Assembly (NCBI RefSeq): GCF_000092425.1
Contig: NC_014221.1
Span: forward strand, 1,927,001 to 1,991,000
DNA: 64,000 nt
Reading direction: 5' to 3'
Source of the DNA: Truepera radiovictrix DSM 17093
Lineage (GTDB): Bacteria; Deinococcota; Deinococci; Deinococcales; Trueperaceae
A program made the translations under genes and the position numbers. Shown here piece by piece: positions 1 through 64,000 of this stretch. Position 1 is the first letter of the stretch; each line of letters starts with the position of its first letter. The notes beneath the pieces were generated by a model, which did not search any database, had not been told where the DNA came from, and was given only the letters and a program-made list of their open reading frames with translations.

Positions 1-354
1 AAACCCGCGCCGCCCGTGCGTCCCCATCACCACCAGGTCGTGCGCGTCTTCGGCCTTGTGAATCGCCTCCACGGGGTGCTGCCGCTCGGCGAGCTGCACC
101 TGGCAGGGGACCCCCGCCTCCTGCGCGAGCACCTGCGCGCGCGCGAGCGCCTCCTCGGCGGCGCGCTTGAGGTCCTCGTAGAGCTGCGGTTCGTAGGCGA
201 GCGCCCCGGGGGTGGCGTACATCGGCAGCGCGGGGTCCTCCAGGGCGTACAAAAAGGTGACGGTCGCGCCCAAGGCTTTGGCGAGCGTCAGGCCCTGCCG
301 GATCGCCGCCTCGCTGCACGCACTCCCGTCGGTCGGCATCAGCATGCGCTTCAT
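1..354 (-). CDS. Universal stress protein (UspA family), 3' end cut by window edge
   Basis: Reading the minus strand from an ATG at 354 gives a protein beginning MKRMLMPTDGSACSEAA, the usual UspA start (short beta strand, then the PTDGS nucleotide-site loop). About 118 codons are present and the frame is still open at base 1, so the C-terminus lies outside the window. The last visible residues, VVMGTHGRRG, form the GxxGRxG-type ATP-binding motif. AGGAG sits just upstream of the start. The gene follows a PAS histidine kinase on the same strand. Kinase-Usp neighbours are known in other bacteria (for example the DosS/DosT setting), but any link here is inferred. Likely a cytoplasmic stress or nucleotide-sensing protein. 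Confidence 0.85.
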   Translation of the reverse strand, partial: MKRMLMPTDGSACSEAAIRQGLTLAKALGATVTFLYALEDPALPMYATPGALAYEPQLYEDLKRAAEEALARAQVLAQEAGVPCQVQLAERQHPVEAIHKAEDAHDLVVMGTHGRRGF

Positions 355-499
355 CGCTTCTCCTCTCTTGAGCTCACGTAATGCTTAGGCACAGCTTAGG
401 GAGCCCCCAGGGGGGCGTCAAGCCGGAAAGCCCGACGCCGCTGTCGGGGTTTTTACGACGCCTGTTGACAGGAGGCTTCGGGGCGCGCTTCGGGGCACG

Positions 500-2311
500 T
501 CACGTCCGCGCGTCACGGCCCCCGAGCGGCAGCCGCGCGCTCAAGGTGGTCCCGCGCCCGGGAGCGCTCTCGAGGCGCAAGGAGCCGCCCAAAAGCTCGA
601 GCCGCTCGCGCATCCCCAGCAGGCCGACGTGCCCGTCCGTGGGGGGGCGGCTGGTGTCGAAGCCGACGCCGTCGTCCTCGACGGTGAGCTGCACCCGCGC
701 GCGCGTCGCGGTGAGCACCACCGACGCGTGCGCCGCGCGCGCGTGCCGCACGACGTTGTTGAGCGCCTCCTGGAGCACGCGGTAGACCACGATCTCCTGC
801 TGGCGCGTGAGGCGCTCCGGCAGGTGCACGAGCAGGTCGACCCTCACCCCCGAGCTCTCGGCGAGCTCGCGGACGAAGCGCCGCGCGGCCGCCTCGAGCC
901 CCAACTCGTCTAAGAGCGCCGGGCGCAGGTCGCGCGAGATGCGCCGCACGTCCTCCAAGGTCTCGGCGACGAGCCGCCTAAGCGCCCCGAGCGCCTCCGG
1001 GGTGGGGTTGTCGAGCGCGGCGTTGAGCCCCAGACCGAGCGCCGTCAGGGCTTGGCCGACCCCGTCGTGCAGGTCGCGCGAGATGCGCGCCCGCTCCTCC
1101 TCTTGGGCGCTCAACAGGGCCTCGAGCGCCCGCTGCCGCGCGGTCACGTCCATCACCAGAGCGGCCCCCCGCGTGGCGCGCCCCGCCTCGTCGGTGAGCA
1201 GCACGCTCGACCACTCGCAGAGCAGCAGGCGCCCGTCTTTGGTGCGGTTCCGGAAGGTGCCGCGCTCCCCCGTGGGCGCCACTTGGCCGGCCAGGAGCGC
1301 CCGCAACGCGGGGTCGTCGTCGACGAGCAGCTGCTCGGCGCGCAGCTTGCCGACGGCCTCGTCGGCGGTGTAGCCGAAAAGCCGCTCCGCCGCCGGGTTC
1401 CAAGCCAGCAGCAGACCGTCCGGCAAGCGCCACTCGAGCACCGCCAGGGGGGTCTTTTCGACGTGGAGCGCGGCGCGTTGGGCGCTCTCGCGCAGCGCCT
1501 GCTGCGCCCGCACCCGCTCGCTGATGTCGAGCGCGACGGCGACGAACACGCCCGCATCCTCCGCCTCGAGGCAGGTCTCGGGGTGCGCGCCCTCGGGGCG
1601 GTACTGCAGGTGCACCTCGACGGGGTAGGTACTCCCGTCCTTGCGGCGGTGCAGCGTCTGCAGCTGCGCGCTGCGCCGCGCGCCCGCGCGCAGAGGGGCG
1701 AGCAGCGCCCTTAGCTCCGCGTGGCTTAGGGGCGTGAGGTCTAGGAGCGTGCGCACCCGCAGCTCTTCGGTGGTGTAGCCGAGGTTGCGGCGCGCCCCCT
1801 CGTTGACGAAAGTAAAGCGCAGCGAGCGGGCGTCGAAGAGGTAGATCTCGTTTAACGACGCCTCGAGCACCCCCCCCAGACGCGCGAGCTCCGCCGCCGA
1901 GCGTTTGCGCTCGCGCAGGTCGCGTATCGCCGCCACCACCAGGTCGCCTTCGGCGGCCCTAAGGGGCGTCAAGCTGATCTCGACGGGGATCTCCGCGCCG
2001 CTTTTATGCCGCGCGAAGAGGTCCAGACCGCTCCCCATCGGCCGCGCCCGCGGGCTCGCGAAAAAGGCCGCCTGGTCGCGCGCGTGCTGCGCGCGGTAGC
2101 GCTCGGGAATCAGGCAGTCCAGGGGGTGGCCGAGGAGCTCCTCGCGGGCGTAGCCCAACAGCGCCTCCAAGCGGGCGTTCACGCGGCGGATGCGCCCGCG
2201 CGCGTCGACCACCAAGAGCGCGTCGAGGGGCGACTCGAGGAGCGCGTCGAAGTGCGCCCCCGCCCACGTGCGCCCCTCCGTTTCCGAAGCAGCTGCGCGT
2301 TCACCCTCCAC
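500..2311 (-). CDS. Cytoplasmic PAS-domain sensor histidine kinase (NarL/HisKA_3 type)
   Basis: This 603-residue kinase has three PAS regions (about 20-135, 145-265 and 280-392), each ending in the I-R-D-L or M-D-V-T-like strand typical of PAS/PAC units. A HisKA_3 dimerisation domain follows, with phospho-acceptor His415 in RDLHDGVGQ, then an HATPase domain: N-box near 515-523 (LQEALNNVVRHA), G1 box VEDDGVGFD at 544-552 and G2 near 563-569. There is no transmembrane segment or signal peptide, so it should sense an intracellular cue, perhaps redox, oxygen or a ligand in the PAS pockets. A LuxR/NarL-type response regulator would be the expected partner, but none is encoded in this window. The GTG start at 2311 has a TAGGCT box six bases upstream, which fits a leaderless transcript. 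Confidence 0.9.
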   Translation of the reverse strand: MEGERAAASETEGRTWAGAHFDALLESPLDALLVVDARGRIRRVNARLEALLGYAREELLGHPLDCLIPERYRAQHARDQAAFFASPRARPMGSGLDLFARHKSGAEIPVEISLTPLRAAEGDLVVAAIRDLRERKRSAAELARLGGVLEASLNEIYLFDARSLRFTFVNEGARRNLGYTTEELRVRTLLDLTPLSHAELRALLAPLRAGARRSAQLQTLHRRKDGSTYPVEVHLQYRPEGAHPETCLEAEDAGVFVAVALDISERVRAQQALRESAQRAALHVEKTPLAVLEWRLPDGLLLAWNPAAERLFGYTADEAVGKLRAEQLLVDDDPALRALLAGQVAPTGERGTFRNRTKDGRLLLCEWSSVLLTDEAGRATRGAALVMDVTARQRALEALLSAQEEERARISRDLHDGVGQALTALGLGLNAALDNPTPEALGALRRLVAETLEDVRRISRDLRPALLDELGLEAAARRFVRELAESSGVRVDLLVHLPERLTRQQEIVVYRVLQEALNNVVRHARAAHASVVLTATRARVQLTVEDDGVGFDTSRPPTDGHVGLLGMRERLELLGGSLRLESAPGRGTTLSARLPLGGRDART

Positions 2312-2317
2312 CCTCCT

Positions 2318-2323
2318 AGCCTA
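2318..2323 (-). promoter_or_regulatory. Leaderless -10 box of the histidine kinase
   Basis: TAGGCT on the minus strand ends six bases before the GTG at 2311. The spacing matches the TANNNT-N6-start pattern seen at several other genes here, and supports this start. Confidence 0.45.
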
Positions 2324-2391
2324 ACGGAAGCGCTGGACAAGGGTTGCGTCGCGCAGCGCCGAGCCGCTGCGCACCCCCGACACACCGCACC

Positions 2392-2769
2392 TCAACCGGT
2401 CACCCCGTGTCCCCCGACGATCTCATCAGTGTAGGTGTTGAGCCGCCCGATGATGGCGAGCGCCGCCTCCTCGCCGACCCCGTGCGCGCGCAGCGTCTCG
2501 AGCAAGATCCCGACAAAGCGTGCGAAGTGCTCCCGCGAGATCCCCCGGCCGTGGTGCGCGTACGCGAGCGGCACCCCGGTGTAGCGCACCGGACCGCCCA
2601 GGGCCGCGCTAAAAAACTCGCGCTGCATCCGGCGGAGCTTGTCCATCTCCACGCCGACGAAAAAGGGGTGCAACCCGGGGTCGGCGAGCACGCGGTCGTA
2701 GAACTCCTCGACCATCCCCTCGATCGCGCGCTCGCCGCCGAGCTCGTCGTAAAGGCTCCGGCTGCTCAT
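2392..2769 (-). CDS. Truncated haemoglobin (2/2 globin)
   Basis: From the ATG at 2769 the product is 125 residues (MSSRSLYDELGGERAI...), the normal size of a group 1 truncated globin. The N-terminal LYDELGGERAIEGMVEEFYDRVLADP and the following LHPFF match helices A-E of the family. The proximal histidine should lie in the AYAHHGRGIS segment near residues 69-75. Such proteins bind haem and handle O2 or NO in the cytoplasm. The gene lies 17 bases downstream of the flavodoxin gene and is probably co-transcribed with ppsA and that flavodoxin. A longer in-frame reading begins at 3126 inside the flavodoxin gene and is unlikely. Confidence 0.85.
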   Translation of the reverse strand: MSSRSLYDELGGERAIEGMVEEFYDRVLADPGLHPFFVGVEMDKLRRMQREFFSAALGGPVRYTGVPLAYAHHGRGISREHFARFVGILLETLRAHGVGEEAALAIIGRLNTYTDEIVGGHGVTG

Positions 2770-2786
2770 CTCCCGCAACCTCCCGC

Positions 2787-3308
2787 CTAGCGCTCCTGCT
2801 GGCGCGCCAGCAGCGCCGCCGCGATCTCCGCCCCCCACGCCCGGATGGCGTCCCAGTCGCGCAGGTCGGCCGAGGCGCTTCGCAGCGCGGGGTTGACGAG
2901 CCAGTCGTCGAGCGACAGCTTCTCCCCCTCGACGCGGCCCGCAAACCGCCGCACGCCGCGCGGTTGGATAAGCGCCACAAGCGGCGCCAAGGGCTCCGGG
3001 GGGGCGGTGTCGGCCGCGCTCGCCTCCGTCCCCGCCTCCGTTGATCCCGACGAAAAGAGCCACACGGGCTTCTGGGCGAGCTCGCTCTGAAAGCTCTCTA
3101 AGAGCTCGGTCGCCTCCGGCAGCCACGCCCCGAAGTACACGCCGCTGCCGAGCACCACGGCGTCATAGGGGCGCACCCGCGTCACCTCGTCGGCGGGGTA
3201 CACGTCAACCTCGAGGCCGCGCGCGCGCAAGGCGTCGGCGACGACTTCGGCGATCTCCCGCACCCCGCCGTAGCGGCTCGCGTAGGCCACCAGCACCCGC
3301 GGCGCCAT
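2787..3308 (-). CDS. Flavodoxin-domain protein (HemG/menaquinone-dependent protoporphyrinogen oxidase-like)
   Basis: The 173-residue protein begins MAPRVLVAYASRYGGVREIA, an FMN phosphate-binding loop (ASRYGGV in the position of the T/S-x-T-G-x-T loop) after the first beta strand. VVLGSGVYFGAW near residues 51-62 and WLFSSGST near 83-90 are the other two flavin-contact loops. The family includes HemG-like protoporphyrinogen oxidases and general flavodoxins that donate electrons in the cytoplasm; the substrate cannot be told from sequence alone. Its ATG overlaps the stop of ppsA by one base (TGATG), so translation is probably coupled. The haemoglobin gene follows directly. Confidence 0.8.
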   Translation of the reverse strand: MAPRVLVAYASRYGGVREIAEVVADALRARGLEVDVYPADEVTRVRPYDAVVLGSGVYFGAWLPEATELLESFQSELAQKPVWLFSSGSTEAGTEASAADTAPPEPLAPLVALIQPRGVRRFAGRVEGEKLSLDDWLVNPALRSASADLRDWDAIRAWGAEIAAALLARQQER

Positions 3309-5710
3309 CAGACCCGCTCCTCTGCGCGCGCGCGCTCCGCGTCTAAGACGACCGGCAGGGTCCGCAGCACCGAGTCGGGGGTGAGGCTGATCGAGTCGAT
3401 CCCGCGAGCGACCAGGAACGCGGCGAAGTCCGGGTAGTCCGAGGGGGCTTGGCCGCAGATGCCGACCTTGCGCCCGGCGGCGTGCGCCGCCTCGATAAGG
3501 AGCGCGCAGGCGTGCTCGACCGCCGGGTTCCGCTCGTCGAAGAGCGGCGCGACCCGCTCGCTGTCGCGGTCTAAACCCAAGGTGAGCTGCGTGAGGTCGT
3601 TTGAACCGATGGAGAAGCCGTCGAAGAGCGCGGCGAAGTCGCGCGCCCCCCAGATGTTCGACGGCAGCTCGGCCATCACGTAGACCTCCAGACCACCCTC
3701 GCCGCGCCGCAGACCGCCCTCCTCCATGACCTCGAGCACCCGCCGCCCCTCCTCGGGGGTGCGGCAAAAGGGCACCATCACCTTGAGGTTATCCAGCCCG
3801 AAGGTCTCACGGACCCGGCGCACGGCGGCGAGCTCGAGCATGAAACCCTCCTTGTAGTCGGGGTGGTAGTAGCGGCTCGCCCCGCGCCAGCCGAGCATCG
3901 GGTTCTCCTCCTTGGGTTCGAAGAGCTCGCCGCCCAACAGGTGTGCGTACTCGTTCGTCTTAAAGTCCGAAAAGCGTAAGATCACCTCGCGCGGGTAAAA
4001 GGCCGCCGCGAGCGTGCCGATCCCCTGGGCGAGCTTGTCGACGAAAAACTCGGGTTTGCTCGAGTAACCCTGCGTCAGCGCGTCGACCTGGTGTTTGACG
4101 CGCGTCGGCAACCCGTCGTAGCGGGTGAGCGCCAGGGGGTGGACGCCGACCCAGCTCGCGAAGATAAACTCCATGCGCGCGAGCCCCACCCCGGCGACCG
4201 GCAGCTGCGCGGTGCGAAAGGCCAGCTCGGGGTTGCCCAGGTTGACCATCATCCGGGTGCGGGGCTGCTCTAAAGCCGCTAGGTCGACCTCCTCGACGCT
4301 GTAGGGGAGTTCGCCCTCGTAGAGGCGCCCGAGCTCCCCCTCGACGGTCGAGAGCGTCACCGGCGCGCCGTCCGGCACCGCCTCCAAGGCGCCCGCGGCG
4401 CCCACCAGCGCCGGGATGCCGAGCTCGCGCGCCACGATGGCCGCGTGCGACACCCGCCCGCCGCGCTCGGTGACGATGCCCGCAGCGAGCTTCATGATGG
4501 GTTCCCAGTCGGGGTCGGTGATCTCGGTGACCAAGACCTCGCCCGGTTTAAAGGCGGCCATCCCGCGCGGGTCGTCGATGACGCGCGTGCGCCCCGTCGC
4601 CACCGCCTGCCCGACCGCTAGGCCCTCGACCAAGACGCGGCCTCGCTCCTTGAGGTCGTAGACCTTGTAGGTCAGCCCGCTGTCCTGGCTGTGGACCGTC
4701 TCGGGCCGCGCCTGCACGATGTAGAGCTCACCCGTCAGACCGTCTTTGGCCCACTCGATGTCCATGGGGGTGTCCGCGCCGCGCTTTTTCGAGTAGTGCC
4801 GCTCGATCATGGTCGCCCAGCGGGCGAGCTCGAGCACGTCGTCGTCACCTACCGAGAAGCGGGCGCGGTCCTCGGGGTCGGTCGGCCGGTTCGTTAGGCG
4901 GTGCGCGCTCTCGTCGTAGGTGAGGCGAAACTCCTTGGCGCCGAGCTTTTTCCACACCAAGGGGCGGTAGCCCGCCTCAAGGCGCTCTTTATGCACGTAA
5001 AAGGCGTCGGGCACCACCCGCCCCTGGACGATGTTCTCACCCAGGCCCCAGATCGCGTTGACGAACACCACGTTCCGGAAACCCGTCTCGGTGTCTAAGG
5101 TAAAGATCACCCCGCTGCTCGCGAGGTCGCTGCGGACCATGTGCTGCACGCCGACCGAGAGCGCCACCTGGAGGTGATCGAAACCCATGTCCTCGCGGTA
5201 GCCGATCGCCCGGGTGGTGAACAAGCTGGCGAAGGCGCGCCGGACGGTCGCTAGCAGTTCGGCCTCGCCGTGAACCATGAGAAAGCTTTCCTGCTGCCCC
5301 GCAAACGAGGCGTTGGGCAGGTCCTCGGCGGTGGCCGACGAGCGCACCGCCACGTAAGCCTCCGGCACCCCCACCTCGGCCGAGAGCACGCGGTAGGCCG
5401 CCGCGATCTCCGCTTGGAGTGCCGCCGGAAAACGCCCCGCGAGGATCAGGTTGCGGATCTTTTGCGCGCGCGCGCTCATGTCCGCCACGTCACCCCGCCC
5501 GAGCCCTTTCAAAAGGTCGCGGATGGGCGCCTCGAGGTCGTTTTCGGCCAGAAACGCTCGGTACCCCTCGGCGGTGACCGAAAAGCCGTCCGGTACGCGG
5601 ATGCCAAGGCTCGCGAGCTCCCTTAACATCTCACCTAACGAGGCGTTTTTGCCCCCGACGAGGGGGACGTCGTCGATGCTGGTCTCTTTAAAGGGACGCA
5701 CGTAACGCAT
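3308..5710 (-). CDS. ppsA: Phosphoenolpyruvate synthase
   Basis: The 800-residue enzyme starts MRYVRPFKETSIDDVPLVGG, where VGGKNASLGEM is the diagnostic opening of the PPDK/PEP-synthase ATP-binding domain. VRSSATAEDLPNASFAGQQE marks the ATP-grasp region. TERGGRVSHAAIVARELGIP contains the catalytic phospho-histidine of the swivelling domain. The C-terminal TIM barrel shows GSNDLTQLTLGLDRDS. It converts pyruvate, ATP and water to PEP, AMP and phosphate for gluconeogenesis. The open frame extends upstream to 6448, but the start at 5710 has a strong GGAAGGAG site and matches family length; the extension would overlap the divergent SDR gene. It is the first gene of a likely three-gene operon with a flavodoxin and a globin. 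Confidence 0.95.
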   Translation of the reverse strand: MRYVRPFKETSIDDVPLVGGKNASLGEMLRELASLGIRVPDGFSVTAEGYRAFLAENDLEAPIRDLLKGLGRGDVADMSARAQKIRNLILAGRFPAALQAEIAAAYRVLSAEVGVPEAYVAVRSSATAEDLPNASFAGQQESFLMVHGEAELLATVRRAFASLFTTRAIGYREDMGFDHLQVALSVGVQHMVRSDLASSGVIFTLDTETGFRNVVFVNAIWGLGENIVQGRVVPDAFYVHKERLEAGYRPLVWKKLGAKEFRLTYDESAHRLTNRPTDPEDRARFSVGDDDVLELARWATMIERHYSKKRGADTPMDIEWAKDGLTGELYIVQARPETVHSQDSGLTYKVYDLKERGRVLVEGLAVGQAVATGRTRVIDDPRGMAAFKPGEVLVTEITDPDWEPIMKLAAGIVTERGGRVSHAAIVARELGIPALVGAAGALEAVPDGAPVTLSTVEGELGRLYEGELPYSVEEVDLAALEQPRTRMMVNLGNPELAFRTAQLPVAGVGLARMEFIFASWVGVHPLALTRYDGLPTRVKHQVDALTQGYSSKPEFFVDKLAQGIGTLAAAFYPREVILRFSDFKTNEYAHLLGGELFEPKEENPMLGWRGASRYYHPDYKEGFMLELAAVRRVRETFGLDNLKVMVPFCRTPEEGRRVLEVMEEGGLRRGEGGLEVYVMAELPSNIWGARDFAALFDGFSIGSNDLTQLTLGLDRDSERVAPLFDERNPAVEHACALLIEAAHAAGRKVGICGQAPSDYPDFAAFLVARGIDSISLTPDSVLRTLPVVLDAERARAEERV

Positions 5711-5890
5711 CTGCGGCTCCTTCCGTAGGGCCGGGAACGTTCGGCGGGGAACGCGCGCAGCCCACCTCACCCCCAGCCTAGAGGCGCACGGGGCGCGCGC
5801 CATCGGCGACTCTCCCACCCCAGGGTCGGGGTTTCTCCGACAGGCACACACACCATGGCGCAGCGCGCAGAAAAGCGCCAGAGCGGCCGG

Positions 5891-5896
5891 TAGAGT
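5891..5896 (+). promoter_or_regulatory. Leaderless -10 box of the SDR gene
   Basis: TAGAGT lies six bases upstream of the ATG at 5903. No convincing Shine-Dalgarno sequence is present, so transcription probably starts at or next to the initiation codon. Confidence 0.5.
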
Positions 5897-5902
5897 AGCT
5901 GC

Positions 5903-6712
5903 ATGGACCTGGCTTTTAACGGACGTTTGGCGGTCGTGACGGGGGCGGACTCGGGGATCGGGTTGAGCACCGCGCAGCTTCTGGCAGCGGAGGGCGCGCG
6001 CGTGCTGATGAGCGACACCGACGAAAGGGCGCTCGAGCGGGCCGCCGCGCAGGTCAGGGAAGCCGTTCCCGGCGCCGAGGTCTTCGCCGTCGCGGCCGAC
6101 CTCACGAAGCCCCAGGAGGTCGCGGCCCTTCTCAAGGCGGCGGACGAACGGGGCGGGGCGGCGGCGCTCGCGCACCTCGCGGGGGCGCGGGGGGCGGCGG
6201 GCGACTTTCTCGAGCTGAGCGACGCGGACTGGCTCGAAACGCTCGACGTCGACCTTCTGGGGGCGGTGCGCGTCTGCCGCGCCTTGATCCCCGGGATGCG
6301 CGCGCGCGGCTACGGGCGCATCGTGCTCACCGCTTCGGAGAACGCCCTGCAGCCTTACACCGAGGAGACCCCCTACAACGCCGCAAAGGCCGCCATCATC
6401 AACCTCGCCAAGGGGCTCTCCAAGGCCTACGGCAAGGATGGCGTACACGTCAACGTCGTCTCACCCGCCTATATCGAGACGCCCATGACCGACGCGATGA
6501 TGGCCGAGCGCGCCAAGGAGCTCGGGGTGAGCGTCGAGGAGGCCGTCGCGAGCTTTTTGGCCGAAGAGCGCCCCGGCATCACCTTAAAGCGGCGCGGCCG
6601 CCCCGAAGAGGTCGCGCGCGTCGTCGCCTTTTTGTGCTCCGACCTAGCGAGCTTTGTGGACGGGTCCAACTACCGCGTCGATGGGGGCGCCGTTCAGACG
6701 GCGTTCGGTTAG
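5903..6712 (+). CDS. Short-chain dehydrogenase/reductase
   Basis: This 269-residue classical SDR has the NAD(P)-binding motif TGADSGIG at residues 15-22. The segment equivalent to the NNAG strand motif is altered to HLAGARG. The active site has serine in TASEN and YNAAK as the YxxxK pair. ADLTK near residue 70 supports a classical Rossmann fold. The C-terminal DGSNYRVDGGAV is typical of SDR oxidoreductases acting on hydroxy-acyl, sugar or steroid-like substrates; the substrate is not predictable. It is transcribed divergently from ppsA. Its -10-like TAGAGT is too close to the ATG to leave room for a leader. Confidence 0.88.
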   Translation: MDLAFNGRLAVVTGADSGIGLSTAQLLAAEGARVLMSDTDERALERAAAQVREAVPGAEVFAVAADLTKPQEVAALLKAADERGGAAALAHLAGARGAAGDFLELSDADWLETLDVDLLGAVRVCRALIPGMRARGYGRIVLTASENALQPYTEETPYNAAKAAIINLAKGLSKAYGKDGVHVNVVSPAYIETPMTDAMMAERAKELGVSVEEAVASFLAEERPGITLKRRGRPEEVARVVAFLCSDLASFVDGSNYRVDGGAVQTAFG

Positions 6713-6959
6713 GCGTCTTGCTAAGCACATCGAGGTCGGGGCGCGACCTGCTGCGATGTACGGGGACAGGGTCAGTCGCTTCGCCCGACGGGTGTGCAGC
6801 CCGCCCCGGAGCAGCGCAACGGCGGCTCGGGATCACCGACCCCACGAACCGGATCCAGAGGTCGTCATAGACGCGTCCGGTAGGTCCCGGCGCCTGGAAC
6901 GCTGCCCTGCGCCCCCCCAAGCCACCACCGTCTCACGGGTGCTTTACCCCGCGGCGGTT

Positions 6960-6988
6960 TTGCCTCGGGGGGTGCGGGCTGCTATAAT
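6960..6988 (+). promoter_or_regulatory. Strong sigma-70-type promoter with extended -10
   Basis: TTGCCT (6960-6965), a 17-base spacer and TATAAT (6983-6988) make a near-consensus promoter. TG at 6980-6981 adds an extended -10. Transcription should begin near 6995, leaving about 250 bases of leader before the binding-protein gene at 7248. The leader contains short inverted repeats (GATCC at 7171-7175, GGATC at 7190-7194) but no gene or known riboswitch I can recognise. Nothing else is visible between 6713 and 6959. Confidence 0.7.
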
Positions 6989-7247
6989 GGGGCGTACTAA
7001 TCGCAAAGCCCAGCGGGCGAGGTCCGTGGTGACACGTCTAGGTCGGTCTGCAGGGGCCACAAGGGCACACTCACCGCGTCGAAGCGGGGCGCTGGTCACG
7101 CTCGGCGCACCTACGCAGCGCTCGCCCGAACGGGCCGCTACGGGTCAGCGTAGCAGAAAGGATGTCTTTTAGATCCAACCCTCGTGGGGATCCCTCGAAC
7201 CTTTGGCGCCCCCTAAGCCCAAACCCCAACGCCGAAACGAGGTCTGC

Positions 7248-8585
7248 ATGAAAAAACCGCTTCTTCTCGGTACGTCCGCCCTCCTCCTCGCCGGTAGCTC
7301 GGCGCTCGCGCAGCAAGACGTGACCATCCGCTGGATGGCGGGCAACACGGCCATCGCCATGGAGACCACCCAGGCGATGGCGCAGATGTACATGGACGCC
7401 AACCCGCACACCATCGGCGGCGAGGAGTACAACGTCACCGTCGAGGTCATCCAGGGGCCCGAGTCGGCCTCGGACCGCTACGCTCTGTACCTGCAGTTCT
7501 TTCAGGCGCAGTCGGCCGAAGCGGACATCCTAGAGATCGACGTCATCTGGCCCGGCGACCTTGCCGAGCACCTCGTCGACCTCTACGAGTACGAGGGCGT
7601 TGCGGAGGACGTCCAGGCGCACTTCCCGGCGATCGTCGAGAACAACACCGTCGACGGCCGTTTGGTGGGCATACCCGCCTTTACCGACGCGGGGCTCTTG
7701 TACTACCGCTCGGATCTGCTGGAGGAATACGGCTTCGACGGCCCCCCCGAAACCTGGGCCGAGCTCGAGGAGATGGCCCGCACCATCGTGGAGGGTGAGA
7801 GCGCGGACAACCCCGACTTTACTGGCTTCGTCTGGCAGGGTCAGGCGTACGAAGGGCTGACCTGTAACGCGCTCGAGTGGATCGCCTCGTTTGGCGGCGG
7901 CACCATCGTCAGCCAAGAGGGGCAGATCGAGGTCTTTAACGACCAAGCCATCGCCGCGCTGGAAACGGCCGCCGGTTGGGTCGGCACCATCTCGCCGCAG
8001 GCGGTCACGGGCTTTCAAGAGGAGGACGCGAGGCGCATCTTCACCGCCGGCAACGCCGTGTTTATGCGCAACTGGCCGTATGCGTACGCCCTCTTGGTCG
8101 ACGCCGAGGGCGACGTCACGACCGAGAACGTCGGCATCACCACGCTGCCCGCCGGCGAAGAGGGCGGCACCCCCGCGGCCACCTTGGGCGGCTGGCAGTA
8201 CGGCGTCAACCGCTACAGCAACAACCCCGAAGTCGCGGTCGACGTCGCCCGCTTTATGGCGTCGCGCGAGGGCCAGCTCTACCGCGCCCTCAACGAGGGG
8301 TTGCTCCCCACCATCGAAGCGCTCTACGAAGACGAGGAGCTGCTCGGTTCCCCCTACGCGTGGTTTGCCGACCTGCTGCCGGTCTTCCAGTCGGCCGTCG
8401 CGCGCCCCTCGACGCCGACCGCGCCGCGCTACAACGAGGTCTCGCGCGCTTTCTTTACCGCCGTGCACGGCGTCTTGATGGGCACGACCGACGCCGAAAC
8501 GGCGCTCGGCGAGCTTGAATTCACCCTCGAAGAGCTCACCGGCCTGCCGGTCGCCGGCGGCGCGCAAGAGGTCGCCTCGAGGTAA
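7248..8585 (+). CDS. ABC transporter sugar-binding protein (CUT1 family), solitary
   Basis: The ATG at 7248 follows a GAGG site and yields 445 residues. A signal peptide (MKKPLLLGTSALLLAGSSALAQ) ends at A-Q, so the mature protein is periplasmic. ADILEIDVIWPGDLAEHLVDL and TLGGWQYGVNRYSNNPE are typical of trehalose/maltose/glucose-type CUT1 binding proteins. It probably captures a di- or monosaccharide, but the sugar is not certain. No permease or ATPase gene is adjacent: the gene has its own promoter at 6960 and a terminator directly after it, so it must work with components encoded elsewhere. The longer frame from 7203 lacks a ribosome site. Confidence 0.88.
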   Translation: MKKPLLLGTSALLLAGSSALAQQDVTIRWMAGNTAIAMETTQAMAQMYMDANPHTIGGEEYNVTVEVIQGPESASDRYALYLQFFQAQSAEADILEIDVIWPGDLAEHLVDLYEYEGVAEDVQAHFPAIVENNTVDGRLVGIPAFTDAGLLYYRSDLLEEYGFDGPPETWAELEEMARTIVEGESADNPDFTGFVWQGQAYEGLTCNALEWIASFGGGTIVSQEGQIEVFNDQAIAALETAAGWVGTISPQAVTGFQEEDARRIFTAGNAVFMRNWPYAYALLVDAEGDVTTENVGITTLPAGEEGGTPAATLGGWQYGVNRYSNNPEVAVDVARFMASREGQLYRALNEGLLPTIEALYEDEELLGSPYAWFADLLPVFQSAVARPSTPTAPRYNEVSRAFFTAVHGVLMGTTDAETALGELEFTLEELTGLPVAGGAQEVASR

Positions 8586-8604
8586 GCGCTCCCTACCCCT
8601 AGCG

Positions 8605-8636
8605 AACCGGGTCAGTCCACTGGCCCGGTTTTTTTT
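8605..8636 (+). terminator. Rho-independent terminator of the sugar-binding protein gene
   Basis: An 11-bp stem (8605-8615 with 8620-8630, one T-G wobble) with a TCCA loop is followed by an unbroken T run to 8636. It lies 20 bases after the stop codon. The following 120 bases to 8756 show nothing further. Confidence 0.9.
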
Positions 8637-8756
8637 GCGGCGAGCGAGGCCCCGCGCGGCCCGTGCGGGGAGCGGCAAACCGCTACCGCTTCTTTAGCGG
8701 GCGCACTCCGAGCCGCTGCCGCGCCCTCTCACGCACGCGCGCGACCGGCCAACTGC

Positions 8757-9890
8757 CTAGACCGCCACGCGGCAGCGCTCCACGACCTCGGCGAAGCGCT
8801 CGGCGGCGAAGCGCACCCCCGCCTCGGTGACGCCGCGGCCCAAGGAGAAGCGGACGCTCGCTTTGGCCTCCGCGCGGCTTAGACCCATCGCCAAGAGCAC
8901 GTGCGACGGCTCGAGCGACCCCGCAGCGCACGCCGACCCCGCGCTCGCGGCCACCCCGGCGCCGTCGAGCCCCATGAGCAGGTCTTCACCGTCGACCCCC
9001 GCGACGCGCACGTTGAGGTGTTTCGGACCGCGCGGCGCCCCCGCGGCGTTGCGCTGCACGCCCGGGTGCTGCAGCAACAACCCCTCCAGAAGGTCGCGCA
9101 GCGCGCCGAGGGCGCGCGCGTCGTCGGCGGCGCGCTCCTTAGCGAGCGTCGCCGCTTCGCCGAAACCGACGATGGCGGGAACATTCAGCGTCCCCGCGCG
9201 CAGCCCGCGCTCCTGCTCGCCCCCCACGAGCAGAGGGGGCAGCTCGAGGCCGCTGCGCACGAAAAGGGCGCCCACGCCTTTGGGTCCGTAGGCTTTGTGC
9301 GCCGAGATTGCGAGCATGTCTACGCCCAAAGCACCCACGTCTACGGGTAGCGACCCGAACGCCTGCACCGCGTCGCAGAAGAGGCGCGCGCCCGCGCGGT
9401 GAGCGAGCTCGCTCACCGCGGGGATGTCGGTGAGGACACCCGTTTCGTTGTTGACGAGCATGAGCGCCACCAAAGCGGTGTCGTCTCGTAGCGCGGCCGC
9501 GACGGCCTCGGGGAGGATCTCGCCGCGCGCGTTCGGCGTGAGGTAGGTGACCGGCCACCCCTGCGCCTCGAGCAGCCGGCAGGTCGCGAGCACCGCCGAG
9601 TGCTCGAGCGCGCTCGTAATGATGTGTTTGCCGGGGTGCAGCGCGGCGAAGCTGCGCAGGGCGTGGTTGTCGGCCTCGGTCGCGCCCGAGGTAAAGGTCA
9701 GGGTGCGGGGTGGGGCGCCGATCGCCGCCGCGACCCGCTCGCGCGCCTCTTCGACCGCGCGGCGCGCGCGCTGACCGTAGGCGTGCAGCGACGACGGGTT
9801 ACCGAAGTCCTCGGCGAGCGCCCGCTGCATCGCCGCCAACACGGCCGGGTCGAGCGGCGTGGTCGCTGCGTAGTCGAGGTAGACGTTCAC
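8757..9890 (-). CDS. Cysteine desulfurase (NifS/IscS family)
   Basis: The 377-residue PLP enzyme opens MNVYLDYAATTPLDP, standard for NifS/IscS. GATEADNHAL near residues 69-78 and EHSAVL near 96-101 are cofactor contacts. The PLP lysine is Lys199 in SAHKAYGPKG. The catalytic loop has Cys321 in GSACAAGSLEPSH. It removes sulfur from cysteine for Fe-S cluster assembly and tRNA thiolation in the cytoplasm. An Rrf2/IscR-like regulator is encoded 222 bases upstream on the same strand, mirroring the iscR-iscS order and supporting an Fe-S role. No iscU, sufB or other scaffold gene follows in this window. The 222-base gap holds no gene. Confidence 0.92.
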   Translation of the reverse strand: MNVYLDYAATTPLDPAVLAAMQRALAEDFGNPSSLHAYGQRARRAVEEARERVAAAIGAPPRTLTFTSGATEADNHALRSFAALHPGKHIITSALEHSAVLATCRLLEAQGWPVTYLTPNARGEILPEAVAAALRDDTALVALMLVNNETGVLTDIPAVSELAHRAGARLFCDAVQAFGSLPVDVGALGVDMLAISAHKAYGPKGVGALFVRSGLELPPLLVGGEQERGLRAGTLNVPAIVGFGEAATLAKERAADDARALGALRDLLEGLLLQHPGVQRNAAGAPRGPKHLNVRVAGVDGEDLLMGLDGAGVAASAGSACAAGSLEPSHVLLAMGLSRAEAKASVRFSLGRGVTEAGVRFAAERFAEVVERCRVAV

Positions 9891-10112
9891 GGGGTGATTG
9901 TAACGCGCTGCCGCAGGGCTCAGGCGCTCACCGCCGACGTCGCGCGAAGACGCGGCCCGCCCCTACGCAGCGCAGCGGCCGCAGGACAACCGAGTGCCTC
10001 CCGGCCACCACCGCGAGCTGCGGCGCTTTTTACCGAAGCTCCCCGTGACCGCCGAGGCGCCCTCGCGCTGCGCGATCCGCTCGGGTCGCTCTAAAGCTCA
10101 ACCAGGAGAGGC

Positions 10113-10562
10113 TTAGTTGGGGGCTTCGCTAAAGCGTTCGGGGAGCGGCTCGAGCTGCAAAAGCTGCCGCTCGGCCACGAGGTCGCCGATGGTGGTGCTG
10201 CCGAGCACCTCGCGCACGGCGCGGTCGACCCGCTCCCAGAGCGACTGCGTCGAGCAGTTGCCGGTGTACTCGCAGCAGGCTTCGTCCTCGATGCAAGCGA
10301 CCGGGGCGAGGCTCCCTTCCATCAGCTCGACGACCTCGAGGGCGGTCACCTCGTGCATGGGGCGCGCCATGCGGTAGCCGCCATAGGCGCCCCGCACCGA
10401 CTCGACGATCCCCGCGCGGCGCAGCACCGCGACGATCTGCTCGAGGTAGTGCTGGCTGATGCCCTGCCGCTCAGACACCACTTTGAGGCTCGTCGTCTCG
10501 CCCGACAGCGCGATCTCGACAAGGGCCCGCATGCCGTACTGTGCTCGCGTCGAAATCCACAT
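10113..10562 (-). CDS. Rrf2-family regulator (IscR-like)
   Basis: From the ATG at 10562 the protein has 149 residues. STRAQYGMRALVEIA and the winged helix (ISQHYLEQIVAVLRRAGIVESVRGAYGGY) are hallmark Rrf2 segments. Cysteines spaced C-x5-CC-x5-C (VACIEDEACCEYTGNC, about 89-104) resemble the IscR [2Fe-2S] ligands. It probably senses Fe-S status and controls the desulfurase gene downstream and itself. GGGAGAG lies six bases before this start. A start at 10577 is possible but weaker. The frame extends to 10658, but that extension covers the promoter and is not coding. Confidence 0.88.
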   Translation of the reverse strand: MWISTRAQYGMRALVEIALSGETTSLKVVSERQGISQHYLEQIVAVLRRAGIVESVRGAYGGYRMARPMHEVTALEVVELMEGSLAPVACIEDEACCEYTGNCSTQSLWERVDRAVREVLGSTTIGDLVAERQLLQLEPLPERFSEAPN

Positions 10563-10628
10563 AACCCGCTCTCCCATCCCCCAACGCGCTACCACAAAGA
10601 GCCGAGCGCGCACCTGTAGGGGCACTTT

Positions 10629-10658
10629 AGTATACCGGCGCAGCCCACGCAGCGTCAA
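10629..10658 (-). promoter_or_regulatory. Promoter of the Rrf2 regulator gene
   Basis: On the minus strand TTGACG (10658-10653), an 18-base spacer and TATACT (10634-10629) form a good sigma-70-type promoter. About 60 bases of leader precede the start codon. Confidence 0.7.
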
Positions 10659-11011
10659 GAAATCGGAACGATTCCGAAGTTTTGGGTATGCCGGAGCTGC
10701 AAGGAGAGGTGGGCGAGCGAGAGCAGATGCGCGGGGCGAAACGGTTTGCGCAGGCTCGGAAAAGGCGCCGCGCCCCCGCGCGCCGTGAGGTAGATGACCG
10801 GCGTCCCCGAGGCGCTCAGCGGGTGGCAGAGCGACGGGTGATCTTCCGTGTCAAGGTCCCAGACGATGAGGTCCGGAGCGAAGCGCTGCAGGGCGCGTAG
10901 CGCCAGAGCCGGCGTAGAGACGGCCTGAACGCTAAAACCATCCCGTTCGAAACCTTGGGCCAGGATCCCCCGTAACCACCCCTCTTGTTCGATGATCAGG
11001 ACGCGACGCAC
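10655..11011 (-). CDS. Stand-alone receiver-like protein with altered acidic pocket
   Basis: This 118-residue protein has the CheY-like pattern MRRVLIIEQEGWLRGIL at the start, DLIVWDLDTED with the phospho-acceptor Asp near residue 53, IYLTARGG for the Thr/Ser strand, and RKPF for the conserved Lys. The usual paired acidic residues after the first strand are EQE rather than DDD-like, so metal binding may be altered. There is no output domain. The C-terminus ends shortly after the last helix. It may be a single-domain response regulator for an unlinked kinase, or a pseudo-receiver. It lies upstream of the Rrf2 gene and overlaps that gene's -35 region. Confidence 0.6.
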   Translation of the reverse strand: MRRVLIIEQEGWLRGILAQGFERDGFSVQAVSTPALALRALQRFAPDLIVWDLDTEDHPSLCHPLSASGTPVIYLTARGGAAPFPSLRKPFRPAHLLSLAHLSLQLRHTQNFGIVPIS

Positions 11012-11176
11012 ACTTTGGAGTCTAAGGGGGTGTCAGCGGGTTGTCTGTGCGCCTTGAGCTCAGCGCGCGCTAAAGGGGGGGTACGGTAAAGAGCGCGCCG
11101 CTGAGGCCTACGCTATACTGGCTTGCCGCTCAAACCGGCGGCGCGCCCTTGGCGCCATCTCCCCTTGGAGCTCCCT

Positions 11177-12250
11177 ATGACACGACGTGTAACCCTCGGC
11201 ACGCTGCTCGTGATCCCGGCCCTGACGCTAGCGGGTTGCCAGCGCCCCGCAACCGTCCCCGAAGCGGGTGTGCTCACCTTTAACCGCGACGCTTTGGTCT
11301 TTAACGCGGGCGGCTTGTTACCTAATGACACGCGCGCGCTCGAGCTGCGCAATACGGGTCGCGGTCCGCTCGAGGCGACCCTGACGGTGACCGGCGAGGA
11401 CGCCGCGCGTTTTACGGCCGACCTCACCGGGCCGCTGCGCCTCGAGGCGGGCGAAAGCCGCACCTTGAACGTAACCTTTACCCCCGACGGCACTTTAGGG
11501 CCGCAGCGCGCCGCGCTGCGCTTTGACGTCACGCACGGCGCGGCGGAGCTTGACGAGGTCTACCTGGGCGGGCTCAGCGTCGAGGGCCAGGAGGGGACGC
11601 GTGAACCCTCGCTGCAGTGGATCTTCGACACCTACGGCTTCGCCATCGACACGGGCGACCCCGACCCGAGCACCTCGTCACTCACCAGCGAGGTGGTCAA
11701 CGCCCCCGTCGGCGACGAAGTCTGGGCGCAGACGTTCCGCGCCGCCGACCCCGCCGAGCCCGTCTCGGTCGAGGTCATCGCGGCGTTCGGGGTGCCCGAC
11801 GTCGAACCCGTCTTTACCTTCGGCTTTTACGACGCGAGCGCCGCCGAGCCCCCCTTGCAGACGCTTCTCAGCCTGCCCATCACCCCGACCTTGAACGGGC
11901 AGCGCCTAGAACCCGTCATCCGCCCCGAGGCGGCCGCGACCGACGTCGAGGCGGGGCGCGTCGTGCGCTTCTGGGCGCCCGCGGGGCCGTTCGGCTTCTT
12001 TTCCTTCTGGCCCACGACCCGCTTTTTCGACGAGCGCACCGTCTACACCGAGGACGCGCGCAACACCTTCCGGGGCGCCGCGCCCCACCACGTGCGCACC
12101 TACCCGCTCAGGACGCGCGCGGGCGAAACCGTCGCGAACGCCTTTGTCCTCGCCGTCGACGAGTCCACGCGGCTGTTTGACTTTAACGACGCGGTGCTCA
12201 TCATTCGCAACGTGCAGCCGGTCGCGGCCACCCAAGCGGTCGCGGAGTAG
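11177..12250 (+). CDS. Lipoprotein with DUF1573/ASPM-SPD-2-Hydin-like domain
   Basis: The ATG at 11177 follows GGAG and gives 357 residues. The N-terminus has a lipoprotein signal (ALTLAGC, lipobox Cys near 21), so the protein should be membrane-anchored outside the cytoplasm. Residues about 35-130 resemble an Ig-like repeat of the ASPM-SPD-2-Hydin type (ALELRNTGRGPLEATLTVTG; SRTLNVTFTPDGTLGPQRAAL). The C-terminal part ends FDFNDAVLIIRNVQ, a calcium-loop-like segment seen in DUF4114-type domains. No catalytic motif is evident. The role is unknown, perhaps cell-envelope adhesion. The downstream gene is convergent. Confidence 0.7.
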   Translation: MTRRVTLGTLLVIPALTLAGCQRPATVPEAGVLTFNRDALVFNAGGLLPNDTRALELRNTGRGPLEATLTVTGEDAARFTADLTGPLRLEAGESRTLNVTFTPDGTLGPQRAALRFDVTHGAAELDEVYLGGLSVEGQEGTREPSLQWIFDTYGFAIDTGDPDPSTSSLTSEVVNAPVGDEVWAQTFRAADPAEPVSVEVIAAFGVPDVEPVFTFGFYDASAAEPPLQTLLSLPITPTLNGQRLEPVIRPEAAATDVEAGRVVRFWAPAGPFGFFSFWPTTRFFDERTVYTEDARNTFRGAAPHHVRTYPLRTRAGETVANAFVLAVDESTRLFDFNDAVLIIRNVQPVAATQAVAE

Positions 12251-12308
12251 CTGGGGGCGCCCGTAGCCGGCGGCGTGTGGTCCAGTCCCCACGCGCTACG
12301 GACCCGAG

Positions 12309-13191
12309 TCAGGGCACCTTGCGCAAGCGCACCGCGTGCGCCCACGCGCCCACAGCCGTGTGGGTCGTCTCGGAGAGCTCCGCGAACCACGCCTCGCCGC
12401 CCTCGGGATGGGGTGTCGCCCTTAGGTGCCACGCGCGCCCGCGGTAGCGAAAGCGCGCGGAGAGCGTCGCGGGTTCCGGGCAGACGCAGCTCATGAGCGG
12501 CGCGAACGCCCCCTCTGGTTGACCCTGCGGGTTGAGGTACACCTGCGTCTCGTTGCCCAGAACCTCGCCCTCATAGGGGACGGGGGGGTCGTCGCCGAAG
12601 GTCAGGGTGCCCGTGACGCGGTAGCGGGTTTGGTCGACGAAGTGGGCCTCCGCGACCACGCGGAGCGGTACCACCGCCCCGTTGCCGAGCGCCCTGCGGG
12701 GCTCGAGCGTCTGTGGGTCGCGCAGCGTCACGGTGCGCGAGCGTCGCTCGAACGAGACCGCGTACTGCCCCTCTGGCGCGAAGCCGACGGCCTCATACGC
12801 GTCACCCGTGACGTGCGCGAGCAGCACCCCGGCGCCGAGGTCCCACAGCGCGAGCCCGTCCTCACCGAAGCCGCCCAGGAGCCGGGTGTTGTCGGCGCTC
12901 GCGTGGAGGCTTTCGAGAAAGGCGGCGCGGGGCGGCAGCGGGAGGCGGGCGAGCGTCTCGCCGGTGACGCCGCTCATGAGCTCCAAGCGGTCCTCGTAGT
13001 GCACGCCGATGACCGGCGCGCCGCCCAGCCACATGTGCGCGTCGACCTGGCGGCCGCCCGGGGTCGCGCGGGCGAGGGCGCTGCTGAGGCGGCCGCTCGC
13101 GACCTCCCAGACCCGCACGCGAGCAGCCGTGTAGGCGTCGGTGCCGATCGCCGCGACGAGGCCCCCATCCGGGCTAAAGCTCCTAAGGCGC
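12309..13191 (-). pseudogene. 3' half of beta-propeller (WD40-like) lipoprotein gene split by the integrated element
   Basis: Minus-strand reading just inside the boundary gives RLRSFSPDGGLVAAIGTD, then ARVRVWEVASGRLSS: WD40/YVTN-type blades with no natural start. More blades follow (LALWDLGAGVLLAHVTGD) and then a C-terminal region with CVCPEP to a stop at 12309. The missing N-terminal half, with signal peptide and matching blades (GVRVWEVSSGAVVHDL), is at 20027-20631. Joining the two at the TAGCCCGC repeats gives 1,488 bases, divisible by three and in the same frame, with only a TAG codon at the scar. A GTG at 13118 could start a truncated product, but function is probably lost. Confidence 0.85.
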
Positions 13192-13199
13192 TAGCCCGC
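13192..13199 (+). repeat. Left att-like direct repeat
   Basis: TAGCCCGC, identical and in the same orientation at 20027-20034. It marks the change from beta-propeller coding sequence to element DNA. Confidence 0.6.
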
Positions 13200-13221
13200 A
13201 AGCATGGCCCAAAGACCGCGA

Positions 13222-13245
13222 AAACCCTATGCCTACAGGGTTCTT
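13222..13245 (-). terminator. Possible weak terminator near the left end of the element
   Basis: AACCCT and AGGGTT pair across a short loop. On the minus strand the stem is followed by TTTTC. It could stop transcripts leaving the element leftwards. Between 13200 and 13500 the only other feature is the first double-hairpin repeat. Confidence 0.3.
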
Positions 13246-13329
13246 GCTCAAAACGCCTACCATCAAAAACAGTCAGGCTAGCGGCCAATTCAGCGCCGCA
13301 TAGCGTGTTCAGAGTGTAGCAGAGCACAG

Positions 13330-13376
13330 CTTGTCAGCGAAGCTGACTAGCGCTAGTAGCGCTCTGCGCTACAAGC
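13330..13376 (+). repeat. Double-hairpin repeat, copy 1
   Basis: Outer GCTTG/CAAGC, hairpin GTCAGC-GAA-GCTGAC (13333-13347), linker TAGCGCTAG (13348-13356), hairpin TAGCGC-TCT-GCGCTA (13357-13371). Both stems are perfect. Stem sequences differ from the other copies while the architecture is kept. Confidence 0.85.
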
Positions 13377-13500
13377 ACCAACGCCACAACAGAAGCGTGA
13401 GGCATCATGCCGCCGCATGACACGACTTCTTGGTACTATGGCAGCATGCCACCACTGAGACAGGGAGCGGCAGACACTTGGACCTATCAGGAGTACCGTC

Positions 13501-13935
13501 GTGATTCGAGTACTCGCCATCCTCATTGCTGCGCTGTGTGTCACTCCGCATTTAGCAGTAGCAGAACAGGAATATGAAAACACGTGTGACGGAGCATATG
13601 AGTACGTGCTTGATTGGTTCGAATCTCAGGAAGACACCTTCGCGACCGACGCAACGCCTGAGCCAACGCTTGGCGATGTAATGCGATGGAATGTCGAGTA
13701 CCTCCAAGCGCATGAGCCGCCTAATCTGTTCGAGCCGTACGTAGGCGCGGCGATTGAGTTCTTCACGTTCATCGCCGTAGACACTGCAACACCGCCCCCT
13801 GACGATGTGACGCTTTGGACGGTAGTTGAGAAGCTAGAGAACGAGGCAGAAAAGCTCGTTGTGGAATGTGGCAACAATCATCCGCTCGTTACAGAGTATG
13901 TAAATGCCGTACTTGCCACACCTACGGCTGAGTAG
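13501..13935 (+). CDS. Small secreted protein of unknown function (element cargo)
   Basis: A GTG start at 13501 with AGGAG upstream gives 144 residues. The first 21 residues (MIRVLAILIAALCVTPHLAVA) form a clear signal peptide, so the product should be exported. The mature part is acidic, with aromatic residues and two cysteines (NTCDGAYEYV near 29 and VVECGNN near 124) that could form a disulfide. I recognise no family. Base composition matches the element, not the chromosome. It stands alone at the left end, before the small-protein and replication genes, and could be an immunity, exclusion or host-interaction factor; that is only a guess. Confidence 0.7.
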   Translation: MIRVLAILIAALCVTPHLAVAEQEYENTCDGAYEYVLDWFESQEDTFATDATPEPTLGDVMRWNVEYLQAHEPPNLFEPYVGAAIEFFTFIAVDTATPPPDDVTLWTVVEKLENEAEKLVVECGNNHPLVTEYVNAVLATPTAE

Positions 13936-14066
13936 GATTGAAGAGCCGCGCATCCCGCGCGAACAGGCGACCTTCAAGAAGGCGGGCCGCATATCCCGCA
14001 ATCAGCAGCCCACGCTAGACCTAGGCGAGATGTGAGCACCGCGACCCGACACGAGGCGAAAGCACC

Positions 14067-14273
14067 ATGATCGAAACCGAATCAACGGTCACATGCCCTC
14101 ACTGCGGCCATCAGCACACCGAGCAAATGTCTGAGGAATCGTGCCAGTTCTTCTACAAGTGCAAGAACTGCGGTACGGTGCTCCGACCGAAAGAGGGCGA
14201 TTGCTGCGTGTTTTGCTCGTACGGCACGGTGCCATGCCCACCGATTCAACGAGGTGATGAGCAGTGCTGTTGA
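14067..14273 (+). CDS. GDCCVxC-domain small cysteine protein
   Basis: The 68-residue protein has two CxxC-type pairs (CPHCGH, CKNCGTV) and the signature GDCCVFCSYG-x-VPCPPIQ, which defines the GDCCVxC domain (seleno)protein family. In some relatives one of these cysteines is selenocysteine. The pattern suggests a zinc- or metal-binding or redox role, and relatives are often found beside mercury or heavy-metal resistance genes. Here it sits in a mobile element with no mer genes nearby. AGGCGA precedes the ATG. It is an unusual cargo gene and may have come with an older resistance module. Confidence 0.8.
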   Translation: MIETESTVTCPHCGHQHTEQMSEESCQFFYKCKNCGTVLRPKEGDCCVFCSYGTVPCPPIQRGDEQCC

Positions 14274-14343
14274 GCGGTAATCAGCAGAAGCGATACCAAC
14301 AGCAACGCCTCTGTACGGGCATCGTGACCGCGAAATCATCGTG

Positions 14344-14391
14344 CTTGAAGCCTTTCAGGCTTCTAGCGCTAGCAGCCCTTTGGGCTGCAAG
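14344..14391 (+). repeat. Double-hairpin repeat, copy 2
   Basis: Outer CTTG/CAAG, hairpin GAAGCCT-TTC-AGGCTTC, linker TAGCGCTAG (14364-14372), hairpin CAGCCC-TTT-GGGCTG. It is intergenic, just upstream of the small DNA-binding protein gene. Confidence 0.85.
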
Positions 14392-14413
14392 TTTGGAATG
14401 GAGGTGAAAAACA

Positions 14414-14605
14414 ATGAAGTTGGAGAAGGAACACTACCCGATGCGAGAAGTTAGCAGGCTATTAGGAATCACGAATCACAAGCTGTGGAGACTGCGTAAG
14501 GTGCTGAACTTTGACGTGCATACGCGTGGTGTTGACAGGCGCGAGAAGTGGGTAAGCGCGGAGACTGTCAAGATGCTAGACGAATACCCGCATAAGTTTG
14601 ACTAG
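14414..14605 (+). CDS. Small winged-helix (MerR/excisionase-like) DNA-binding protein
   Basis: The 63-residue product MKLEKEHYPMREVSRLLGIT has the layout of a MerR-type or excisionase helix-turn-helix: a Y-P-x-x-E-V-S-x-L-L-G-I-T helix pair, then KLWRLRKVLN, and a short C-terminal wing ending near KWVSAETVKML. A strong GGAGGTG site precedes the ATG. Small proteins of this kind in integrative elements often act as excisionase or recombination directionality factor, or as a transcription switch. It lies 21 bases before the first ATPase gene and may be co-transcribed with it. Either role is inferred from size and context. Confidence 0.65.
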   Translation: MKLEKEHYPMREVSRLLGITNHKLWRLRKVLNFDVHTRGVDRREKWVSAETVKMLDEYPHKFD

Positions 14606-14626
14606 AACCGAAAGGATAATTATAAC

Positions 14627-15316
14627 ATGACCACGACAACCAAGAACAAGAACACATCTCTCGTGTTCACAAGGGATATTTCACCAAGGCCAGCGAATTG
14701 GCTACTGCAACCCTTGGTGTTGCAAGGCGGATTGCATCTCTGGTATGGCGATACGAGGGGCAGTCACGCTGGCATTGACCTCGCATTCGCGCTCACAAAC
14801 GGGCTGCGCTTCCATGACCTCGACGTTGCAAAGGCGAACGTGGTGTACGTCACCGCGAACGACGTAGCAGATCGCGTAGAGCATTGGAAGAACACCTATG
14901 ACGCGCATGACACACCGTGGATAGTTGATCTACAGATCACGAATGAAGAGCAGATGCAAGAGCTTACTGAATTCGTGAAGGCCAACAACGTTGAGCTTGT
15001 GATGTTCGACCACCTAGCTACACGCAGCAATGACGTGAACCTCAACAGTCCTGCTGATATTGACGCGAAGATCAATCCGCCGCTGTTGAAGTTGATAGAA
15101 GATACCGCTGTGATTCTTCTTCATCAGACGCAACAAGGGGCGCAGACACACAAGCTTAGACCGCTGATGGATGCTGCTGACATGACTGTCGGCGTATCGC
15201 GACGCAGTGTCGACAGGGGTAGCGACATCGTTACGTTGAGCTTTATGAAGAGCTTCAGATCGCAGATGGCGCAAGCGCTTACCTACGGCAACGACACGCT
15301 GTCGAGACGTGCGTAG
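14627..15316 (+). CDS. RepA/AAA_25-like RecA-fold protein with degenerate Walker A
   Basis: The 229-residue protein resembles the larger ATPase at 16049. Both share a glycine loop after a hydrophobic strand, a strand reporting V-V-Y-V-T/A-A after about 30 residues, a Walker-B-like VMFD (Asp128) and an ILLH-Q strand. The P-loop position (41-48) reads GDTRGSHA and lacks the expected Lys-Ser/Thr, so ATP hydrolysis is doubtful. It may be a regulatory or structural partner of the active paralogue in a helicase ring. AGGATAATTATAAC upstream contains an AGGA site. The gene sits between the small DNA-binding protein and a double-hairpin repeat. Confidence 0.6.
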   Translation: MTTTTKNKNTSLVFTRDISPRPANWLLQPLVLQGGLHLWYGDTRGSHAGIDLAFALTNGLRFHDLDVAKANVVYVTANDVADRVEHWKNTYDAHDTPWIVDLQITNEEQMQELTEFVKANNVELVMFDHLATRSNDVNLNSPADIDAKINPPLLKLIEDTAVILLHQTQQGAQTHKLRPLMDAADMTVGVSRRSVDRGSDIVTLSFMKSFRSQMAQALTYGNDTLSRRA

Positions 15317-15365
15317 TCCCTCTTGAAGCGCTGTGCAAGCGTATATGAATGAAGCGTTTATTTGA

Positions 15366-15411
15366 CTTGAAGCCGCAGGCTTCTAGCGCTAGCACAGCAT
15401 CGCTGTGCAAG
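15366..15411 (+). repeat. Double-hairpin repeat, copy 3
   Basis: Outer CTTG/CAAG, hairpin GAAGCC-GCA-GGCTTC, linker TAGCGCTAG (15384-15392), hairpin CACAGC-ATC-GCTGTG. It lies in the 233-base gap between two element genes; nothing else is evident in that gap. Confidence 0.85.
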
Positions 15412-15549
15412 CCTGTGAGAGAGCAGCATGTCTACGGGTGGCATGAGTCCTAATCGAGATTGGCAACGCTCACAGGTGATTCTACGGCCTCTCAGGGCCA
15501 TTTGAAGCCGACTTTTACGAGTTGTGGCACATGAACAGAAAGAGCAGCT

Positions 15550-16047
15550 ATGAAGGAATTAGAGGCAAGGCGATACAGCCTTGGTGAAGCGTTAGCGTTA
15601 CATCTTGAAGAGCAACCCAACTTGCAGAGCGAAGCGCTGCGACTTGAAGCAACCAAGCACATTCCTGCAGTGCAGAGCACTGCTAGCGCTAGCAATGCGA
15701 AGCATTGCAAGGATGAGCTTGAACAGCAAAGCTGTTCTAGCGCAAGCAATCCTTCGGATTGCAAGCAACTGAGTTGGGAAGTCGGCGTCAAGTACGAACC
15801 GAGATTGCTAGGACTTGTGCGACGTATCGAAGCAATCAAGCGAAAGAACTTTGAGCTAAGGGGCAAACGCAAGCTTCGCTATCGGTATGCCCAGGAATGT
15901 TGGTATGGGTATGGTGGTAAGCCGTCGATAAAGGAAGAGTTGTGCGGCATCGTGGGTTGGGATGGCGACACGGAGCATGAAGCGTTGCGTAGCGCTGTGG
16001 CCTACGATATCTGCTACAGCAAGCTCTTTAGAATGCTGAGCCGCTGA
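15550..16047 (+). CDS. Element protein of unknown function containing two in-frame double-hairpin repeats
   Basis: The 165-residue protein belongs to no family I recognise. Residues about 39-72 are encoded by two adjacent double-hairpin repeats and read as related Ser/Ala/Cys-rich peptides (STASASNAKHCK and SCSSASNPSDCK). The flanking parts are more ordinary: an N-terminal RRYSLGEALALHLEEQP helix and a basic, aromatic C-terminal part (RGKRKLRYRYAQECWYGYG). The basic C-terminus suggests nucleic-acid binding, which is inference. The stop codon is one base before the next ATG, so it is probably translated with the ATPase gene. The repeats look inserted, since the frame is preserved and the flanks read normally. 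Confidence 0.6.
   Translation: MKELEARRYSLGEALALHLEEQPNLQSEALRLEATKHIPAVQSTASASNAKHCKDELEQQSCSSASNPSDCKQLSWEVGVKYEPRLLGLVRRIEAIKRKNFELRGKRKLRYRYAQECWYGYGGKPSIKEELCGIVGWDGDTEHEALRSAVAYDICYSKLFRMLSR
15664..15711 (+). repeat. Double-hairpin repeat, copy 4 (inside a gene)
   Basis: Hairpin GCAGTGC-AGA-GCACTGC (15667-15683), linker TAGCGCTAG, hairpin CAATGC-GAA-GCATTG, then CAAG. The outer CCTG/CAAG pairing has one mismatch. It is translated in frame. Confidence 0.85.
15718..15765 (+). repeat. Double-hairpin repeat, copy 5 (inside a gene)
   Basis: Outer GCTTG/CAAGC, hairpin GAACAGC-AAA-GCTGTTC (15721-15737), linker variant TAGCGCAAG, hairpin CAATCC-TTC-GGATTG. It begins six bases after copy 4 and stays in the same reading frame. 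Confidence 0.85.
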
Positions 16048-16048
16048 G

Positions 16049-17143
16049 ATGCCGAACACGAATAGTGAATACAATGACTACATCAAGACGTGGAAGGCAG
16101 GAGAGCGCATGAACGCTAAGGGCACGCAAGACTTCATAGTCGAAGACCTGTTATTCGTAAAAACGCAGGCGATGATCTACGCGCCAACAGGGCACATCAA
16201 GACGTTTACGTCGCGAGACGTGGTGTGTCACGTGGCGACAGGACTCGATTTCAACGGCAAGAAAGTCAAGCAGACGAACGTGCTCTACGTCGCCGCTGAG
16301 GGTGCGGACGAATTTGAGAAGCGCTTGATTGCGTGGGAAGACTACTACGGAATCAGCACGAGGGATCATCTCGAATTTGTGGATGTGCCGTTGCAGTTGC
16401 ACGACGAGGGGCACATGAGGTTTGTGAGGAAGTGGCTCATTGCACATAATGGCGGCTTGGTCGTATTTGACACTGCCGAGAAATGCACGATTGGCACCGA
16501 TGAGAACGCACCAACACAAGTGAATCTACGCGTGAACGCGCCGCTCGAAAGAATCAAGCAGGAGACGGGCGCTACCACGTTGCTTGTGCATCACCAAGGC
16601 ACGGGTAAGTACCCGAGGCCGCGCGGCTGTACCGCGTGGGAGACACCGAACGATACGCTGATGCGCGTGCAGACGACGTTTCTGGACTGGCAGACGCGTA
16701 ATACGCCAATTGAGTCGGTATTGCAGATTGAAAAGCAGCGAGGGATGCCGCCGTTTGGACTGAAGTTCAAGCCAATACGCGTAGACGTGCCGAGATACCA
16801 CGAAGACGCAACGACGCTGATACTCCTACCTCAGGGTATGGCAGACGTGAAGGCGCAGTCTGAACGCAAGCAGAGCAAGCGCAAGCAGATGAGGAAGATT
16901 CCGTATCTCTTCAGGCTTGTGGCGTTGCTTGAAAAGCGAGGCGATTTGACAGCGAAAGAAGTGGCGGACGTACTGCATGATGGCAAGCTCACCACCGCTA
17001 AGCCCGCGCTGAGTAAGGCGAAGGGCAAGACTATTGTGAATGTGGGCGGCAAGTGGGGCGTACGCGCAAGTGACGTGGTGCCGCAGACAGCGCAGCCTGA
17101 AACTACTGACGCTGGCGTTAGAGAGTTGGCAGGCGTGGCCTAA
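16049..17143 (+). CDS. RepA-like AAA_25 ATPase (replicative helicase-type)
   Basis: The 364-residue protein has a variant P-loop APTGHIKT (45-52) retaining the catalytic Lys-Thr, a Walker B strand GGLVVFDTAE (Asp141) and a TTLLVHHQG strand (His181-His182), the pattern of AAA_25/RepA hexameric helicases of plasmids and phages. The C-terminal part has a basic stretch (SERKQSKRKQMRK) and a winged-helix-like segment (DLTAKEVADVLHDG). The 16049 start abuts the upstream stop. An ATG at 16109 has a better AGGAGAG site and would give 344 residues. With the primase downstream and the iterons in between, a role in element replication is likely. Confidence 0.75.
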   Translation: MPNTNSEYNDYIKTWKAGERMNAKGTQDFIVEDLLFVKTQAMIYAPTGHIKTFTSRDVVCHVATGLDFNGKKVKQTNVLYVAAEGADEFEKRLIAWEDYYGISTRDHLEFVDVPLQLHDEGHMRFVRKWLIAHNGGLVVFDTAEKCTIGTDENAPTQVNLRVNAPLERIKQETGATTLLVHHQGTGKYPRPRGCTAWETPNDTLMRVQTTFLDWQTRNTPIESVLQIEKQRGMPPFGLKFKPIRVDVPRYHEDATTLILLPQGMADVKAQSERKQSKRKQMRKIPYLFRLVALLEKRGDLTAKEVADVLHDGKLTTAKPALSKAKGKTIVNVGGKWGVRASDVVPQTAQPETTDAGVRELAGVA

Positions 17144-17146
17144 GCA

Positions 17147-17287
17147 GAGTTGCATGTAAAGTTGCATCGGAGTTGCCATGCAACTCGTAATGCAACTCCC
17201 ATTTTGGTTGATTCTGCGGGCAAAACGGGCCAAAGTTGCAAGTTGCATTCGCCGTATATATATCTAACGATATATATAATGCAACTC
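17147..17287. other. Candidate replication origin: GAGTTGCAT iterons with AT-rich stretch
   Basis: Eight copies of (G/A)AGTTGCAT or close variants occur in both orientations: forward at 17147, 17159, 17170 (partial), 17233 and 17240; reverse at 17178, 17190 and 17279. An alternating TATATATA...TATATATA tract at 17254-17278 lies between the last two copies and would melt easily. Iterons plus an AT-rich unwinding element beside a RepA-like ATPase and a primase gene are the classic layout of a plasmid or phage origin. Function is inferred. Confidence 0.65.
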
Positions 17288-17333
17288 TCGCACTCGTTCG
17301 CGTTGCGTGTTGCTGCTAGTGCCACCGAGATTG

Positions 17334-17359
17334 CTAGTGCAGGGTTTACCCTGTGCTAG
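17334..17359. repeat. Imperfect palindrome CTAG...CTAG
   Basis: CTAGTGCAGGGT, two T bases, then ACCCTGTGCTAG form a 12-bp imperfect stem. It lies just after the iteron region and may terminate transcription from the ATPase gene or bind a regulator. Confidence 0.4.
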
Positions 17360-17451
17360 TAATCGAATGGCTACTAGCAGTTAGGCGAGCGTAGCGTAGC
17401 CTTACTGCGTAGTGCGCAATCTCAATTTTGAGTGTGACTGTACGCAATCAG

Positions 17452-17512
17452 TGAGGGGCGCTAAAGCAGCGCGCCCCCCACCGCCTTGCACATCTTCGAT
17501 GTGCTGCGCTCC
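17452..17512 (+). repeat. Hairpins in the long intergenic gap, including a half double-hairpin repeat
   Basis: GGGGCGC pairs with GCGCCCC (about 17455-17478). Next, CTTG plus a perfect 7-bp hairpin GCACATC-TTC-GATGTGC (17488-17504) and TGCGCTCC resemble the first half of the double-hairpin repeat. No gene is visible from 17360 to 17779. Confidence 0.5.
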
Positions 17513-17701
17513 TACCCCCCTGCCGCTTACTCGCTTCGCTCGTTTGTACAATTTCTTGGTACGTAATCAGCAATCAACACGTAGGCAATCGTAATAGCAT
17601 CATCAGCCCCCGATGATAGGAGTCAGCCATATAGGGGGTTGTTGTTGTCACTACGTTCATCCGAGCACACGTTATATGGGTTGTTGGTTGTGTCAGTAGC
17701 A

Positions 17702-17745
17702 GTGTCTACAGGTGGGGTATGGACCAATCATCACACCCCCTGTAG
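17702..17745. promoter_or_regulatory. Inverted-repeat site before the primase gene
   Basis: GTGTCTACAGGTGG (17702-17715) forms a stem with CACCCCCTGTAG (17734-17745). The same 14 bases occur exactly, inverted, at 18769-18782 beyond the gene. It is probably a protein-binding or regulatory site. Confidence 0.5.
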
Positions 17746-17779
17746 GCACCACATCTATTTATATGGAGGTTTGTAAGAC

Positions 17780-18601
17780 ATGTATGAGTCTATTCCGCAT
17801 GAGCTACGTACGCTGAATCAGTGGGTAGCATGGCAAAGGCAGATTGATGGTACGAGGGTGAAGAAGGTACCGCTTGATCCAAAGATGATGAGAAGCGCAA
17901 GCGTGGTTGACCCTGATACGTGGTCGTCATTCGATGCCGCGTGCCGTCGTGAGCATAGCGATGGTATTGGATTTGTGCTGACGGCTGATGATGGCATCGT
18001 AGGAATTGACCTTGATAACTGCATTGTCGATGGCTTTGTCACTACAGCAGCGTTCAAGATCGTTGACCACTTCAATAGCTATACCGAAGTGTCGCCGTCT
18101 GGTACGGGCTTGCATATCTTCATCAGGGCGAACCTCAATAGAGCTTGGAAGCGCACCAACGGTAGTAGGTCCGTTGAAATCTATGGTGATCGCCGCTATT
18201 TGACGATGACAGGCGACCGAGCGCCGCTCTCCCGATTGGCGATTCACGACAGGCAAGACGAGTTGAACGCGTTTCTTGCGAAGTATGACCGCGCGTCGTC
18301 ACCGCCACGCACCATCGCCAGGACGGCACCACAACGCGATGATGAAGACGTGTTGCAGCGTGCGGCCAACGCGAGGAATGGCGAGAGGTTCCGTAAGCTG
18401 TGGAGTGGTGACACGTCAGCGTACGGCCACGACCACAACCGCGCTGACCTTGCGCTGTGCAACATGCTTTGGTATTGGAGCGGTGACGAGGCGCAAGTCG
18501 ATAGGCTGTTTCGCCGCTCAGGGTTGATGCGTGATAAGTGGGATTCGGCAAGAGGGGCGTCTACGTACGGCGAAAATCTCATACTTAAGGCGATGAGCTA
18601 G
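17780..18601 (+). CDS. NrS-1-polymerase-like primase (AEP fold) without helicase domain
   Basis: The 273-residue protein starts with QWVAWQRQ...KKVPLDP, typical of bifunctional primase-polymerase N-termini. The catalytic strand GIDLDN has Asp77-x-Asp79. SPSGTGLHI supplies His112, and VEIYGDRRYLTMTGD gives the third conserved acidic strand. Residues about 180-273 (NGERFRKLWSGD; HNRADLALCNMLWYW; KWDSARGASTYGE) match the helical domain that follows the primase in NrS-1-type phage polymerases. The C-terminal helicase domain of full-length relatives is absent, so the separate ATPase at 16049 may supply it. GGAGG lies 12 bases before the ATG. Likely the element's replication primase. Confidence 0.8.
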   Translation: MYESIPHELRTLNQWVAWQRQIDGTRVKKVPLDPKMMRSASVVDPDTWSSFDAACRREHSDGIGFVLTADDGIVGIDLDNCIVDGFVTTAAFKIVDHFNSYTEVSPSGTGLHIFIRANLNRAWKRTNGSRSVEIYGDRRYLTMTGDRAPLSRLAIHDRQDELNAFLAKYDRASSPPRTIARTAPQRDDEDVLQRAANARNGERFRKLWSGDTSAYGHDHNRADLALCNMLWYWSGDEAQVDRLFRRSGLMRDKWDSARGASTYGENLILKAMS

Positions 18602-18609
18602 ACAGCATA

Positions 18610-18637
18610 TGCTAGCAAATCCTGAGAATTTCTAGCA
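18610..18637. repeat. Inverted repeat after the primase gene
   Basis: TGCTAG-AAAT-type arms flank CCTGAG. The hairpin begins eight bases after the primase stop and could end transcription, though no T run follows. From 18638 to 18962 there is no gene; the only other signal is the 14-bp inverted copy at 18769. Confidence 0.4.
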
Positions 18638-18768
18638 TCGGCGCTGATAGGCGGAATTGCAGCGCGATTATTGAGACGTGGTGCGTTGTGATTGCAGGTG
18701 CCGCGTTGGAGCGAAATCGACGGGCCGTACCCCTACTCCGCAGCGTGAGGAAACGCGGCCCAACCTCA

Positions 18769-18782
18769 CCACCTGTAGACAC
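18769..18782 (-). repeat. Inverted copy of the 14-bp pre-primase site
   Basis: CCACCTGTAGACAC is the exact reverse complement of 17702-17715. The two copies bracket the primase gene. Confidence 0.6.
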
Positions 18783-18962
18783 GATTCATTGCGGTTTGCG
18801 TTTTTACGATTATACGTAAAACCTGACAAAACCTCACTATTGACCATGCTACAAGTAAGGCCGAGAGTCAGTAAGCAGCGTGTGGAACACAGCTAACCGA
18901 CACTCAACCTTGCAAGTGTCAGAACCAATTTCACGGTTTGTGTGTTCAGCTTGTGAACTTGT

Positions 18963-19841
18963 CTACCGTGCGTTTCGCATCAGATTTGCGAGCGGACTCG
19001 CGACCGCGTGCGCGTTCTGAAGGTCCGTCGTATTGAGCGCGACGTACCGCATGGTCATGTTCAGGCTCGTATGCCCCAACATGCGTTGCAGTGTGAGCGG
19101 GTCCATACCATTTCGAAGCATCGTGATTGCCGCGCTGTGCCTGAGCCGATGTGGGTAGCAGTCGTCAACAGCAGCCCGATTGCCTATGCGCTCAATGAGC
19201 TTATGCAATGACCGAGGCGTGAAGCGCTCTGAGCGTTCGGTATGGAACACGTACGGCCCTTCCGAGGCGCGACCCTTCAATAGCCACTTGGAAACCAGCT
19301 TGCCTGTTTGTGGCGAGTGGGGCACAACGCGCTCTTTGTTGCCCTTGCCCATCACCTTGATAAGGCACTGATCTAGCAAGCAGTCGGAGAGTTTGAGCGT
19401 ACACAGTTCGCTTGCTCGAATCGCGGTATCAAGTAGTAGCGCGACGATGGCCGCGTCCCTGATGCTCGACTGTGACGCCTTCAAGAGCCGACGTAGCTCA
19501 GCATCGGTAAAGGGTTGCCGTTGTGTCTGTGGCGGCTTTGGCTTGCGGACGCGCTCAGCGACGTTCTTCTCGGTGAACTCTTCCTCGTGTAGCCAACGCG
19601 TGAAGGCAAGCAGCGATTGCACTTTGTTGGTGACAGTCCATCCTGAAAGGCCGCTCGATTGCAGATACACCACGTACTCACGTATGAGCGTGGGATTCCA
19701 TGTCTCAGGCTCAGCAGAGTGCGAACACGCCTCTAGCCATCGTGTGAAGCTCTTCAGGCTTGTTTCGTGCCACTCTAGCGACCGCGTAGTGAGGCCGTCG
19801 GCTTGTCGGGAAAGCAGGAACGCACGCACGTAACGATTCAT
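18963..19841 (-). CDS. Tyrosine recombinase (integrase of the element)
   Basis: The 292-residue XerC/D-like recombinase has a SAM-like N-terminal domain (about 1-95) and a complete catalytic set: Arg142 in DTAIRASEL, Lys169 in GKGNKERVV, His231 and Arg234 in PHRLRHSAA, His257 in LGHTSLNMT and Tyr266 in MRYVAL. AGGTGAG precedes the ATG. It is encoded at the right end of the element, pointing inward, with the tRNA-like att fragment just upstream of its start: the usual arrangement for an integrase beside its own attP. It should catalyse integration and excision between the TAGCCCGC repeats. Confidence 0.92.
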   Translation of the reverse strand: MNRYVRAFLLSRQADGLTTRSLEWHETSLKSFTRWLEACSHSAEPETWNPTLIREYVVYLQSSGLSGWTVTNKVQSLLAFTRWLHEEEFTEKNVAERVRKPKPPQTQRQPFTDAELRRLLKASQSSIRDAAIVALLLDTAIRASELCTLKLSDCLLDQCLIKVMGKGNKERVVPHSPQTGKLVSKWLLKGRASEGPYVFHTERSERFTPRSLHKLIERIGNRAAVDDCYPHRLRHSAAITMLRNGMDPLTLQRMLGHTSLNMTMRYVALNTTDLQNAHAVASPLANLMRNAR

Positions 19842-19967
19842 AACTCACCTACCGTCAGTGACGACAGCAGGCGTTCTGAGTCATGCTGAAGGCTTGTGCC
19901 CAGTTCTTGTGAGCACTGACAATCCGCCGCGCCTCAGCACGGCAAAAAGCCTATTGTTACGCGGTAT

Positions 19968-20014
19968 CGGTGCCGAATGCGGGACTCGAACCCACACACC
20001 CTTGCGGGCACCAG
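19968..20014 (-). other. tRNA-Leu-like 3' fragment (variable arm, T arm and acceptor end)
   Basis: On the minus strand CCC-GCAA-GGG forms a type II variable arm. GTGGG-TTCGAGT-CCCGC is a complete T arm, followed by ATTCGGC, discriminator A and CC. The acceptor partner, D arm and anticodon loop are missing, so this is not a functional tRNA. It is most like the 3' part of a tRNA-Leu and is probably attP sequence from an element whose primary target is such a gene. Confidence 0.65.
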
Positions 20015-20026
20015 CTCACCGCGCCG

Positions 20027-20034
20027 TAGCCCGC
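20027..20034 (+). repeat. Right att-like direct repeat
   Basis: TAGCCCGC, same orientation as 13192-13199. It lies within the reading frame of the interrupted beta-propeller gene. Confidence 0.6.
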
Positions 20035-20631
20035 CTCGAGGGCGTGGCGGGGGCCGCGCAGGACGCCTAGGCGCGCGCCGGTCGCGACGTCAAAGAGGCT
20101 CACCTCGCTCAGGCTCTCGTCGGGGTGCTTGTAGCGCGGCCAAGCGCTCAAGACCGCGAGCACCGTCTCGTCGGGCGAGAGCGCAAGGCTCCGCACGCGG
20201 CACGTGGGGCAAGCCGGGGTGTTGGGCGGCAGGTCGTGCACCACCGCGCCGCTTGAGACCTCCCAGACGCGCACCCCCCCGGGACCGTCGTCATGGGGGT
20301 CGGGGATCACGGCCGCGACGCGGTCGCCGGCTCGCGTCAAGGTCACCGCGTCCACCCGGACACCGGCCTCGAGCGTGCCCAGAGGGCGCGCTGAAACCGT
20401 ATCCCAAAACTGCACGGCGTGAAAGAAGTCGCCGTTGCCCATCGCGAGGAGCGAGGCGTCGGCGCTCAAGGACACCTCCGGCGAGGCGACGCGCAGGTCG
20501 AGCTCGGTCTCGTACGCGCCGCGGAAGATGCGGGGGTCCGAGCCGAACTCGAGGGCGGCCGGCGGCGGGGCGCGCAGGCACCCCGAAAGGGCTCCTAACA
20601 GGAGCAGACCCGAGTAGAGCGTGCGCCGCAT
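20027..20631 (-). pseudogene. 5' half of the split beta-propeller lipoprotein gene
   Basis: The ATG at 20631 follows GGGAGG. A lipoprotein signal (GALSGC) opens the protein, followed by WD40-like blades (VQFWDTVSARPLGTLEAG; GVRVWEVSSGAVVHDL; RVRSLALSPDETVLAVLSA; VSLFDVATGARLGVLRG). The frame runs on through the element's tRNA-like fragment to a stop at 19957, adding a short foreign tail. The missing C-terminal half is at 12309-13191. A TACACT box at 20679-20684 probably drives it. A truncated lipoprotein of about 224 residues could still be made. Confidence 0.85.
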
Positions 20632-20678
20632 GCGGCCTCCCGATCTCCTGCAGCGCCGCTGCAGGGGGCAGTTGCTAG

Positions 20679-20684
20679 AGTGTA
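20679..20684 (-). promoter_or_regulatory. -10 box (TG-extended TACACT) of the split lipoprotein gene
   Basis: On the minus strand CTGCTACACTC places TACACT about 47 bases upstream of the ATG at 20631. No clear -35 is seen. Confidence 0.4.
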
Positions 20685-20734
20685 GCAGAGCGCGCGTGCG
20701 CACGAGCGACGCTGCGCGCTCCGCGCATAAACAT

Positions 20735-20762
20735 AAAAAGACCCCCACGCCGAGCGTGGGGG
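20735..20762 (-). terminator. Rho-independent terminator of glgP
   Basis: A perfect 9-bp stem CCCCCACGC/GCGTGGGGG with TCG loop is followed on the minus strand by TCTTTTT. It lies 20 bases after the glgP stop. Confidence 0.9.
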
Positions 20763-20781
20763 CTCGCGGCCGGGGGCGGCG

Positions 20782-23328
20782 CTACGCCCAGCGGATCGCG
20801 TAGGCGTCGAAGGGGCTCACCAGGTGCTCGTTGAGCGGGTAGACGCGGACGCCGTAGACGAGCTGGCCGCTCACCTCGGGGTGGAAGCAGGCGCGGTAGA
20901 GGCGGCCGCCGTCGTCGAAGGTCTGGGCGCACTCGAGCCGCACGTGGTGCAGCCCCCGCTCCAGGCGGTCGGCCTCGGCGCTGTAGACGAGCTCGACGCA
21001 GAGCGCTTCGTCGGCGAGGTCGCGCGGGTGCAACGTCACCTCGATCTCCAAAGGCTCCCCCACGCGGGCGCTGCGCGTCGTGAGCGGTTTGGCGCTGACG
21101 TAGAGGTTGTGCCAGGCGTTCTGCACCCGGTGCCGCCACGCCGCGAGCTCGGCGGCGACCGCGAAGTTGTTCGCGCCAAAGCGCCGCGCGCGCTCCGAGG
21201 CGGGCGCGTAGAAGGTCTCGACGTACTCCTTGACCATGCGCCGCGCGTTAAAGGCCGGGGAAATGGTGGCGATCGCGTTTTTCGCGCGCTCGAGCCACCG
21301 CTGCGGCACCCCTGCAGCGTCGCGGTCGTAGTAGAGCGGGATCACCTCGTGCTCTAACAGGTCGTAAAGGGCGTCCGCGTCGGCTTCGTCGGCGAGCTCC
21401 GAGGCGGCGGCGCTGTCGCCGGTGCCGATCGCCCAGCCGTTCTCGCCGTCAAACCCTTCGGGCCACCAGCCGTCCAAGATGGAGAGGTTCAACACGCCGT
21501 TCATCGCGGCCTTTTGCCCGCTCGTCCCGCTCGCCTCGAGGGGCCGGCGGGGGTTGTTGAGCCAGACGTCGACCCCACGCGTCATCGCCCGGCCGACCGC
21601 CATGTCGTAGTCCTCGATAAAGAGGATTTTGCCGAGAAAGCGCGGGTCTTGCGACAGCGACTGAATGGTGGTGATGAGCGCTTGCCCCGGTTTGTCGGCG
21701 GGGTGCGCTTTGCCCGCGAAGACGAGCTGCACCGGCCGGTCGGGGTCTCCCAGGATGCGCGCCAAGCGGTCGAGGTCGCGGAAGATCAACGTCGCGCGCT
21801 TGTAGGTCGCAAAGCGCCGCGCAAAGCCGATGGTCAGGGTGTTGGTGCTAAAGAGCGTTTCGGCGACCCGCAGCGCGGCCTTGGTGGCGCCGTGGCGGGT
21901 GCGCTGTTTGGCGAGGCGGGCGCGGAAAAAGTCGATGCTATCGGCTTTGAGCGTCTGGCGCACGGCCCACAGCTCGGCGCTGTCTAACTCCCGCACCTTG
22001 GCCCACATCTCGGCGTCGTCGAAGCGCTCTTGCCACCCTTCGGGGAGCACCTTGCCGACGAGCTCGCGGATCTCGGGGGCGACCCACGTCGGGGCGTGTA
22101 CCCCATTGGTGATGTGCGTGATCGGCACCTCTTCGGTCGGCACCTCCGGCCAGAGGTCGCGCCAGATCTCGCGCGAGGTCTCGCCGTGGAGTTTGGCGAC
22201 GCCGTTGCGCCCGCTTGAAAAGCGCAGCGCCAGCGCGGGCATGCTAAACACCGGCCCCCAACCGTGATCGTGGCGGCCGAGCTCGTGAAACTGACCCTGG
22301 CTGAGCCCCAAAGCGCCCCAGAACCCGCTGAAAAACTGGTTGATCAGGTCGAAGGGGAAGGTGTCGTTGCCCGCCGCGACGGGGGTGTGCACCGTAAAGA
22401 GGGTCCCCGCCGCGACGACCTCGCGCGCTTGGTCGAACGGCAGCCCCGACTCGACGAGCTCGCGGCAGCGCTCGAGGGGCATAAAGGCGCTGTGCCCCTC
22501 GTTCATGTGCCACGCCGTCGGCGAGATGCCGAGCGCGCGTAACAGCCGCACGCCGCCGATACCCAGCAGGATCTCCTGCGCGATGCGGGTGCGCTGGTCG
22601 CCGCCATAGAGCCGCGAGAAGATGCCCCTGTCTTCGGGGCTGTTTTCGGGCACGTCGGTGTCGAGCAAGTAGACCGAGACGGTGCCGACCGCCAGGTGCC
22701 AGGCGCGCAAAAAGACCTCGCGCCCCTGGAGCGCGACGCTCACGCGCGCCTCGTCGCCCGCCGCCGTCTTGGCGAGCGTAAAGGGCATGTCGCTCGGGCT
22801 GAGGCGCTCGTAGTACGCCTCTTGCTCGCCGGTCTGCGCGACGCGTTGGTGAAAGTACCCCTCGGGGAACCACGGGCCGACGGCGACGAGGGGGACACCT
22901 AGATCCGAGGCCGCTTTCGTGTGGTCGCCGGCCAGCACGCCGAGCCCCCCCGAGTAGAGGGCGACCGCTTCGTGCCACCCGTACTCCATACAGAAGTAGG
23001 CGTAGACGTCTTCGGGGCGACCGCTCGAGCGCTCGCGAAACCAGGTCCTCTGCCGCTTCAAGTAGCGCTCGAACCCCGCGATCACCTCGTCGTAGAGCGC
23101 CAAGTACCCCTCGTCTCGGGCGGCCGCCTCGAGCTTCGCTTGCGAGATGTCGCGGAGCATCGCGGGCGGGCTGTGGCCGACAGCTTCCCAGAGCTCGCGG
23201 TCGAGGTGGCGGAAGAGGCGCCGAGCGTCGGGGTGCCAGGTCCAGTAGAGGTTGCGCGAGAGGTCCTCGAGGCGTCCGATACGCTCGGGGATGTCGGGGA
23301 GGACGGTCAAGTGTCCAAGAACGTTCAT
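20782..23328 (-). CDS. glgP: Alpha-glucan (glycogen/maltodextrin) phosphorylase
   Basis: The 848-residue enzyme is of the short bacterial/archaeal GT35 type with an N-terminal DUF3417 region (RNLYWTWHPDARRLF near 25-39). FCMEYGWHEAVALYSGGLGVLAGDH near 112-136 and WHMNEGHSAF near 274-283 are substrate- and PLP-site segments. The cofactor lysine lies in EASGTSGQKAAMNG. It releases glucose-1-phosphate from glycogen or maltodextrins in the cytoplasm. A clear AAGGAG site precedes the ATG at 23328, and a strong terminator follows. No other glycogen genes are adjacent. The sequence looks intact. Confidence 0.95.
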   Translation of the reverse strand: MNVLGHLTVLPDIPERIGRLEDLSRNLYWTWHPDARRLFRHLDRELWEAVGHSPPAMLRDISQAKLEAAARDEGYLALYDEVIAGFERYLKRQRTWFRERSSGRPEDVYAYFCMEYGWHEAVALYSGGLGVLAGDHTKAASDLGVPLVAVGPWFPEGYFHQRVAQTGEQEAYYERLSPSDMPFTLAKTAAGDEARVSVALQGREVFLRAWHLAVGTVSVYLLDTDVPENSPEDRGIFSRLYGGDQRTRIAQEILLGIGGVRLLRALGISPTAWHMNEGHSAFMPLERCRELVESGLPFDQAREVVAAGTLFTVHTPVAAGNDTFPFDLINQFFSGFWGALGLSQGQFHELGRHDHGWGPVFSMPALALRFSSGRNGVAKLHGETSREIWRDLWPEVPTEEVPITHITNGVHAPTWVAPEIRELVGKVLPEGWQERFDDAEMWAKVRELDSAELWAVRQTLKADSIDFFRARLAKQRTRHGATKAALRVAETLFSTNTLTIGFARRFATYKRATLIFRDLDRLARILGDPDRPVQLVFAGKAHPADKPGQALITTIQSLSQDPRFLGKILFIEDYDMAVGRAMTRGVDVWLNNPRRPLEASGTSGQKAAMNGVLNLSILDGWWPEGFDGENGWAIGTGDSAAASELADEADADALYDLLEHEVIPLYYDRDAAGVPQRWLERAKNAIATISPAFNARRMVKEYVETFYAPASERARRFGANNFAVAAELAAWRHRVQNAWHNLYVSAKPLTTRSARVGEPLEIEVTLHPRDLADEALCVELVYSAEADRLERGLHHVRLECAQTFDDGGRLYRACFHPEVSGQLVYGVRVYPLNEHLVSPFDAYAIRWA

Positions 23329-23598
23329 GAAACTCCTTTAGCGCCGAGCGCAGCGCGAGGTCGAGACGAAGCGGTGCCGCCGCGTGAGTCGATGACGTCG
23401 CGGCAGCGGGGACGCTCGGCGGCCACGGGTGTGCGCTTTTGGGTTCGGCCTGTTGACCGACGGGGTTCGGGGGTTGCGAAGGCGCGCGGCGCGCCCGAAC
23501 CCCAAGGGCTACACCCGCCCAAATGTACCACTAAACCCCCTCGCGGCGGCGTGACGCCGCGCGCCGCCACCAACCCCGCTTCTCAGCGTAGCGGCAGC

Positions 23599-23604
23599 TA
23601 TAGT
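23599..23604 (+). promoter_or_regulatory. Leaderless -10 box of the envelope protein gene
   Basis: TATAGT ends six bases before the ATG at 23611, and no ribosome site is present. From 23329 to 23598 nothing else is recognisable. Confidence 0.5.
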
Positions 23605-23610
23605 GTCGCT

Positions 23611-24594
23611 ATGACGCACGTGTTTTCGACGCGACCGAGAGCCCCTCACGGCGTGCGCGCCTTAGGCGTGCTCGTCGCGCTCCTGTGCCTTTTAGGGGCG
23701 GCCCGCGCGCAGACCTTGGGCGGCGCCCTAAGCGTCGCCAGCACCGGCGCGCTCGAGCCCGAGCTGCAGCTGCGCGACCTCGCCCTAGAGGGCGTCACCC
23801 TCGACCTGCGCGCGGCGCTCCCTGTGGGAGGCGCCCCCTCTGGGGGCGCCTTGGCGCGCACACGCACCTCGTTCGGGCCGCTCGGGACGGTCGCTTTGAT
23901 CGGCCGCGCCGACGCGAGCGCCGCGGGCGCCTTCGACTTCGGGGTGTCGGCGACGGGCGCCTTGGCGCAGTGGGGTTTCGACGGGGCCCTGGGGGTGTTT
24001 AACCGCAACCCCGGCGCTTTTGCCCCCTTCGGCGCTTTCGACCTCGCCGCGCGGCCCTTTCTAGCGCCCACGGGGGGCGTCGGCGCGCTCCTCACGGTCG
24101 GGCTCACGCGGCGCGTGACGCGCACCACCCTACTCGAGCTGAAGCCGACGGCCTACCTCGCCGCCGCGGGGGCCGGTGGGCGGCTCGAGGGGGCGCTGCA
24201 GCTGCGGCGGCTGGTCGCTAACGACACCGGCGCGGTGATCCTCCTCGCCGCCGCCCCCCCCGAGGGGGGAACGTTCGGCGCAGCGGGGTTCGAGTACCGC
24301 CTCAGCCGCGCGGGGCTGCCGCCACTCAGCGCCGCGCTCCTCGTGGGCGTCGGGGAGGCAGGCGTCCGGCCGGGGCTGCGCGCCGCGGTCTCCGGTGAAG
24401 CGCGGGGGCTGCGCTACCGCGCCGCACTCTCGGCCGAACCCTACCGCACCGAGGCCCCCCCGTACCGCGCCGCCGTGGGCGTCAACGCGGCCCTCGGCGG
24501 CGGCACTGCGGGGCTTGAGCTCGGCGCCGCACCCGGCAACCCCTTCGGCGTCCCGCCGCTGCTGCTCCGGGCGACCTACGCCTTCGACCTCTAG
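23611..24594 (+). CDS. Exported beta-rich protein, possible outer-membrane barrel
   Basis: From the ATG at 23611 the protein has 327 residues. A signal peptide (RALGVLVALLCLLGAARAQ) ends at ARAQ. The rest is rich in Gly, Ala and alternating hydrophobic residues (TTLLELKPTAYLAAAGAGGRL; LLRATYAFDL), and the C-terminus ends in an aromatic-x-aromatic-like strand (YAFDL), as outer-membrane barrels often do. I recognise no named family. A longer frame from 22921 would overlap glgP and is not used. It stands alone between glgP and a convergent PEGA gene. Confidence 0.6.
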   Translation: MTHVFSTRPRAPHGVRALGVLVALLCLLGAARAQTLGGALSVASTGALEPELQLRDLALEGVTLDLRAALPVGGAPSGGALARTRTSFGPLGTVALIGRADASAAGAFDFGVSATGALAQWGFDGALGVFNRNPGAFAPFGAFDLAARPFLAPTGGVGALLTVGLTRRVTRTTLLELKPTAYLAAAGAGGRLEGALQLRRLVANDTGAVILLAAAPPEGGTFGAAGFEYRLSRAGLPPLSAALLVGVGEAGVRPGLRAAVSGEARGLRYRAALSAEPYRTEAPPYRAAVGVNAALGGGTAGLELGAAPGNPFGVPPLLLRATYAFDL

Positions 24595-24614
24595 GCCGCC
24601 CCGACTACCGACTT

Positions 24615-24642
24615 CTGACTACTGACTACTGACTACTGACTG
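24615..24642 (+). repeat. Heptamer tandem repeat (CTGACTA, four units)
   Basis: Three perfect CTGACTA units and a fourth ending in G. They overlap the last codons and stop of the PEGA gene on the other strand. A further related unit lies just upstream (ACTACCGACTT). Confidence 0.7.
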
Positions 24643-25772
24643 CTCCCCCCGGTCTCCCCCAAAGGCGTCAACGCCCGCGTCTGCAGGTCGAGCTCGAACA
24701 CCCCCGCGTGCGGCAGCTCGAAGGTGAATTCAAGGGCGCTGCCCCCCCGGGTGAGCGTGACGCGGTGCGTCCCCGGCCGGAGGTTGGGGGCGAAGTTGCG
24801 GGGGCGCGCCACCCCGTCGATGGCCACCTCGAAGCCGGGGAGCGGCGTCCAGAAGACGAGGTTGCTGTAGCGCGGCTCGAGGTGCACCTCGGGAACGCGC
24901 GTGACGAAAAAGTTGCGCACCGCCACCGACTGCGTCTCGCTGCGAAACCCCGGGCGCACGAGCCGCAGCGTCCGCACCCCCGGCGCCGCCTCCACCGTGA
25001 GCGGGGTGCGCCCCATCAGGCGACCATCGACGAACACGTCGGCCGCAGGGGTGCTGCGCACGAGGATGCTGCCGCCGCGGATCTCGGTCAGGGAGAAGTT
25101 TAAGAATTCGGCCTGCTCCGGCCCCAGCGTGAGGGTGTCGCTCTGGGGCACGAACCCGGGCGCTCGCACCTCGACCTCGTAGGCGCCGGGGGCGAGCTGC
25201 AAGGGACCCAAGCTCGCCGTCTCCCCCACCAAGATGCCGTTAATGTACACCTCGGCGCCGCGCGGCTGGCTGGTGACGAACAGGCTCGCCGTGCCCCGCG
25301 CGGGCGCCTGCCCGGGCGCGACAAAGGCGCCGACGCTGCGCGTCAGGGGGGCAACGGCGCTCATCACGTTGCTCGGGTCAAGCGGCTGGCTGAACACGTC
25401 CGACGAACGCTGTGTGCGCGCGTCGGTCACCAGGAGGTTGACCGAGTAGGGCCCCTCGCGCAGACCGCCACTCGGCGCCAGGATCTCCCCCGACACGCTG
25501 TAGCGCCCGCCGCCCAGTTCGGCGATCGCCGCGGCGACCTCGGGTGTGAGGTGGCTCGTCAAGGGGGGCGGCGCGGTGTCGCTGGCGAGCACCGGCAACC
25601 CCGTGCGCGCCTCGAGCTGCTGGCGAAAGGCCTCCATAAAGCGCTCCACGAGAGGCGTCGGCACCGCGCCCTGGGTCCCGAAAGTCGGCACCACGATGCC
25701 GGCGCGCGCGTTCGGGAGCGCCCCCAAAAGCAGCGCCGCAACCAAAGGCGCCAAAAAACGAACGATAGGCAC
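24633..25772 (-). CDS. Exported PEGA-domain protein
   Basis: The 379-residue protein has a signal peptide (FLAPLVAALLLGALPNARAG) and three PEGA repeats. The first is near 166-230 (TSQPRGAEVYINGILVGET), the second near 235-300 (STPAADVFVDGRLMGRTPL), and a third, more divergent, spans about 302-365. PEGA domains are small surface beta-sandwiches; they have no known enzymatic role and are often repeated in envelope proteins. The N-terminal 150 residues may bind a partner. The GTG start has TATACT exactly six bases upstream, so the mRNA is probably leaderless. The stop codon lies in a heptamer repeat. Confidence 0.85.
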   Translation of the reverse strand: MPIVRFLAPLVAALLLGALPNARAGIVVPTFGTQGAVPTPLVERFMEAFRQQLEARTGLPVLASDTAPPPLTSHLTPEVAAAIAELGGGRYSVSGEILAPSGGLREGPYSVNLLVTDARTQRSSDVFSQPLDPSNVMSAVAPLTRSVGAFVAPGQAPARGTASLFVTSQPRGAEVYINGILVGETASLGPLQLAPGAYEVEVRAPGFVPQSDTLTLGPEQAEFLNFSLTEIRGGSILVRSTPAADVFVDGRLMGRTPLTVEAAPGVRTLRLVRPGFRSETQSVAVRNFFVTRVPEVHLEPRYSNLVFWTPLPGFEVAIDGVARPRNFAPNLRPGTHRVTLTRGGSALEFTFELPHAGVFELDLQTRALTPLGETGGSSQ

Positions 25773-25778
25773 GCGCCT

Positions 25779-25784
25779 AGTATA
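25779..25784 (-). promoter_or_regulatory. Leaderless -10 box of the PEGA gene
   Basis: TATACT on the minus strand, then six bases, then the GTG at 25772. Confidence 0.55.
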
Positions 25785-25810
25785 GCCTCAGGGGCTGCGG
25801 GGTGGGGTGC

Positions 25811-25816
25811 TAGAAT
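25811..25816 (+). promoter_or_regulatory. -10 box of the phosphoesterase-holB pair
   Basis: TAGAAT with an upstream TG (extended -10) lies nine bases before the GTG at 25826. The transcript would have almost no leader. Confidence 0.45.
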
Positions 25817-25825
25817 GGGGGTTCT

Positions 25826-26596
25826 GTGCGGCTTTTGCTCCTTAGCGACCTCCACGCCAACCTCACCGCTTTAGAGGCCGTGCTGCGGCACGCGGAGCGG
25901 CAAGGGTGGGAACGCGCGCTCTTTTTGGGCGACGCCGTCGGTTACTACCCCGACCCCGAAGCGGTGATCACGCGCCTGCGCGAGCTGCCCCTCGAGGCCG
26001 CCCTGCTCGGCAACCACGACGCGCTGCTGCTGCGCACCCCACAGGGAACCGAGGCGCACGAACAACACGAACGCAACGTGGTCACCGACGTGCTTAGGCG
26101 CCAACGCGCGGAGCTCTCGGAAGGGGCGCTGCGCTTTCTCAAGGCGCTGCAACCGGCCGTCACGAGAGCGGCGTGGGAAGCGGTCCACGGCGCGCGCTCC
26201 GAACCCTGGCGCTACCTGAGCAGCTTGCGCCACGCCGAACGGGAGCTCCCCGCCCTAAACCGCGACCTCCTCTTTTTCGGCCACACCCACGTGCCCGCCG
26301 TGTACGCCTTTACCGAACAGGGCACCCTCGCGCTCTCGCGCAGCGTCCCCTTGAGCGTCCGCCCCGAAACCCCTACGACCTACCGCCTCCCCCCCAACGC
26401 CCGCGTGCTCGTCAACCCCGGTTCGGTCGGCCAACCCCGCGACGGCGTCCCCTTGGCCTCGTACATGATCTTCGACGACGAAGCGCGGCGTTTGACCCAC
26501 TACCGGGTCGCCTTTGACCTCGCGCGCGTGAGGCGGCGGGTGCTCGAGGCCGGCTACCCCGAAGCGCTCGCCGCGCGCTTGGAGCGGGGGCAGTGA
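25826..26596 (+). CDS. Calcineurin-like metallophosphoesterase
   Basis: The 256-residue protein shows the five metallophosphoesterase motifs: SDLHAN (D-x-H, residues 7-12), GDAVGYYPDP, GNHD near 62-65, H119 in EAVHGARS, and FGHTHVP near 150-156. The C-terminal NPGSVGQPRDG near 192-202 is typical of the YfcE/MJ0936-like group, which hydrolyses phosphodiesters with two metal ions. The physiological substrate is not predictable. The GTG at 25826 has a -10 box nine bases upstream. Its stop overlaps the start of the holB-like gene by four bases (GTGA), so the two are translationally coupled. Confidence 0.85.
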   Translation: MRLLLLSDLHANLTALEAVLRHAERQGWERALFLGDAVGYYPDPEAVITRLRELPLEAALLGNHDALLLRTPQGTEAHEQHERNVVTDVLRRQRAELSEGALRFLKALQPAVTRAAWEAVHGARSEPWRYLSSLRHAERELPALNRDLLFFGHTHVPAVYAFTEQGTLALSRSVPLSVRPETPTTYRLPPNARVLVNPGSVGQPRDGVPLASYMIFDDEARRLTHYRVAFDLARVRRRVLEAGYPEALAARLERGQ

Positions 26597-27534
26597 GCGT
26601 GGCCCCCGAGCACCCTTTGGCCGTCTTCGGCCACGAGGAGGCAAAACGCGTCCTGCGGACGCTGCGCGCCCACACCCTGCTCTTTACCGGGCCCCCCAGG
26701 GTCGGTCGGCGGCGCGTCGCGCGCTGGTACGCCGCGCTGCTCAACTGCCGCGCCCCGCAGCGCGGGGAGCCGTGCGGCGCGTGCGAGAGCTGCCGCCTCT
26801 TCGCCGCCACGCCGGAGGGTCCAGCGCACCCCGACTACCGCGAGGTCGCCCCCGAACGGGAGACCAAAGCGGGCCGCCGCAGCCGCCGCCCGCAGATCCG
26901 CATCGGCGACCTCGTCGCCCGCGACGACGCCCCCAACCCCTTGGGCCCCTGGCTCGAGGCCCGCCCCCGCTTCCGCACCCGCGTCGGCGTCATCGACGGC
27001 GCCGAGTCGTTGAGCGAGGGCGCCGCCAACGCCTTTCTCAAGTTTCTCGAGGAGCCCCCCTCGTACGCGGTCGTCATCCTGATCGCGCCGAGCGTGCAGA
27101 GCGTCTTGCCGACGCTCGTCTCGCGGAGCGCGCCCGTGCGCTTCGGCGCGGTCCACGTGCCCGCCAAACTCCCCGAGCCCCACCCCGCCGCCCGCTTGGG
27201 CCGCGCGGGCGAGCTTTTAGAGGCCGCCGCCCACCCCGACGCCTTTAGCGCGCAGCTAGCGGTGGTCGACCGCTACCTGTTGGGGTTAGGCAAGGGCCTC
27301 GAGGAGGCGCTCGAGCGGGCCGACGCGCTTGAAAAAGCCTGGTCCGAACGCGCGGAGGTCGCCGAGCTCCTGCGCGCCCGTTTGAGCGCGTGGCCGCCGG
27401 AGCGTTACGCGCGCGCGCTGCACGCTCTTGGGCGCTGCGAGGAGGCGCTCGCGGCCTACGCCGCGCCGAGCGTGGCGGTGCAGGTGTTGACGCTAGAGCT
27501 TCGGGAGCTCGTGCGGGGTGCGCGGGGGCGTTAG
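26593..27534 (+). CDS. holB: DNA polymerase III delta' subunit-like clamp-loader protein
   Basis: The 313-residue protein begins FGHEEAKRVLRTLRAHTLLFTGPPRVG. The P-loop position reads GPPRVGRR, with Arg for the catalytic Lys, as often found in non-hydrolysing delta' subunits. A zinc-binding module follows (NCRAPQRGEPCGACESC, four cysteines near 52-68). VIDGAESLSEGAANAFLKFLEEPP is the Walker B/SRC region of clamp loaders, and LVSRSAPVRF near 176-185 is the sensor segment. It belongs in the beta-clamp loading complex. The GTG start overlaps the phosphoesterase stop. The convergent small gene downstream overlaps its end by four bases. Confidence 0.88.
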   Translation: MSVAPEHPLAVFGHEEAKRVLRTLRAHTLLFTGPPRVGRRRVARWYAALLNCRAPQRGEPCGACESCRLFAATPEGPAHPDYREVAPERETKAGRRSRRPQIRIGDLVARDDAPNPLGPWLEARPRFRTRVGVIDGAESLSEGAANAFLKFLEEPPSYAVVILIAPSVQSVLPTLVSRSAPVRFGAVHVPAKLPEPHPAARLGRAGELLEAAAHPDAFSAQLAVVDRYLLGLGKGLEEALERADALEKAWSERAEVAELLRARLSAWPPERYARALHALGRCEEALAAYAAPSVAVQVLTLELRELVRGARGR

Positions 27535-27803
27535 GTCCAGCTCTCTAGAGCGCCCAACTCAGCCAAAATCTCCTGCTCCGAATAGGTGCGCTCCGAGTAG
27601 GTGCGCCCGGGGCCCTCGGAGATGACCATCGAACCGTAGAACACGGGGCCCGTCCCCCCGAGGCAGCTGCGGCGGTGGCGCGCCCTGAAAAGGTGCAAGT
27701 TGATGGCGGTGAGGTCCTCTGGGGAGAGCGCCGCGAGCTCCTCACGGCTGACGCTCTGGTGACGCAGGCGGTAGACGAAGAGCCGAATCTGCTCGGGGGT
27801 CAT
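27531..27803 (-). CDS. Conserved-looking small protein of unknown function
   Basis: This 90-residue protein (MTPEQIRLFVYRLRHQSVSREEL) is mostly helical and charged and ends with a tyrosine/serine-rich repeat (GRTYSERTYSEQEIL). There is no signal peptide or membrane segment. I recognise no family. A TAAACT box exactly six bases before the ATG supports real expression as a leaderless gene. It is convergent with holB and overlaps it by four bases. Confidence 0.6.
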   Translation of the reverse strand: MTPEQIRLFVYRLRHQSVSREELAALSPEDLTAINLHLFRARHRRSCLGGTGPVFYGSMVISEGPGRTYSERTYSEQEILAELGALESWT

Positions 27804-27809
27804 ACCTAA

Positions 27810-27815
27810 AGTTTA
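27810..27815 (-). promoter_or_regulatory. Leaderless -10 box of the small protein gene
   Basis: TAAACT on the minus strand, then TTAGGT, then the ATG at 27803. Confidence 0.55.
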
Positions 27816-27889
27816 GCAACACGCGGGGGTGCGGGCTTTGTAGCGCACCCCGCGGATGGGTCGGGGTGTCGCGAACGCCCGCTATCGCG

Positions 27890-27895
27890 TACACT
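27890..27895 (+). promoter_or_regulatory. -10 box of the aldolase operon
   Basis: TACACT lies 37 bases upstream of the aldolase start. This gene keeps a Shine-Dalgarno site (GAGAGGAG), so it has a short leader. No good -35 is visible. Confidence 0.4.
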
Positions 27896-27932
27896 CGAGC
27901 ACATCCGCACCGAGGGGGCCGAGAGGAGACCC

Positions 27933-28808
27933 GTGACCCGAGCCAGAATGCAGCGCCTGTTCGGCGCCGACGGCAAGTGTTTCGACGTCGCCATCGACCA
28001 CGGCTTCTTTAACGAACGCACCTTTCTCCCCGGTATCGAGGACCTGGCGGGGGCCGTCCGGACGGTCGTGGCGGCCGGACCCGACGCCGTGCAGCTCTCC
28101 GTCGGGCAGGCGCCGCTCTTGCAGGAGGTGCCCGGCAAGGCCAAACCCGCCCTCGTCCTGCGCGCGGACGTCGCCAACGTCTACGGCCGCGAGCTGCCGC
28201 GCTACCGTTTCAGCCAGCTCATCGGGGCGGCCGTCGAGCAGGCGCTGCGGCTCGACGCCGCCTGCTTGTGCGTCAACCTCTTCTCGCTGCCCGACGCCCC
28301 CGAGGTGCACGCGCAGTGCGTGGCGAACCTCTGCGCGCTCAAACCCGAGGCCGAGCGTTACGGGATGCCGCTCATGGTCGAACCGCTGGTGATGAAGCTC
28401 GGGGGGATGGGCGGCGAGGTCAACGCCGCTAGGCGTCCCGGCGCTGCCGGTAACCTGTACGCCGTAGACGGCGACCTGGAGAAAATCCTGCCGCTGGTCC
28501 GGCAGGCCGTGGAGCTGGGCGCCGACGTCATCAAAGCCGACCCGTGCGACGACCTCAGCGAGTACCACCGCGTCGTAGAGGTGGCCGGCCGCGTGCCGGT
28601 GCTCGTGCGCGGGGGCGGCCGGGCGCCCGACGAGGAGATCTTGGCGCGCACCCACGCGGTGATGCAGCAAGGGGCAAAAGGCATCGTCTACGGCCGCAAC
28701 GTCGTGCAGCACCCCCGTCCCGCCGCCATGACGCGCGCCCTGATGGCTGTCGTGCACGAGGGCGCGGACCCCGGCGCGGCCCTTACGCTCCTCCGGGGGG
28801 CCGCGTGA
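27933..28808 (+). CDS. DhnA/LsrF-type class I aldolase
   Basis: The 291-residue TIM-barrel protein opens with the conserved FDVAIDHGFFN (Asp and His near 19-27). The Schiff-base lysine is in GADVIKADPCDD near 195-206. GRNVVQHPRP near 253-262 is the phosphate-binding end. Such enzymes cleave or transfer aldol units on sugar phosphates (FBP, AI-2 or deoxy-sugar phosphates). It begins a three-gene operon joined by GTGA overlaps to an oxidoreductase and a PfkB kinase, so the likely route is oxidise, phosphorylate, cleave. The sugar is unknown. A GTG start with a strong GAGGAG site is used. Confidence 0.85.
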   Translation: MTRARMQRLFGADGKCFDVAIDHGFFNERTFLPGIEDLAGAVRTVVAAGPDAVQLSVGQAPLLQEVPGKAKPALVLRADVANVYGRELPRYRFSQLIGAAVEQALRLDAACLCVNLFSLPDAPEVHAQCVANLCALKPEAERYGMPLMVEPLVMKLGGMGGEVNAARRPGAAGNLYAVDGDLEKILPLVRQAVELGADVIKADPCDDLSEYHRVVEVAGRVPVLVRGGGRAPDEEILARTHAVMQQGAKGIVYGRNVVQHPRPAAMTRALMAVVHEGADPGAALTLLRGAA

Positions 28809-29950
28809 GCCGCCCCTTGCGCTTCGGCGTGATCGGCCTCGGGCTGATGGGGCGCGAGTTCGCCAGCGCCGCCGCGCGCTGGTGCCACCTCGAGGACCTG
28901 GGCGTCCACCCGGTCATCACCGCCGCGTGCGATACGAACCCCGGGGCGCTCGAGTGGTTCCGCCGCCACGTGCCGACGCTGCGCCTGGTGACGCCCGACT
29001 ACCGCGAGCTGCTGGCGCACCCCGAGGTGGACGCGGTCTACTGCGCGGTGCCGCACCACCTGCACGAGCAGCTCTACTGCGACATCATCCGATCGGGCAA
29101 GCACCTCTTGGGCGAAAAGCCCTTCGGCATCGACAAAGAGGCGAACGCGCGCATAGGTGAGGCCATCGCCGCGCACCCGGAGGTGCTGGTGCGCTGCTCG
29201 TCGGAGTTCCCCTTCTTCCCCGGCGCGCAGGCGGTCTTTGGGGCGGTGCGCTCGGGGAGGTTGGGGCGAATCATCGAGCTCGAGGCCGGCTTTTTGCACT
29301 CGAGCGACCTCGACCCCGACAAACCCCTCAACTGGAAGCGGATGGCGCGCTTTAACGGCCTTTACGGCTGCCTGGGCGACCTCGGCTTGCACGTGCTGCA
29401 CCTCCCGCTGCGCCTCGGTTGGCGTTTCGAGAACGTCCACGCGCTCCTCTCCAACCTCGTCCCCGAACGCCCCGACGGCCGCGGCGGGCGCGCCCCCTGC
29501 GACACCCCGGACAACGCCACGCTCGCCTGCGACGCCTACGCGGACGGCCCGGAGGGTAGGGTGACCTTCCCCGCCCTGTTGCACACCAAACGCATCGCCC
29601 CCGGCGAGACCAACACCTGGTTTATCCGCGTGCACGGGATGCGGGGCTCCGCCGAGTTCTCGACGAAGTACCCCAAGACCTTCCGCTTCATGACCTATAA
29701 GGGGGGCGCGCAGGTGTGGGGGCACCAGGACCTCGGTTTTGAGAGCGTCTACAAGACCATCACCGGGAGCATCTTCGAGTTCGGCTTCACCGACGCCGTG
29801 CTGCAGATGTGGGCCGCCTTCTGCGACGAGGTCGCCCACGGCCGCGAAAGGATGCGCGGGGGCTTCTGGTGCGCCACCCCCGAGGAGGCCGCCGAGAGCC
29901 ACCGCCTCTTCACCGCCGCCCTGGCGTCGCAGCGCGCGAGGACGCCGTGA
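28805..29950 (+). CDS. Gfo/Idh/MocA family oxidoreductase
   Basis: From the GTG at 28805 (overlapping the aldolase stop as GTGA) the protein has 381 residues. The Rossmann motif GVIGLGLMGREF (9-20) is followed by the family signature GEKPFGID near 100-107. A DLGLHVLHL helix near 193-201 carries the catalytic-site His. These enzymes oxidise or reduce a ring or chain hydroxyl of sugars, inositols or uronates with NAD(P). It works with the PfkB kinase and aldolase of the same operon. The C-terminal domain is larger than in many relatives (WKRMARFNGLYGCLGDLGLH), so the substrate may be bulky. A longer frame from 28544 lies inside the aldolase gene and is discarded. Confidence 0.9.
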   Translation: MSRPLRFGVIGLGLMGREFASAAARWCHLEDLGVHPVITAACDTNPGALEWFRRHVPTLRLVTPDYRELLAHPEVDAVYCAVPHHLHEQLYCDIIRSGKHLLGEKPFGIDKEANARIGEAIAAHPEVLVRCSSEFPFFPGAQAVFGAVRSGRLGRIIELEAGFLHSSDLDPDKPLNWKRMARFNGLYGCLGDLGLHVLHLPLRLGWRFENVHALLSNLVPERPDGRGGRAPCDTPDNATLACDAYADGPEGRVTFPALLHTKRIAPGETNTWFIRVHGMRGSAEFSTKYPKTFRFMTYKGGAQVWGHQDLGFESVYKTITGSIFEFGFTDAVLQMWAAFCDEVAHGRERMRGGFWCATPEEAAESHRLFTAALASQRARTP

Positions 29951-31107
29951 GCGCTTCGGGCACACCGGAGGCGCGGCCGCCCAAACGGGTCGTCGTCGCC
30001 GGGCACGTCTGCCTCGACCTCATCCCGAGCTTTGAGGCCACGGGCGAGGGGGCGCGGCTCGAGCCCGGCAGCCTGCTCGAGGTGGGCGCGGCGACGCTCG
30101 CCCCCGGCGGCGGGGTCGCCAACGTCGGCGGGGCGCTCCTCAAGCTGGGGGTCCCCGCGCGGCTTATCGGCAAGGTCGGCGACGACGCCTTCGGCGGACT
30201 TCTAGCGGGGCTCTTGGGGACGCCGAACCTCATCCGCGCCCCCGGGGAGAGCACCTCCTACACGGTGGTGCTCTCCCTCCCCGGCAGCGACCGCATCTTT
30301 TTACATCATTCCGGCTGCAATGACACCTTTACCCCCGAGGATATCGACTTCAGCGCGCTCGCGGAAGCCGACCTCCTCTACTTTGGCTACCCGCCCCTGA
30401 TGCGGCGCCTCTACGAGGACGGCGGAGAAGCGTTTGCCGCCTTTTTGGAGCGGGTCAAAGGGCTCGGCCTCACCACCGCCCTCGACCTCGCCATGCCCGA
30501 CCCGCAGGGGCGCTCGGGCCGCGCCGACTGGCCCGCCTTTTTAGCGCGAGTGCTGCCCTTTGTCGACCTCTTTATGCCGTCTCTGACCGAGGTCGCCTGG
30601 ATGCTCGGGGAAGAGCCCTCGCCGGCGGACCCGGCCTCGCTGGAGCGGTTCGCGCGGGGGCTTTTGGCGTGCGGCGCGCGCGCCGTCGGGCTCAAGTTGG
30701 GCGAGCGCGGCCTCTACCTCAGGACCGCCGACGCGCCGCTAGCGCTCGGGCGCGCTGCCCCCGACGACCTCACCCGCTGGGCGGGGCGCGAGCTGCTCTC
30801 GCCGGTCTTCGAGGCCGCCGTGCGGGGCACGACCGGCGCCGGCGACGCCACCGTGGCGGGCTTTCTAGCGGGGTTCGTGCGCGGGGAGACCCCGGAGCGC
30901 TGCCTCGAGCTCGCCTGCGCGGTCGGCGCCGCCAGCGTCGAGGCCGCCGACGCGGTGAGCGGCGTGCCCAGTTGGGCGGGGCTCGGTGAGCGCTTGGCGC
31001 GCGGGTGGCGCCGCGCGGCGCCGCACCCGGGCGCTGCTTACGGGGACCCCGCGTACTGGCGCGCTGGACCGAACGGGGTGTGGCGGGGGCGGCGCGACCC
31101 GAGCTGA
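29947..31107 (+). CDS. PfkB-family sugar/nucleoside kinase
   Basis: The GTG at 29947 overlaps the previous stop (GTGA), giving 386 residues. GGGVANVGGALLKLGVPARLIGKVGDDAFG near 56-84 is the PfkB substrate-binding signature 1. GTTGAGDATVAGFLAGFV near 296-313 is signature 2, with catalytic Asp303. TALDLAMPDPQG and LFMPSLTEVAWML are typical core segments. It phosphorylates a sugar or sugar alcohol with ATP. Last gene of the aldolase-oxidoreductase-kinase operon. The C-terminal 40 residues are Arg/Gly rich and extend past the usual fold. No terminator is obvious downstream. Confidence 0.88.
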   Translation: MSASGTPEARPPKRVVVAGHVCLDLIPSFEATGEGARLEPGSLLEVGAATLAPGGGVANVGGALLKLGVPARLIGKVGDDAFGGLLAGLLGTPNLIRAPGESTSYTVVLSLPGSDRIFLHHSGCNDTFTPEDIDFSALAEADLLYFGYPPLMRRLYEDGGEAFAAFLERVKGLGLTTALDLAMPDPQGRSGRADWPAFLARVLPFVDLFMPSLTEVAWMLGEEPSPADPASLERFARGLLACGARAVGLKLGERGLYLRTADAPLALGRAAPDDLTRWAGRELLSPVFEAAVRGTTGAGDATVAGFLAGFVRGETPERCLELACAVGAASVEAADAVSGVPSWAGLGERLARGWRRAAPHPGAAYGDPAYWRAGPNGVWRGRRDPS

Positions 31108-31414
31108 ACTCAGCCGCGCGGCCAGATGGGGCGCAGCTCCCGCGCCTCGAGGGTTACGCGACCAGAACAAGGCGACGAGCACATAGTGCTGAGCAGAAGA
31201 AGTTGAAGCGCCTGCAGATCGCGCCGGCCTGCTCCAACTTGCCCGTCGACCGCGGGTGCGGATACTCGCACTGGACACGCCAAAGACCTACAAAGACATC
31301 AACGTGATGCGCGCCCTGGGGGTACCTTATAATCTTGGATACCTGACGTTTACCCGTATGGGCGGTGTGACGGATCCGTTCGAGGCCAGGCAGCTCTCGT
31401 GGAGGAGTCTTGTG

Positions 31415-31558
31415 ATGACAACACTGACTCGTGAGCAAATCTCGCACCTGGTCCAGTTCATCCAACCGGCAACGACCCTTGCCACGCTGCCGGGCGCGGC
31501 CAACCTGAGCGGCGCGGGAAAGCGGCCGCCGAAACGGACGCGCGTTGGGTATGGATAA
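31415..31558 (+). CDS. Possible 47-residue ORF in the decay zone
   Basis: An ATG at 31415 sits seven bases after a strong GGAGGAG site and reads MTTLTREQISHLVQFIQ to a basic tail (RPPKRTRVGYG). No family is recognised. A TATAAT box at 31328-31333 lies upstream but without a fitting -35. It may be the 5' end of a gene that has lost the rest. Between 31108 and 31414 there is nothing else I can support. Confidence 0.3.
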   Translation: MTTLTREQISHLVQFIQPATTLATLPGAANLSGAGKRPPKRTRVGYG

Positions 31559-31814
31559 TCCCCACGACCGTCATCAAGGCGCAGAGGAGGGTTGGCTTTT
31601 GCTCGCGGCTGGGCTTAGCTCACGCACCGAGAAGCTCGGCGCCGTGCTGGAAGCAGTCCTGTGCCAACCCAACCCGGTCGTGGACTTCCGGGACATCTTT
31701 GGCCGACACGGCCGGAAGGAGCTGCTGTTGTCCGATGGGTTGCAACCCAGTCTAGCGGGGCAGAAGACCATCTCGCGCAGCCTCGTCCGGATGCTGGCAC
31801 AGCTATTCAGATAG
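31545..31814 (+). pseudogene. C-terminal remnant of an SGNH/GDSL hydrolase
   Basis: The 89-residue frame ends LLLSDGLQPSLAGQKTISRSL, which aligns in form with the terminal catalytic block of SGNH hydrolases (D-G-x-H-P-S/N-x-x-G). Here the catalytic His is Gln. Nothing upstream encodes the GDSL serine block or the GxND block. The piece therefore looks like the tail of a lost esterase/lipase gene, now without an active site. It precedes the DUF5996 gene by nine bases, and lies in a stretch of fragments with lower GC than the flanking operons. Confidence 0.45.
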
Positions 31815-31823
31815 AAGGTCCTT

Positions 31824-32795
31824 ATGACGCGCACAGGCCATGAACAGCCGCGAGCGGCAACCACTTTCGACCTTCCGCCTCTGCCTTTGGCAGCTTGGCA
31901 GGACACAAAGACGACCCTGCACCTGTACGCTCAGATCGTCGGCAAAATCCGCATGGCGCTCCACCCCAAGCTCAACCACTGGTGGCACGTGACGCTCTAC
32001 CTCTCGCCGAGGGGGCTCACCACCCACGCCATACCCACCGGAGACGGCCTCATTGAGCTCGAGTTTGACCTCCTGGACCACAACCTGATGATTCGCAGCA
32101 GCGACGGGCGGCACAAGGTGGTGGCGCTTTACGATGGCCTCAGCGTTGCCCAGTTCTACCACTCCGTGCTGGGAAGTTTAGCGCAGCTCGGGGTGGAGGT
32201 GGCGATCCTCGCCAAGCCTTACGATCCGCCGCGTGTCGGTAGTGACCTACCCTTCAAGGAGGACGAAGTTCACGCCCGCTACGACGCGGCTTATGTGACG
32301 CGCTTCTGGCGCATCCTCTCCTGGGTGCATGTCATTCTCCTGGAGTTTAAAGGTCGCTTCTACGGTAAAAGCACCCCCGTGCACCTCTTCTGGCACTCCT
32401 TAGACCTTGCCTATACGCGCTTCTCAGGACGTGAAGCGCCCATGCAGGGCGGCTCCCCCTCCGACCGCGAGGCGTACTCGCACGAGGTCATCTCCTTCGG
32501 CTTCTGGGCGGGCGATGAGAGCGTTTCCGCCCCCACCTTCTACGGCTACACCTACCCAGAGCCGAACGGCTTAAGGGGCGCGCCCCTCCTCCCTAAGCAA
32601 GCCCGGTGGGTAGACGCAGGGGGTGGTGTGATGGCGCTCCTTGACTACGACGACGTGCGCCGGTCGGAAGACCCGAGACAGACGCTCCTGAGTTTTCTGG
32701 AAAGCACTTATTTGGCGGGCGCAAAGCGCGCGGGTTGGGACGTCGAGGCGTTCAACCACGACTACGTGGACTACGTGCCGCTCGAGCTCCCTTAA
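31824..32795 (+). CDS. DUF5996 family protein
   Basis: The 323-residue protein has the pattern of the DUF5996 family: LPLAAWQDTKTTLHLYAQIVGKIRM near the start, HWWHVTLYLSPRGLTT, then LFWHSLDLAYTRFSGR and SFGFWAGD in the middle. The function of the family is unknown. No signal peptide or membrane segment is visible. Only an AAGG site precedes the ATG. The gene looks intact, although both flanks are gene remnants, so it may have arrived by transfer into a decaying region. Codon use is less GC-rich at third positions than that of the nearby sugar operon. Confidence 0.75.
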   Translation: MTRTGHEQPRAATTFDLPPLPLAAWQDTKTTLHLYAQIVGKIRMALHPKLNHWWHVTLYLSPRGLTTHAIPTGDGLIELEFDLLDHNLMIRSSDGRHKVVALYDGLSVAQFYHSVLGSLAQLGVEVAILAKPYDPPRVGSDLPFKEDEVHARYDAAYVTRFWRILSWVHVILLEFKGRFYGKSTPVHLFWHSLDLAYTRFSGREAPMQGGSPSDREAYSHEVISFGFWAGDESVSAPTFYGYTYPEPNGLRGAPLLPKQARWVDAGGGVMALLDYDDVRRSEDPRQTLLSFLESTYLAGAKRAGWDVEAFNHDYVDYVPLELP

Positions 32796-32808
32796 AAGGG
32801 ACGGGAAG

Positions 32809-33090
32809 CTGGACGCTAACCCAAGGCCCAACCATCACGAATATATCCAGGCGCAACGCTTCGAAGCGCACCTCGGCGAGCACAAGGCCGTCGCCGATTA
32901 CCACCTGAAAAACGACGTCGTCATCTTTACACACACGGAGGTTCCGCCCGTTCTGGAGGGCCGAGGTGTGGCGAGCCGACTTATCCAAGCGGCGCTTGAT
33001 GAAGCAAAGCGAGAGGGCCTTCCGGTCGTTCCCCTCTGCCCCTTCGTCGCCGGGTTCATTCGCCGGCATCCCCTACTACGTGCGCATCGC
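32809..33090 (+). pseudogene. GNAT acetyltransferase (YidJ-like) gene, start unclear and 3' end replaced
   Basis: The frame reads NHHEYIQAQRFEAHLGE, then VVIFTHTEVPPVLEGRGVASRL, then LPVVPLCPFVAGFIRRHP: the core of the small YidJ-type N-acetyltransferases, with the acetyl-CoA loop EGRGVAS. Only a CTG codon at 32809 could start it. Right after FIRRHP the sequence runs into a dppC remnant, so the last residues and stop of the acetyltransferase are lost. In this frame it reads on through foreign sequence to 33456. A deletion that fused two genes is the simplest explanation. Confidence 0.6.
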
Positions 33091-33456
33091 CCGCGGGAGC
33101 GCGCTCGCGATGCGCGAGAGCGAGTTCGTCCAGGCCGCCAGGGCAGCGGGCGCGCCGACGTGGTGGATTTTAGCGCGCCACGTGCTGCCCAACGCGCTCA
33201 GCCCCCTCGTGTGGCGGCGACTTTGGACGTCGGCTTTATGATCATGGCCGCCGCGGGGATGAGCTTCCTGGGGCTCGGAGCGCAGCCGCCGACCCCCGAG
33301 TGGGGGGTCATGCTCTCGGACGGCCGGCAGTACCTGCGGGTCGCGCCGTGGGTCTCGCTCCTGCCCGGCGCCATGATCTTCCTCGTGGTGCTCACGCTGA
33401 ACCTCTTGGGCGACCGGCTGCGCGACCTCCTCGACCCGCGGGCGCTGGGGCGCTAA
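33064..33456 (+). pseudogene. dppC-like ABC permease remnant with frameshift
   Basis: In one frame the sequence reads GIPYYVRIARGSALAMRESEFVQAAR, then WWILARHVLPNALSPLV: the EAA-type loop of dipeptide/oligopeptide permeases (DppC/OppC). Near 33211-33216 the homology jumps to another frame (VAATLDVGFMIMAAAGMSFLGLG, then PPTPEWGVMLSDGRQYL) and continues to the normal C-terminus (LNLLGDRLRDLLDPRALGR). The N-terminal half is absent. It is therefore both 5'-truncated and frameshifted. The peptide-type binding protein at 48847 lacks permeases, so this may be a relic of a related transporter. Confidence 0.75.
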
Positions 33457-33518
33457 AGGCTGCTTTGGGTCGCTAAACCCGTTGGTGCAACCGCGACCCG
33501 CGGCGCCGGGGCCAATGG

Positions 33519-35594
33519 TCAAGGCGTGAGAACGTAGGCGAAGCCGCCCGCCGCTACGGGCACGCGGAGCTCCCCCTCGGTGCCCGTCACGGTCTCGGCG
33601 AGCCGACCGTCGCGACTGTACACGTAGGCGGTCGCCGCCCCCTCACCAAAGCGTACGACCGCCACGCGCCGCGTCGGCGCCCAGCTGTGCAGGAGCGTCA
33701 CCCCGAGTGCCGCGCCGCGCAGCTCGAGCCGCGCCACCTCCGGCCGCAAGAGCACCGCGTCGAGCTGAGCCGGAACGCCGCCAACTTGTTCCACCGTGAT
33801 GTCGGCCAGCCCCGCGCCGAGCGCCACCGCGTAGGGCGCGCGCGCCACGGACACGAACCCCTCGTTCTCCGACAGCCCGGGCTCCCCGGCGCCGCCGTGC
33901 CAGACGGTGCCGAAAGACCCCCCCGCGGCGCTCAGGCGCGTGCCGACGGCGAAGCGGTTGACCGGCTGCTGGAGAAAGACGGGCAGCGCGACGTAGCGAC
34001 CGCCGCGCTCCAGCGTGGCGCCGAGGGTGACGCGGGCGCCCGGCTCGAGCGTCAGGTAGCTCCCGCCGCTCCACAGCGCCTCCCCGTTCCAGGCGCTCTC
34101 GGGGGTCTGGACGGCGGCGTCGCCGGCGACGGTGCCGACTTCAGCCTCGAGCAGCGCCCACGCGTCGTGGTGGACGCGCCGGAGGGTGCGGGCCCGCGCC
34201 CGCAGCTCGGGGTGGGCGTCGAGCGCGAGCATGCTCAAAAGGCCGTGGATGGTGCTCTCGGCGCCCGCGTTGCGGTTGATGCGGCCGTCGGGCTCGAGGC
34301 CGTCGAAGGTGCGCCCGGTTTGGGGGTCGTACATGGGCTCGCCCGCGCGGTTGTTGCCGAAAAACCAGGCCCCCGCGACGCCGGCGAGCTGCTCGAAGAC
34401 CGCTTCATCGGTCGCGCGCGCCACCGCCAGGAGGTTTTGCAGCACGGCGTCGGCGCCGTAGGCGATCTGCACCGTGTCGCTGGGCGTCGGCGTCCATGCC
34501 TGGTCGGCGCCGCCATAGGTGAGTAGCAGCGGGACGAAGGTGCTCGCCTCGTGCCGCGCAAGCGCCGTAAACCGCGGTTCCTCTAATACCTCGCCGGCGA
34601 CCGCGAGCGCCCCCGCCATCTGCGCCCCCCAACCGTGCCACAACGAGCGCGAGCGCGCCCAGGGGAGCGTGGCGCCGAAGGGCCAGGCGGTCGTCTCCTG
34701 CGTCTGCATCAGCGCGACCCCCTCGGCGAGCGCGCGCAGCGCCCTCTCGGCCCGCTCCCCGCCGCCCGCGCGCGCGTAAGCGGCGAGCCCGTAGATGGCC
34801 TCGCTCGCCGAGTCGGCGCCGTAGTTGATCAGCCACGTCGGCGTCGGAAAGCCGTGGAGCGCTTCGGTCGTCGGGTAGTGGACGAGCACCTGCCGCTCGA
34901 GCGCGCCAAGCGCGAGCAGCAGCCGCTCCTCCAAAAAGGCCGCGAACGCCGGGTCGTCGTCTCGGAACGCCTCGTAGCCCTCGCCGAGGGCCCAGAGGGT
35001 CCGCGCGAGCCAGAACGAGGGGCCCGAGTCGGAGGGGTCGGGCAGTTCGACCGGTTCGGCGCTCGGGTTGAGCCGGCCGTCCGGCTGCATCCAGAGCACG
35101 GGGTTCCCCTCGCGCGGCCCCGGCGTTAGGGTCTGCATGTAGGCGACCGCGCGCAGGAGGTCGAAGGCGTGGTCGCGGGCGCGCGCGTCCCCGAGCTGCC
35201 GCCACGCGCGCACGTAGACCACGGCGGCGCGGGTGAGGTCGTCGGTGTTGTAGGCGCCCTGGCTCCAGGTGTCGGTGTCGGAGTCGTACGCGCCGCCGCC
35301 GACCCAGCGGTACGCACCCGCCTCCGTGGGCTCGGCGTAGGTCCAGAGCACCCGCAGGGGCCGTTCGGGGCGGTAGGTCGTGTGCCCCTCCTGTTCGGGC
35401 GGCGTGAGGGTGTCGGTCAGAAAGTCGAGGTGGCTGAGGTTCGTGAGCGGCGCGGCGAGGGCGCTCCCCAGGGCGAAGAGCGCGGCGAGCGCTAGGCCCC
35501 TCAACCAGGACGGCCGCCGCGACCGAAGCGGCAACGCGAATGACGACACGAGCGACATGGCGGACGACCAACGATCCAACGAACGCACCTTCAT
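33519..35594 (-). CDS. Exported alpha/alpha-barrel glycan-active protein, family unknown
   Basis: From the ATG at 35594 (after GGAGGAAGTG) the protein has 691 residues. A signal peptide (SWLRGLALAALFALGSALAAP) directs export. Residues about 60-480 show repeated Trp/Tyr-rich helices (DDLTRAAVVYVRAWRQLGDA; SFWLARTLWALGEGYEAF; SEAIYGLAAYARAGG), as in an (alpha/alpha)6-barrel glycosidase or lyase. The C-terminal 200 residues look beta-rich (YVALPVFLQQPVNRFAVG; GVPAQLDAVLLRP). It is the last gene of the ABC-LacI-GH130 operon, so it probably trims a glycan outside the membrane. No catalytic residues can be assigned. Confidence 0.65.
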   Translation of the reverse strand: MKVRSLDRWSSAMSLVSSFALPLRSRRPSWLRGLALAALFALGSALAAPLTNLSHLDFLTDTLTPPEQEGHTTYRPERPLRVLWTYAEPTEAGAYRWVGGGAYDSDTDTWSQGAYNTDDLTRAAVVYVRAWRQLGDARARDHAFDLLRAVAYMQTLTPGPREGNPVLWMQPDGRLNPSAEPVELPDPSDSGPSFWLARTLWALGEGYEAFRDDDPAFAAFLEERLLLALGALERQVLVHYPTTEALHGFPTPTWLINYGADSASEAIYGLAAYARAGGGERAERALRALAEGVALMQTQETTAWPFGATLPWARSRSLWHGWGAQMAGALAVAGEVLEEPRFTALARHEASTFVPLLLTYGGADQAWTPTPSDTVQIAYGADAVLQNLLAVARATDEAVFEQLAGVAGAWFFGNNRAGEPMYDPQTGRTFDGLEPDGRINRNAGAESTIHGLLSMLALDAHPELRARARTLRRVHHDAWALLEAEVGTVAGDAAVQTPESAWNGEALWSGGSYLTLEPGARVTLGATLERGGRYVALPVFLQQPVNRFAVGTRLSAAGGSFGTVWHGGAGEPGLSENEGFVSVARAPYAVALGAGLADITVEQVGGVPAQLDAVLLRPEVARLELRGAALGVTLLHSWAPTRRVAVVRFGEGAATAYVYSRDGRLAETVTGTEGELRVPVAAGGFAYVLTP

Positions 35595-35659
35595 CACTTC
35601 CTCCCCGGTCGGTGAGACCGACCTCCACCCGCAGCGACCCATGGCCGCGCCCGGGCGTG

Positions 35660-36568
35660 CTAGCCGTGCTCGAGGGTCCACGCAAGCAGCTCGTTAAGGT
35701 CCGCCGTCGCCAACCCGACGACCCGGTCGGCGCCGCCGTAGAAGAGGTACACGGTGCCGTTCACGACCGGGTTGGCGCAGCCGAAGACCACGTTGGGCAC
35801 GTCGCCGCGGCGCTCCCACGGGGCGTTGGGCTCTAGAACCGTCTCCTTGGGCCGCTTCAGGACGCGGCGCGGGTCCTCGAGGTCGAGGAGCGCGGTCCCC
35901 ATGCAGTAGACGTGCTCGTCGTCGTAGCCGTGGTAGATCATCAGCCACCCCGCCTCGGTCTCGATGGGCGGCCCCCCCGCCCCGACGCGCTTGCCGTCCC
36001 AGAGCCCGGGCCGTGGCCGCAGGATCTCGGCGTGGTCCCCCCAGACCTTGAGATCGTCGCTAAAGGCCAGCCAGATGCTCGGCGGGCGGCGGTGAAACGA
36101 GACGTAGCGGCCGCACACTTTACGCGGGAAGAGGGCGTGGTCCTTGTTGTCCTCGCCGCGCACCAAGGGCCCCAGCCGCTCCCAGGTGATGAGGTTGTCC
36201 GAGACGGCGAACATGGGCGTGATGCCTTTGGGCGTCTCGCCGACCTTCGGAAAGGGGCTCGAGCGGTCGAAGGCGGTGTAGGCCATGTAGAAGCGCCCGT
36301 CGAGCGCGGTCACCCGCGGGTCCTCGACGCCGCGCGCGTCGAGGTCGCCGCTCGGGCAGAGCACGGGCCGCTGCAGCCGGTTCCAGTTGACGCCGTCTTC
36401 GGAGACCGCGTAGCCGATGCGCGAGACGTAGTCGTGGCCCTGCGCGCGGTAGTGCATGTGAAAGAGGCCGTTGTGGTAGATCACCGCGGGGTTAAAGACG
36501 TTGAGCGCTTCCCAAGCGTTGTCGGGGTTCGGGGTGAGGACGGGGACGTGGTGGCGTTTAAACTTCAC
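35660..36568 (-). CDS. GH130-family glycoside phosphorylase/hydrolase-like protein
   Basis: The GTG at 36568 has AGGAG in the end of the lacI-type gene and gives 302 residues of five-bladed beta-propeller. Typical GH130 elements are FNPAVIYHNGLFHMHYRA near 24-41, GVEDPRVTALDG near 77-88 with the conserved Asp, DHALFPRKV and GAGGPPIETEAGWLMIYHG. GH130 enzymes phosphorolyse or hydrolyse beta-mannosides such as mannosyl-glucose or mannobiose. Its place in an operon with a sugar ABC transporter suggests cytoplasmic cleavage of an imported oligosaccharide. No signal peptide. The reading frame overlaps that of the regulator by 11 bases. Confidence 0.88.
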   Translation of the reverse strand: MKFKRHHVPVLTPNPDNAWEALNVFNPAVIYHNGLFHMHYRAQGHDYVSRIGYAVSEDGVNWNRLQRPVLCPSGDLDARGVEDPRVTALDGRFYMAYTAFDRSSPFPKVGETPKGITPMFAVSDNLITWERLGPLVRGEDNKDHALFPRKVCGRYVSFHRRPPSIWLAFSDDLKVWGDHAEILRPRPGLWDGKRVGAGGPPIETEAGWLMIYHGYDDEHVYCMGTALLDLEDPRRVLKRPKETVLEPNAPWERRGDVPNVVFGCANPVVNGTVYLFYGGADRVVGLATADLNELLAWTLEHG

Positions 36569-37634
36569 GGGGGGCTCCTGGGGGCGAGGTAGGGTGGGCT
36601 CCCGAACTCTTGCGCACGACGAGCGAGACGGGCAGCGCAAGGGACGCCGCCGCCCCGCCGCCGAGCAGCTCGAGCAGCGCGGCGGCGGCGAGGAAGCCGA
36701 GCCGCTGGCGGGGGACGTGGAGGCTCGAGAGGGGGGGCGTGGTGTAGCGCGACAGCTCGAGGTCGTCGAAGCCGACCACGGCGACGTCCTCGGGGACGCG
36801 CAGGCCGCGCTCACAAAGGGCGCGGAGCGCGCCGTAGGCGGCGGTGTCGTTGGCGGCGAAGATGGCGTCGGGGCGGGCGCGCGCGAGGAGCTTCCGGGCG
36901 GCGAGGTAGCCGCCTTCTAGGCCCAAGCGTCCCGCGGCGATGAGCTCGGGGCGCACCGCCAGGCCCGCCTCGGCGAGCGCCCGCTCGTAGCCGCGCCGCC
37001 TTTCGAGGAAGTTGGGGTCAAAGGGCGTCTCGGCAATAAAGGCGACCGCGCGGCGGCCGCTGGCCAACAGGTGCTGCGTCGCTACGTACCCGCCCGCTTC
37101 GTGCTGCACGGTGACGCTGGGGACACCCGGGGCACCCCAGCCCGCGCTGTCGGCGAGCACCAAAGGCGTCCCCGTGCGGTGCAGCGCCCTTAAAAAGGGG
37201 ACGCTCAGGTCGCACCCGAGCGCGATGACGCCGTCCGCGCGCCCCCCCTGGAGGACGCGGCGGCGCGCGCGCTCCGCGCGCACCCGCGTGACGAGCAGGC
37301 TTAGGTCGTGGGCCTCGAGGCACGCCTCGATGCCGCCCACGACCTCGGCGTAAAAGGCGTCTAACAGGGCGGGGCCGTGGTTGCCCGAGACGAGCACCGC
37401 GACGGTGTGCGTCCGGCCCAGCTTGAGCGTCTGCCCCGCCGGGTTCGGGGCGTAACCGAGCTGCCGCGCGGTCGCGGCGACGTGCGCGCGCGTTGCCGGG
37501 TTCACGTCGGCGTAGCCGCGCAGGGCGCGCGACACCGTGGAGATGGAGACGCCGGCGGCGGCGGCGACCTCGCGGATGGTGACGCGCCGGCGTCTGGGGG
37601 GCGCCGCGGTGGGTTTGGGTGCCAAGTCGTCCAC
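36558..37634 (-). CDS. LacI-family transcriptional regulator
   Basis: The helix-turn-helix VTIREVAAAAGVSISTVSRAL near residues 16-36 and hinge NPAGQTLKLGRT are textbook LacI. The sugar-binding core includes FAANDTAAYGALRAL and PEDVAVVGFDDLELSRYTTPPLSSL near 278-320. I use the GTG at 37634 (358 residues). A TTG at 37739 would overlap the permease and add residues encoded by a 15-bp tandem repeat. It lies inside the transporter-GH130 operon and probably represses it in the absence of the imported glycan, at the palindrome 40872-40885. Confidence 0.9.
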   Translation of the reverse strand: MDDLAPKPTAAPPRRRRVTIREVAAAAGVSISTVSRALRGYADVNPATRAHVAATARQLGYAPNPAGQTLKLGRTHTVAVLVSGNHGPALLDAFYAEVVGGIEACLEAHDLSLLVTRVRAERARRRVLQGGRADGVIALGCDLSVPFLRALHRTGTPLVLADSAGWGAPGVPSVTVQHEAGGYVATQHLLASGRRAVAFIAETPFDPNFLERRRGYERALAEAGLAVRPELIAAGRLGLEGGYLAARKLLARARPDAIFAANDTAAYGALRALCERGLRVPEDVAVVGFDDLELSRYTTPPLSSLHVPRQRLGFLAAAALLELLGGGAAASLALPVSLVVRKSSGAHPTSPPGAPREV

Positions 37635-37693
37635 GCTCCAGAGGCCCCCCCCACACGCTGCGCTGCGCCAAACCGCTGCGCAGCTCGCCGAGA

Positions 37694-37738
37694 CGTCACT
37701 TAAAGGCGCGTCACCTAAAGGCGTGTCACTTAAAGACA
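37694..37738 (-). repeat. 15-bp tandem repeat at a permease stop codon
   Basis: Three units of about CGTCACTTAAAGGCG (plus strand: 37694, 37709 and 37724). The last contains the permease C-terminal codons and TGA. Each copy repeats that stop in the same frame. Confidence 0.8.
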
Positions 37739-38604
37739 AAGGCGATCCCCGCCGTGAAGTTGCGCCGAAAGAGCCAGAAGACGATCAACACCGGTAACGT
37801 CAGCAGCGTGCTCGCCGCGTAGATGGGCCCCGGGTAGGGTGCGTACGACCCCTGCAGGCTAGCTAGGAGCACCGAGAGCGTCATCTTCGAGCGGTCGCTC
37901 ACCACCATGAGGTCCCACAAGAGCTGGCCCCAGCGGTCCATAAAGAGAAAGAGCGTGATCACCGAGGTAATAGGCAGCGATACCGGTACGATGATGCGAA
38001 AGACGATCTGCGCCTCTGAAGCGCCGTCGATGCGCGCCGCCTCGATCATCTCGCTGCTCACCCCCTTGAAAAACGAGGTGTACATAAAGATGGCCCACAC
38101 GCTCATGGCGGTCGGGATGATCATCCCCGCGTAGGTGTTGTAGAGCCCGGCGTAGCGGACGATGAGAAAGGTCGGCACCAGGAGGAGGATGCCGGGGAAG
38201 AACATGTGAAACAAGATGACGTTGTTGATGGCCGCGCGCCCCCGAAAGGGGATGTGCGAGAGCGCGTAGCCGACCAGCCCCGCCGAGGTGACCATCAGGA
38301 GCACGCTCGCCACGGTGACGAAAAACGAGTTGAAGAGCGCCCGCAGCCACGGGTCGCGCGCCCCCGCCTCGAAGAGCAGCCACCGGTACGAGCGCAACGT
38401 GAGCGCGGTCGGGAAGACGCGCCGGTCGACCTGGTCCCACGGGGCGAGCGACTGGAGCAGGAGGTAGAGAAAGGGAAACACCGCCACCGTCACGCCGACA
38501 ATGAGCACGGCGGCGATCAGCAGGCGCCGCACGAGCGTGCCCACCCCCAAAGCGGCCGCGCGCCGCGCGCGCGCGGGGCGCCCGACCGCGCTACTGCCAG
38601 CCAT
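37726..38604 (-). CDS. Carbohydrate ABC transporter permease (MalG type)
   Basis: The ATG at 38604 overlaps the previous permease gene by 14 bases and gives 292 residues with about six hydrophobic spans. The EAA loop for ATPase contact reads EMIEAARIDGASEAQIVFRIIVP near 178-200. FNSFFVTVASVLLMVTSAGLVGYALS is a typical MalG core helix pair. It pairs with the MalF-type permease to import a sugar bound by the SBP at 39479. No ATPase is in the operon, so a shared MsmK/UgpC-like ATPase encoded elsewhere would be needed. Confidence 0.9.
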   Translation of the reverse strand: MAGSSAVGRPARARRAAALGVGTLVRRLLIAAVLIVGVTVAVFPFLYLLLQSLAPWDQVDRRVFPTALTLRSYRWLLFEAGARDPWLRALFNSFFVTVASVLLMVTSAGLVGYALSHIPFRGRAAINNVILFHMFFPGILLLVPTFLIVRYAGLYNTYAGMIIPTAMSVWAIFMYTSFFKGVSSEMIEAARIDGASEAQIVFRIIVPVSLPITSVITLFLFMDRWGQLLWDLMVVSDRSKMTLSVLLASLQGSYAPYPGPIYAASTLLTLPVLIVFWLFRRNFTAGIAFVFK

Positions 38605-39475
38605 AGCGCCCCCCCCACCACTCCATAAGCCGCCGCACGAGAAAGACGGCGACAAAGACCTGCACGGCGTTGAGAAGCGCCACCGAGGAGGCGTAGCCGG
38701 CGCGCAGGCTGCTAAAGAGCTGGTAGTAGATCTCGAGCGTCCAGGTGTGCGTCGCGAGCTGCGGCCCGCCGTTCGTGAGGATAAAGGGCTCGGTAAAGAC
38801 CGAGAACATCGCCCCGACCGAGAGGATGAGGACGGTGTAGAGCGACGGGTAGAGCATCGGGAAGGTGATCTGCCAGAAGTTGACCCAGGGCGTCGCGCCG
38901 TCCAGATTAGCCGCCTCGTAGAGCTCGTGGGGGATGCTCTGGAGCCCCGCCAAAAAGATGAGCGCGTCGTAGCCGGAGAACTTCCAGGCCATCATGAGGC
39001 TGATGGTGACCACCGCTAGCGTCGGGTTGCCGAGCCAGTCGGGGTCGGCGCGAAACACCGTGCGCACAAACGAGCTAAAGGGCCCGAAGTAGTCGAGCAC
39101 CCCGCGCACCACCAACGCCGCCGCCACCCCCGAGGCCAAGTACGGCAGAAAAAAGGCGATGGCGAGCGCTCCTTGAAAGCGTTTGACGCTGTTGATGACC
39201 AGCGCGATGACGAGCGCGGCGGCGACCGTGACGGGGATAAAGATCGCCATGAAGCGAAAGGGGGTGAGCATGGCCGCGTGCACGCGCGGGCTGCGCAGCG
39301 CCTCGGCGAAGTTCTGCAGCCCCAAAAACTCGCGGCTGGGCGAGATCAGGTCCCACGAGAGCGTCGAGAGCCACACCCCCCAGCCGAGCGGTACGACGAA
39401 AAAGACGAGCGTGAAGAGGAGGTAGGGGGACGCCAGCAGCCACCCCCACCTCGAGAAGTAGCGCTGCATCCCCAC
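38591..39475 (-). CDS. Carbohydrate ABC transporter permease (MalF type)
   Basis: The 294-residue protein has six hydrophobic spans, beginning WGWLLASPYLLFTLVFFVVPLGW. Its EAA loop is PHELYEAANLDGATPWVNFWQITFP near 185-209. NGGPQLATHTWTLEIYYQLF is a conserved MalF/UgpA-type segment. The GTG at 39475 has GGGGGAG seven bases upstream, in the end of the binding-protein gene, so translation follows on from it. An ATG at 39469 is also possible. It forms the membrane channel with the MalG-type partner. Confidence 0.9.
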   Translation of the reverse strand: MGMQRYFSRWGWLLASPYLLFTLVFFVVPLGWGVWLSTLSWDLISPSREFLGLQNFAEALRSPRVHAAMLTPFRFMAIFIPVTVAAALVIALVINSVKRFQGALAIAFFLPYLASGVAAALVVRGVLDYFGPFSSFVRTVFRADPDWLGNPTLAVVTISLMMAWKFSGYDALIFLAGLQSIPHELYEAANLDGATPWVNFWQITFPMLYPSLYTVLILSVGAMFSVFTEPFILTNGGPQLATHTWTLEIYYQLFSSLRAGYASSVALLNAVQVFVAVFLVRRLMEWWGGRYGWQ

Positions 39476-39478
39476 GGC

Positions 39479-40744
39479 TTACTCCCCCAACAGCGCCTGC
39501 ATGGCGGCCTTCGCGTCCTCCCACGCCTGTTCGGGCGTCTTGTCGCCTCTGACTGCCGGCGCCAGCCCCTGCTCCGAGAGCGCCGTCTGAATGTCGGCGA
39601 AGTTCTGGTTGACAATAGGCGGCACCGCGTAGGGGATCGCTTCGGCGTACTGGACCAAGGCCGGGTTCTCCTCCAAAAAGGCGGCGAAGGTCTCGTTGGA
39701 GCCGAGGTCGTCGCGCGTCGGCGGCAGGTTCGTGGTCTCGAACCAGGCGAGGTCGTTCGCGGGGTCCGAGAAGACCCAGCGCACGAACTCCCAGGCGGCC
39801 TCGCGCGCCTCCTCGGGGGCGTTTTGGTAGATCACCAACCCCTTGGCGTCGGCGAAGGTGTAGACGGGTTCGCCCGCGGGCATCTCGTCCGGGACGGGCG
39901 GGTCGGTGAGGACGAAGTTCTCGCCGAGCTGCAGCTCGGGGAAGTTTTCGCGCCAGTTCGCAAACGTCCAAGGGCCTAACTGCGACCAGATGCTGTTGCC
40001 GACCTCGAAGGGGGTGGTGACCTCGCGGGTAAGAAGGCAGCCCGCTTCGTTGAGGCGCCGGTAAAAGTCAAACACCGCCACGGCCGCCTCGTCGTCGGCG
40101 ACGATCTCGTTGCCCACGATAAAGGGGGCGCCGTTTGAGGCCGCGTCGTAGAGGATGAAAAAGTCGAACCAGCGCTGCCACCAGACGTTCGAGAGGAGGT
40201 CGGCGCGGGCCAAGAGGAAGCGGTTGGGGTTCTGCTCGCGCAGCGTCGCGCACACCTCCAAGATCTCGCTGTAGGTGCGCGGCGGCGTCTCGACGCCGAG
40301 CTCTTGAAGCGCGTCGATGCGCCAACCGAAGAGCATGGCGTTGGTGTAGATGGGCAGGATGTAGAAGTTGCCGTCCGGAAACGCCCAGGTCTCGATGGCG
40401 GTCGCCATGTTGCGGGCCGCTAGGAGCTCCTCCCAACCGGGCAGGGTGTTGAGCGGCACGACCGCCGAGGCGTTGTAGAGCTGCGCGCCAAAACCGATAA
40501 AGATGTTTTCCGAGATCGTCGGGCCGGTGCCGCCCGCGAGCGAGGCGAGGATCGCGGCCTCCGAGGTCGGGCTCTCGGGGATGGGGGTGACGGTGATCGT
40601 GACGTCCGGGTTGACCTCCCGGTAGGCCTGCGCCATCTCCTCCCAAAACTGCGTCTGAGACGGGTTGGGCGCCGACCAGAAGCGCACCTCTTGGGCGCTC
40701 GCGAGTGACAGCGCGAGGGCGCCGAGCAGCAAACAGCGTCGCAT
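39479..40744 (-). CDS. Carbohydrate ABC transporter substrate-binding protein (CUT1)
   Basis: The ATG at 40744 follows GGAGGAG and gives 421 residues. The signal peptide (RRCLLLGALALSLASAQE) has no lipobox. WEEMAQAYREVNPDVTITVTPIP and AILASLAGGTGPTISENIF near the start, and TYSEILEVCATLREQNPN, are common in CUT1 oligosaccharide binders. The protein has many Trp and Tyr residues that may stack on sugars. First gene of the operon with two permeases, a LacI regulator, GH130 and a secreted barrel protein. A LacI-type palindrome lies 128 bases upstream. Confidence 0.9.
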   Translation of the reverse strand: MRRCLLLGALALSLASAQEVRFWSAPNPSQTQFWEEMAQAYREVNPDVTITVTPIPESPTSEAAILASLAGGTGPTISENIFIGFGAQLYNASAVVPLNTLPGWEELLAARNMATAIETWAFPDGNFYILPIYTNAMLFGWRIDALQELGVETPPRTYSEILEVCATLREQNPNRFLLARADLLSNVWWQRWFDFFILYDAASNGAPFIVGNEIVADDEAAVAVFDFYRRLNEAGCLLTREVTTPFEVGNSIWSQLGPWTFANWRENFPELQLGENFVLTDPPVPDEMPAGEPVYTFADAKGLVIYQNAPEEAREAAWEFVRWVFSDPANDLAWFETTNLPPTRDDLGSNETFAAFLEENPALVQYAEAIPYAVPPIVNQNFADIQTALSEQGLAPAVRGDKTPEQAWEDAKAAMQALLGE

Positions 40745-40871
40745 GGTCTCCTCCAAAGGCTCGTGTAGCTCGGTGGGTTAAAGGCGGCCGGACACGCCCC
40801 CTTTCCGAAGGCCACGGGCGCCCGCGGCGCGCAGACCGTGCTACGGGGCGCGGCGGCGCTTCTAGAGATAC

Positions 40872-40885
40872 CGAAAACGTTTTTG
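40872..40885. promoter_or_regulatory. LacI-type operator before the glycan uptake operon
   Basis: CGAAAACGTTTTTG centres on CG and is symmetric except at one pair, the classic shape of a LacI/PurR/CcpA-like operator. It precedes the binding-protein gene and sits in a short AT-rich island of otherwise GC-rich DNA. The LacI protein at 36558 is the likely ligand. Confidence 0.65.
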
Positions 40886-40966
40886 TAACGGGACGCTAGC
40901 ACGAAGCGCGCGCCCTGTCAACCCCAGACGGGGCGTGCGGGCGCGCGCCGTGGGGGCAAAAACGGG

Positions 40967-40972
40967 TATCGT
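40967..40972 (+). promoter_or_regulatory. Leaderless -10 box of the flavoprotein gene
   Basis: TATCGT lies seven bases before the ATG at 40980; no Shine-Dalgarno is present. Confidence 0.45.
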
Positions 40973-40979
40973 GGACGGC

Positions 40980-42284
40980 ATGAAGGTGCGAGACCCCGTG
41001 ACCCCCGAGCGCCCGGACGCCCTCGTGATCGGCGGCGGGGCGGCGGGCGTCTTCGGCGCTCTCGCCCTCGCCGAGGCGCGCCCGGGGGCGCGCGTGGTGG
41101 TGCTCGAGCGCGCCCGCGAGGCTCTGGGCAAGGTGCGTATCTCGGGCGGGGGGCGCTGCAACGTCACGCACCACCTCTTCGACCCGGCGCTGCTAGCGCA
41201 GGGGTACCCGCGGGGCGCGAAGGCGCTGCGCGGCCCCTTAAGCCGCTTCGGCCCGCGCGAGACGGTCGCCTGGTTCGCCGCGCGGGGGGTGGCGCTCAAG
41301 ACCGAACCCGACGGCCGCATGTTCCCCGTCACCGACCGCTCGCAGACCATCGTGGCGTGCCTTTTGGAGGCCGCGCGCAACGCGGGCGTCGAGGTCCGCA
41401 CGCAGACCGCCGTCACCGCAGTGGCGCAAGCGCCCGGCGGCTTCCGTGTGACGCTCAAGGGGGGTGAAGGGATCCACAGCCCCCTCCTCCTGCTAGCCAC
41501 GGGCAGCAGCCCGCAGGGGCACCGGTGGGCCGAAGCGCTCGGCCACACCGTCGTCCCCCCCGTCCCGTCGCTCTTTACCTTCAACGTAACCGACCCGCAC
41601 CTAGCGCCCCTCGCGGGCGTCTCGGTGCCGGACGCGCGGGTGCGCCTGGAGGGGACGAAGCTCGAGCAGCGCGGCCCGCTGCTGCTCACCCACTGGGGGT
41701 TTTCGGGTCCGGCGGTGCTCAAGCTCTCGGCTTGGGGCGCGCGCGAGCTGCACGCGCGCGGCTACCAGGTGGCGCTGCGCGTCGCCTGGGTGCCCGAACA
41801 CCCCGAAGCGTTGCGCGAGCGGCTGCGCGCCTTTAAAGCGGACGCGCCCCGCAAGCTGGTCCGCGCGCACACCCCCCTGCCGCTGCCGGCGCGGCTCTGG
41901 GCGGCGCTCACGGCGCGGGCCGGGGTCGAGGAGACGCGGCGCTGGGCGGAGCTCTCCAACCGCGACCTCGGCCGCTTGGCCGACGAGCTCGGCGCGGGCC
42001 GCTTCTGGGTCACCGGCAAGGGGGTCTTTAAAGAGGAGTTCGTGACCTGCGGCGGCGTCGCCCTGGGGGAGGTGGACTTCAAGACGATGGCCTCGCGCCG
42101 CGTCCCCGGCCTCTACCTGGCGGGCGAGGTGTTGGACATCGACGGCGTCACCGGCGGGTTCAACTTTCAGAACGCGTGGACGACCGGGTACCTCGCGGGG
42201 CGGGCGATGGCAGAAGCGCTCGCTGAGGGCGGGGCGAACGTCGGTGCTGTCACATCCTGGTCCACCTCCTCTCAAGCCCTCTGA
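40980..42284 (+). CDS. HI0933/BaiN-like flavoprotein (NAD(P)/FAD-dependent oxidoreductase)
   Basis: From the ATG at 40980 the protein has 434 residues. The dinucleotide-binding motif VIGGGAAGVFGALALAE near 16-32 and GKVRISGGGRCNVTHH near 50-65 are diagnostic of the HI0933/YhiN/BaiN family. The C-terminal GLYLAGEVLDIDGVTGGFNFQNAWTTG near 379-405 closes the FAD site. BaiN reduces bile-acid intermediates; most members have unknown substrates. It is cytoplasmic and stands alone, with an aldo/keto reductase gene 51 bases downstream. A longer frame upstream lacks any start signal. Confidence 0.88.
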   Translation: MKVRDPVTPERPDALVIGGGAAGVFGALALAEARPGARVVVLERAREALGKVRISGGGRCNVTHHLFDPALLAQGYPRGAKALRGPLSRFGPRETVAWFAARGVALKTEPDGRMFPVTDRSQTIVACLLEAARNAGVEVRTQTAVTAVAQAPGGFRVTLKGGEGIHSPLLLLATGSSPQGHRWAEALGHTVVPPVPSLFTFNVTDPHLAPLAGVSVPDARVRLEGTKLEQRGPLLLTHWGFSGPAVLKLSAWGARELHARGYQVALRVAWVPEHPEALRERLRAFKADAPRKLVRAHTPLPLPARLWAALTARAGVEETRRWAELSNRDLGRLADELGAGRFWVTGKGVFKEEFVTCGGVALGEVDFKTMASRRVPGLYLAGEVLDIDGVTGGFNFQNAWTTGYLAGRAMAEALAEGGANVGAVTSWSTSSQAL

Positions 42285-42335
42285 TAGGCTGTCCCGATCA
42301 TCGGGCGTTAGCTGCCAAAACCTCGAGGAGTCACG

Positions 42336-43349
42336 ATGAACCAGCGATACCTAGGCCGCACCGGTCTCAAAGTCAGCGAACTCTGCTTGGGCGCGATGAC
42401 CTTTGGGCGCGAGCACGAGGCGACCGAAGCCGAAAGCCACGCGATGCTAGACCGCTTCGTGGCGGCGGGCGGCACCTTTATCGACACCGCGAACGTCTAC
42501 AGCCAAGGCGTGTCCGAGGAGATCCTCGGGCGCTGGCTCGCGCATCAGGCTCGAGAGGGCCTGGTGATCGCCACCAAGGTGCGCTTTCCGATGGGCGACG
42601 GCCCCAACGAGGTAGGGTTAAGCCGCAAGCACATCCTGGCGTCGGTAGAGGCGAGCCTGCGCCGCCTCAACACGGACTACATCGACCTCTACCAGGTTCA
42701 CTGCTGGGACGAGAGGACGCCCCTGGAGGAGACGCTCTCGACCCTCAACACCTTGGTTGAACGCGGCTGGGTGCGCTACCTAGGCGTCAGCAACTTTAGC
42801 GGGTGGCAGCTGCAAAAGGCTCTCGACCTCGCGCGCGCGCGCGGTTGGGAGCCGTTCGTCTGTCTTCAGCCGCAGTACAACCTGCTCTGCCGCTCGACCG
42901 AATGGGAGCTTTTGCCGGTCGCGCGCCGCGAAGGCTTGGGCGTCATTCCCTGGAGCCCGCTGCGCGGCGGCTGGCTTTCAGGCAAGTTCCGGCGGGGGAT
43001 GGCGGCGCCCGTAGCGGGAAGTCGCATCGAGCGCGCCGAGAAGGAGGGTTGGAGCGAGTCGTGGAGTGCCTACAACAACGAGCACACGTGGGGCGTCATC
43101 GACGCGCTCGTAGCGGTTGCCGAAGAGGTCGGACGGACCCCCGCGCAGGTCGCCATCAACTGGCTTTTGCAGCGACCCGGCGTGACCGCACCTATCATCG
43201 GCGCGCGCACCATGGAGCAGCTCGAGGCGAATCTGGGCGCCGTGGGGTGGCGCCTAAGCCCGGAGCAGATGGCGCGGCTCGACGCGGCGAGCGCGGTGAC
43301 GCCCCCCTACCCGTACGACGTTATCGCGGGGGCGCAGGCGCGGCGGTAG
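42336..43349 (+). CDS. Aldo/keto reductase
   Basis: The 337-residue protein has the AKR tetrad: Asp50 in FIDTANVYS, Tyr55, Lys in IATKVRF near 84 and His in YQVHCWD near 126. [10 protein letters not shown] near 151-160 and [13 protein letters not shown] near 206-218 bind the nicotinamide and the cofactor phosphate region. Family members reduce aldehydes and ketones, often of sugars, with NADPH. A GAGGAG site precedes the ATG. It lies upstream of the convergent GntR regulator and may serve the uronide locus, but that is only proximity. Confidence 0.9.
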
Positions 43350-43442
43350 GCGACGCGTAGCGCGTAGGTGCGCCCCCTCAAGCGTACACGGTGCTCCGCT
43401 GCCGCCTCGAAGCGCTTCGCACCGCCTGCACCCCCCCTAGAA

Positions 43443-43483
43443 CCGGCGCGGACGCTACAGGTTGCGTCTGCGCCGGCCTCTTT
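43443..43483 (+). terminator. Hairpin terminator between the aldo/keto reductase and GntR genes
   Basis: A 13-bp stem (43443-43455 with 43464-43476, one G-T pair) with an 8-base loop is followed by CCTCTTT. It is most likely a terminator for the reductase gene; the T run is short. Confidence 0.5.
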
Positions 43484-43536
43484 CACGAGAGCGGTGAACG
43501 AAGGGTAGCGCAAACGCTCTCGGTTCACGCGGGGGT

Positions 43537-44244
43537 CTACGAAACCCGTTCCTCGGTACGCTCACGTAAGCGGGTGACGTAAGCGACGTAGGCGGCTCGA
43601 GCCGCTCGGTTGTGAGCCCTAACGACCGTCTCGACTTGGTCGGGATCGCGGCTGCGGAGCGCTTGGAACATCCTCCAGTGCTCCCGCTGCGACGCTTCGC
43701 GGCGGCGCAAAAAGACGTCTTTGAGGTAGAGGCGGCGCAGCCTATCCCAGTGGTCAAGCACTTTACCGATCAGCGGCCCCGTCAAACGGGTGCCCGCGCG
43801 GTCGCAGATAAACCGGTGAAGGCGGACGTTTTTCTCGGCGAAACTGTCGATGTCGCACCCTTCATCGTCCATGTCGTGCAGGAGCGCTTCCATCTCGACA
43901 AAGTCGGCGTCGGTAAAGTTCTGACAGGCGGCTCTGCCGCTAATCACCTCGAGCGCTTCGAGCAGGTCGAAGATCTCCACGATGGAGTCGAGCCGGACCT
44001 CGGCGACCCTCGCCCCGACATAGGGCTGTATCTCGACGTAGCCGTCGGCTTTCAGCTGCTGCAAAGCCTCCCGCACGGGGATGGGGCTCACACCGAACTC
44101 GGCGGCGAGGTCGTCGATGATTAGACGCGTGCCCGGCTGCCGCTCCCCCTCGAGGATGCTAGCGCGCAGCGTTTCGTAGACGACGTCTTTTTTACTCTTA
44201 AAGGCCGCTCTGGGCTTTACCGAACGCGTCACGCTTCTCATCAT
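43537..44244 (-). CDS. GntR/FadR-type transcriptional regulator (FCD domain)
   Basis: From the ATG at 44244 the protein has 235 residues. The winged helix KDVVYETLRASILEGERQPGTRL, with SPIPVREALQQLKADGYVE near 51-69, is characteristic of GntR. The C-terminal helical FCD-like domain has D, H and H metal-ligand-like positions (EKNVRLHRFICDRAG near 143-157; DHWDRLRRLYL). FCD regulators usually respond to uronates, lactones or keto-acids. It is the only transcription factor in the 43.5-64 kb locus and the best candidate for the ATATATNATATAC sites at 47522, 50953 and 56716. The frame from 44376 overlaps the next gene and is not used. Confidence 0.88.
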   Translation of the reverse strand: MMRSVTRSVKPRAAFKSKKDVVYETLRASILEGERQPGTRLIIDDLAAEFGVSPIPVREALQQLKADGYVEIQPYVGARVAEVRLDSIVEIFDLLEALEVISGRAACQNFTDADFVEMEALLHDMDDEGCDIDSFAEKNVRLHRFICDRAGTRLTGPLIGKVLDHWDRLRRLYLKDVFLRRREASQREHWRMFQALRSRDPDQVETVVRAHNRAARAAYVAYVTRLRERTEERVS

Positions 44245-44309
44245 AAGGTCTTTTGCCCCCGCGGATTGCGCGCCACCGCTCGAACCCTCCCCTTCGCCTA
44301 GAGAACTAC

Positions 44310-45152
44310 CTAGAAGACGTGTTCGGCAAAACGCGCTTTCGTCAAGGCGAGCACCTCGTCCCCCGGCAGATCCCAAAGGTCGCGGTTAAAGATCTCGACC
44401 TCGATGGGTCCCGTGTACCCCGCCTCGTCGACCGCCCGCCTCAGGCGCCTCAGCTCGATCACCCCGTCCCCCATCATGCCCCGGCCCATGAGGACGTCGG
44501 GGGGCGGGGCCAACCAGTCGTTGACGTGGAACCCCAGGGTGTAGGGGGCCGCGCGCGCGATCTCCCGGTAGACCTGCGGATCCCACCAGACGTGATAGAC
44601 GTCGATGACGACGCCTACCTGCTGCGCTCCCAAGCTTTCGGCCCCTAAGCTTTCGGCAAGGTCGTTGGCTTGGCCCAAACTCACGATCACGGAGCGGTCC
44701 CCCGCAAACATCGGGTGCAGCGGTTCGATGCCGAGCTTGACGCCGTGCTCCGCCGCGAAGGGGATCAGCTCGGCGATGCCGTCGGCGACCATCTGCCGCG
44801 CTGAGGCGAGGTCCCGCCCCCCACCCTCCGGCAGCCCCCCACAGACCAGTACCAGAATGTCGGTACCGAGCGCGGCGGCCTCCTCGATGGCGCGCCGGTT
44901 CTCATCTAGGTTGGCCCGTCGCCCCGCCGCGGTCGCAGCGGGGAAAAACCCCCCTCGACAGAGGCTCGAGACGCTGAGCCCCAGCTCGCGAACGAGCTCC
45001 GCGCTCGCCTTCAGGCCGTACGCGGCCACCTTCTCACGCCACAGGCCGATGGCCGCGACGCCTGCTCGCGCGCAGCCCTCCGCCGCCTCCTTAACTCCCC
45101 AGCGCTGCGTCGTCGCTTGATTGAGGCTGAGCCGCGCGAGACCGGCGTTCAC
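44310..45152 (-). CDS. Sugar phosphate isomerase/epimerase (xylose isomerase-like TIM barrel)
   Basis: The GTG at 45152 overlaps the DUF993 stop (GTGA) and gives 280 residues. The AP_endonuc_2 fold is shown by GVAAIGLWREKVAAYG near 32-47, GTDILVLVCGGLPEGGG, KLGIEPLHPMFAGDRS (metal Glu), VGVVIDVYHVWWDP (metal Asp, His) and GFHVNDW near 215-221. A late Glu (GPIEVEIFNRDLW) completes the metal site. Such enzymes isomerise or epimerise sugars or open keto-glycosides. It forms a coupled trio with DUF993 and a Gfo/Idh/MocA dehydrogenase, probably acting on the oxidised sugar. Confidence 0.85.
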   Translation of the reverse strand: MNAGLARLSLNQATTQRWGVKEAAEGCARAGVAAIGLWREKVAAYGLKASAELVRELGLSVSSLCRGGFFPAATAAGRRANLDENRRAIEEAAALGTDILVLVCGGLPEGGGRDLASARQMVADGIAELIPFAAEHGVKLGIEPLHPMFAGDRSVIVSLGQANDLAESLGAESLGAQQVGVVIDVYHVWWDPQVYREIARAAPYTLGFHVNDWLAPPPDVLMGRGMMGDGVIELRRLRRAVDEAGYTGPIEVEIFNRDLWDLPGDEVLALTKARFAEHVF

Positions 45153-46321
45153 GAAACCCCCGCTAGCGCCAAAAAGGTGCGCATGCGCGCGCTCGCCTCT
45201 TCGGGGTCGCGCAGGAGCCCCGCCTTGTCGGCGAGCACGAAGAGTTCGCAGAGGTGGAGAACGGAGCGAGCGTTCTCCAACCCACCCACCATGCGGAAGT
45301 GCGTCTGGTGCCCGTTGAGGTAGGCTAAAAAGACGATACCCGTCTTGTAGTAGTAAGTTGGCGACCCGAAGATGTGTCTGGACAGCGGCACGGTTGGTGC
45401 GAGGAGCCGCCAATAGCGCTCGTGGTCGCCCGCGTCGAGCGCCCCAATCGCCGCTGAGGCCGCCGGCGCGACCGCGTCGAAGATACCCAAGAGGGCGTGG
45501 CTATAGCCCTCTTCGTCCCCGAAGATCAGCTCGTCGTAGTGAAAGTCGTCGCCGCTATACATCTTGACGTCCGCGGGCAGGCGGCGGCGCAGCGCGACCT
45601 CGCGCTCTTTGCTGAGCAAGGACAGCTTGACGCCGTCAATTTTGGCGGCGTGGTGCTGGATTAGGTTCAAACAGATCTCGGTGGCCTCATCGAGGTCTGC
45701 CGATCCCCAGTACCCTCGCAGTGCTGGGTCGAACGCTTCCCCCAACCAGTGCAGCACCACGGGACCTTTAAGCTGCGATAGGACGCGGTCGTAGACCCGC
45801 AGGTAGTCGTCCGCACATGTTGCGGCGGCAGCCAGGTGCCGACTGGCCATCAGCACGACGCCGCCACCTTGCGCCTCGATAGCACCGCCCTGCTCGAGGT
45901 AAGCGTCTTCAACCTCCGCTAACGAGACCTCGGCGCCCGGCGGGAGCTGGTCGGTGCCGGCCCCGCAGACGACCCTCGCACCCCGACCCCGTGCGTCGGC
46001 GAGCGTGTGCCGAATCAGCTCGCGGGTGGCTTTGTAGTCCAGCCCCATGCCGCGCTGAGCGGTGTCCATCGCTTCGGCCACCCCCAAGCCGAGGTCCCAG
46101 AGGTAGTGCCTAAAGGCCAGCGTGGCCCCCCAGTCAAGGTGGGTACCTGCGAGGTTGTCCGCCAAGGGATCGCAGACAACGTGCGCTGCAGCGTAGACCA
46201 CGCGGCTCCTCAGCGGCGTTTTGGGCGCCTCGAAGCGCGCGGCCGGACCGGGGGTGTAGGCGAGCAGCCGCCCGTCCGCTTGGGGTAGGCGCAGCTGCTG
46301 GCTGAGGCGCGCCCCCGTCAC
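45149..46321 (-). CDS. DUF993 family protein (dihydrodipicolinate-synthase-like barrel)
   Basis: The 390-residue protein matches DUF993 in length and in segments such as HVVCDPLADN near 47-56, LDWGATLAFRHYLWDLGLGVAEAMDTAQRG near 62-91, VVLHWLGEAFDPALRGYWG, and KIDGVKLSLLSKEREVALRRRLP with a lysine in the Schiff-base position (DGVKLS). DUF993 proteins are TIM barrels related to DHDPS/aldolases; their reaction is not settled. The neighbours suggest cleavage of a keto-sugar. Both ends overlap neighbours by GTGA, so three proteins are made together. Confidence 0.8.
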   Translation of the reverse strand: MTGARLSQQLRLPQADGRLLAYTPGPAARFEAPKTPLRSRVVYAAAHVVCDPLADNLAGTHLDWGATLAFRHYLWDLGLGVAEAMDTAQRGMGLDYKATRELIRHTLADARGRGARVVCGAGTDQLPPGAEVSLAEVEDAYLEQGGAIEAQGGGVVLMASRHLAAAATCADDYLRVYDRVLSQLKGPVVLHWLGEAFDPALRGYWGSADLDEATEICLNLIQHHAAKIDGVKLSLLSKEREVALRRRLPADVKMYSGDDFHYDELIFGDEEGYSHALLGIFDAVAPAASAAIGALDAGDHERYWRLLAPTVPLSRHIFGSPTYYYKTGIVFLAYLNGHQTHFRMVGGLENARSVLHLCELFVLADKAGLLRDPEEASARMRTFLALAGVS

Positions 46322-47469
46322 GCGCCCAACTCCGGCACCTCGAGCCAGCGTCGCTCCGCCCACGACCGCAGCCCCAGCTCGGCGAGCTGCACACCTTTGG
46401 CGCCCGCCATAAAGTCCCACGGGAAGGGCTCACCGCACACCACATGTTTTAAAAACAGCTCCCACTGCGCCTTAAAGCCGTTGTCAAAGTCGGTGTTGTC
46501 GGGCACCTCCTGCCAGTCGCCATAGAAGTCGAAGGGGTTGGGCACGTCCGGGTTCCAGGTCGGTTTGGGCGTGGTCACGCGGTGCTGAACCTTGCAGGTG
46601 CGCAACCCCGCGACCGCGCTGCCATGGGTGCCGTCGACTTGGAGCCAGAGGAGTTCGTCGCGATAGACGCGCACGCACCACGACGAGTTGAGCTGCACGA
46701 TGACGCCCCCCTCGAGCTCGAAGGTGCCGTAAGCGGCGTCGTCCGCCGTGGCCCGGTAGCGCCGCCCCGCCTCGTCGACGCGTTCGGGGAGGTGGGTCGC
46801 GCCGAGCGCGGAAACCGCCCTAATCCGGCCGAAGAGGTTTTCGAGCACGTACTGCCAGTGGCAGAACATGTCGATGATGATGCCGCCCCCCTCCTCTGCA
46901 CGGTAGTTCCAGGAGGGGCGCTGCGCGCTCTGCCAGTCGCCTTCAAAGACCCAATAACCAAACTCGCCGCGCACCGAGAGGATGCGCCCGAAAAAACCTG
47001 CGTCGACGAGCCTTTTGAGCTTGAGCAGCCCCGGGAGAAACAGCTTGTCCTGCACCACGCCGTTTTTAACCCCCGCCGCCTGTGCCAAACGGGCGAGCTC
47101 GAGCGCTTCACCGGCGTCTGCAGCGATCGGTTTTTCGCAGTAGAGGTGCTTAGCAGCCGTGATCGCCTTGCGCACCGAAGCGGCGCGCTCGGAGGTCACT
47201 TGGGCGTCGAAGTAGACCTCGGCTGCCGGGTCGGCGAGGGCAGCGTCTAAGTCGGTCGACCATTCGCTCAGACCAAACTCCGCCGCAAGCGCCCTTAACT
47301 TAGGCTCGCTGCGGCCAATCAGGACCGGCTCCGGCCAGATCACGTCGCCACTGGGGAGCGGCACCCCCCCCTGCTCGCGGATGGCGAGGACCGAGCGGAT
47401 GAGGTGTTGGTTGCGCCCCATGCGCCCCGTGACGCCGTTCATCAGAATTTTTACGACCCTCTGCGACAT
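46318..47469 (-). CDS. Gfo/Idh/MocA oxidoreductase (first gene of the DUF993 trio)
   Basis: The 383-residue dehydrogenase starts VVKILMNGVTGRMGRNQHL, a variant Rossmann motif. LYCEKPIAAD near 109-118 is the family signature. IIIDMFCHWQYVLENLFG near 198-215 carries the catalytic His region. The Trp-rich segment (WVFEGDWQSAQRPSWNYR) suggests stacking on a sugar ring. It probably oxidises a sugar to the substrate of the isomerase and DUF993 protein downstream. GGGAGGAG precedes the ATG. An ATATATTATATAC site lies 53 bases upstream. Confidence 0.9.
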   Translation of the reverse strand: MSQRVVKILMNGVTGRMGRNQHLIRSVLAIREQGGVPLPSGDVIWPEPVLIGRSEPKLRALAAEFGLSEWSTDLDAALADPAAEVYFDAQVTSERAASVRKAITAAKHLYCEKPIAADAGEALELARLAQAAGVKNGVVQDKLFLPGLLKLKRLVDAGFFGRILSVRGEFGYWVFEGDWQSAQRPSWNYRAEEGGGIIIDMFCHWQYVLENLFGRIRAVSALGATHLPERVDEAGRRYRATADDAAYGTFELEGGVIVQLNSSWCVRVYRDELLWLQVDGTHGSAVAGLRTCKVQHRVTTPKPTWNPDVPNPFDFYGDWQEVPDNTDFDNGFKAQWELFLKHVVCGEPFPWDFMAGAKGVQLAELGLRSWAERRWLEVPELGA

Positions 47470-47521
47470 AGGCTCCTCCCAGCGTCTTGCAGCGTTACAG
47501 CGCTCTGAACATATCGCTTTT

Positions 47522-47534
47522 ATATATTATATAC
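47522..47534 (-). promoter_or_regulatory. Operator-like site, copy 1 (ATATATTATATAC)
   Basis: The same 13-mer, differing only in the central base, is found at 50953 and 56716. The half sites are nearly symmetric (GTATAT-N-ATATAT on the minus strand). It lies upstream of the 46318-47469 oxidoreductase gene. Confidence 0.65.
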
Positions 47535-47567
47535 AAACACTGCCCTCCCCTTTTGGGGATTTCGCGG

Positions 47568-48701
47568 CTACACCTCGGCGACCGTCTCCAAAAGTTCGGC
47601 GACGGGTTCGTAGACGACGAAGCCCAGGCCCGGCTCCGTCGGCAGAAGAAGCTGGTCGCCCTGTTGTGCAAAGGCGTCTCCCAAGCTGTCCGCCAAAAAT
47701 TGAGGTCCATTGAGCGCACAAGGATAGGCGATCCCCGCCCAACTGTAGAGCTGCACCGCCGCCGCCAACGCGAAGTCGGGGTCGGTCAGCCCCGAACCGA
47801 GCACCATCAGCCCGCACTGCCAAAGCGCCTCGACGATCCCTTTCGAGGGCCACAAGCCGGCGTTGCGGGCGGGCTTGAGCGCTACCCCGTCGAGCATTTC
47901 CAGGGCGATAAACTCGCGCAGCTCGACCGGCGAGAGCACCCCTTCGTCCATCAGGATGGGCAGCGCCCCCTGCGCCTTGAGCCGCTGGTACCCCCGGAGC
48001 TGGGTCGGCGGCAGCGGCGACTCGAGGACGTCCACCCCGGCGTCGGCGAGTTTGGGCGCCAGCTTCAGGGCTTCCGCTTCGCTGTAGGCGGTGTTGGCGT
48101 CGGCCCACACAAAGCCGTCCGGCGAGGCCGTTCGGACGGTGCGGGCGAGTTCGAGGTCGTACGCCGCGCTCTGCGGCGCACCCACCTTGATGTTGAAGTT
48201 GCGGTAACCGCGCGCGCGACCCGCCTCGAGCTGCCTCTCGGCCGCCTCCAAGTCCGCCGAGGCCACCGTCCAACTCAGCGTTAGCGACGAGCGCTTCGCC
48301 CCCCCGAGAAGTTCCGCTGCGGAGACGCCGCGGCGTTTGCCGACCAGGTCGAAACACGCTAGGTCGAGCGCGGCTTTGCAGAGCGGTTGTCCGACCGAAA
48401 AGGCGGGGCGGATAGCCCGGTTCATGCGCGCGTGCACGTCTTCGAGGTCCTCGGGGTCCGCGCCGAGCAGCGCCTCGGCGAGGTAGAGGCGCAGGGTCGT
48501 CTCCACGGTTTCCGGGGTCTCGTAGCACCACGTCGGCATGGGGACGGCTTGCCCCCAACCCGAGAAGCCTTCGTCGTCGGTCAGGCGCACCAGCACCGAG
48601 GGCCGCCGGACGACCCCGTCGCGCCCAGGCTTGAGGAACTTAAAGCTTCCGGCGACGGCGTAGTCGTAGCGGCCGACGTCTACGCGCACGATGGCGCTCA
48701 T
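47568..48701 (-). CDS. Mandelate racemase/muconate lactonizing enzyme family protein
   Basis: From the ATG at 48701 (GGAGGGG upstream) the protein has 377 residues. The capping domain is followed by a TIM barrel with NFNIKVGAPQ (catalytic Lys), WADANTAYS (metal Asp near 192), VLESPLPP (metal Glu) and ILMDEGVL (third ligand). LKPARNAG near 275 holds the opposing Lys as in the MLE subgroup. Members epimerise, dehydrate or cycloisomerise acids such as sugar acids. In this locus it may dehydrate an aldonate or uronate, or open a lactone; this is inferred from context. Confidence 0.85.
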   Translation of the reverse strand: MSAIVRVDVGRYDYAVAGSFKFLKPGRDGVVRRPSVLVRLTDDEGFSGWGQAVPMPTWCYETPETVETTLRLYLAEALLGADPEDLEDVHARMNRAIRPAFSVGQPLCKAALDLACFDLVGKRRGVSAAELLGGAKRSSLTLSWTVASADLEAAERQLEAGRARGYRNFNIKVGAPQSAAYDLELARTVRTASPDGFVWADANTAYSEAEALKLAPKLADAGVDVLESPLPPTQLRGYQRLKAQGALPILMDEGVLSPVELREFIALEMLDGVALKPARNAGLWPSKGIVEALWQCGLMVLGSGLTDPDFALAAAVQLYSWAGIAYPCALNGPQFLADSLGDAFAQQGDQLLLPTEPGLGFVVYEPVAELLETVAEV

Positions 48702-48846
48702 AACCCCTCCTTGCGATCTTCTCGAGCCACCCAGCTCCCAAACGCCCACGCGTCAGGCGAGCAGGTCACGGCATCGGGTGCTTGGTGCCGTGACCTGCAA
48801 GCTAGCGCGGCGTGACCACGTTACGCCCCTCTAGCACCCAGGAGCA

Positions 48847-50802
48847 CTACTCGAAAAACCACTGAAACGGATTCGCCGGCGCCGGGTTGGGGTAGAAGCC
48901 GCCGGTCTGCGGGATGCTGTCCGGGACGTTGCGCAGGTTGTTCCGCGCGATGCCGACCGCTAGGGGTCGAGTCGAGACGCCGATCACAGCAAAGCGGTCG
49001 GCGGCGATCTCGAGGATCTCTAACATCAGCTCGCTCTGCTCGTCTAAGTCGCCGGTAGCCCGGAGCTGCTCGTAGAGCTCCATCTGCCGCCGCTCGGGTT
49101 CCTCCGGTTCTTCGGCGATCTCGAGGGTAGGGTTGATATACCACGCAGCCCACGCCGGTGCCTGCGCTGAGGCCAGCTCAGAGGGGAAGTAGTAACGCGG
49201 CCGGATAAGCGCCTCTAGACCACCGCCGTCGCCGTCCCAGACGGACACGTCGACATCGTTCGCTTCGATGCGCTGCCACAACAGGCTGCGGTCGATAGGT
49301 CTCACTTGTAGATCGATCCCGACTGCCCGCCAGTGCTCCTGAATGACGCCTAGAGTGTCGACATGCGTCTGCGACCCCACCGCCGCCTCCCCAATGATGG
49401 TGATGCGGTTGCCATCGGGCCCTAGGCGGAAGCCCTGCGCGTCCCGCTCGGGATAGTGCCGGTCGAGGATCTCGTTCGCGAGTTCGGGGTCGTACTCGAG
49501 GTACTGCGTCGCCAAACGCTCGTGGAAGTACGGCGTGTCCGCCTGCGGCGCCGCCTGCCACGGCTCGCCCTGCCCGATAAAGACGAGGTCGATGATCTCC
49601 TGGCGGTTGATGGCGTGCGACAGAGCGACCCTGAAGTCTTTGTTCTGAAAGATTTCGCGCTTGACTGGGTCTCGGTGCGTCAGGTTAAAGGGCACGACTA
49701 GGGTGTTCATAAAGGCGCTCGGCCCCTCGATAAAGCGGTAGTCGCCGCGCTCTTGGTTGTCGAAAAGTACTGCCCGATAAGACGGGTCGGCGATGTGCCG
49801 GTCGAGAAAGTCGATCTCGCCGTTTGCCACGCGGAGCAAGATGAGTTCGGCGTCTTCGACGATGTCGTAGACGACGCTGTCGATGTAAGGCAGCTGGTTG
49901 CCCTCCTCGTCGACCTTCCAGTAGTAGGGGTTGCGCTGGGCGGTAAAGCGGGTACCCGCGTAGGGACTTGTGGGCACCCAGGCGTTCAGCATGGGCCGAT
50001 TCGGATCCTGCCAATGCTCGACGGTGTAGTCAGGCGAGTTACCCCTAATCTGAAAGAGGTCCACCCAAGTGTTCACGCCCGCTTGTTGAACCAGTGCGTC
50101 GATCCCATCAGGGTTGTAGTCGATGTGGAACTGCTCCATGTAGTGGCGCGGGTAGGAGACGGGAATGACCCCAAAGCCCCCAGCCATCTCGAGGAGAAAG
50201 AGGCCGTTGGGCTGCTCGAAGCGGAACACTACCGTGGTGTCGTCGATGACCTCCACGGTTCCCGGTACGTTGTCTTCACCCGTGGTGAACCACGTCGGCG
50301 GGGCGGGTGTCAGCTCCTCGTTCATGACCACGGCTTCATACCAGAACATGATGTCGTGAGCGGTGAAGGGATGTCCGTCAGACCATCGCATCCCCTCACG
50401 CAGGTGAAAGGTGAACTCGGTCGCATCCTCGTTCGCTTCATAGGACTCAGCAACGTTGGGGACGATGTCGCTCCAGTCGGGCGTCCAGCGTAAGAGCCCT
50501 TCATAGCCGATGGTGCGCCGAATGTGGTTGGCGTCGCTGGCGCCTAGGAGCACCGTGCGCCAAGTGCCACCGTAGGTGCCGATGCGTTCGACGACGGGGA
50601 CGACCAGGGGATTGTCGGGCAGACGCTCCTCGACGGGCGGCAGCTCGCCGGCGCTCACCCGTTCGGCGAGCTGCGGGGCTTCATTAAACTGAGCGGGCTG
50701 ACCCCAAACAGGGCTGCTTAGCGCCAAAACTAGCGCAGCGACCCACCAAAGGGGCACACGCAGGGCGGATCGTGGGGCTTTTTTCTTCTGCTGAACGTTC
50801 AT
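48847..50802 (-). CDS. ABC transporter substrate-binding protein, family 5 (peptide/oligosaccharide type), orphan
   Basis: The ATG at 50802 follows GAGGAGCAGG and gives 651 residues. A basic N-terminus and hydrophobic span (VPLWWVAALVLALSSPVWGQ) form a signal peptide. FHLREGMRWSDGHPFTAHDIMFWYE near 130-154 is the SBP_bac_5 signature. FRVALSHAINRQEIIDLVFIGQGEP is the second conserved block. Some family members bind oligosaccharides. No DppBCDF genes are adjacent; a dppC remnant is at 33064. The 302-base gap upstream (50803-51104) contains an operator-like site at 50953 and no gene. Confidence 0.88.
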   Translation of the reverse strand: MNVQQKKKAPRSALRVPLWWVAALVLALSSPVWGQPAQFNEAPQLAERVSAGELPPVEERLPDNPLVVPVVERIGTYGGTWRTVLLGASDANHIRRTIGYEGLLRWTPDWSDIVPNVAESYEANEDATEFTFHLREGMRWSDGHPFTAHDIMFWYEAVVMNEELTPAPPTWFTTGEDNVPGTVEVIDDTTVVFRFEQPNGLFLLEMAGGFGVIPVSYPRHYMEQFHIDYNPDGIDALVQQAGVNTWVDLFQIRGNSPDYTVEHWQDPNRPMLNAWVPTSPYAGTRFTAQRNPYYWKVDEEGNQLPYIDSVVYDIVEDAELILLRVANGEIDFLDRHIADPSYRAVLFDNQERGDYRFIEGPSAFMNTLVVPFNLTHRDPVKREIFQNKDFRVALSHAINRQEIIDLVFIGQGEPWQAAPQADTPYFHERLATQYLEYDPELANEILDRHYPERDAQGFRLGPDGNRITIIGEAAVGSQTHVDTLGVIQEHWRAVGIDLQVRPIDRSLLWQRIEANDVDVSVWDGDGGGLEALIRPRYYFPSELASAQAPAWAAWYINPTLEIAEEPEEPERRQMELYEQLRATGDLDEQSELMLEILEIAADRFAVIGVSTRPLAVGIARNNLRNVPDSIPQTGGFYPNPAPANPFQWFFE

Positions 50803-50952
50803 ACCTGCTCCTCGGCGTCGGTTATGAAAGCTACGAAGTCGCGTAAACCGTCTAGACATGGATTTGCGCCTTTAAAACCCCCTTTCGCTTGCGGAAAGCA
50901 GGCGTGGGCTCCACCTTCTCGCACGCTGTTAGCTTCGCGTTGACGTTCTATA

Positions 50953-50965
50953 ATATATCATATAC
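50953..50965 (-). promoter_or_regulatory. Operator-like site, copy 2 (ATATATCATATAC)
   Basis: Matches copies at 47522 and 56716 at 12 of 13 bases. It sits 150 bases upstream of the binding-protein start in an AT-rich patch. The following TATAATATAT stretch could also hold a -10. Confidence 0.6.
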
Positions 50966-51104
50966 CTAGGCGGATGAGAAGCCCTGCTACGCCGCCCTCG
51001 GAGAGCGCCGAGGCTCGGGATAGCCCTCGCCCCATCCAGAAACGCGTCGCAGAAAACAACGGCTCTTAGGCGTCGCAGCCCTCTCGCTCGAGCAGGCAGC
51101 CTCG

Positions 51105-53030
51105 TCACGACCGCCGACGAAGATCCAGCTCACAAGACGTGTTCTGAAAGCGGAGGCGAAAGTGGTCGCGGCCCAAGGGCGCCTGGCAGTAGGGGTTATC
51201 GAAACGCGGGTAGTTCCCCAAAGGCACCCTTTGTCCCCCAACCCTGAAGGGTCCAGTCCAGCCGAAGCGCACCTCGCCCAGGGTCGGCGAAGCGTACCGC
51301 ACCGTCAGCCCATCGCACTGGATGGGCGCAGCGCATAGCGCTTCGACGAAGCGCTCAAAGCTGCCGTGCTGGCTTTCGCTACCTACTTCGCAGAGCCAGA
51401 CGTTGTCGCGCGCCTCCGCACGCAGCTCGACCCCGGCGTAGGGGCCCCTCTCCGCCCAACACGCCGGGTGCTGCGAAAAGAGCGCGACGTACCCCCGGCC
51501 CTTACGCCCGAAGGTCCAGTGACCTCGCTGCACCGTCTCGTCGAAGTGCGCGCGCGGGAAGTAGGCGTGCGAGAAGGGATGTGGATCCCCCGCGGGCACG
51601 TGGTGCAGGCACACCAGTACGTTCTCGTGCTGCGCGGCCCTGGGCAGCCAGCGGTTGCCCGCCCAGAAGTTGGGGCGCGCGTCGTGCTCCCCCGACTCGT
51701 CGTCCGTACCGGGATGGTTGGTAAACACCACCGCGTCGGGGCCCAGCATGGCGTGCCAGACGTGCTGCTGATAACCGGGTTTACCGGGCCGAAAGTCCTG
51801 TGCGCAGCTCAGCTGCGCGTGAGGCGTCCGGAAGGTGACGAGGTTGACCTCGCTCAAGGCCGTGTTGAGCGCCTCCCCATCGAACGTACCCCCCGCCTCC
51901 TCGATGAGCGCGCGGCTCGCCTCGAGCAGCCCGTCGGCGTGGGCGATAAATTCCATTAGCCAGGGGTCGTCGGCGATCTCGGCGACCCGCAGCGACGCCT
52001 CGCGCACCGCAGGGTGGCGCGCCGTCTGGCAGGCCCAGAAGAACAGGTTGTCGTCCAGGCTGCTGTGCTGCAGGCCGTAGCGCGGCGCGTCTAGAACGTT
52101 AAGGCCATGGCGTTCCCGGCACCGCACCGCCTCCGGTTCGTCGTGGGCGATAGCGACGACGATTGGAGGCGGGCGGTAGTCGCTGGTGGCCAAGCCGATC
52201 AGTGCGAGGTTCGTCCCGATGTGGTAGAGCCCTTCACCCAGGTGGAGGTCGCCTTGACCGAAGACCAGCCAGGCGATGGCCGTCGTCGGCGCGGTGCGCC
52301 CGCCCTTGATCCAAGCGGCGTAGGTCCGCCCGTGCGTGCTCCCCATCACCCCCCCCAAACTATGCAGGGCGAGCTCGAAGAGCAGCAGATCTACGGCCCT
52401 CCCAGCGCGCTGCCGGAGCTCGGGGTCGGCCGCGAAGTCGTAGAGGTTGAGGAGCGCTAAGAGGTCCTCCTCGAAGTAGCAGTTCGAGAGCCACTCCGAA
52501 AAACCAAAGCGCGCGCGCTGGTCGAGCCACCTGTGCGCCAGCTCGGCGCCGTGATCGGCGTGCCAGCGCCCCGTCTGACCGCTGTTGGGGAGCACCGCGT
52601 CGCCGAAGAGCTGTCCAGCGAGCACCTCACAGCTGTGAAAGAGGATCTGATGGTTTTCGGTATGAAAACACATACCGCGAACGCCGGGCTGGTCGTACCA
52701 GTAGCAGAAGTTACGCGCTGCCGCCTCGAGCGCCGCGCGCGCTTCCGGCGCGAGCAGCGGGTGCGCGGGGTAGCGGCACAGCAGGCGCAAAACGCCGGCG
52801 AGCGCGAAGTCGGCGCAGTCGCGCCGCGCGCCGATCAGCTCGCATGACGCGCGTAGCATCCTAGCGTCGGGGGGCACACCCTGCTCGAGGCGGGCGAGCT
52901 GGTGAAAGACCTCCGCACGCCCGTTGCCGAGCGGCCGCTCGGTGGCCGCCTCAGCCTCGAGGTAGTGCCTGCACCGCTCGCTATAAGCGCGGTTCGCCTC
53001 GGCCGCGCGCCCGGTTAGGGTTTCTGTCAC
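51105..53030 (-). CDS. Large alpha/alpha-barrel protein, possible polysaccharide lyase or hydrolase
   Basis: This 641-residue cytoplasmic protein has no signal peptide. The N-terminal 400 residues are helical, with RNFCYWYDQPGVRGMCFHTENHQILFHSCE near 108-137 and FGFSEWLSNCYFEEDLLALLNLYDFA near 174-199. The His, Asn, Tyr and Glu-rich surfaces resemble heparinase/alginate-lyase-type toroids. The rest is beta-rich (HDARPNFWAGNRWLPRAAQHEN; HVPAGDPHPFSHAYFPRAHFDE). I cannot assign a family. It starts with GTG five bases after the PL22-like gene, whose end supplies GGAG. Degradation of an imported uronide is plausible. Confidence 0.6.
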   Translation of the reverse strand: MTETLTGRAAEANRAYSERCRHYLEAEAATERPLGNGRAEVFHQLARLEQGVPPDARMLRASCELIGARRDCADFALAGVLRLLCRYPAHPLLAPEARAALEAAARNFCYWYDQPGVRGMCFHTENHQILFHSCEVLAGQLFGDAVLPNSGQTGRWHADHGAELAHRWLDQRARFGFSEWLSNCYFEEDLLALLNLYDFAADPELRQRAGRAVDLLLFELALHSLGGVMGSTHGRTYAAWIKGGRTAPTTAIAWLVFGQGDLHLGEGLYHIGTNLALIGLATSDYRPPPIVVAIAHDEPEAVRCRERHGLNVLDAPRYGLQHSSLDDNLFFWACQTARHPAVREASLRVAEIADDPWLMEFIAHADGLLEASRALIEEAGGTFDGEALNTALSEVNLVTFRTPHAQLSCAQDFRPGKPGYQQHVWHAMLGPDAVVFTNHPGTDDESGEHDARPNFWAGNRWLPRAAQHENVLVCLHHVPAGDPHPFSHAYFPRAHFDETVQRGHWTFGRKGRGYVALFSQHPACWAERGPYAGVELRAEARDNVWLCEVGSESQHGSFERFVEALCAAPIQCDGLTVRYASPTLGEVRFGWTGPFRVGGQRVPLGNYPRFDNPYCQAPLGRDHFRLRFQNTSCELDLRRRS

Positions 53031-53035
53031 GGCGT

Positions 53036-54208
53036 TTACTCCGTAACCCCGCGCGCAACCGCCACTTCGGGAAGATCGTAGAAGTCACCCACCGCGACCC
53101 AGTACAGGTTCGCGTAACCCGTGAGATCTGAAGTGTAGAGCACGTGCTGGCCGTCGGGGGCAAAGCGCGGGTGCGGGTGGGCGTGCTGGTCGTTGAAGGT
53201 GCTGCGGTGCATCGCCAGCAGGCGCGGACCGACAAAGCGCTCCCCCTCGCGCTTGAACAGCATGATAAAGGGCACGGCGTTCGGCACCGAGGGCTGCGTC
53301 CCGTCGCCGACGACGAGGTCTAGACCGTTGCTCTGAAAGTGCCAGGAGTGAAAGGGGAAGTCGAACTCCTCTCGCCCGGTGTTGTCCGGGCGGATCGCCC
53401 CGAAAAAACCCCGCCGGGGGCCCGTCCTGGGAAAGCCGTGGTACCCGAGGTAGCGCCCGTCTTGGTGCCAGTACTCATGTCCGACGGCCACGCCGTCGTC
53501 TTGAGGACGAATTTTCCAGAGTTGGCCGCGCACCATGTCTAGCCCCCAGATGCGGTGATCGACGCGGGCCCAAGGGCCTTCGTGACAAAACGTCAGGAGG
53601 TGCGGCTGGGTTGGGCTCGGGTTGACGTGCCCCAGGTAGCAGCGGTCCTCGTGCAGCGTCTCGGCTTCGCCGGTCGCCACCGCGATACGAACGACCCGGG
53701 TCAGCGGTCGCTTCTCGAAGAACTCGACGAACCGCGAGTAGCTGTAGGGGACGCTCGCCTCGCCGGCGAAAGCGGCGCGCTCCGTAAGGGTGCCACAGAC
53801 ATAGGCGCCGTCGGCGGTCGGGGCGAAGCGCTCGCCCAGGACGAAGTCCCGCGGGGCGCGGAAGAGCTCGCGCAGCCCCAGCGTGCGCAGCTCGAGCTCG
53901 TACAAGCGCTCAGCGTCCCCGAAGTAGTGCGCCCGGTTCGCTTGGCTGTAGCAACCACCGGGACGGCTGGCGAGGTCTAAGTCGGTGAGCTGGGTGATGC
54001 GGTGCTCGGCGAGGTCATAGTGAAACAAGTTGGAGCGCCCCTCGCGGTCGGAGGTAAAGATGAACGAGCGGTCGCCCGTCCAGCAGGGGTCGGTGAAGTA
54101 GAGGTGGTTGGAGTGCCCCTTATAGCGGGTCAGCTGGGTGACCTCTCGCCCACTATGCGGGTCCCTGTAGCGAAAGGGTTCGTCGTTCCAGATGCGGCCA
54201 ACGCTCAT
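53036..54208 (-). CDS. Oligogalacturonate-lyase-like protein (PL22 beta-propeller)
   Basis: The 390-residue protein has the PL22 layout: YKGHSNHLYFTDPCWTGDRSFIFTSDREG near 29-57, NLFHYDLAEHRITQLTDL, LGHVNPSPTQPHLLTFCHEGPW near 191-212, VDHRIWGLDMVRG and VGHEYWHQDGRYLGYHG near 241-257. The His and Gln/Glu-rich pocket binds Mn2+ and cuts 4,5-unsaturated or saturated digalacturonate to keto-uronates in the cytoplasm. It implies that the locus handles pectin- or uronate-type fragments. GAGGAGC precedes the ATG. The next gene follows after five bases. Confidence 0.85.
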   Translation of the reverse strand: MSVGRIWNDEPFRYRDPHSGREVTQLTRYKGHSNHLYFTDPCWTGDRSFIFTSDREGRSNLFHYDLAEHRITQLTDLDLASRPGGCYSQANRAHYFGDAERLYELELRTLGLRELFRAPRDFVLGERFAPTADGAYVCGTLTERAAFAGEASVPYSYSRFVEFFEKRPLTRVVRIAVATGEAETLHEDRCYLGHVNPSPTQPHLLTFCHEGPWARVDHRIWGLDMVRGQLWKIRPQDDGVAVGHEYWHQDGRYLGYHGFPRTGPRRGFFGAIRPDNTGREEFDFPFHSWHFQSNGLDLVVGDGTQPSVPNAVPFIMLFKREGERFVGPRLLAMHRSTFNDQHAHPHPRFAPDGQHVLYTSDLTGYANLYWVAVGDFYDLPEVAVARGVTE

Positions 54209-54272
54209 GCTCGGCTCCTCATATAGATGGAGACAAACGCTTTGGGAGCGACAAGGCGCAGGGGGCGACCCG

Positions 54273-55607
54273 TCACCACTTCACCAAGTCTCCGATGTTG
54301 ACCGGCAGCCCAGTTGCCAAGGACTGATTCGCCGCCACACCGGTAAGGACGCTCCTCGCCCCGTCGAGGTAGCCTGCAGCGCGCCCTAGGGGGTCGTCGC
54401 TCGCGCCGAAAAAGAGATCGTCCAACAGCCGGACGTCGCCGCCGCCGTGACCGCCGCGCCCCTCTTCGAAGGGGACCGCTTGGGCTCGCTCCCAGTGCTT
54501 TTGCAGCAGCAGCGTCGGCCGCTCCGCGCGCTCCCCTCGACCGTAGGAGGGGTCGACCTCCACGTGGTGCTGCTCTAACGTCTTGTGGTCGCCGACGCTC
54601 CCCGAGACGTAGGAACGCTCCACCACATCGACCTCCAGGCGGCCCTTGGTGCCGTTCAACATCACGCGGTAACCTTCCCAGGGACAGTGTGCGTTGAGCG
54701 AATAGCTCATGACGGCGCCGCCTTCGTAACGCACCAATACGGCCATCGTGTCCTCGATGGAGATACCGTCGCCGAAAACGCTCTGATCGCGAAAGTAACC
54801 GTCTTCGTGTTCCGCGTCTAGGTAGAGCGCCCTGAGCTCAGGGTCGGCCGCTAGGTCGATCGCAAAGGGGTCGCACTTGGCCGCTTCGGAGCCGTACGCA
54901 CGGCTGTAAAAGTGCTCTACGCCCCTGGCTTCGGCGTTGTCGCGGCCGTAAAAGCGCAGGCCGCCCATGGCGAAGACCATCTCGGGGACGTCGCCCAACC
55001 ACCAGTTCACCAGGTCGAAGTGGTGGCTGGCCTTGTGCACCATCAGCCCGCCCGAGTTGCGCTTGTCGCGGTGCCAGCGCCGAAAGTAGTCCGCGCCGTG
55101 TCGGGTATCTAACAGCCACTCGAAGTGCACGGACAACACCTCGCCAATCTCACCCGACTGGATGAGCTCTTTGACCTTGGCGTTGCGCGGGCTGTAGCGG
55201 TAATTAAAGGTCACCGTCAGCGCTCTACCGGTGCGCCGCACCGCGCCGATAATGGCTTGGCATTTTTCAGCAGTCGTCGTCATCGGTTTTTCAGTGATCG
55301 CGTCGCTTCCGGCCTCGAGTGCCCGGATGATGTAGTGGTGGTGCGTCCGGTCGATGCTCGTGACGATCACGGTGTCCGGCCGCACCTCGGCGAGCAAGCG
55401 GTCAAAGTCCCTGGGGTGATACGCCGGTGGCGTTTGACCCGTCTTGTCCCGGACCTGCCGCTGATAAAACGCCATGCGCGTACCGTTAGGATCGCAAAAA
55501 GCGACCACCTCGCCCACCTCGGCGTGCCGATCAAGCAGCGAGCCGATGTACATCCCAGCCCTGGCGCCGGTACCGACCAGCGCGTAGCGTCTCTTCGAGG
55601 TCTGCAC
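54273..55607 (-). CDS. Gfo/Idh/MocA oxidoreductase (long form)
   Basis: The GTG at 55607 has GGAGGT four bases upstream, giving 444 residues. RYALVGTGARAGMYIGSLL near 7-25 is the Rossmann motif. ITEKPMTTTAEKCQ near 103-116 is the family signature. MVHKASHHFDLVNWWLGDVPE near 193-213 carries paired histidines at the active site. The C-terminal extension (GHGGGDVRLLDDLFFGA) is typical of long members that act on larger sugars. It lies between another Gfo-type gene upstream (one base after its stop) and the PL22-like gene downstream, forming one minus-strand operon. Confidence 0.9.
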   Translation of the reverse strand: MQTSKRRYALVGTGARAGMYIGSLLDRHAEVGEVVAFCDPNGTRMAFYQRQVRDKTGQTPPAYHPRDFDRLLAEVRPDTVIVTSIDRTHHHYIIRALEAGSDAITEKPMTTTAEKCQAIIGAVRRTGRALTVTFNYRYSPRNAKVKELIQSGEIGEVLSVHFEWLLDTRHGADYFRRWHRDKRNSGGLMVHKASHHFDLVNWWLGDVPEMVFAMGGLRFYGRDNAEARGVEHFYSRAYGSEAAKCDPFAIDLAADPELRALYLDAEHEDGYFRDQSVFGDGISIEDTMAVLVRYEGGAVMSYSLNAHCPWEGYRVMLNGTKGRLEVDVVERSYVSGSVGDHKTLEQHHVEVDPSYGRGERAERPTLLLQKHWERAQAVPFEEGRGGHGGGDVRLLDDLFFGASDDPLGRAAGYLDGARSVLTGVAANQSLATGLPVNIGDLVKW

Positions 55608-55608
55608 G

Positions 55609-56691
55609 TTAACCTCCGGCGGGTACAGTTTGTGGCAGCCAGCCGCCATACTTGGGGTGATCTTCGCCGATGGGCAGCGTTACGTCTTGGCCCGTCTGCG
55701 CCGAGTCGTACATGGCGGTCACCAGCTCGAGCGAGGCTCGCGCGTCCGCCAAGGTGACGGGCAGCGCACTGCCCTGCCGCAAGGCCCTCACGAAACGGAA
55801 AAACTGCCCTTCGTAGCGCTCGGGGAGCGGCTCAAAACGCGCTAGGGCCGCCCCGATCCGCGCGTCCACCTCGGGCGTGTCGCCGACAAAGCGCCACGGC
55901 TCGGCCGAGTTGTTGTAGGGCTCGGTGTTGCTCTCGGCCACGAGGTTCTCGAAACAAAAGCGGTGCCGCGTGATCTCCTGCGGCGAACCGAGGGTCACCG
56001 AGAGCGAGGCGAGCGAACCGTCAGAGAACTCGAGCGACACCGACGCGCAGTCCTCGACCTCGATGGGGTTCACGCGCGTAGCGGTGCGCGCAAACACGCT
56101 TTTGGTGGAACCCAAGATATAGGTCAGCATGTCGTGGGCGTGAATGGCGTGGCTGAGTAGCGCGCCCCCGAGTTCGGTCTGCCACTTGCCCCGCCAGGGC
56201 ACGTCGTAGTAGCTAGCGCGCCGACGCCAGGCGGTTTCGACGGTGCTCAGGTACGCTCTCCCCGCGACGCCTTGAGCGACCAGGTGCTTGAGTTTTTGCA
56301 GACCGCGCCCAAAGCGGTACTGAAAGATGGGCATGACCCGCCCCTGTGACGCGGCCTCGGCGGCGATCAGCGCGTCGGCCTCCCGGAGCGACCCGACGAG
56401 GGGCTTTTCGCATACCACGTGCTTGCCCGCTGCCAGCACCTGCTGGATCTGCTCGAAATGCCCCTGCGGCGGCGTGCAGAGGTCGATGACGTCCAGATCC
56501 TCCATACGGCAGAGGTCGGCGAGGTCCCGCGTCACCCGTGGCACGCGGTAGGTCTCGGCGAGCCCCTGAGCCTTGGCGAGGTCGAGATCGCACACCGCAA
56601 CGACCTCAATCTCTTCCGAAAGCTTGAGGTAGGCGTCTAGGTGCGCCTTCCCGATCCCCCCACCAACTACGGCGACCCTGAGCTTGTCCAT
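55609..56691 (-). CDS. Gfo/Idh/MocA oxidoreductase
   Basis: The 360-residue protein shows LRVAVVGGGIGKAHLDAYLKL near 4-24, VVCEKPLVGSLREAD near 91-105, and GGALLSHAIHAHDMLTYILG near 174-193 with active-site histidines. AGAGGA precedes the ATG. It is the first gene of a minus-strand operon with the long-form oxidoreductase, PL22-like and barrel proteins. An operator-like site at 56716 lies 25 bases upstream, between it and a divergent oxidoreductase gene. The sugar is unknown; a uronide or glycoside is likely from its neighbours. Confidence 0.9.
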   Translation of the reverse strand: MDKLRVAVVGGGIGKAHLDAYLKLSEEIEVVAVCDLDLAKAQGLAETYRVPRVTRDLADLCRMEDLDVIDLCTPPQGHFEQIQQVLAAGKHVVCEKPLVGSLREADALIAAEAASQGRVMPIFQYRFGRGLQKLKHLVAQGVAGRAYLSTVETAWRRRASYYDVPWRGKWQTELGGALLSHAIHAHDMLTYILGSTKSVFARTATRVNPIEVEDCASVSLEFSDGSLASLSVTLGSPQEITRHRFCFENLVAESNTEPYNNSAEPWRFVGDTPEVDARIGAALARFEPLPERYEGQFFRFVRALRQGSALPVTLADARASLELVTAMYDSAQTGQDVTLPIGEDHPKYGGWLPQTVPAGG

Positions 56692-56715
56692 GTCGCGTCC
56701 TCTCAGCTAGAATTT

Positions 56716-56728
56716 ATATATAATATAC
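56716..56728. promoter_or_regulatory. Operator-like site, copy 3 (ATATATAATATAC), in a divergent promoter region
   Basis: Same 13-mer as at 47522 and 50953 apart from the centre. It sits between two divergently transcribed oxidoreductase genes and could control both. Confidence 0.65.
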
Positions 56729-56849
56729 ACCATGGCTATGGATCCCACCTGCTCCCACTACCTAAGGGCAGGTCAAGGTCGGGGCGCCTTCGCCACGCCG
56801 GAGGTTGACGCTCGCACCCACCACACCCTGCACCCTAGCTGCGCCGACT

Positions 56850-58106
56850 ATGCTTGAACGCTCGAGCCAGCAGCGTGAAGGGGTCACCCCCGAAGGGCCC
56901 ATCAACGCCGCACTAGTCGGCGTGTCGGGCTTCGGCCGGGTTCACTATGGCGACCTCTTGCGTCAGCAGGAGCGCGGGCGCGTGCGCCTCATCGGCGCTA
57001 CCGTCATCAACCAAGCCGAAGAGGTAGAGACCTGCAGGCACCTCCAGGCGCTCGGCTGCAGGCTTTACGACGACGCCGAGACGATGTTCAGGGAGCTGAG
57101 GGGTGAGATCGACCTCTGTTGCATCCCGACCGGCATCCACCAGCACGCGCCGATGACGGTCGCGGCTCTGCGCGCGGGCGCAAACGTGCTGGTCGAAAAA
57201 CCGGCGGCGGCCACCCTCGGCGACGTCTACGCGATGCGGGCCGCCGAACGGGAGACGGGGGGCTTCGTCGCGGTCGGCTTTCAGAGCATGTACGCGCCCG
57301 AAACGCTCGTGATGAAGCGCGCCATCCTAGCGGGTGACATCGGTAAGCTCAGGGCTATCAAGTGCCGCGCCCTGTGGCCGCGCCTGGACAGCTACTACAC
57401 CCGCAACGCGTGGGCGGGCCGCCTCAAGCTGGGGGAGCGGTGGGTGCTCGACTCGCCGTTCAACAACGCCGTGGCGCACCAGCTCAACATGATCTGTTTT
57501 CTGGCGGGTACGGAGCTGCACCGCTCGGCGCGGCTGCAGCGCGTCGAGGCTGAGCTCCTCCGCGCTCACGCCATCGAAAGCGCCGACACCGCCTCGCTGC
57601 GCCTCCTCACCGAAGACGGCGTCACGCTGCACTTCGTGGTCACCCACTGCTCCGAAACCGTGCTGGATCCGGAGATCGTGGTGCGGGGCGACCGGGGCTC
57701 TATCCACTGGACCTTTGACGAGATGCGCCTGCAAAAGCGTGACGGTAGCCTCGTGCAGCTGCCCTGCTTGGGGGGCACCCCGCTCAGGGACGCCATGCAG
57801 GAGGCGGTGCGGGCGCGCGTTCGCGACCCCGAGGTGTTCGTCTGCGACCTCGGCGTCGCGGGGACGCACACCCTGGCGGTCAACGGCGCTCACTTGGCTT
57901 GCCCCGTACACGCTATTCCCGAGCGCTTCGTCGAGCGCTACCCTGCAGAGGGCGCTATCAAGACCGTGGTCAGAGGCATCGAAGGCGCGGTCGCCCGCGC
58001 CTTCGACGAGGAGCGGCTTTTTAGCGAGCTGGGGGTGCCCTGGGCGCGCCCGGGCGGCGTCGCCTCCCTCACCGACCCCCAAGCGGTCGCCGCGGCGTTT
58101 CGGTGA
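56850..58106 (+). CDS. Gfo/Idh/MocA oxidoreductase
   Basis: From the ATG at 56850 the protein has 418 residues. INAALVGVSGFGRVHYGDLL near 19-38 is the Rossmann loop, VLVEKPAAATLGDVYA near 112-127 the signature. The Trp/Tyr-rich region (CRALWPRLDSYYTRNAWAGR) and SPFNNAVAHQLNMICFLAG near 204-222 form the substrate side. A TTG at 56805 directly after GGAGG is an alternative but badly spaced start. It reads divergently from the 55609 gene and is followed by the large glycosidase-like gene after 57 bases. Confidence 0.85.
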   Translation: MLERSSQQREGVTPEGPINAALVGVSGFGRVHYGDLLRQQERGRVRLIGATVINQAEEVETCRHLQALGCRLYDDAETMFRELRGEIDLCCIPTGIHQHAPMTVAALRAGANVLVEKPAAATLGDVYAMRAAERETGGFVAVGFQSMYAPETLVMKRAILAGDIGKLRAIKCRALWPRLDSYYTRNAWAGRLKLGERWVLDSPFNNAVAHQLNMICFLAGTELHRSARLQRVEAELLRAHAIESADTASLRLLTEDGVTLHFVVTHCSETVLDPEIVVRGDRGSIHWTFDEMRLQKRDGSLVQLPCLGGTPLRDAMQEAVRARVRDPEVFVCDLGVAGTHTLAVNGAHLACPVHAIPERFVERYPAEGAIKTVVRGIEGAVARAFDEERLFSELGVPWARPGGVASLTDPQAVAAAFR

Positions 58107-58163
58107 GCTGGCCGTGCACCCCCCCTCCTTGCTGCACCCCTCCTCTCTAAGGTTAGGCGCGCC

Positions 58164-61100
58164 GTGAACGACGCCCGTTTCCGTCATCCCCCGATGGATA
58201 ACCGCATCATCCCCTTTTGGTTTTGGAACGGGGCACTCGACGATGCCGAGCTCGTCCGGCACATTGCGGCGATGGCCGAAGGGGGTGTGGGTGGCTTTTT
58301 CATCTGCGCACGGCAGGGTTTAGGGGTTCCGTATCTCTCCGAAGCGTGGTTTGAGCGCGTCGTGCTCGCGGTTCAGGAGGCAGCGGCGCGCGGCCTTTCG
58401 GTGTGGCTCTACGACGAGTACCCTTACCCGAGCGGCGTGGCCGGCGGCGAGGTGCTGCTCGAGCACCCGGACGCTAAACACACGCTGCTCCGCGTCCACG
58501 AACGCACGGTTTCGGGCCCGCAACCTTTGCGACTCGAGCTCCCGTGGGGGCGGGTACTCGCCGCCAAAGCCGTGCCGATAAAGGAGACAGGCCGCTTAGG
58601 CTGGGACGAAGCCACCGATCTACGCCAGCACATCGGCACCTTGCAAACGGAGAGCGTTTTTCAAAAAACCGGCCTCACGGCCTACAACCAGAAGCGTTTT
58701 TTCACCTACCGTCCGACGAAGGTGTTGAGCTGGACGGTGCCTCACGGGCGCTGGCGGGTCGTCACGGCTCTCGAGGAGGAGCTGAGCGACTTCAAGTATT
58801 ACGGCACCTACGTCGATCCGTGCCACGAGGGCGCGGTGGAGACGTTTCTAAAACTCACCCACCGGCGCTACGCAGAGGTCCTCGGCGCGCACTTCGGCGG
58901 CACCATCAAGGGATTTTTCACCGACGAGACCGGCTTTTTGGGCGCCCTACCCTGGACGCGGCGGCTGGCGCCGTTTTTTCGGGAGCACTGGGGGTACGCG
59001 CTCCACGAGCACCTGCCGGCACTCCTCGACGCCAAACACCCTGAGGCCGCGCGGGTTCGCTACCACTACTTTCAGAGCCTCCACCTGCTGCTTCAGGAGT
59101 CTTATCACCGGCGGCTGCGGGCTTGGGGCGACACGCACGGCCTCCTCTACGTCGCCGAGACGCCCGCCGCGCGGATGGCCACGGTGCGCCACAGCACCCT
59201 TCCGGGCGGCGACAGCGCCCACGAAAAGGCGGGGCGGCCCCTCGCGGAGGTCCTCAGCGCGGTCGCGCTCAGCCTGCGCCACAACCCCAAGATGGTGAGT
59301 TCGCTCGCCCGGCAGCTCGGGGCAAAGCGCGCCCTTACCGAATGCTTTCACAGCGTCGGCTGGTCGATGACGTTGCAAGACGCCAAGTGGATGCTCGACC
59401 GCTTGGCCGCCCTGGGGATCAACGTCTTTAACGTCCACGCGTTTTTCTATACCCTAGACGGGCTCACCAAGTACGACGCGCCGCCCTCGCTGTTTCTCCA
59501 GAACCCCTACTGGCCCCACTTCCGCCAGTTCGCCGACTACGCCGCCCGCCTCGCCTACGCGCTGAGCCAAGGGGAGGCCGAGGTTCGCGTCGCCCTGCTC
59601 GACCCCGTCAGCAGCTTGTGGGCGCACCTCGGCAACCCCTTTCACGCTTTCGAGTACGTAGGCGACGACGAAGTGGAGCGGGAGCGGCTCGAGCAGCTCA
59701 AAGGGGATTGGGCCTATCTAGGGGTGACCTTGCTCACACACCACGTCGACTTCGACCACCTCGACCCCGAGCTCTTGGGGGAGGCGGAGGTGAGCGGGGG
59801 GAGCCTCCACCTCGGCAACGCGCGTTATACGGTCCTCGTCTTGCCCCCCATGACCAACCTCGAGGGGGCCGCCTGGCGCACCCTTCAGCGCTTTTTGCGG
59901 GCGGGCGGCACCGTTATCGCCCTCGGGTTGCTCCCCTCCGAGGTGATCGACGAAGGACAAGGGATTGAAGAGGAGATGCTCGCGCTCTTCGGTTTGGACG
60001 CGTCGCCGCAGACGGCCTACTGGCAGGGCGCCCCCTATCCAACGCGGAGCCAGAGGGGGCGTCAGGGCGCCCTGTTCATCCCGAGCTCCGGCTCTTTGGT
60101 CCGGACGGGGGCAGGAGACGTTCTTTGTAACCTGCTCGAGCAGCACGTCCCGACGCGCTTTCGGCTCGAACCTTTAGACGGTCTGGACAACTCCTTTCTC
60201 CTGCATCACCGCGCCCTACCGGACGGCCGCCAGCTGCTGTTCGTGGCGCATCAAGAGGCCACCGAGCGTAACGTGCGGCTGCACGTCATGCTGGAGGCGT
60301 CCGCCTGGCAGGTCGAAGAGCTCGACCTAGCCTCGGGGGAGGTAACGCCAGTGGCGACAGAGGAGGCCGGCCGCAGCGTACCCCTCACGTTCGCTCCGTA
60401 TCAGGCGCGGCTCCTGCGCTTTTGCAGCGCAACGTGTAAAGCTGAGCGCACCGAGTCCACGGGGGTCAAGGGGGCGTCCGCGGTAGACGCCCAACCCTGG
60501 GCGCTCGAGTTAGGGCCAGCAGACACCTGGTCGATCACCGCGCTTGCGCCGAACGTGCTGCGCCTCGGCACCTTCGAGCTGGCCCTCGAGCCCGGGGGGC
60601 CGGACGAAGCGAACGGCGCAGCGCCGCCTCCCCCCAAGCACCTGACCTGGCACCGGGTGACGACCAAAACCCTGATCGACCAGGGTGCCGACCTTGCCGG
60701 CACCTACGGTGAGCGGCTCCCCGTGGCGTTTCACCAGATGTTCGGCACGCCCATGAAGACGGGGCTCGCTTACCCACTCACCTGCTGGTACCGCTGCACG
60801 TTCTACGTCGATGAGGCGCCCACCGACGCCGCCTTGCTGATGGACGAGAGCGCCATCTCAGGGGCCTTTACCCTCCTCCTCAACGGTCAACGGCTGGACC
60901 GCACCGTCTTTGCACCGCACACGCACTACGACCACCACAACCGGCGCTGCGCGGTCGCGCCGCTCCTCGTCCGGGGGAGCAACACCCTGCTGCTGCGCCT
61001 CGAGGCGCGACGCGACTGGGACGGGCTCGTCGAACCCCTCTACGTGACGGGGAGCTTCGGGGTCTACCTGGACGGTCCTCACGCCCCGAGGATCGGTCGG

Positions 61101-61451
61101 GCGCCGGAGCGGGCTGAGACCTGCAAGGGTGGCTTCAAGGGGTTTCCCTACTTCGCGGGCACGCTCAGCTTGACGCGGCAGGTCAGCTTGGAGCGTCTCC
61201 CCGACCGAGGCGCGTTCACGCTCGAGCTGCCGCGGTGGTGTGAGCCTTATCACGAGGTCGCCGAGGTGCTGGTGAACGGTCGTTCTCTCGGCGTCCGCTG
61301 CTGGTCGCCGTACCGCTTCACGGGCAGCACGGCGCTCCTCAAAACGGGCGTCAACTGGGTCGAGCTGAGGCTGACCAACACGCTCGTCGGGATGCTCGAG
61401 GGTAGCTACTTCGACCACGAAACCCACCGCGTGGTGCCCTACAGCGGGTAA
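58164..61451 (+). CDS. Large glycoside-hydrolase-like protein (GH106-related architecture)
   Basis: The 1,095-residue protein lacks a signal peptide. The N-terminus (IIPFWFWNGALDDAELVRHIAAMAEGGVGGFFICARQGLGVPYLS near 15-59) and VWLYDEYPYPSGVAGGEVLL near 85-104 recall the TIM barrel of GH106-type alpha-L-rhamnosidases and related unassigned hydrolases. IKGFFTDETGFLG near 249-261 and ALTECFHSVGW near 390-400 supply candidate acidic residues. A glutamine-amidotransferase-like domain (near 550-610) and C-terminal galactose-binding-like beta domains (near 830-1090; EVAEVLVNGRSLGVRCWSPYRF) complete it. It probably removes rhamnose or another side sugar in the cytoplasm. A GTG start with AAGG upstream. 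Confidence 0.7.
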   Translation: MNDARFRHPPMDNRIIPFWFWNGALDDAELVRHIAAMAEGGVGGFFICARQGLGVPYLSEAWFERVVLAVQEAAARGLSVWLYDEYPYPSGVAGGEVLLEHPDAKHTLLRVHERTVSGPQPLRLELPWGRVLAAKAVPIKETGRLGWDEATDLRQHIGTLQTESVFQKTGLTAYNQKRFFTYRPTKVLSWTVPHGRWRVVTALEEELSDFKYYGTYVDPCHEGAVETFLKLTHRRYAEVLGAHFGGTIKGFFTDETGFLGALPWTRRLAPFFREHWGYALHEHLPALLDAKHPEAARVRYHYFQSLHLLLQESYHRRLRAWGDTHGLLYVAETPAARMATVRHSTLPGGDSAHEKAGRPLAEVLSAVALSLRHNPKMVSSLARQLGAKRALTECFHSVGWSMTLQDAKWMLDRLAALGINVFNVHAFFYTLDGLTKYDAPPSLFLQNPYWPHFRQFADYAARLAYALSQGEAEVRVALLDPVSSLWAHLGNPFHAFEYVGDDEVERERLEQLKGDWAYLGVTLLTHHVDFDHLDPELLGEAEVSGGSLHLGNARYTVLVLPPMTNLEGAAWRTLQRFLRAGGTVIALGLLPSEVIDEGQGIEEEMLALFGLDASPQTAYWQGAPYPTRSQRGRQGALFIPSSGSLVRTGAGDVLCNLLEQHVPTRFRLEPLDGLDNSFLLHHRALPDGRQLLFVAHQEATERNVRLHVMLEASAWQVEELDLASGEVTPVATEEAGRSVPLTFAPYQARLLRFCSATCKAERTESTGVKGASAVDAQPWALELGPADTWSITALAPNVLRLGTFELALEPGGPDEANGAAPPPPKHLTWHRVTTKTLIDQGADLAGTYGERLPVAFHQMFGTPMKTGLAYPLTCWYRCTFYVDEAPTDAALLMDESAISGAFTLLLNGQRLDRTVFAPHTHYDHHNRRCAVAPLLVRGSNTLLLRLEARRDWDGLVEPLYVTGSFGVYLDGPHAPRIGRAPERAETCKGGFKGFPYFAGTLSLTRQVSLERLPDRGAFTLELPRWCEPYHEVAEVLVNGRSLGVRCWSPYRFTGSTALLKTGVNWVELRLTNTLVGMLEGSYFDHETHRVVPYSG

Positions 61452-61863
61452 CTTCAGGAGGCCGGTGGTGCATTGTTCGGCGAACTCACCGAGAGCCACC
61501 TCGAAAGGCCGATGAACAGCGTGCAGCTCGTGTTTTTCCAAGCGTACTCCGACCCCCACCTGGTGAGCACGCAACGTCACCCCCGCCTCCCCACCGAAGG
61601 CCCCTGGACGGTGCGTCCACACGACGCGTTCTGCTTTGAAGCCCTCCGGCGAGGTCGAAGAGGCGTTCGTCACCTGGCTCGCGGTCGAGGTCGGGGAGGT
61701 GTAGCGCTCACCGTGAATGAGCACCACACCTTGTGGCTAAGGGTGTGGCTGACGGTCGAGGAGCCAGCAGGCGTCCACTTGAACCTCACGACGCTCGAGG
61801 CGGAAAGCCAGACGCATGGCGAGTCGAGCACACGGCGCGGTGAGAGTTAGCAGGCGTGGGGCT
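61452..61863. other. Intergenic stretch with no gene I can support
   Basis: There are open frames on both strands (for example plus-strand 61473-61850), but none has a family signature. Plus-strand segments ALTVNEHHTLWLRVWLTVEEP and TWLAVEVGEV lie in different frames and may be pieces of a decayed gene. An AGGAGG at 61456-61461 precedes only a short frame. Confidence 0.5.
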
Positions 61864-62934
61864 TCAGGCGAGCCGCTGCGCGCAGGCCTGCGCCAGCAAG
61901 CAGAGCTCGGCGGCCTTAAAGGCGTGCGCTTGGGTCATGGCGTTTTCCGTGCGGTGTAAGCAGTCGAGGATGAGCTGGCCGAAAAAGGGGAAGCCGACCT
62001 TCCCGGCGAGAGGCAGGTGCGTTTCGCCCTCGTGGGTGACCAGGTAGAGCTGGTCGCCCCCTCCCCCACGGGCCACGTCGGTGTACTTGCGCAGCTCGAG
62101 GTAACCGTCGGTGCCGAGGATAAACGTGCGCCCGTCGCCCCACGTCGAGAGGCCGTCCGGGGTCAACCAGTCGACACGGAAGTAGTTCGAGCAGCCGTTG
62201 TCGGCCACCAAGCTGGCCTCGCCGAAGTCCTCGAGCTCGGGGTACTCGGGGTGGTGGTAGTTGGCGACGGCGGCGCTCCGCACGGTGGCGTCCTGCGCGC
62301 CGCTATAGGTGAGAAACTGCTCGATCTGGTGGCTGCCGATGTCGGCCAAGATGCCCCCGTACTTCTCGCGCTCGAAAAACCAGGCCGGGCGGGCGGCGGC
62401 GTTCAGGCGGTGCGGCCCCAAACCCAGCACCTGAACCACGCGGCCGATCACCCCCTCTTGGACGAGCTCACCGGCGAACACCGCGCACTCGACGTGGAGG
62501 CGCTCGCTGTAGTAGACCATGTACTTGCGCCCCGTCTCCTGCACCTTGCGGCGGGCGGCCTCCAGCTGCTCGAGGCTCGTAAAGGGCGTTTTGTCGGTGA
62601 AGTAGTCCTTGCCGGCGTCCATCACCTTGAGCCCCAGAGGCCCGCGCTCGCAAGGCACCGCCGCGGCGGCGACGAGTCGGATCTCGGGGTCGTCCAGGAT
62701 CTCGTCCGCAGCCCGCGCCACCTTGACCTCGGGGAAGGCTTCGCGAAAGCGCGCGACCCTATCGGGGTCGGGATCGAACACGTAGCGGAGCTCGCCGCCC
62801 GCCTCGATAAGGCCGTTGCACTGACCGTAGATGTGCCCGTGGTCGAGGTGCATGGCGGCGAACGGAAAGTCGCCCTTGGCGACCACGGGGTTCGGTTTGC
62901 CTTTGGGAGCGTACGTCATACCTTGAACGGTCAC
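61864..62934 (-). CDS. Gfo/Idh/MocA oxidoreductase
   Basis: The GTG at 62934 has AGGAGG eight bases upstream, giving 356 residues. In place of a standard GxGxxG loop it begins PFAAMHLDHGHIYGQCNGLIEAG near 24-46. YFTDKTPFTSLEQLEAA near 112-128 replaces the usual EKP signature (DKTP). GGILADIGSHQIEQFLTYSGAQ near 197-218 holds the active-site His. The altered cofactor loop and DKTP put it in a divergent subgroup, which may bind NAD(P) tightly or differently. It follows another Gfo-type gene by 23 bases on the same strand. Confidence 0.85.
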   Translation of the reverse strand: MTVQGMTYAPKGKPNPVVAKGDFPFAAMHLDHGHIYGQCNGLIEAGGELRYVFDPDPDRVARFREAFPEVKVARAADEILDDPEIRLVAAAAVPCERGPLGLKVMDAGKDYFTDKTPFTSLEQLEAARRKVQETGRKYMVYYSERLHVECAVFAGELVQEGVIGRVVQVLGLGPHRLNAAARPAWFFEREKYGGILADIGSHQIEQFLTYSGAQDATVRSAAVANYHHPEYPELEDFGEASLVADNGCSNYFRVDWLTPDGLSTWGDGRTFILGTDGYLELRKYTDVARGGGGDQLYLVTHEGETHLPLAGKVGFPFFGQLILDCLHRTENAMTQAHAFKAAELCLLAQACAQRLA

Positions 62935-62957
62935 GCTAAAACCTCCTCTGGTCAGGG

Positions 62958-63989
62958 CTATGGTCGGGGGAGCCCGGCGGCTTCGTAGATCATCCTGACG
63001 GCCGCTAGGCTGCGCCGACCTTCGGCGCCGCCAATCTCGGGCGGGCGGTCCTGGCGGATGCTGTCGGCAAAGTCGGCGACGACGCGCAGGTGCCCCGTCG
63101 CGGCGATCCCCCTGGGGTCGCCTCCGGAGCCCGCACTTTGGGTCTTGGACACGGGGGGCGCGGCGACGCGCGCCGCTTCGGGGCGCGCGAGCTGCCAGCG
63201 CGTCAGGCTCTCCCCCTCGATCTGGATCCCCCCGCCCGTCCCGTAGAGCTCCAAGCGGTGGGCAAACCCCGGCGCGGCGGTCGTGGTCGCCGTGATCGTC
63301 GCGAGCGCGCCGCCCGGAAAACGCAAGGTCGCCGCCAGGGTGTCCTCGACCTCGATGGCGCGCGCCAGCGTGCCCGCGTAGGCCTGGGCCTCCAGCGGGT
63401 CCCCCATGAGCCAGACGAGCAGGTCCACGAGGTGGATCCCCTGGTTCATCAGCACCCCGCCGCCGTCGAGCGCCCAGGTGCCGCGCCACGCCGCCCCATC
63501 AAAGTACCTCTGCGGCCGGTAGTAGGGCAGGGTCACGAGCCCCAAGCTCAGCGTGCCGAGGTCCCCCGCGAGGACCGCCTCGCGCACCCGCCTAAAGAGG
63601 GGTTCGGTGCGGCGCTGGAGCACGACGCCCAGCTTGACCCCCGCGCGATTGCACGCTTTGATCATGGCGTCGGCGTCCTCCAGGGTGAGCGCCATGGGCT
63701 TCTCCACCAGCACGTGCTTGCCCGCCCTCGCCGCCGCTACGGCCTGCTCGGCGTGCTGGCCGCTCGGCGTCGCGAGGCACACGGCGTCGACCTCGGGGTG
63801 CTCGAGCAGGTCCTCCAAGCTGAGGCAGGGCACCCCGAAGCGCTGGCTCAGCGCCTCAAAGCGCGCGGGGTCGTAGTGGCCCACGGCGACGAGGCGCGCC
63901 CCCGGCGCTTCCTCGATGGCCCTGCGGTGGTAGTCCGCGACCATCCCGGTCCCCAAGATCGCAAACCCTATCTCGCCGGCCACGGTCAC
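62958..63989 (-). CDS. Gfo/Idh/MocA oxidoreductase, near window end
   Basis: The 343-residue protein shows IGFAILGTGMVADYHRRAIEEA near 7-28, LVEKPMALTLEDADAM near 93-108 and DGGGVLMNQGIHLVDLLVWLMGDP near 174-197 with the catalytic His. GGTGDPRG-like loops near 320 are usual C-terminal features. The start is a GTG at 63989; a GTG at 63983 with GAGGTGA just upstream is equally possible. It precedes a divergent Gfo-type gene on the same strand, and the 11 bases upstream to the window end suggest an operon that continues beyond. Confidence 0.9.
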   Translation of the reverse strand: MTVAGEIGFAILGTGMVADYHRRAIEEAPGARLVAVGHYDPARFEALSQRFGVPCLSLEDLLEHPEVDAVCLATPSGQHAEQAVAAARAGKHVLVEKPMALTLEDADAMIKACNRAGVKLGVVLQRRTEPLFRRVREAVLAGDLGTLSLGLVTLPYYRPQRYFDGAAWRGTWALDGGGVLMNQGIHLVDLLVWLMGDPLEAQAYAGTLARAIEVEDTLAATLRFPGGALATITATTTAAPGFAHRLELYGTGGGIQIEGESLTRWQLARPEAARVAAPPVSKTQSAGSGGDPRGIAATGHLRVVADFADSIRQDRPPEIGGAEGRRSLAAVRMIYEAAGLPRP

Positions 63990-64000
63990 CTCAGCGCCCC

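Follow-up and report, generated by a model that had tools for sequence, protein, structure and literature searches.

Double-hairpin repeats with variable, perfectly paired stems in an integrated element of Truepera radiovictrix

RESULTS

The repeats lie in a plasmid- or phage-like element

The window, a stretch of 64,000 nucleotides from Truepera radiovictrix DSM 17093 (NC_014221.1, positions 1,927,001 to 1,991,000), contains an integrated, plasmid- or phage-like element that is foreign to the chromosome and whose insertion splits a WD40-type lipoprotein gene (Table 1). The integrase of this element scored 56 bits against the integron-integrase model TIGR02249 (cut-off, 265), and its best type was XerC/XerA. 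No close relatives of the proteins of three element genes were found in IMG/VR. The genes from 13501 to 18601 all share one strand, and given this common orientation every copy of the repeat described below is probably transcribed. A candidate origin region was seen at 17147-17288, and none of the five full copies falls there.

Table 1. Features of the element and of its repeats (positions in the window)
Feature	Position	Strand	Sequence or description	Context
Integrated mobile element	13185..20000 (ends approximate)		~6.8 kb	GC 51-58% vs about 70% outside
Double-hairpin copy 1	13330..13375		CTT-GTCAGC(gaa)GCTGAC-TAGCGCTA-GTAGCGC(tct)GCGCTAC-AAG	Intergenic
Double-hairpin copy 2	14344..14391		CTT-GAAGCCT(ttc)AGGCTTC-TAGCGCTA-GCAGCCC(ttt)GGGCTGC-AAG	GDCCVxC gene on one side, 63-aa ORF on the other
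RepA-like AAA_25 ATPase	14627..15316	+	First and shorter paralogue	
Double-hairpin copy 3	15366..15411		CTT-GAAGCC(gca)GGCTTC-TAGCGCTA-GCACAGC(atc)GCTGTGC-AAG	After first AAA_25 gene
ORF, 165 aa	15550..16047	+	Copies 4 and 5 in frame, 102 nt including 6-nt spacer	
Decayed half copy	15621..15640		CTT-GCAGAGC(gaa)GCGCTGC, one A-G mismatch, no second hairpin	Weak covariance-model match plus sequence reading
Double-hairpin copy 4	15664..15711		GCAGTGC(aga)GCACTGC-TAGCGCTA-GCAATGC(gaa)GCATTGC-AAG, 48 nt	In frame in ORF 15550-16047
Double-hairpin copy 5	15718..15765		GAACAGC(aaa)GCTGTTC + GCAATCC(ttc)GGATTGC, 48 nt	In frame in ORF 15550-16047
RepA-like AAA_25 helicase	16049..17143	+		
Half copy	17485..17510		CTT-GCACATC(ttc)GATGTGC-TGCGCT, 7-bp hairpin	Non-coding stretch before primase gene
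Primase-polymerase, NrS-1-like	17780..18601	+	Nearest plasmid relatives haloarchaeal, about 42% identity	
Xer-like tyrosine recombinase (integrase)	18963..19841	-		

Anatomy of the repeat

A first-pass annotation had described five double-hairpin copies with ten perfect stems, and all of them are present. Each copy spans 46 to 48 nt and consists of CTT, a hairpin of 6 to 7 bp with a 3-nt loop, the linker TAGCGCTA, a hairpin of 7 bp with a 3-nt loop, and AAG. The stems are perfect in 10/10 hairpins of the five full copies and every loop has 3 nt; the stems measure 6 bp in hairpin 1 of copies 1 and 3 and 7 bp in the remaining hairpins, a count that takes in the G-C pair previously assigned to CTTG/CTAG. 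The unpaired CTT, the TAGCGCTA linker, and AAG are nearly invariant among copies, whereas the stems vary. The shared CTTG and common linker of the annotation hold for most copies, but copy 4 starts with CCTG and copy 5 has TAGCGCAA as its linker. The half copy that had been placed at 17485-17512 is also real, with CTTG, a 7-bp hairpin, and TGCGCT ending at 17510, and a decayed half at 15621-15640 had escaped the earlier reader. The five full copies, the half, and the decayed half are thus found within 4.2 kb of a single low-GC element.

Copies 4 and 5 are separated by 6 nt in the same ORF, and each is a multiple of three in length. In-frame copies of 48 nt are as expected of tolerated insertions resembling RPEs (PMC2229807), and frame and length are what suggest that the two copies may have been inserted into a gene. 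We found no relatives of this ORF, and its predicted structure (pLDDT 42) was too low in confidence to inform. A cause of the repeat at the protein level was ruled out, as copies 1 and 3 have 46 nt and are intergenic.

We then evaluated the pairing. Dinucleotide shuffling of the low-GC island produced no double hairpin in 300 shuffles, against five in the island itself (plus a sixth that pairs hairpins from neighboring copies), and stems of at least 7 bp with a 3-nt loop numbered 10 against a mean of 0.45. In the alignment of the copies, 98.8% of the paired cells were complementary, versus 23 to 44% when partners were slid. Two-sided changes occurred at 10 of 17 pairs and yielded 20 compensated cells, a result matched by 0/500 column shuffles, so that the proposal that pairing is kept while stem sequence changes is borne out.

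A 23-nt module in inverted orientation

A full copy is an inverted dimer of a single hairpin module 23 nt long, written CTAG-(G + 5-6 bp, 3-nt loop, C)-AAG. The dimer reads CTTG-hairpin-CTAG, CG, CTAG-hairpin-CAAG, with the modules tail to tail, the arrangement of a REP dimer whose tags face inward. Hairpins of the first and second slots are equally distant from one another (mean differences, 2.85 against 2.87), which indicates one module in inverted orientation with interchangeable positions. A search of the window for CTAG-N15-CAAG gave six matches where 1.1 were expected, and every one is a half of these copies. The loops include GAA and TTC three times each, as well as the reverse-complement pairs AAA/TTT and AGA/TCT. 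Stable GNA loops occur on either strand, and the loops show no strand preference. GNA loops make up 7/12 and are enriched (P about 2e-4 if independent), an enrichment that would equally well fit selection for stable hairpins.

The hairpins point to constraint on DNA rather than RNA

Each of the 75 stem pairs is a Watson-Crick pair, and G-T is absent. This strict pairing, together with loops in reverse-complement forms and GNA loops on either strand, argues for DNA hairpins rather than RNA and points to a structural constraint at the DNA level. The predicted minimum-energy DNA folds contain the two hairpins in 5/5 copies. The outer CTTG/CAAG pairing, from which a three-way junction had been proposed, is absent from all predicted minimum-energy folds of the copies, whether RNA or DNA. 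Intrinsic terminators were rejected, since the hairpins lack a T run and no terminator-like site (hairpin then T run) was found at any copy. A known RNA family was likewise rejected, as the Rfam search returned no family above the curated threshold and only two sub-threshold chance matches.

Copies were found only in the island

Outside the island, no further copy turned up in the T. radiovictrix genome with a covariance model able to recover all five. Covariance models (R1 and R2) gave only chance-level matches in 111 Deinococcota, 400 Chloroflexota, 398 Pseudomonadota, and 396 Actinomycetota genomes, and no copy in 11 plasmids and phages that encode the nearest relatives of the primase, RepA, or integrase. 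In IMG/VR, a pattern with the exact core and gaps of 12 to 17 retrieved 14 stretches, none of which has the stems, and core and hairpin-2 variants of the pattern gave no stems either. A scan of GTDB contigs yielded five matches, none with a stem pair and all with the shortest gaps (13/13), a weak negative given that longer gaps perhaps fell outside the scan. The best GTDB match, in a Chloroflexi MAG, was rejected: its palindrome lies next to a TetR-like gene and is probably the operator of that gene, and the second stem of the family is absent. We saw no sign of movement in the form of a second locus, an empty site, or a target-site duplication. The first-pass annotation had held that a lack of copies anywhere would suggest chance; no copies were found in these searches, but ten perfect stems at one locus exclude chance, and the lack shows merely that the family is narrow.

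DISCUSSION

We lean, with confidence barely better than even, toward a small and narrow family of palindromic DNA repeats, REP-dimer- or RPE-like, that multiplied in a mobile element at the DNA level and whose arms were template switched with or without selection. It looks like an undescribed family of an already known general kind, the short palindromic repeats. The copies would have multiplied within the element through a process acting on an extruded single strand. Either the hairpin and its constant CTAG/CAAG ends would be read by a structure-recognizing nuclease or transposase, or the module would be copied through replication errors. They would then have come to rest between genes and, in frame, within one ORF. 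Template switching would carry changes from arm to arm, leaving the arms perfect and sometimes inverting the loop, and selection for a foldable strand may or may not add to this; recognition of the folded strand, alone or together with switching, could likewise keep the arms perfect. Template switching is known to homogenize arms and to invert spacers (PMC8604942, PMC8794818); few loops carry the loop-inversion reading. The repeat may be mobile and may be recognized by an enzyme; our search found no enzyme linked to it, and the Y1 transposases of the genome have unrelated terminal hairpins. That the copies form a new class of mobile ssDNA element of 46 to 48 nt, moved by an enzyme that recognizes constant CTAG/CAAG tags and hairpin shape while stems are free, with in-frame insertion into carrier genes, seems to us improbable.

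The hairpins could instead be cis-acting functional sites, folded single strands that would be read by the replication or recombination proteins of the element, either in primase/RepA initiation or in attC-like exchange of gene modules by the Xer-like integrase. All copies do lie inside a replication/integration element, conserved CTAG/CAAG and linker with variable stems is the pattern of a protein reading tags and structure, and copies 1, 2, and 3 are about 1 kb apart with gene modules between them. However, copies 4 and 5, so close together within an ORF, would be odd module borders, the integrase falls far below the integron-integrase cut-off, plasmids and a phage with the nearest relatives of the primase, RepA, or integrase lack the repeat, and the five copies are away from the candidate origin. 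We hold this unlikely, although it retains some chance. A purely mutational origin, in which palindromes are born and maintained by template switching and local duplication without recognition or function, would account for the absent G-T intermediates and the reverse-complement loops by documented arm homogenization and spacer inversion. Arm-to-arm switching leaves the near-unchanged unpaired CTT, TAGCGCTA, and AAG unexplained, arms of 7 bp are short for switching to work efficiently, and the dispersed copies share no flanking homology. We give this origin only a small chance.

RNA elements acting in element transcripts, as hairpins for mRNA processing, stability, or translation control, agree with the probable transcription of all copies and with hairpins predicted to be stable as RNA too. 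Against them stand 0/75 G-U pairs (P about 4e-4 were 10% expected), loops indifferent to strand, a different preferred structure in the predicted RNA fold of copy 4, the missing terminator-like tails, and the lack of a fitting Rfam family, and we consider them very unlikely. We see hardly any chance that the copies are REP/BIME-type repeats of a known kind that a resident Y1 transposase (IS200/IS605 or RAYT-like) mobilizes in trans. The layout of the present repeat, with its tag, stem, loop, tail-to-tail dimers, compensatory variants, and intragenic copies, agrees with REPs (PMC3733652), and the genome has 11 Y1_Tnp genes, but the tag is CTAG and neither GTAG nor CGTC, the five dimers sit at one locus, and the flanks of the seven-copy, three-copy, and single Y1 elements carry unrelated hairpins, none being flanked by the present repeat.

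The earlier proposal of selection on folded DNA or RNA stands in part: the RNA side is disfavored by the evidence above, and selection is not the sole explanation because template switching homogenizes arms and inverts loops without it (PMC8794818, PMC8604942). The number of copies, five, is too small for selection and mutational bias to be told apart. In this compact natural example, pairing stays perfect as the sequence drifts and no G-T intermediate is seen. It thereby lets one ask whether "compensatory" patterns are owed to selection or to template switching, which matters for the reading of covariation as proof of structure.

Comparison with known systems

In integrons, the attC site folds as a single long, imperfect hairpin that bears R and L boxes. 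Likeness lies in a folded single strand of conserved structure and variable sequence and in a tyrosine recombinase in the same element; the present integrase is Xer-like, and identity with attC was rejected for lack of an IntI partner. IS200/IS605 ends also have two subterminal hairpins and tetranucleotide ends, with no target duplication seen, but the hairpins of the resident elements are ACCGCCTTTAGGCGGT and CCGACTTTAGTCGG, with stems fixed there and variable here. A miniature derivative of a resident IS200/IS605 was rejected, as the terminal hairpins are not shared.

The likeness to palindromic repeat families and double-hairpin elements, already drawn in the first-pass annotation, is supported. 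Fungal mitochondria have double-hairpin elements (Paquin, Laforest and Lang 2000, as cited in PMC2800124) that likewise combine a pair of neighboring hairpins in a small element, apparently a mobile one, but these are organellar. Related hairpin elements of sponge mtDNA, in which stem sequence is kept and loops vary (PMC2800124), are the reverse of the present repeat. RPEs, as reviewed in PMC2229807 from Ogata et al. 2000, are genome-wide elements of 105 to 146 bp with long stem-loops, located between genes and in frame inside ORFs. The present repeat is likewise a palindromic element in intergenic and in-frame sites, but it has 46 to 48 bp, two small hairpins, one locus, and a gene insertion that is only putative.

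REPs have a 6- to 9-bp stem, a 2- to 3-nt loop, and a GTAG or CGTC tag, with compensatory stem variants, tail-to-tail dimers (BIMEs), and some intragenic copies (PMC3733652). The present repeat differs in its tags (CTAG inside and CAAG outside), in lacking the G-T pairs often seen in GTAG REPs, in its copy number (five dimers in one mobile element rather than many genome-wide), and in having no repeat-flanked RAYT that we could find. It shares with REPs and BIMEs the short hairpin, an unpaired tetranucleotide that is conserved, dimers joined tail to tail across short spacers, compensatory stem variants, and some intragenic copies, and its 23-nt unit with a stem of 6 to 7 bp and a 3-nt loop falls within their size range (20 to 40 bp, stem of 6 to 9 bp, short loop, inverted dimers). 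If mobile, it would add to the REP/RPE kind a new type of tag and an example restricted to a mobile element.

Paired hairpins form a real, local repeat family

The five double-hairpin copies reported in the first-pass annotation are all present as described, except that copy 4 begins CCTG and that the linker between the two hairpins of copy 5 is TAGCGCAA. The half copy, a single hairpin, is also real, and we found a second, decayed one. Dinucleotide shuffles of the element, the low-GC integrated DNA carrying all copies, gave no double hairpin in 300 trials, versus the five observed. Alignment of the copies revealed both-sided changes in 10 of 17 pairs and one-sided changes in none, and every measure of covariation was above shuffled controls and collapsed when partners were slid by 1 to 3 columns. 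The claim that pairing is kept while sequence changes is thus borne out, and the paired hairpin repeats are a real, statistically solid, and very local family.

When all are read the same way round, every hairpin follows the form CTAG-G...C-AAG, the first hairpin of each copy being this module inverted. Because stems are no closer within slots than between them (2.85 versus 2.87 differences) and all six CTAG-N15-CAAG matches in the window (1.1 expected) are halves of the repeat, each full copy consists of two 23-nt modules joined tail to tail. Predicted DNA folds contain exactly these two hairpins in all copies; predicted RNA folds do so in four of five, with the first hairpin lengthened by a CT/AG pair, and copy 4 prefers a different fold. 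The outer CTTG/CAAG junction proposed earlier is absent from every predicted fold, DNA or RNA.

Probable constraint on DNA and persistence of pairing

We consider that the constraint acts on DNA rather than RNA. G-U at about one in ten pairs is ordinary in RNA, and at that rate the chance of finding none among 75 pairs is ∼4e-4; all 75 stem pairs of eleven hairpins are Watson-Crick, with no G-T. G-T pairs do occur in REPs thought to act as RNA (PMC3733652). Loops come in reverse-complement forms (GAA and TTC three times each, also AAA/TTT and AGA/TCT). GNA loops confer exceptional stability on DNA mini-hairpins (PMC4686876), and 7/12 hairpins (chance of ∼2e-4 if independent) have one on one or the other strand, without strand preference.

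Compensatory change is usually read as selection, as in the first-pass annotation. The change itself is real, but template switching between hairpin arms also leaves the arms perfectly matched and the loops inverted when no selection acts (PMC8794818, PMC8604942). Here, such switching would keep stems perfect and invert loops, in line with the lack of intermediates and with the loop inversions seen. The unpaired tags (CTAG inner, CAAG outer) and the linker are near-invariant across copies, which lies beyond what template switching explains and so suggests that they are read by something. Selection and template switching may both be at work.

The repeats lie in an integrated element

The host genome is a single contig of 3,260,398 bases that includes the window. 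The repeats are confined to a stretch of ∼6.8 kb with a GC content of 51 to 58%, versus ∼70% in the host. This stretch carries genes for two RepA-like AAA_25 ATPases, a primase-polymerase, an Xer-like tyrosine recombinase, and a GDCCVxC protein, and its insertion splits a WD40-type lipoprotein gene. The GC contrast, gene content, and split gene identify the stretch as an integrated element of plasmid or phage type. A TATATATATC...GATATATATA dyad upstream of the primase gene is adjoined by several AGTTGCAT/ATGCAACT repeats, which occur in both orientations; this region looks like a candidate iteron-type origin or operator. At the right end of the element, a stretch resembles the 3' portion of a tRNA (GGTTCGAGTCCCGCATTCGGCACC) and may be left over from a former attachment site; ARAGORN found no whole tRNA there.

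Features of the element and its borders (window positions)
Feature	Position	Strand	Remark
Element	~13185-20000		
WD40-type lipoprotein gene, C-terminal part	12309-13185	minus	left of element
WD40-type lipoprotein gene, N-terminal part	20000-20748	minus	right of element
Copy 1	13330-13375		
Copy 2	14344-14391		
Copy 3	15366-15411		
Copy 4	15664-15711		
Copy 5	15718-15765		
Decayed half copy	15621-15640		
Half copy	17485-17510		
GDCCVxC-domain (seleno)protein-like gene	14067-14273		between copies 1 and 2; such genes are common on proteobacterial plasmids
165-aa ORF	15550-16047	plus	
RepA-like gene	16049-17143	plus	
Repeats and dyad	17147-17288		
Primase-polymerase gene	17780-18601		nearest plasmid relatives in haloarchaea, ~42% identity
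tRNA-like stretch	~19973-20015	minus	

Distribution, placement, and standing among known repeats

We searched for relatives with a covariance model, which retrieves each of the five known copies. The rest of the host genome and 110 other Deinococcota, the phylum proposed for a pattern search in the earlier annotation, held no credible copy outside the element. A further ∼1,200 genomes from three other phyla, and plasmids or phages carrying related genes, gave only chance matches, and the core sequence occurs in IMG/VR, never with stems. A GTDB contig scan carries little weight, as it probably covered the shortest gap alone. Thus, within the collections searched, the family is known from one element. 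A known Rfam family (none fits) and a terminator role (no copy qualifies) were rejected.

Copies 4 and 5 (48 nt each, 6 nt apart) are both in frame within the 165-aa ORF, which ends one base before the RepA-like gene and for which searches found no relatives. Copies 1 and 3 (46 nt each) are frame-breaking and intergenic. Rickettsia palindromic elements (RPEs) are tolerated as in-frame insertions (PMC2229807), and, by analogy, the placement of these four copies would fit such insertion. We infer mobility of the repeat from its dispersed copies without common flanks. No enzyme tied to the repeat was found; the host genome has 11 Y1 transposase genes, but other hairpins are present at those ends that were examined. 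Outside the window, in the same genome, one IS200-type element is present in seven near-identical copies and another in three, each with its own fixed end hairpins.

The repeat resembles REP dimers in its build and RPEs in its placement, and it fails as a REP on tag, copy number, and transposase. We class it as a variation on the already known REP/RPE-like type.
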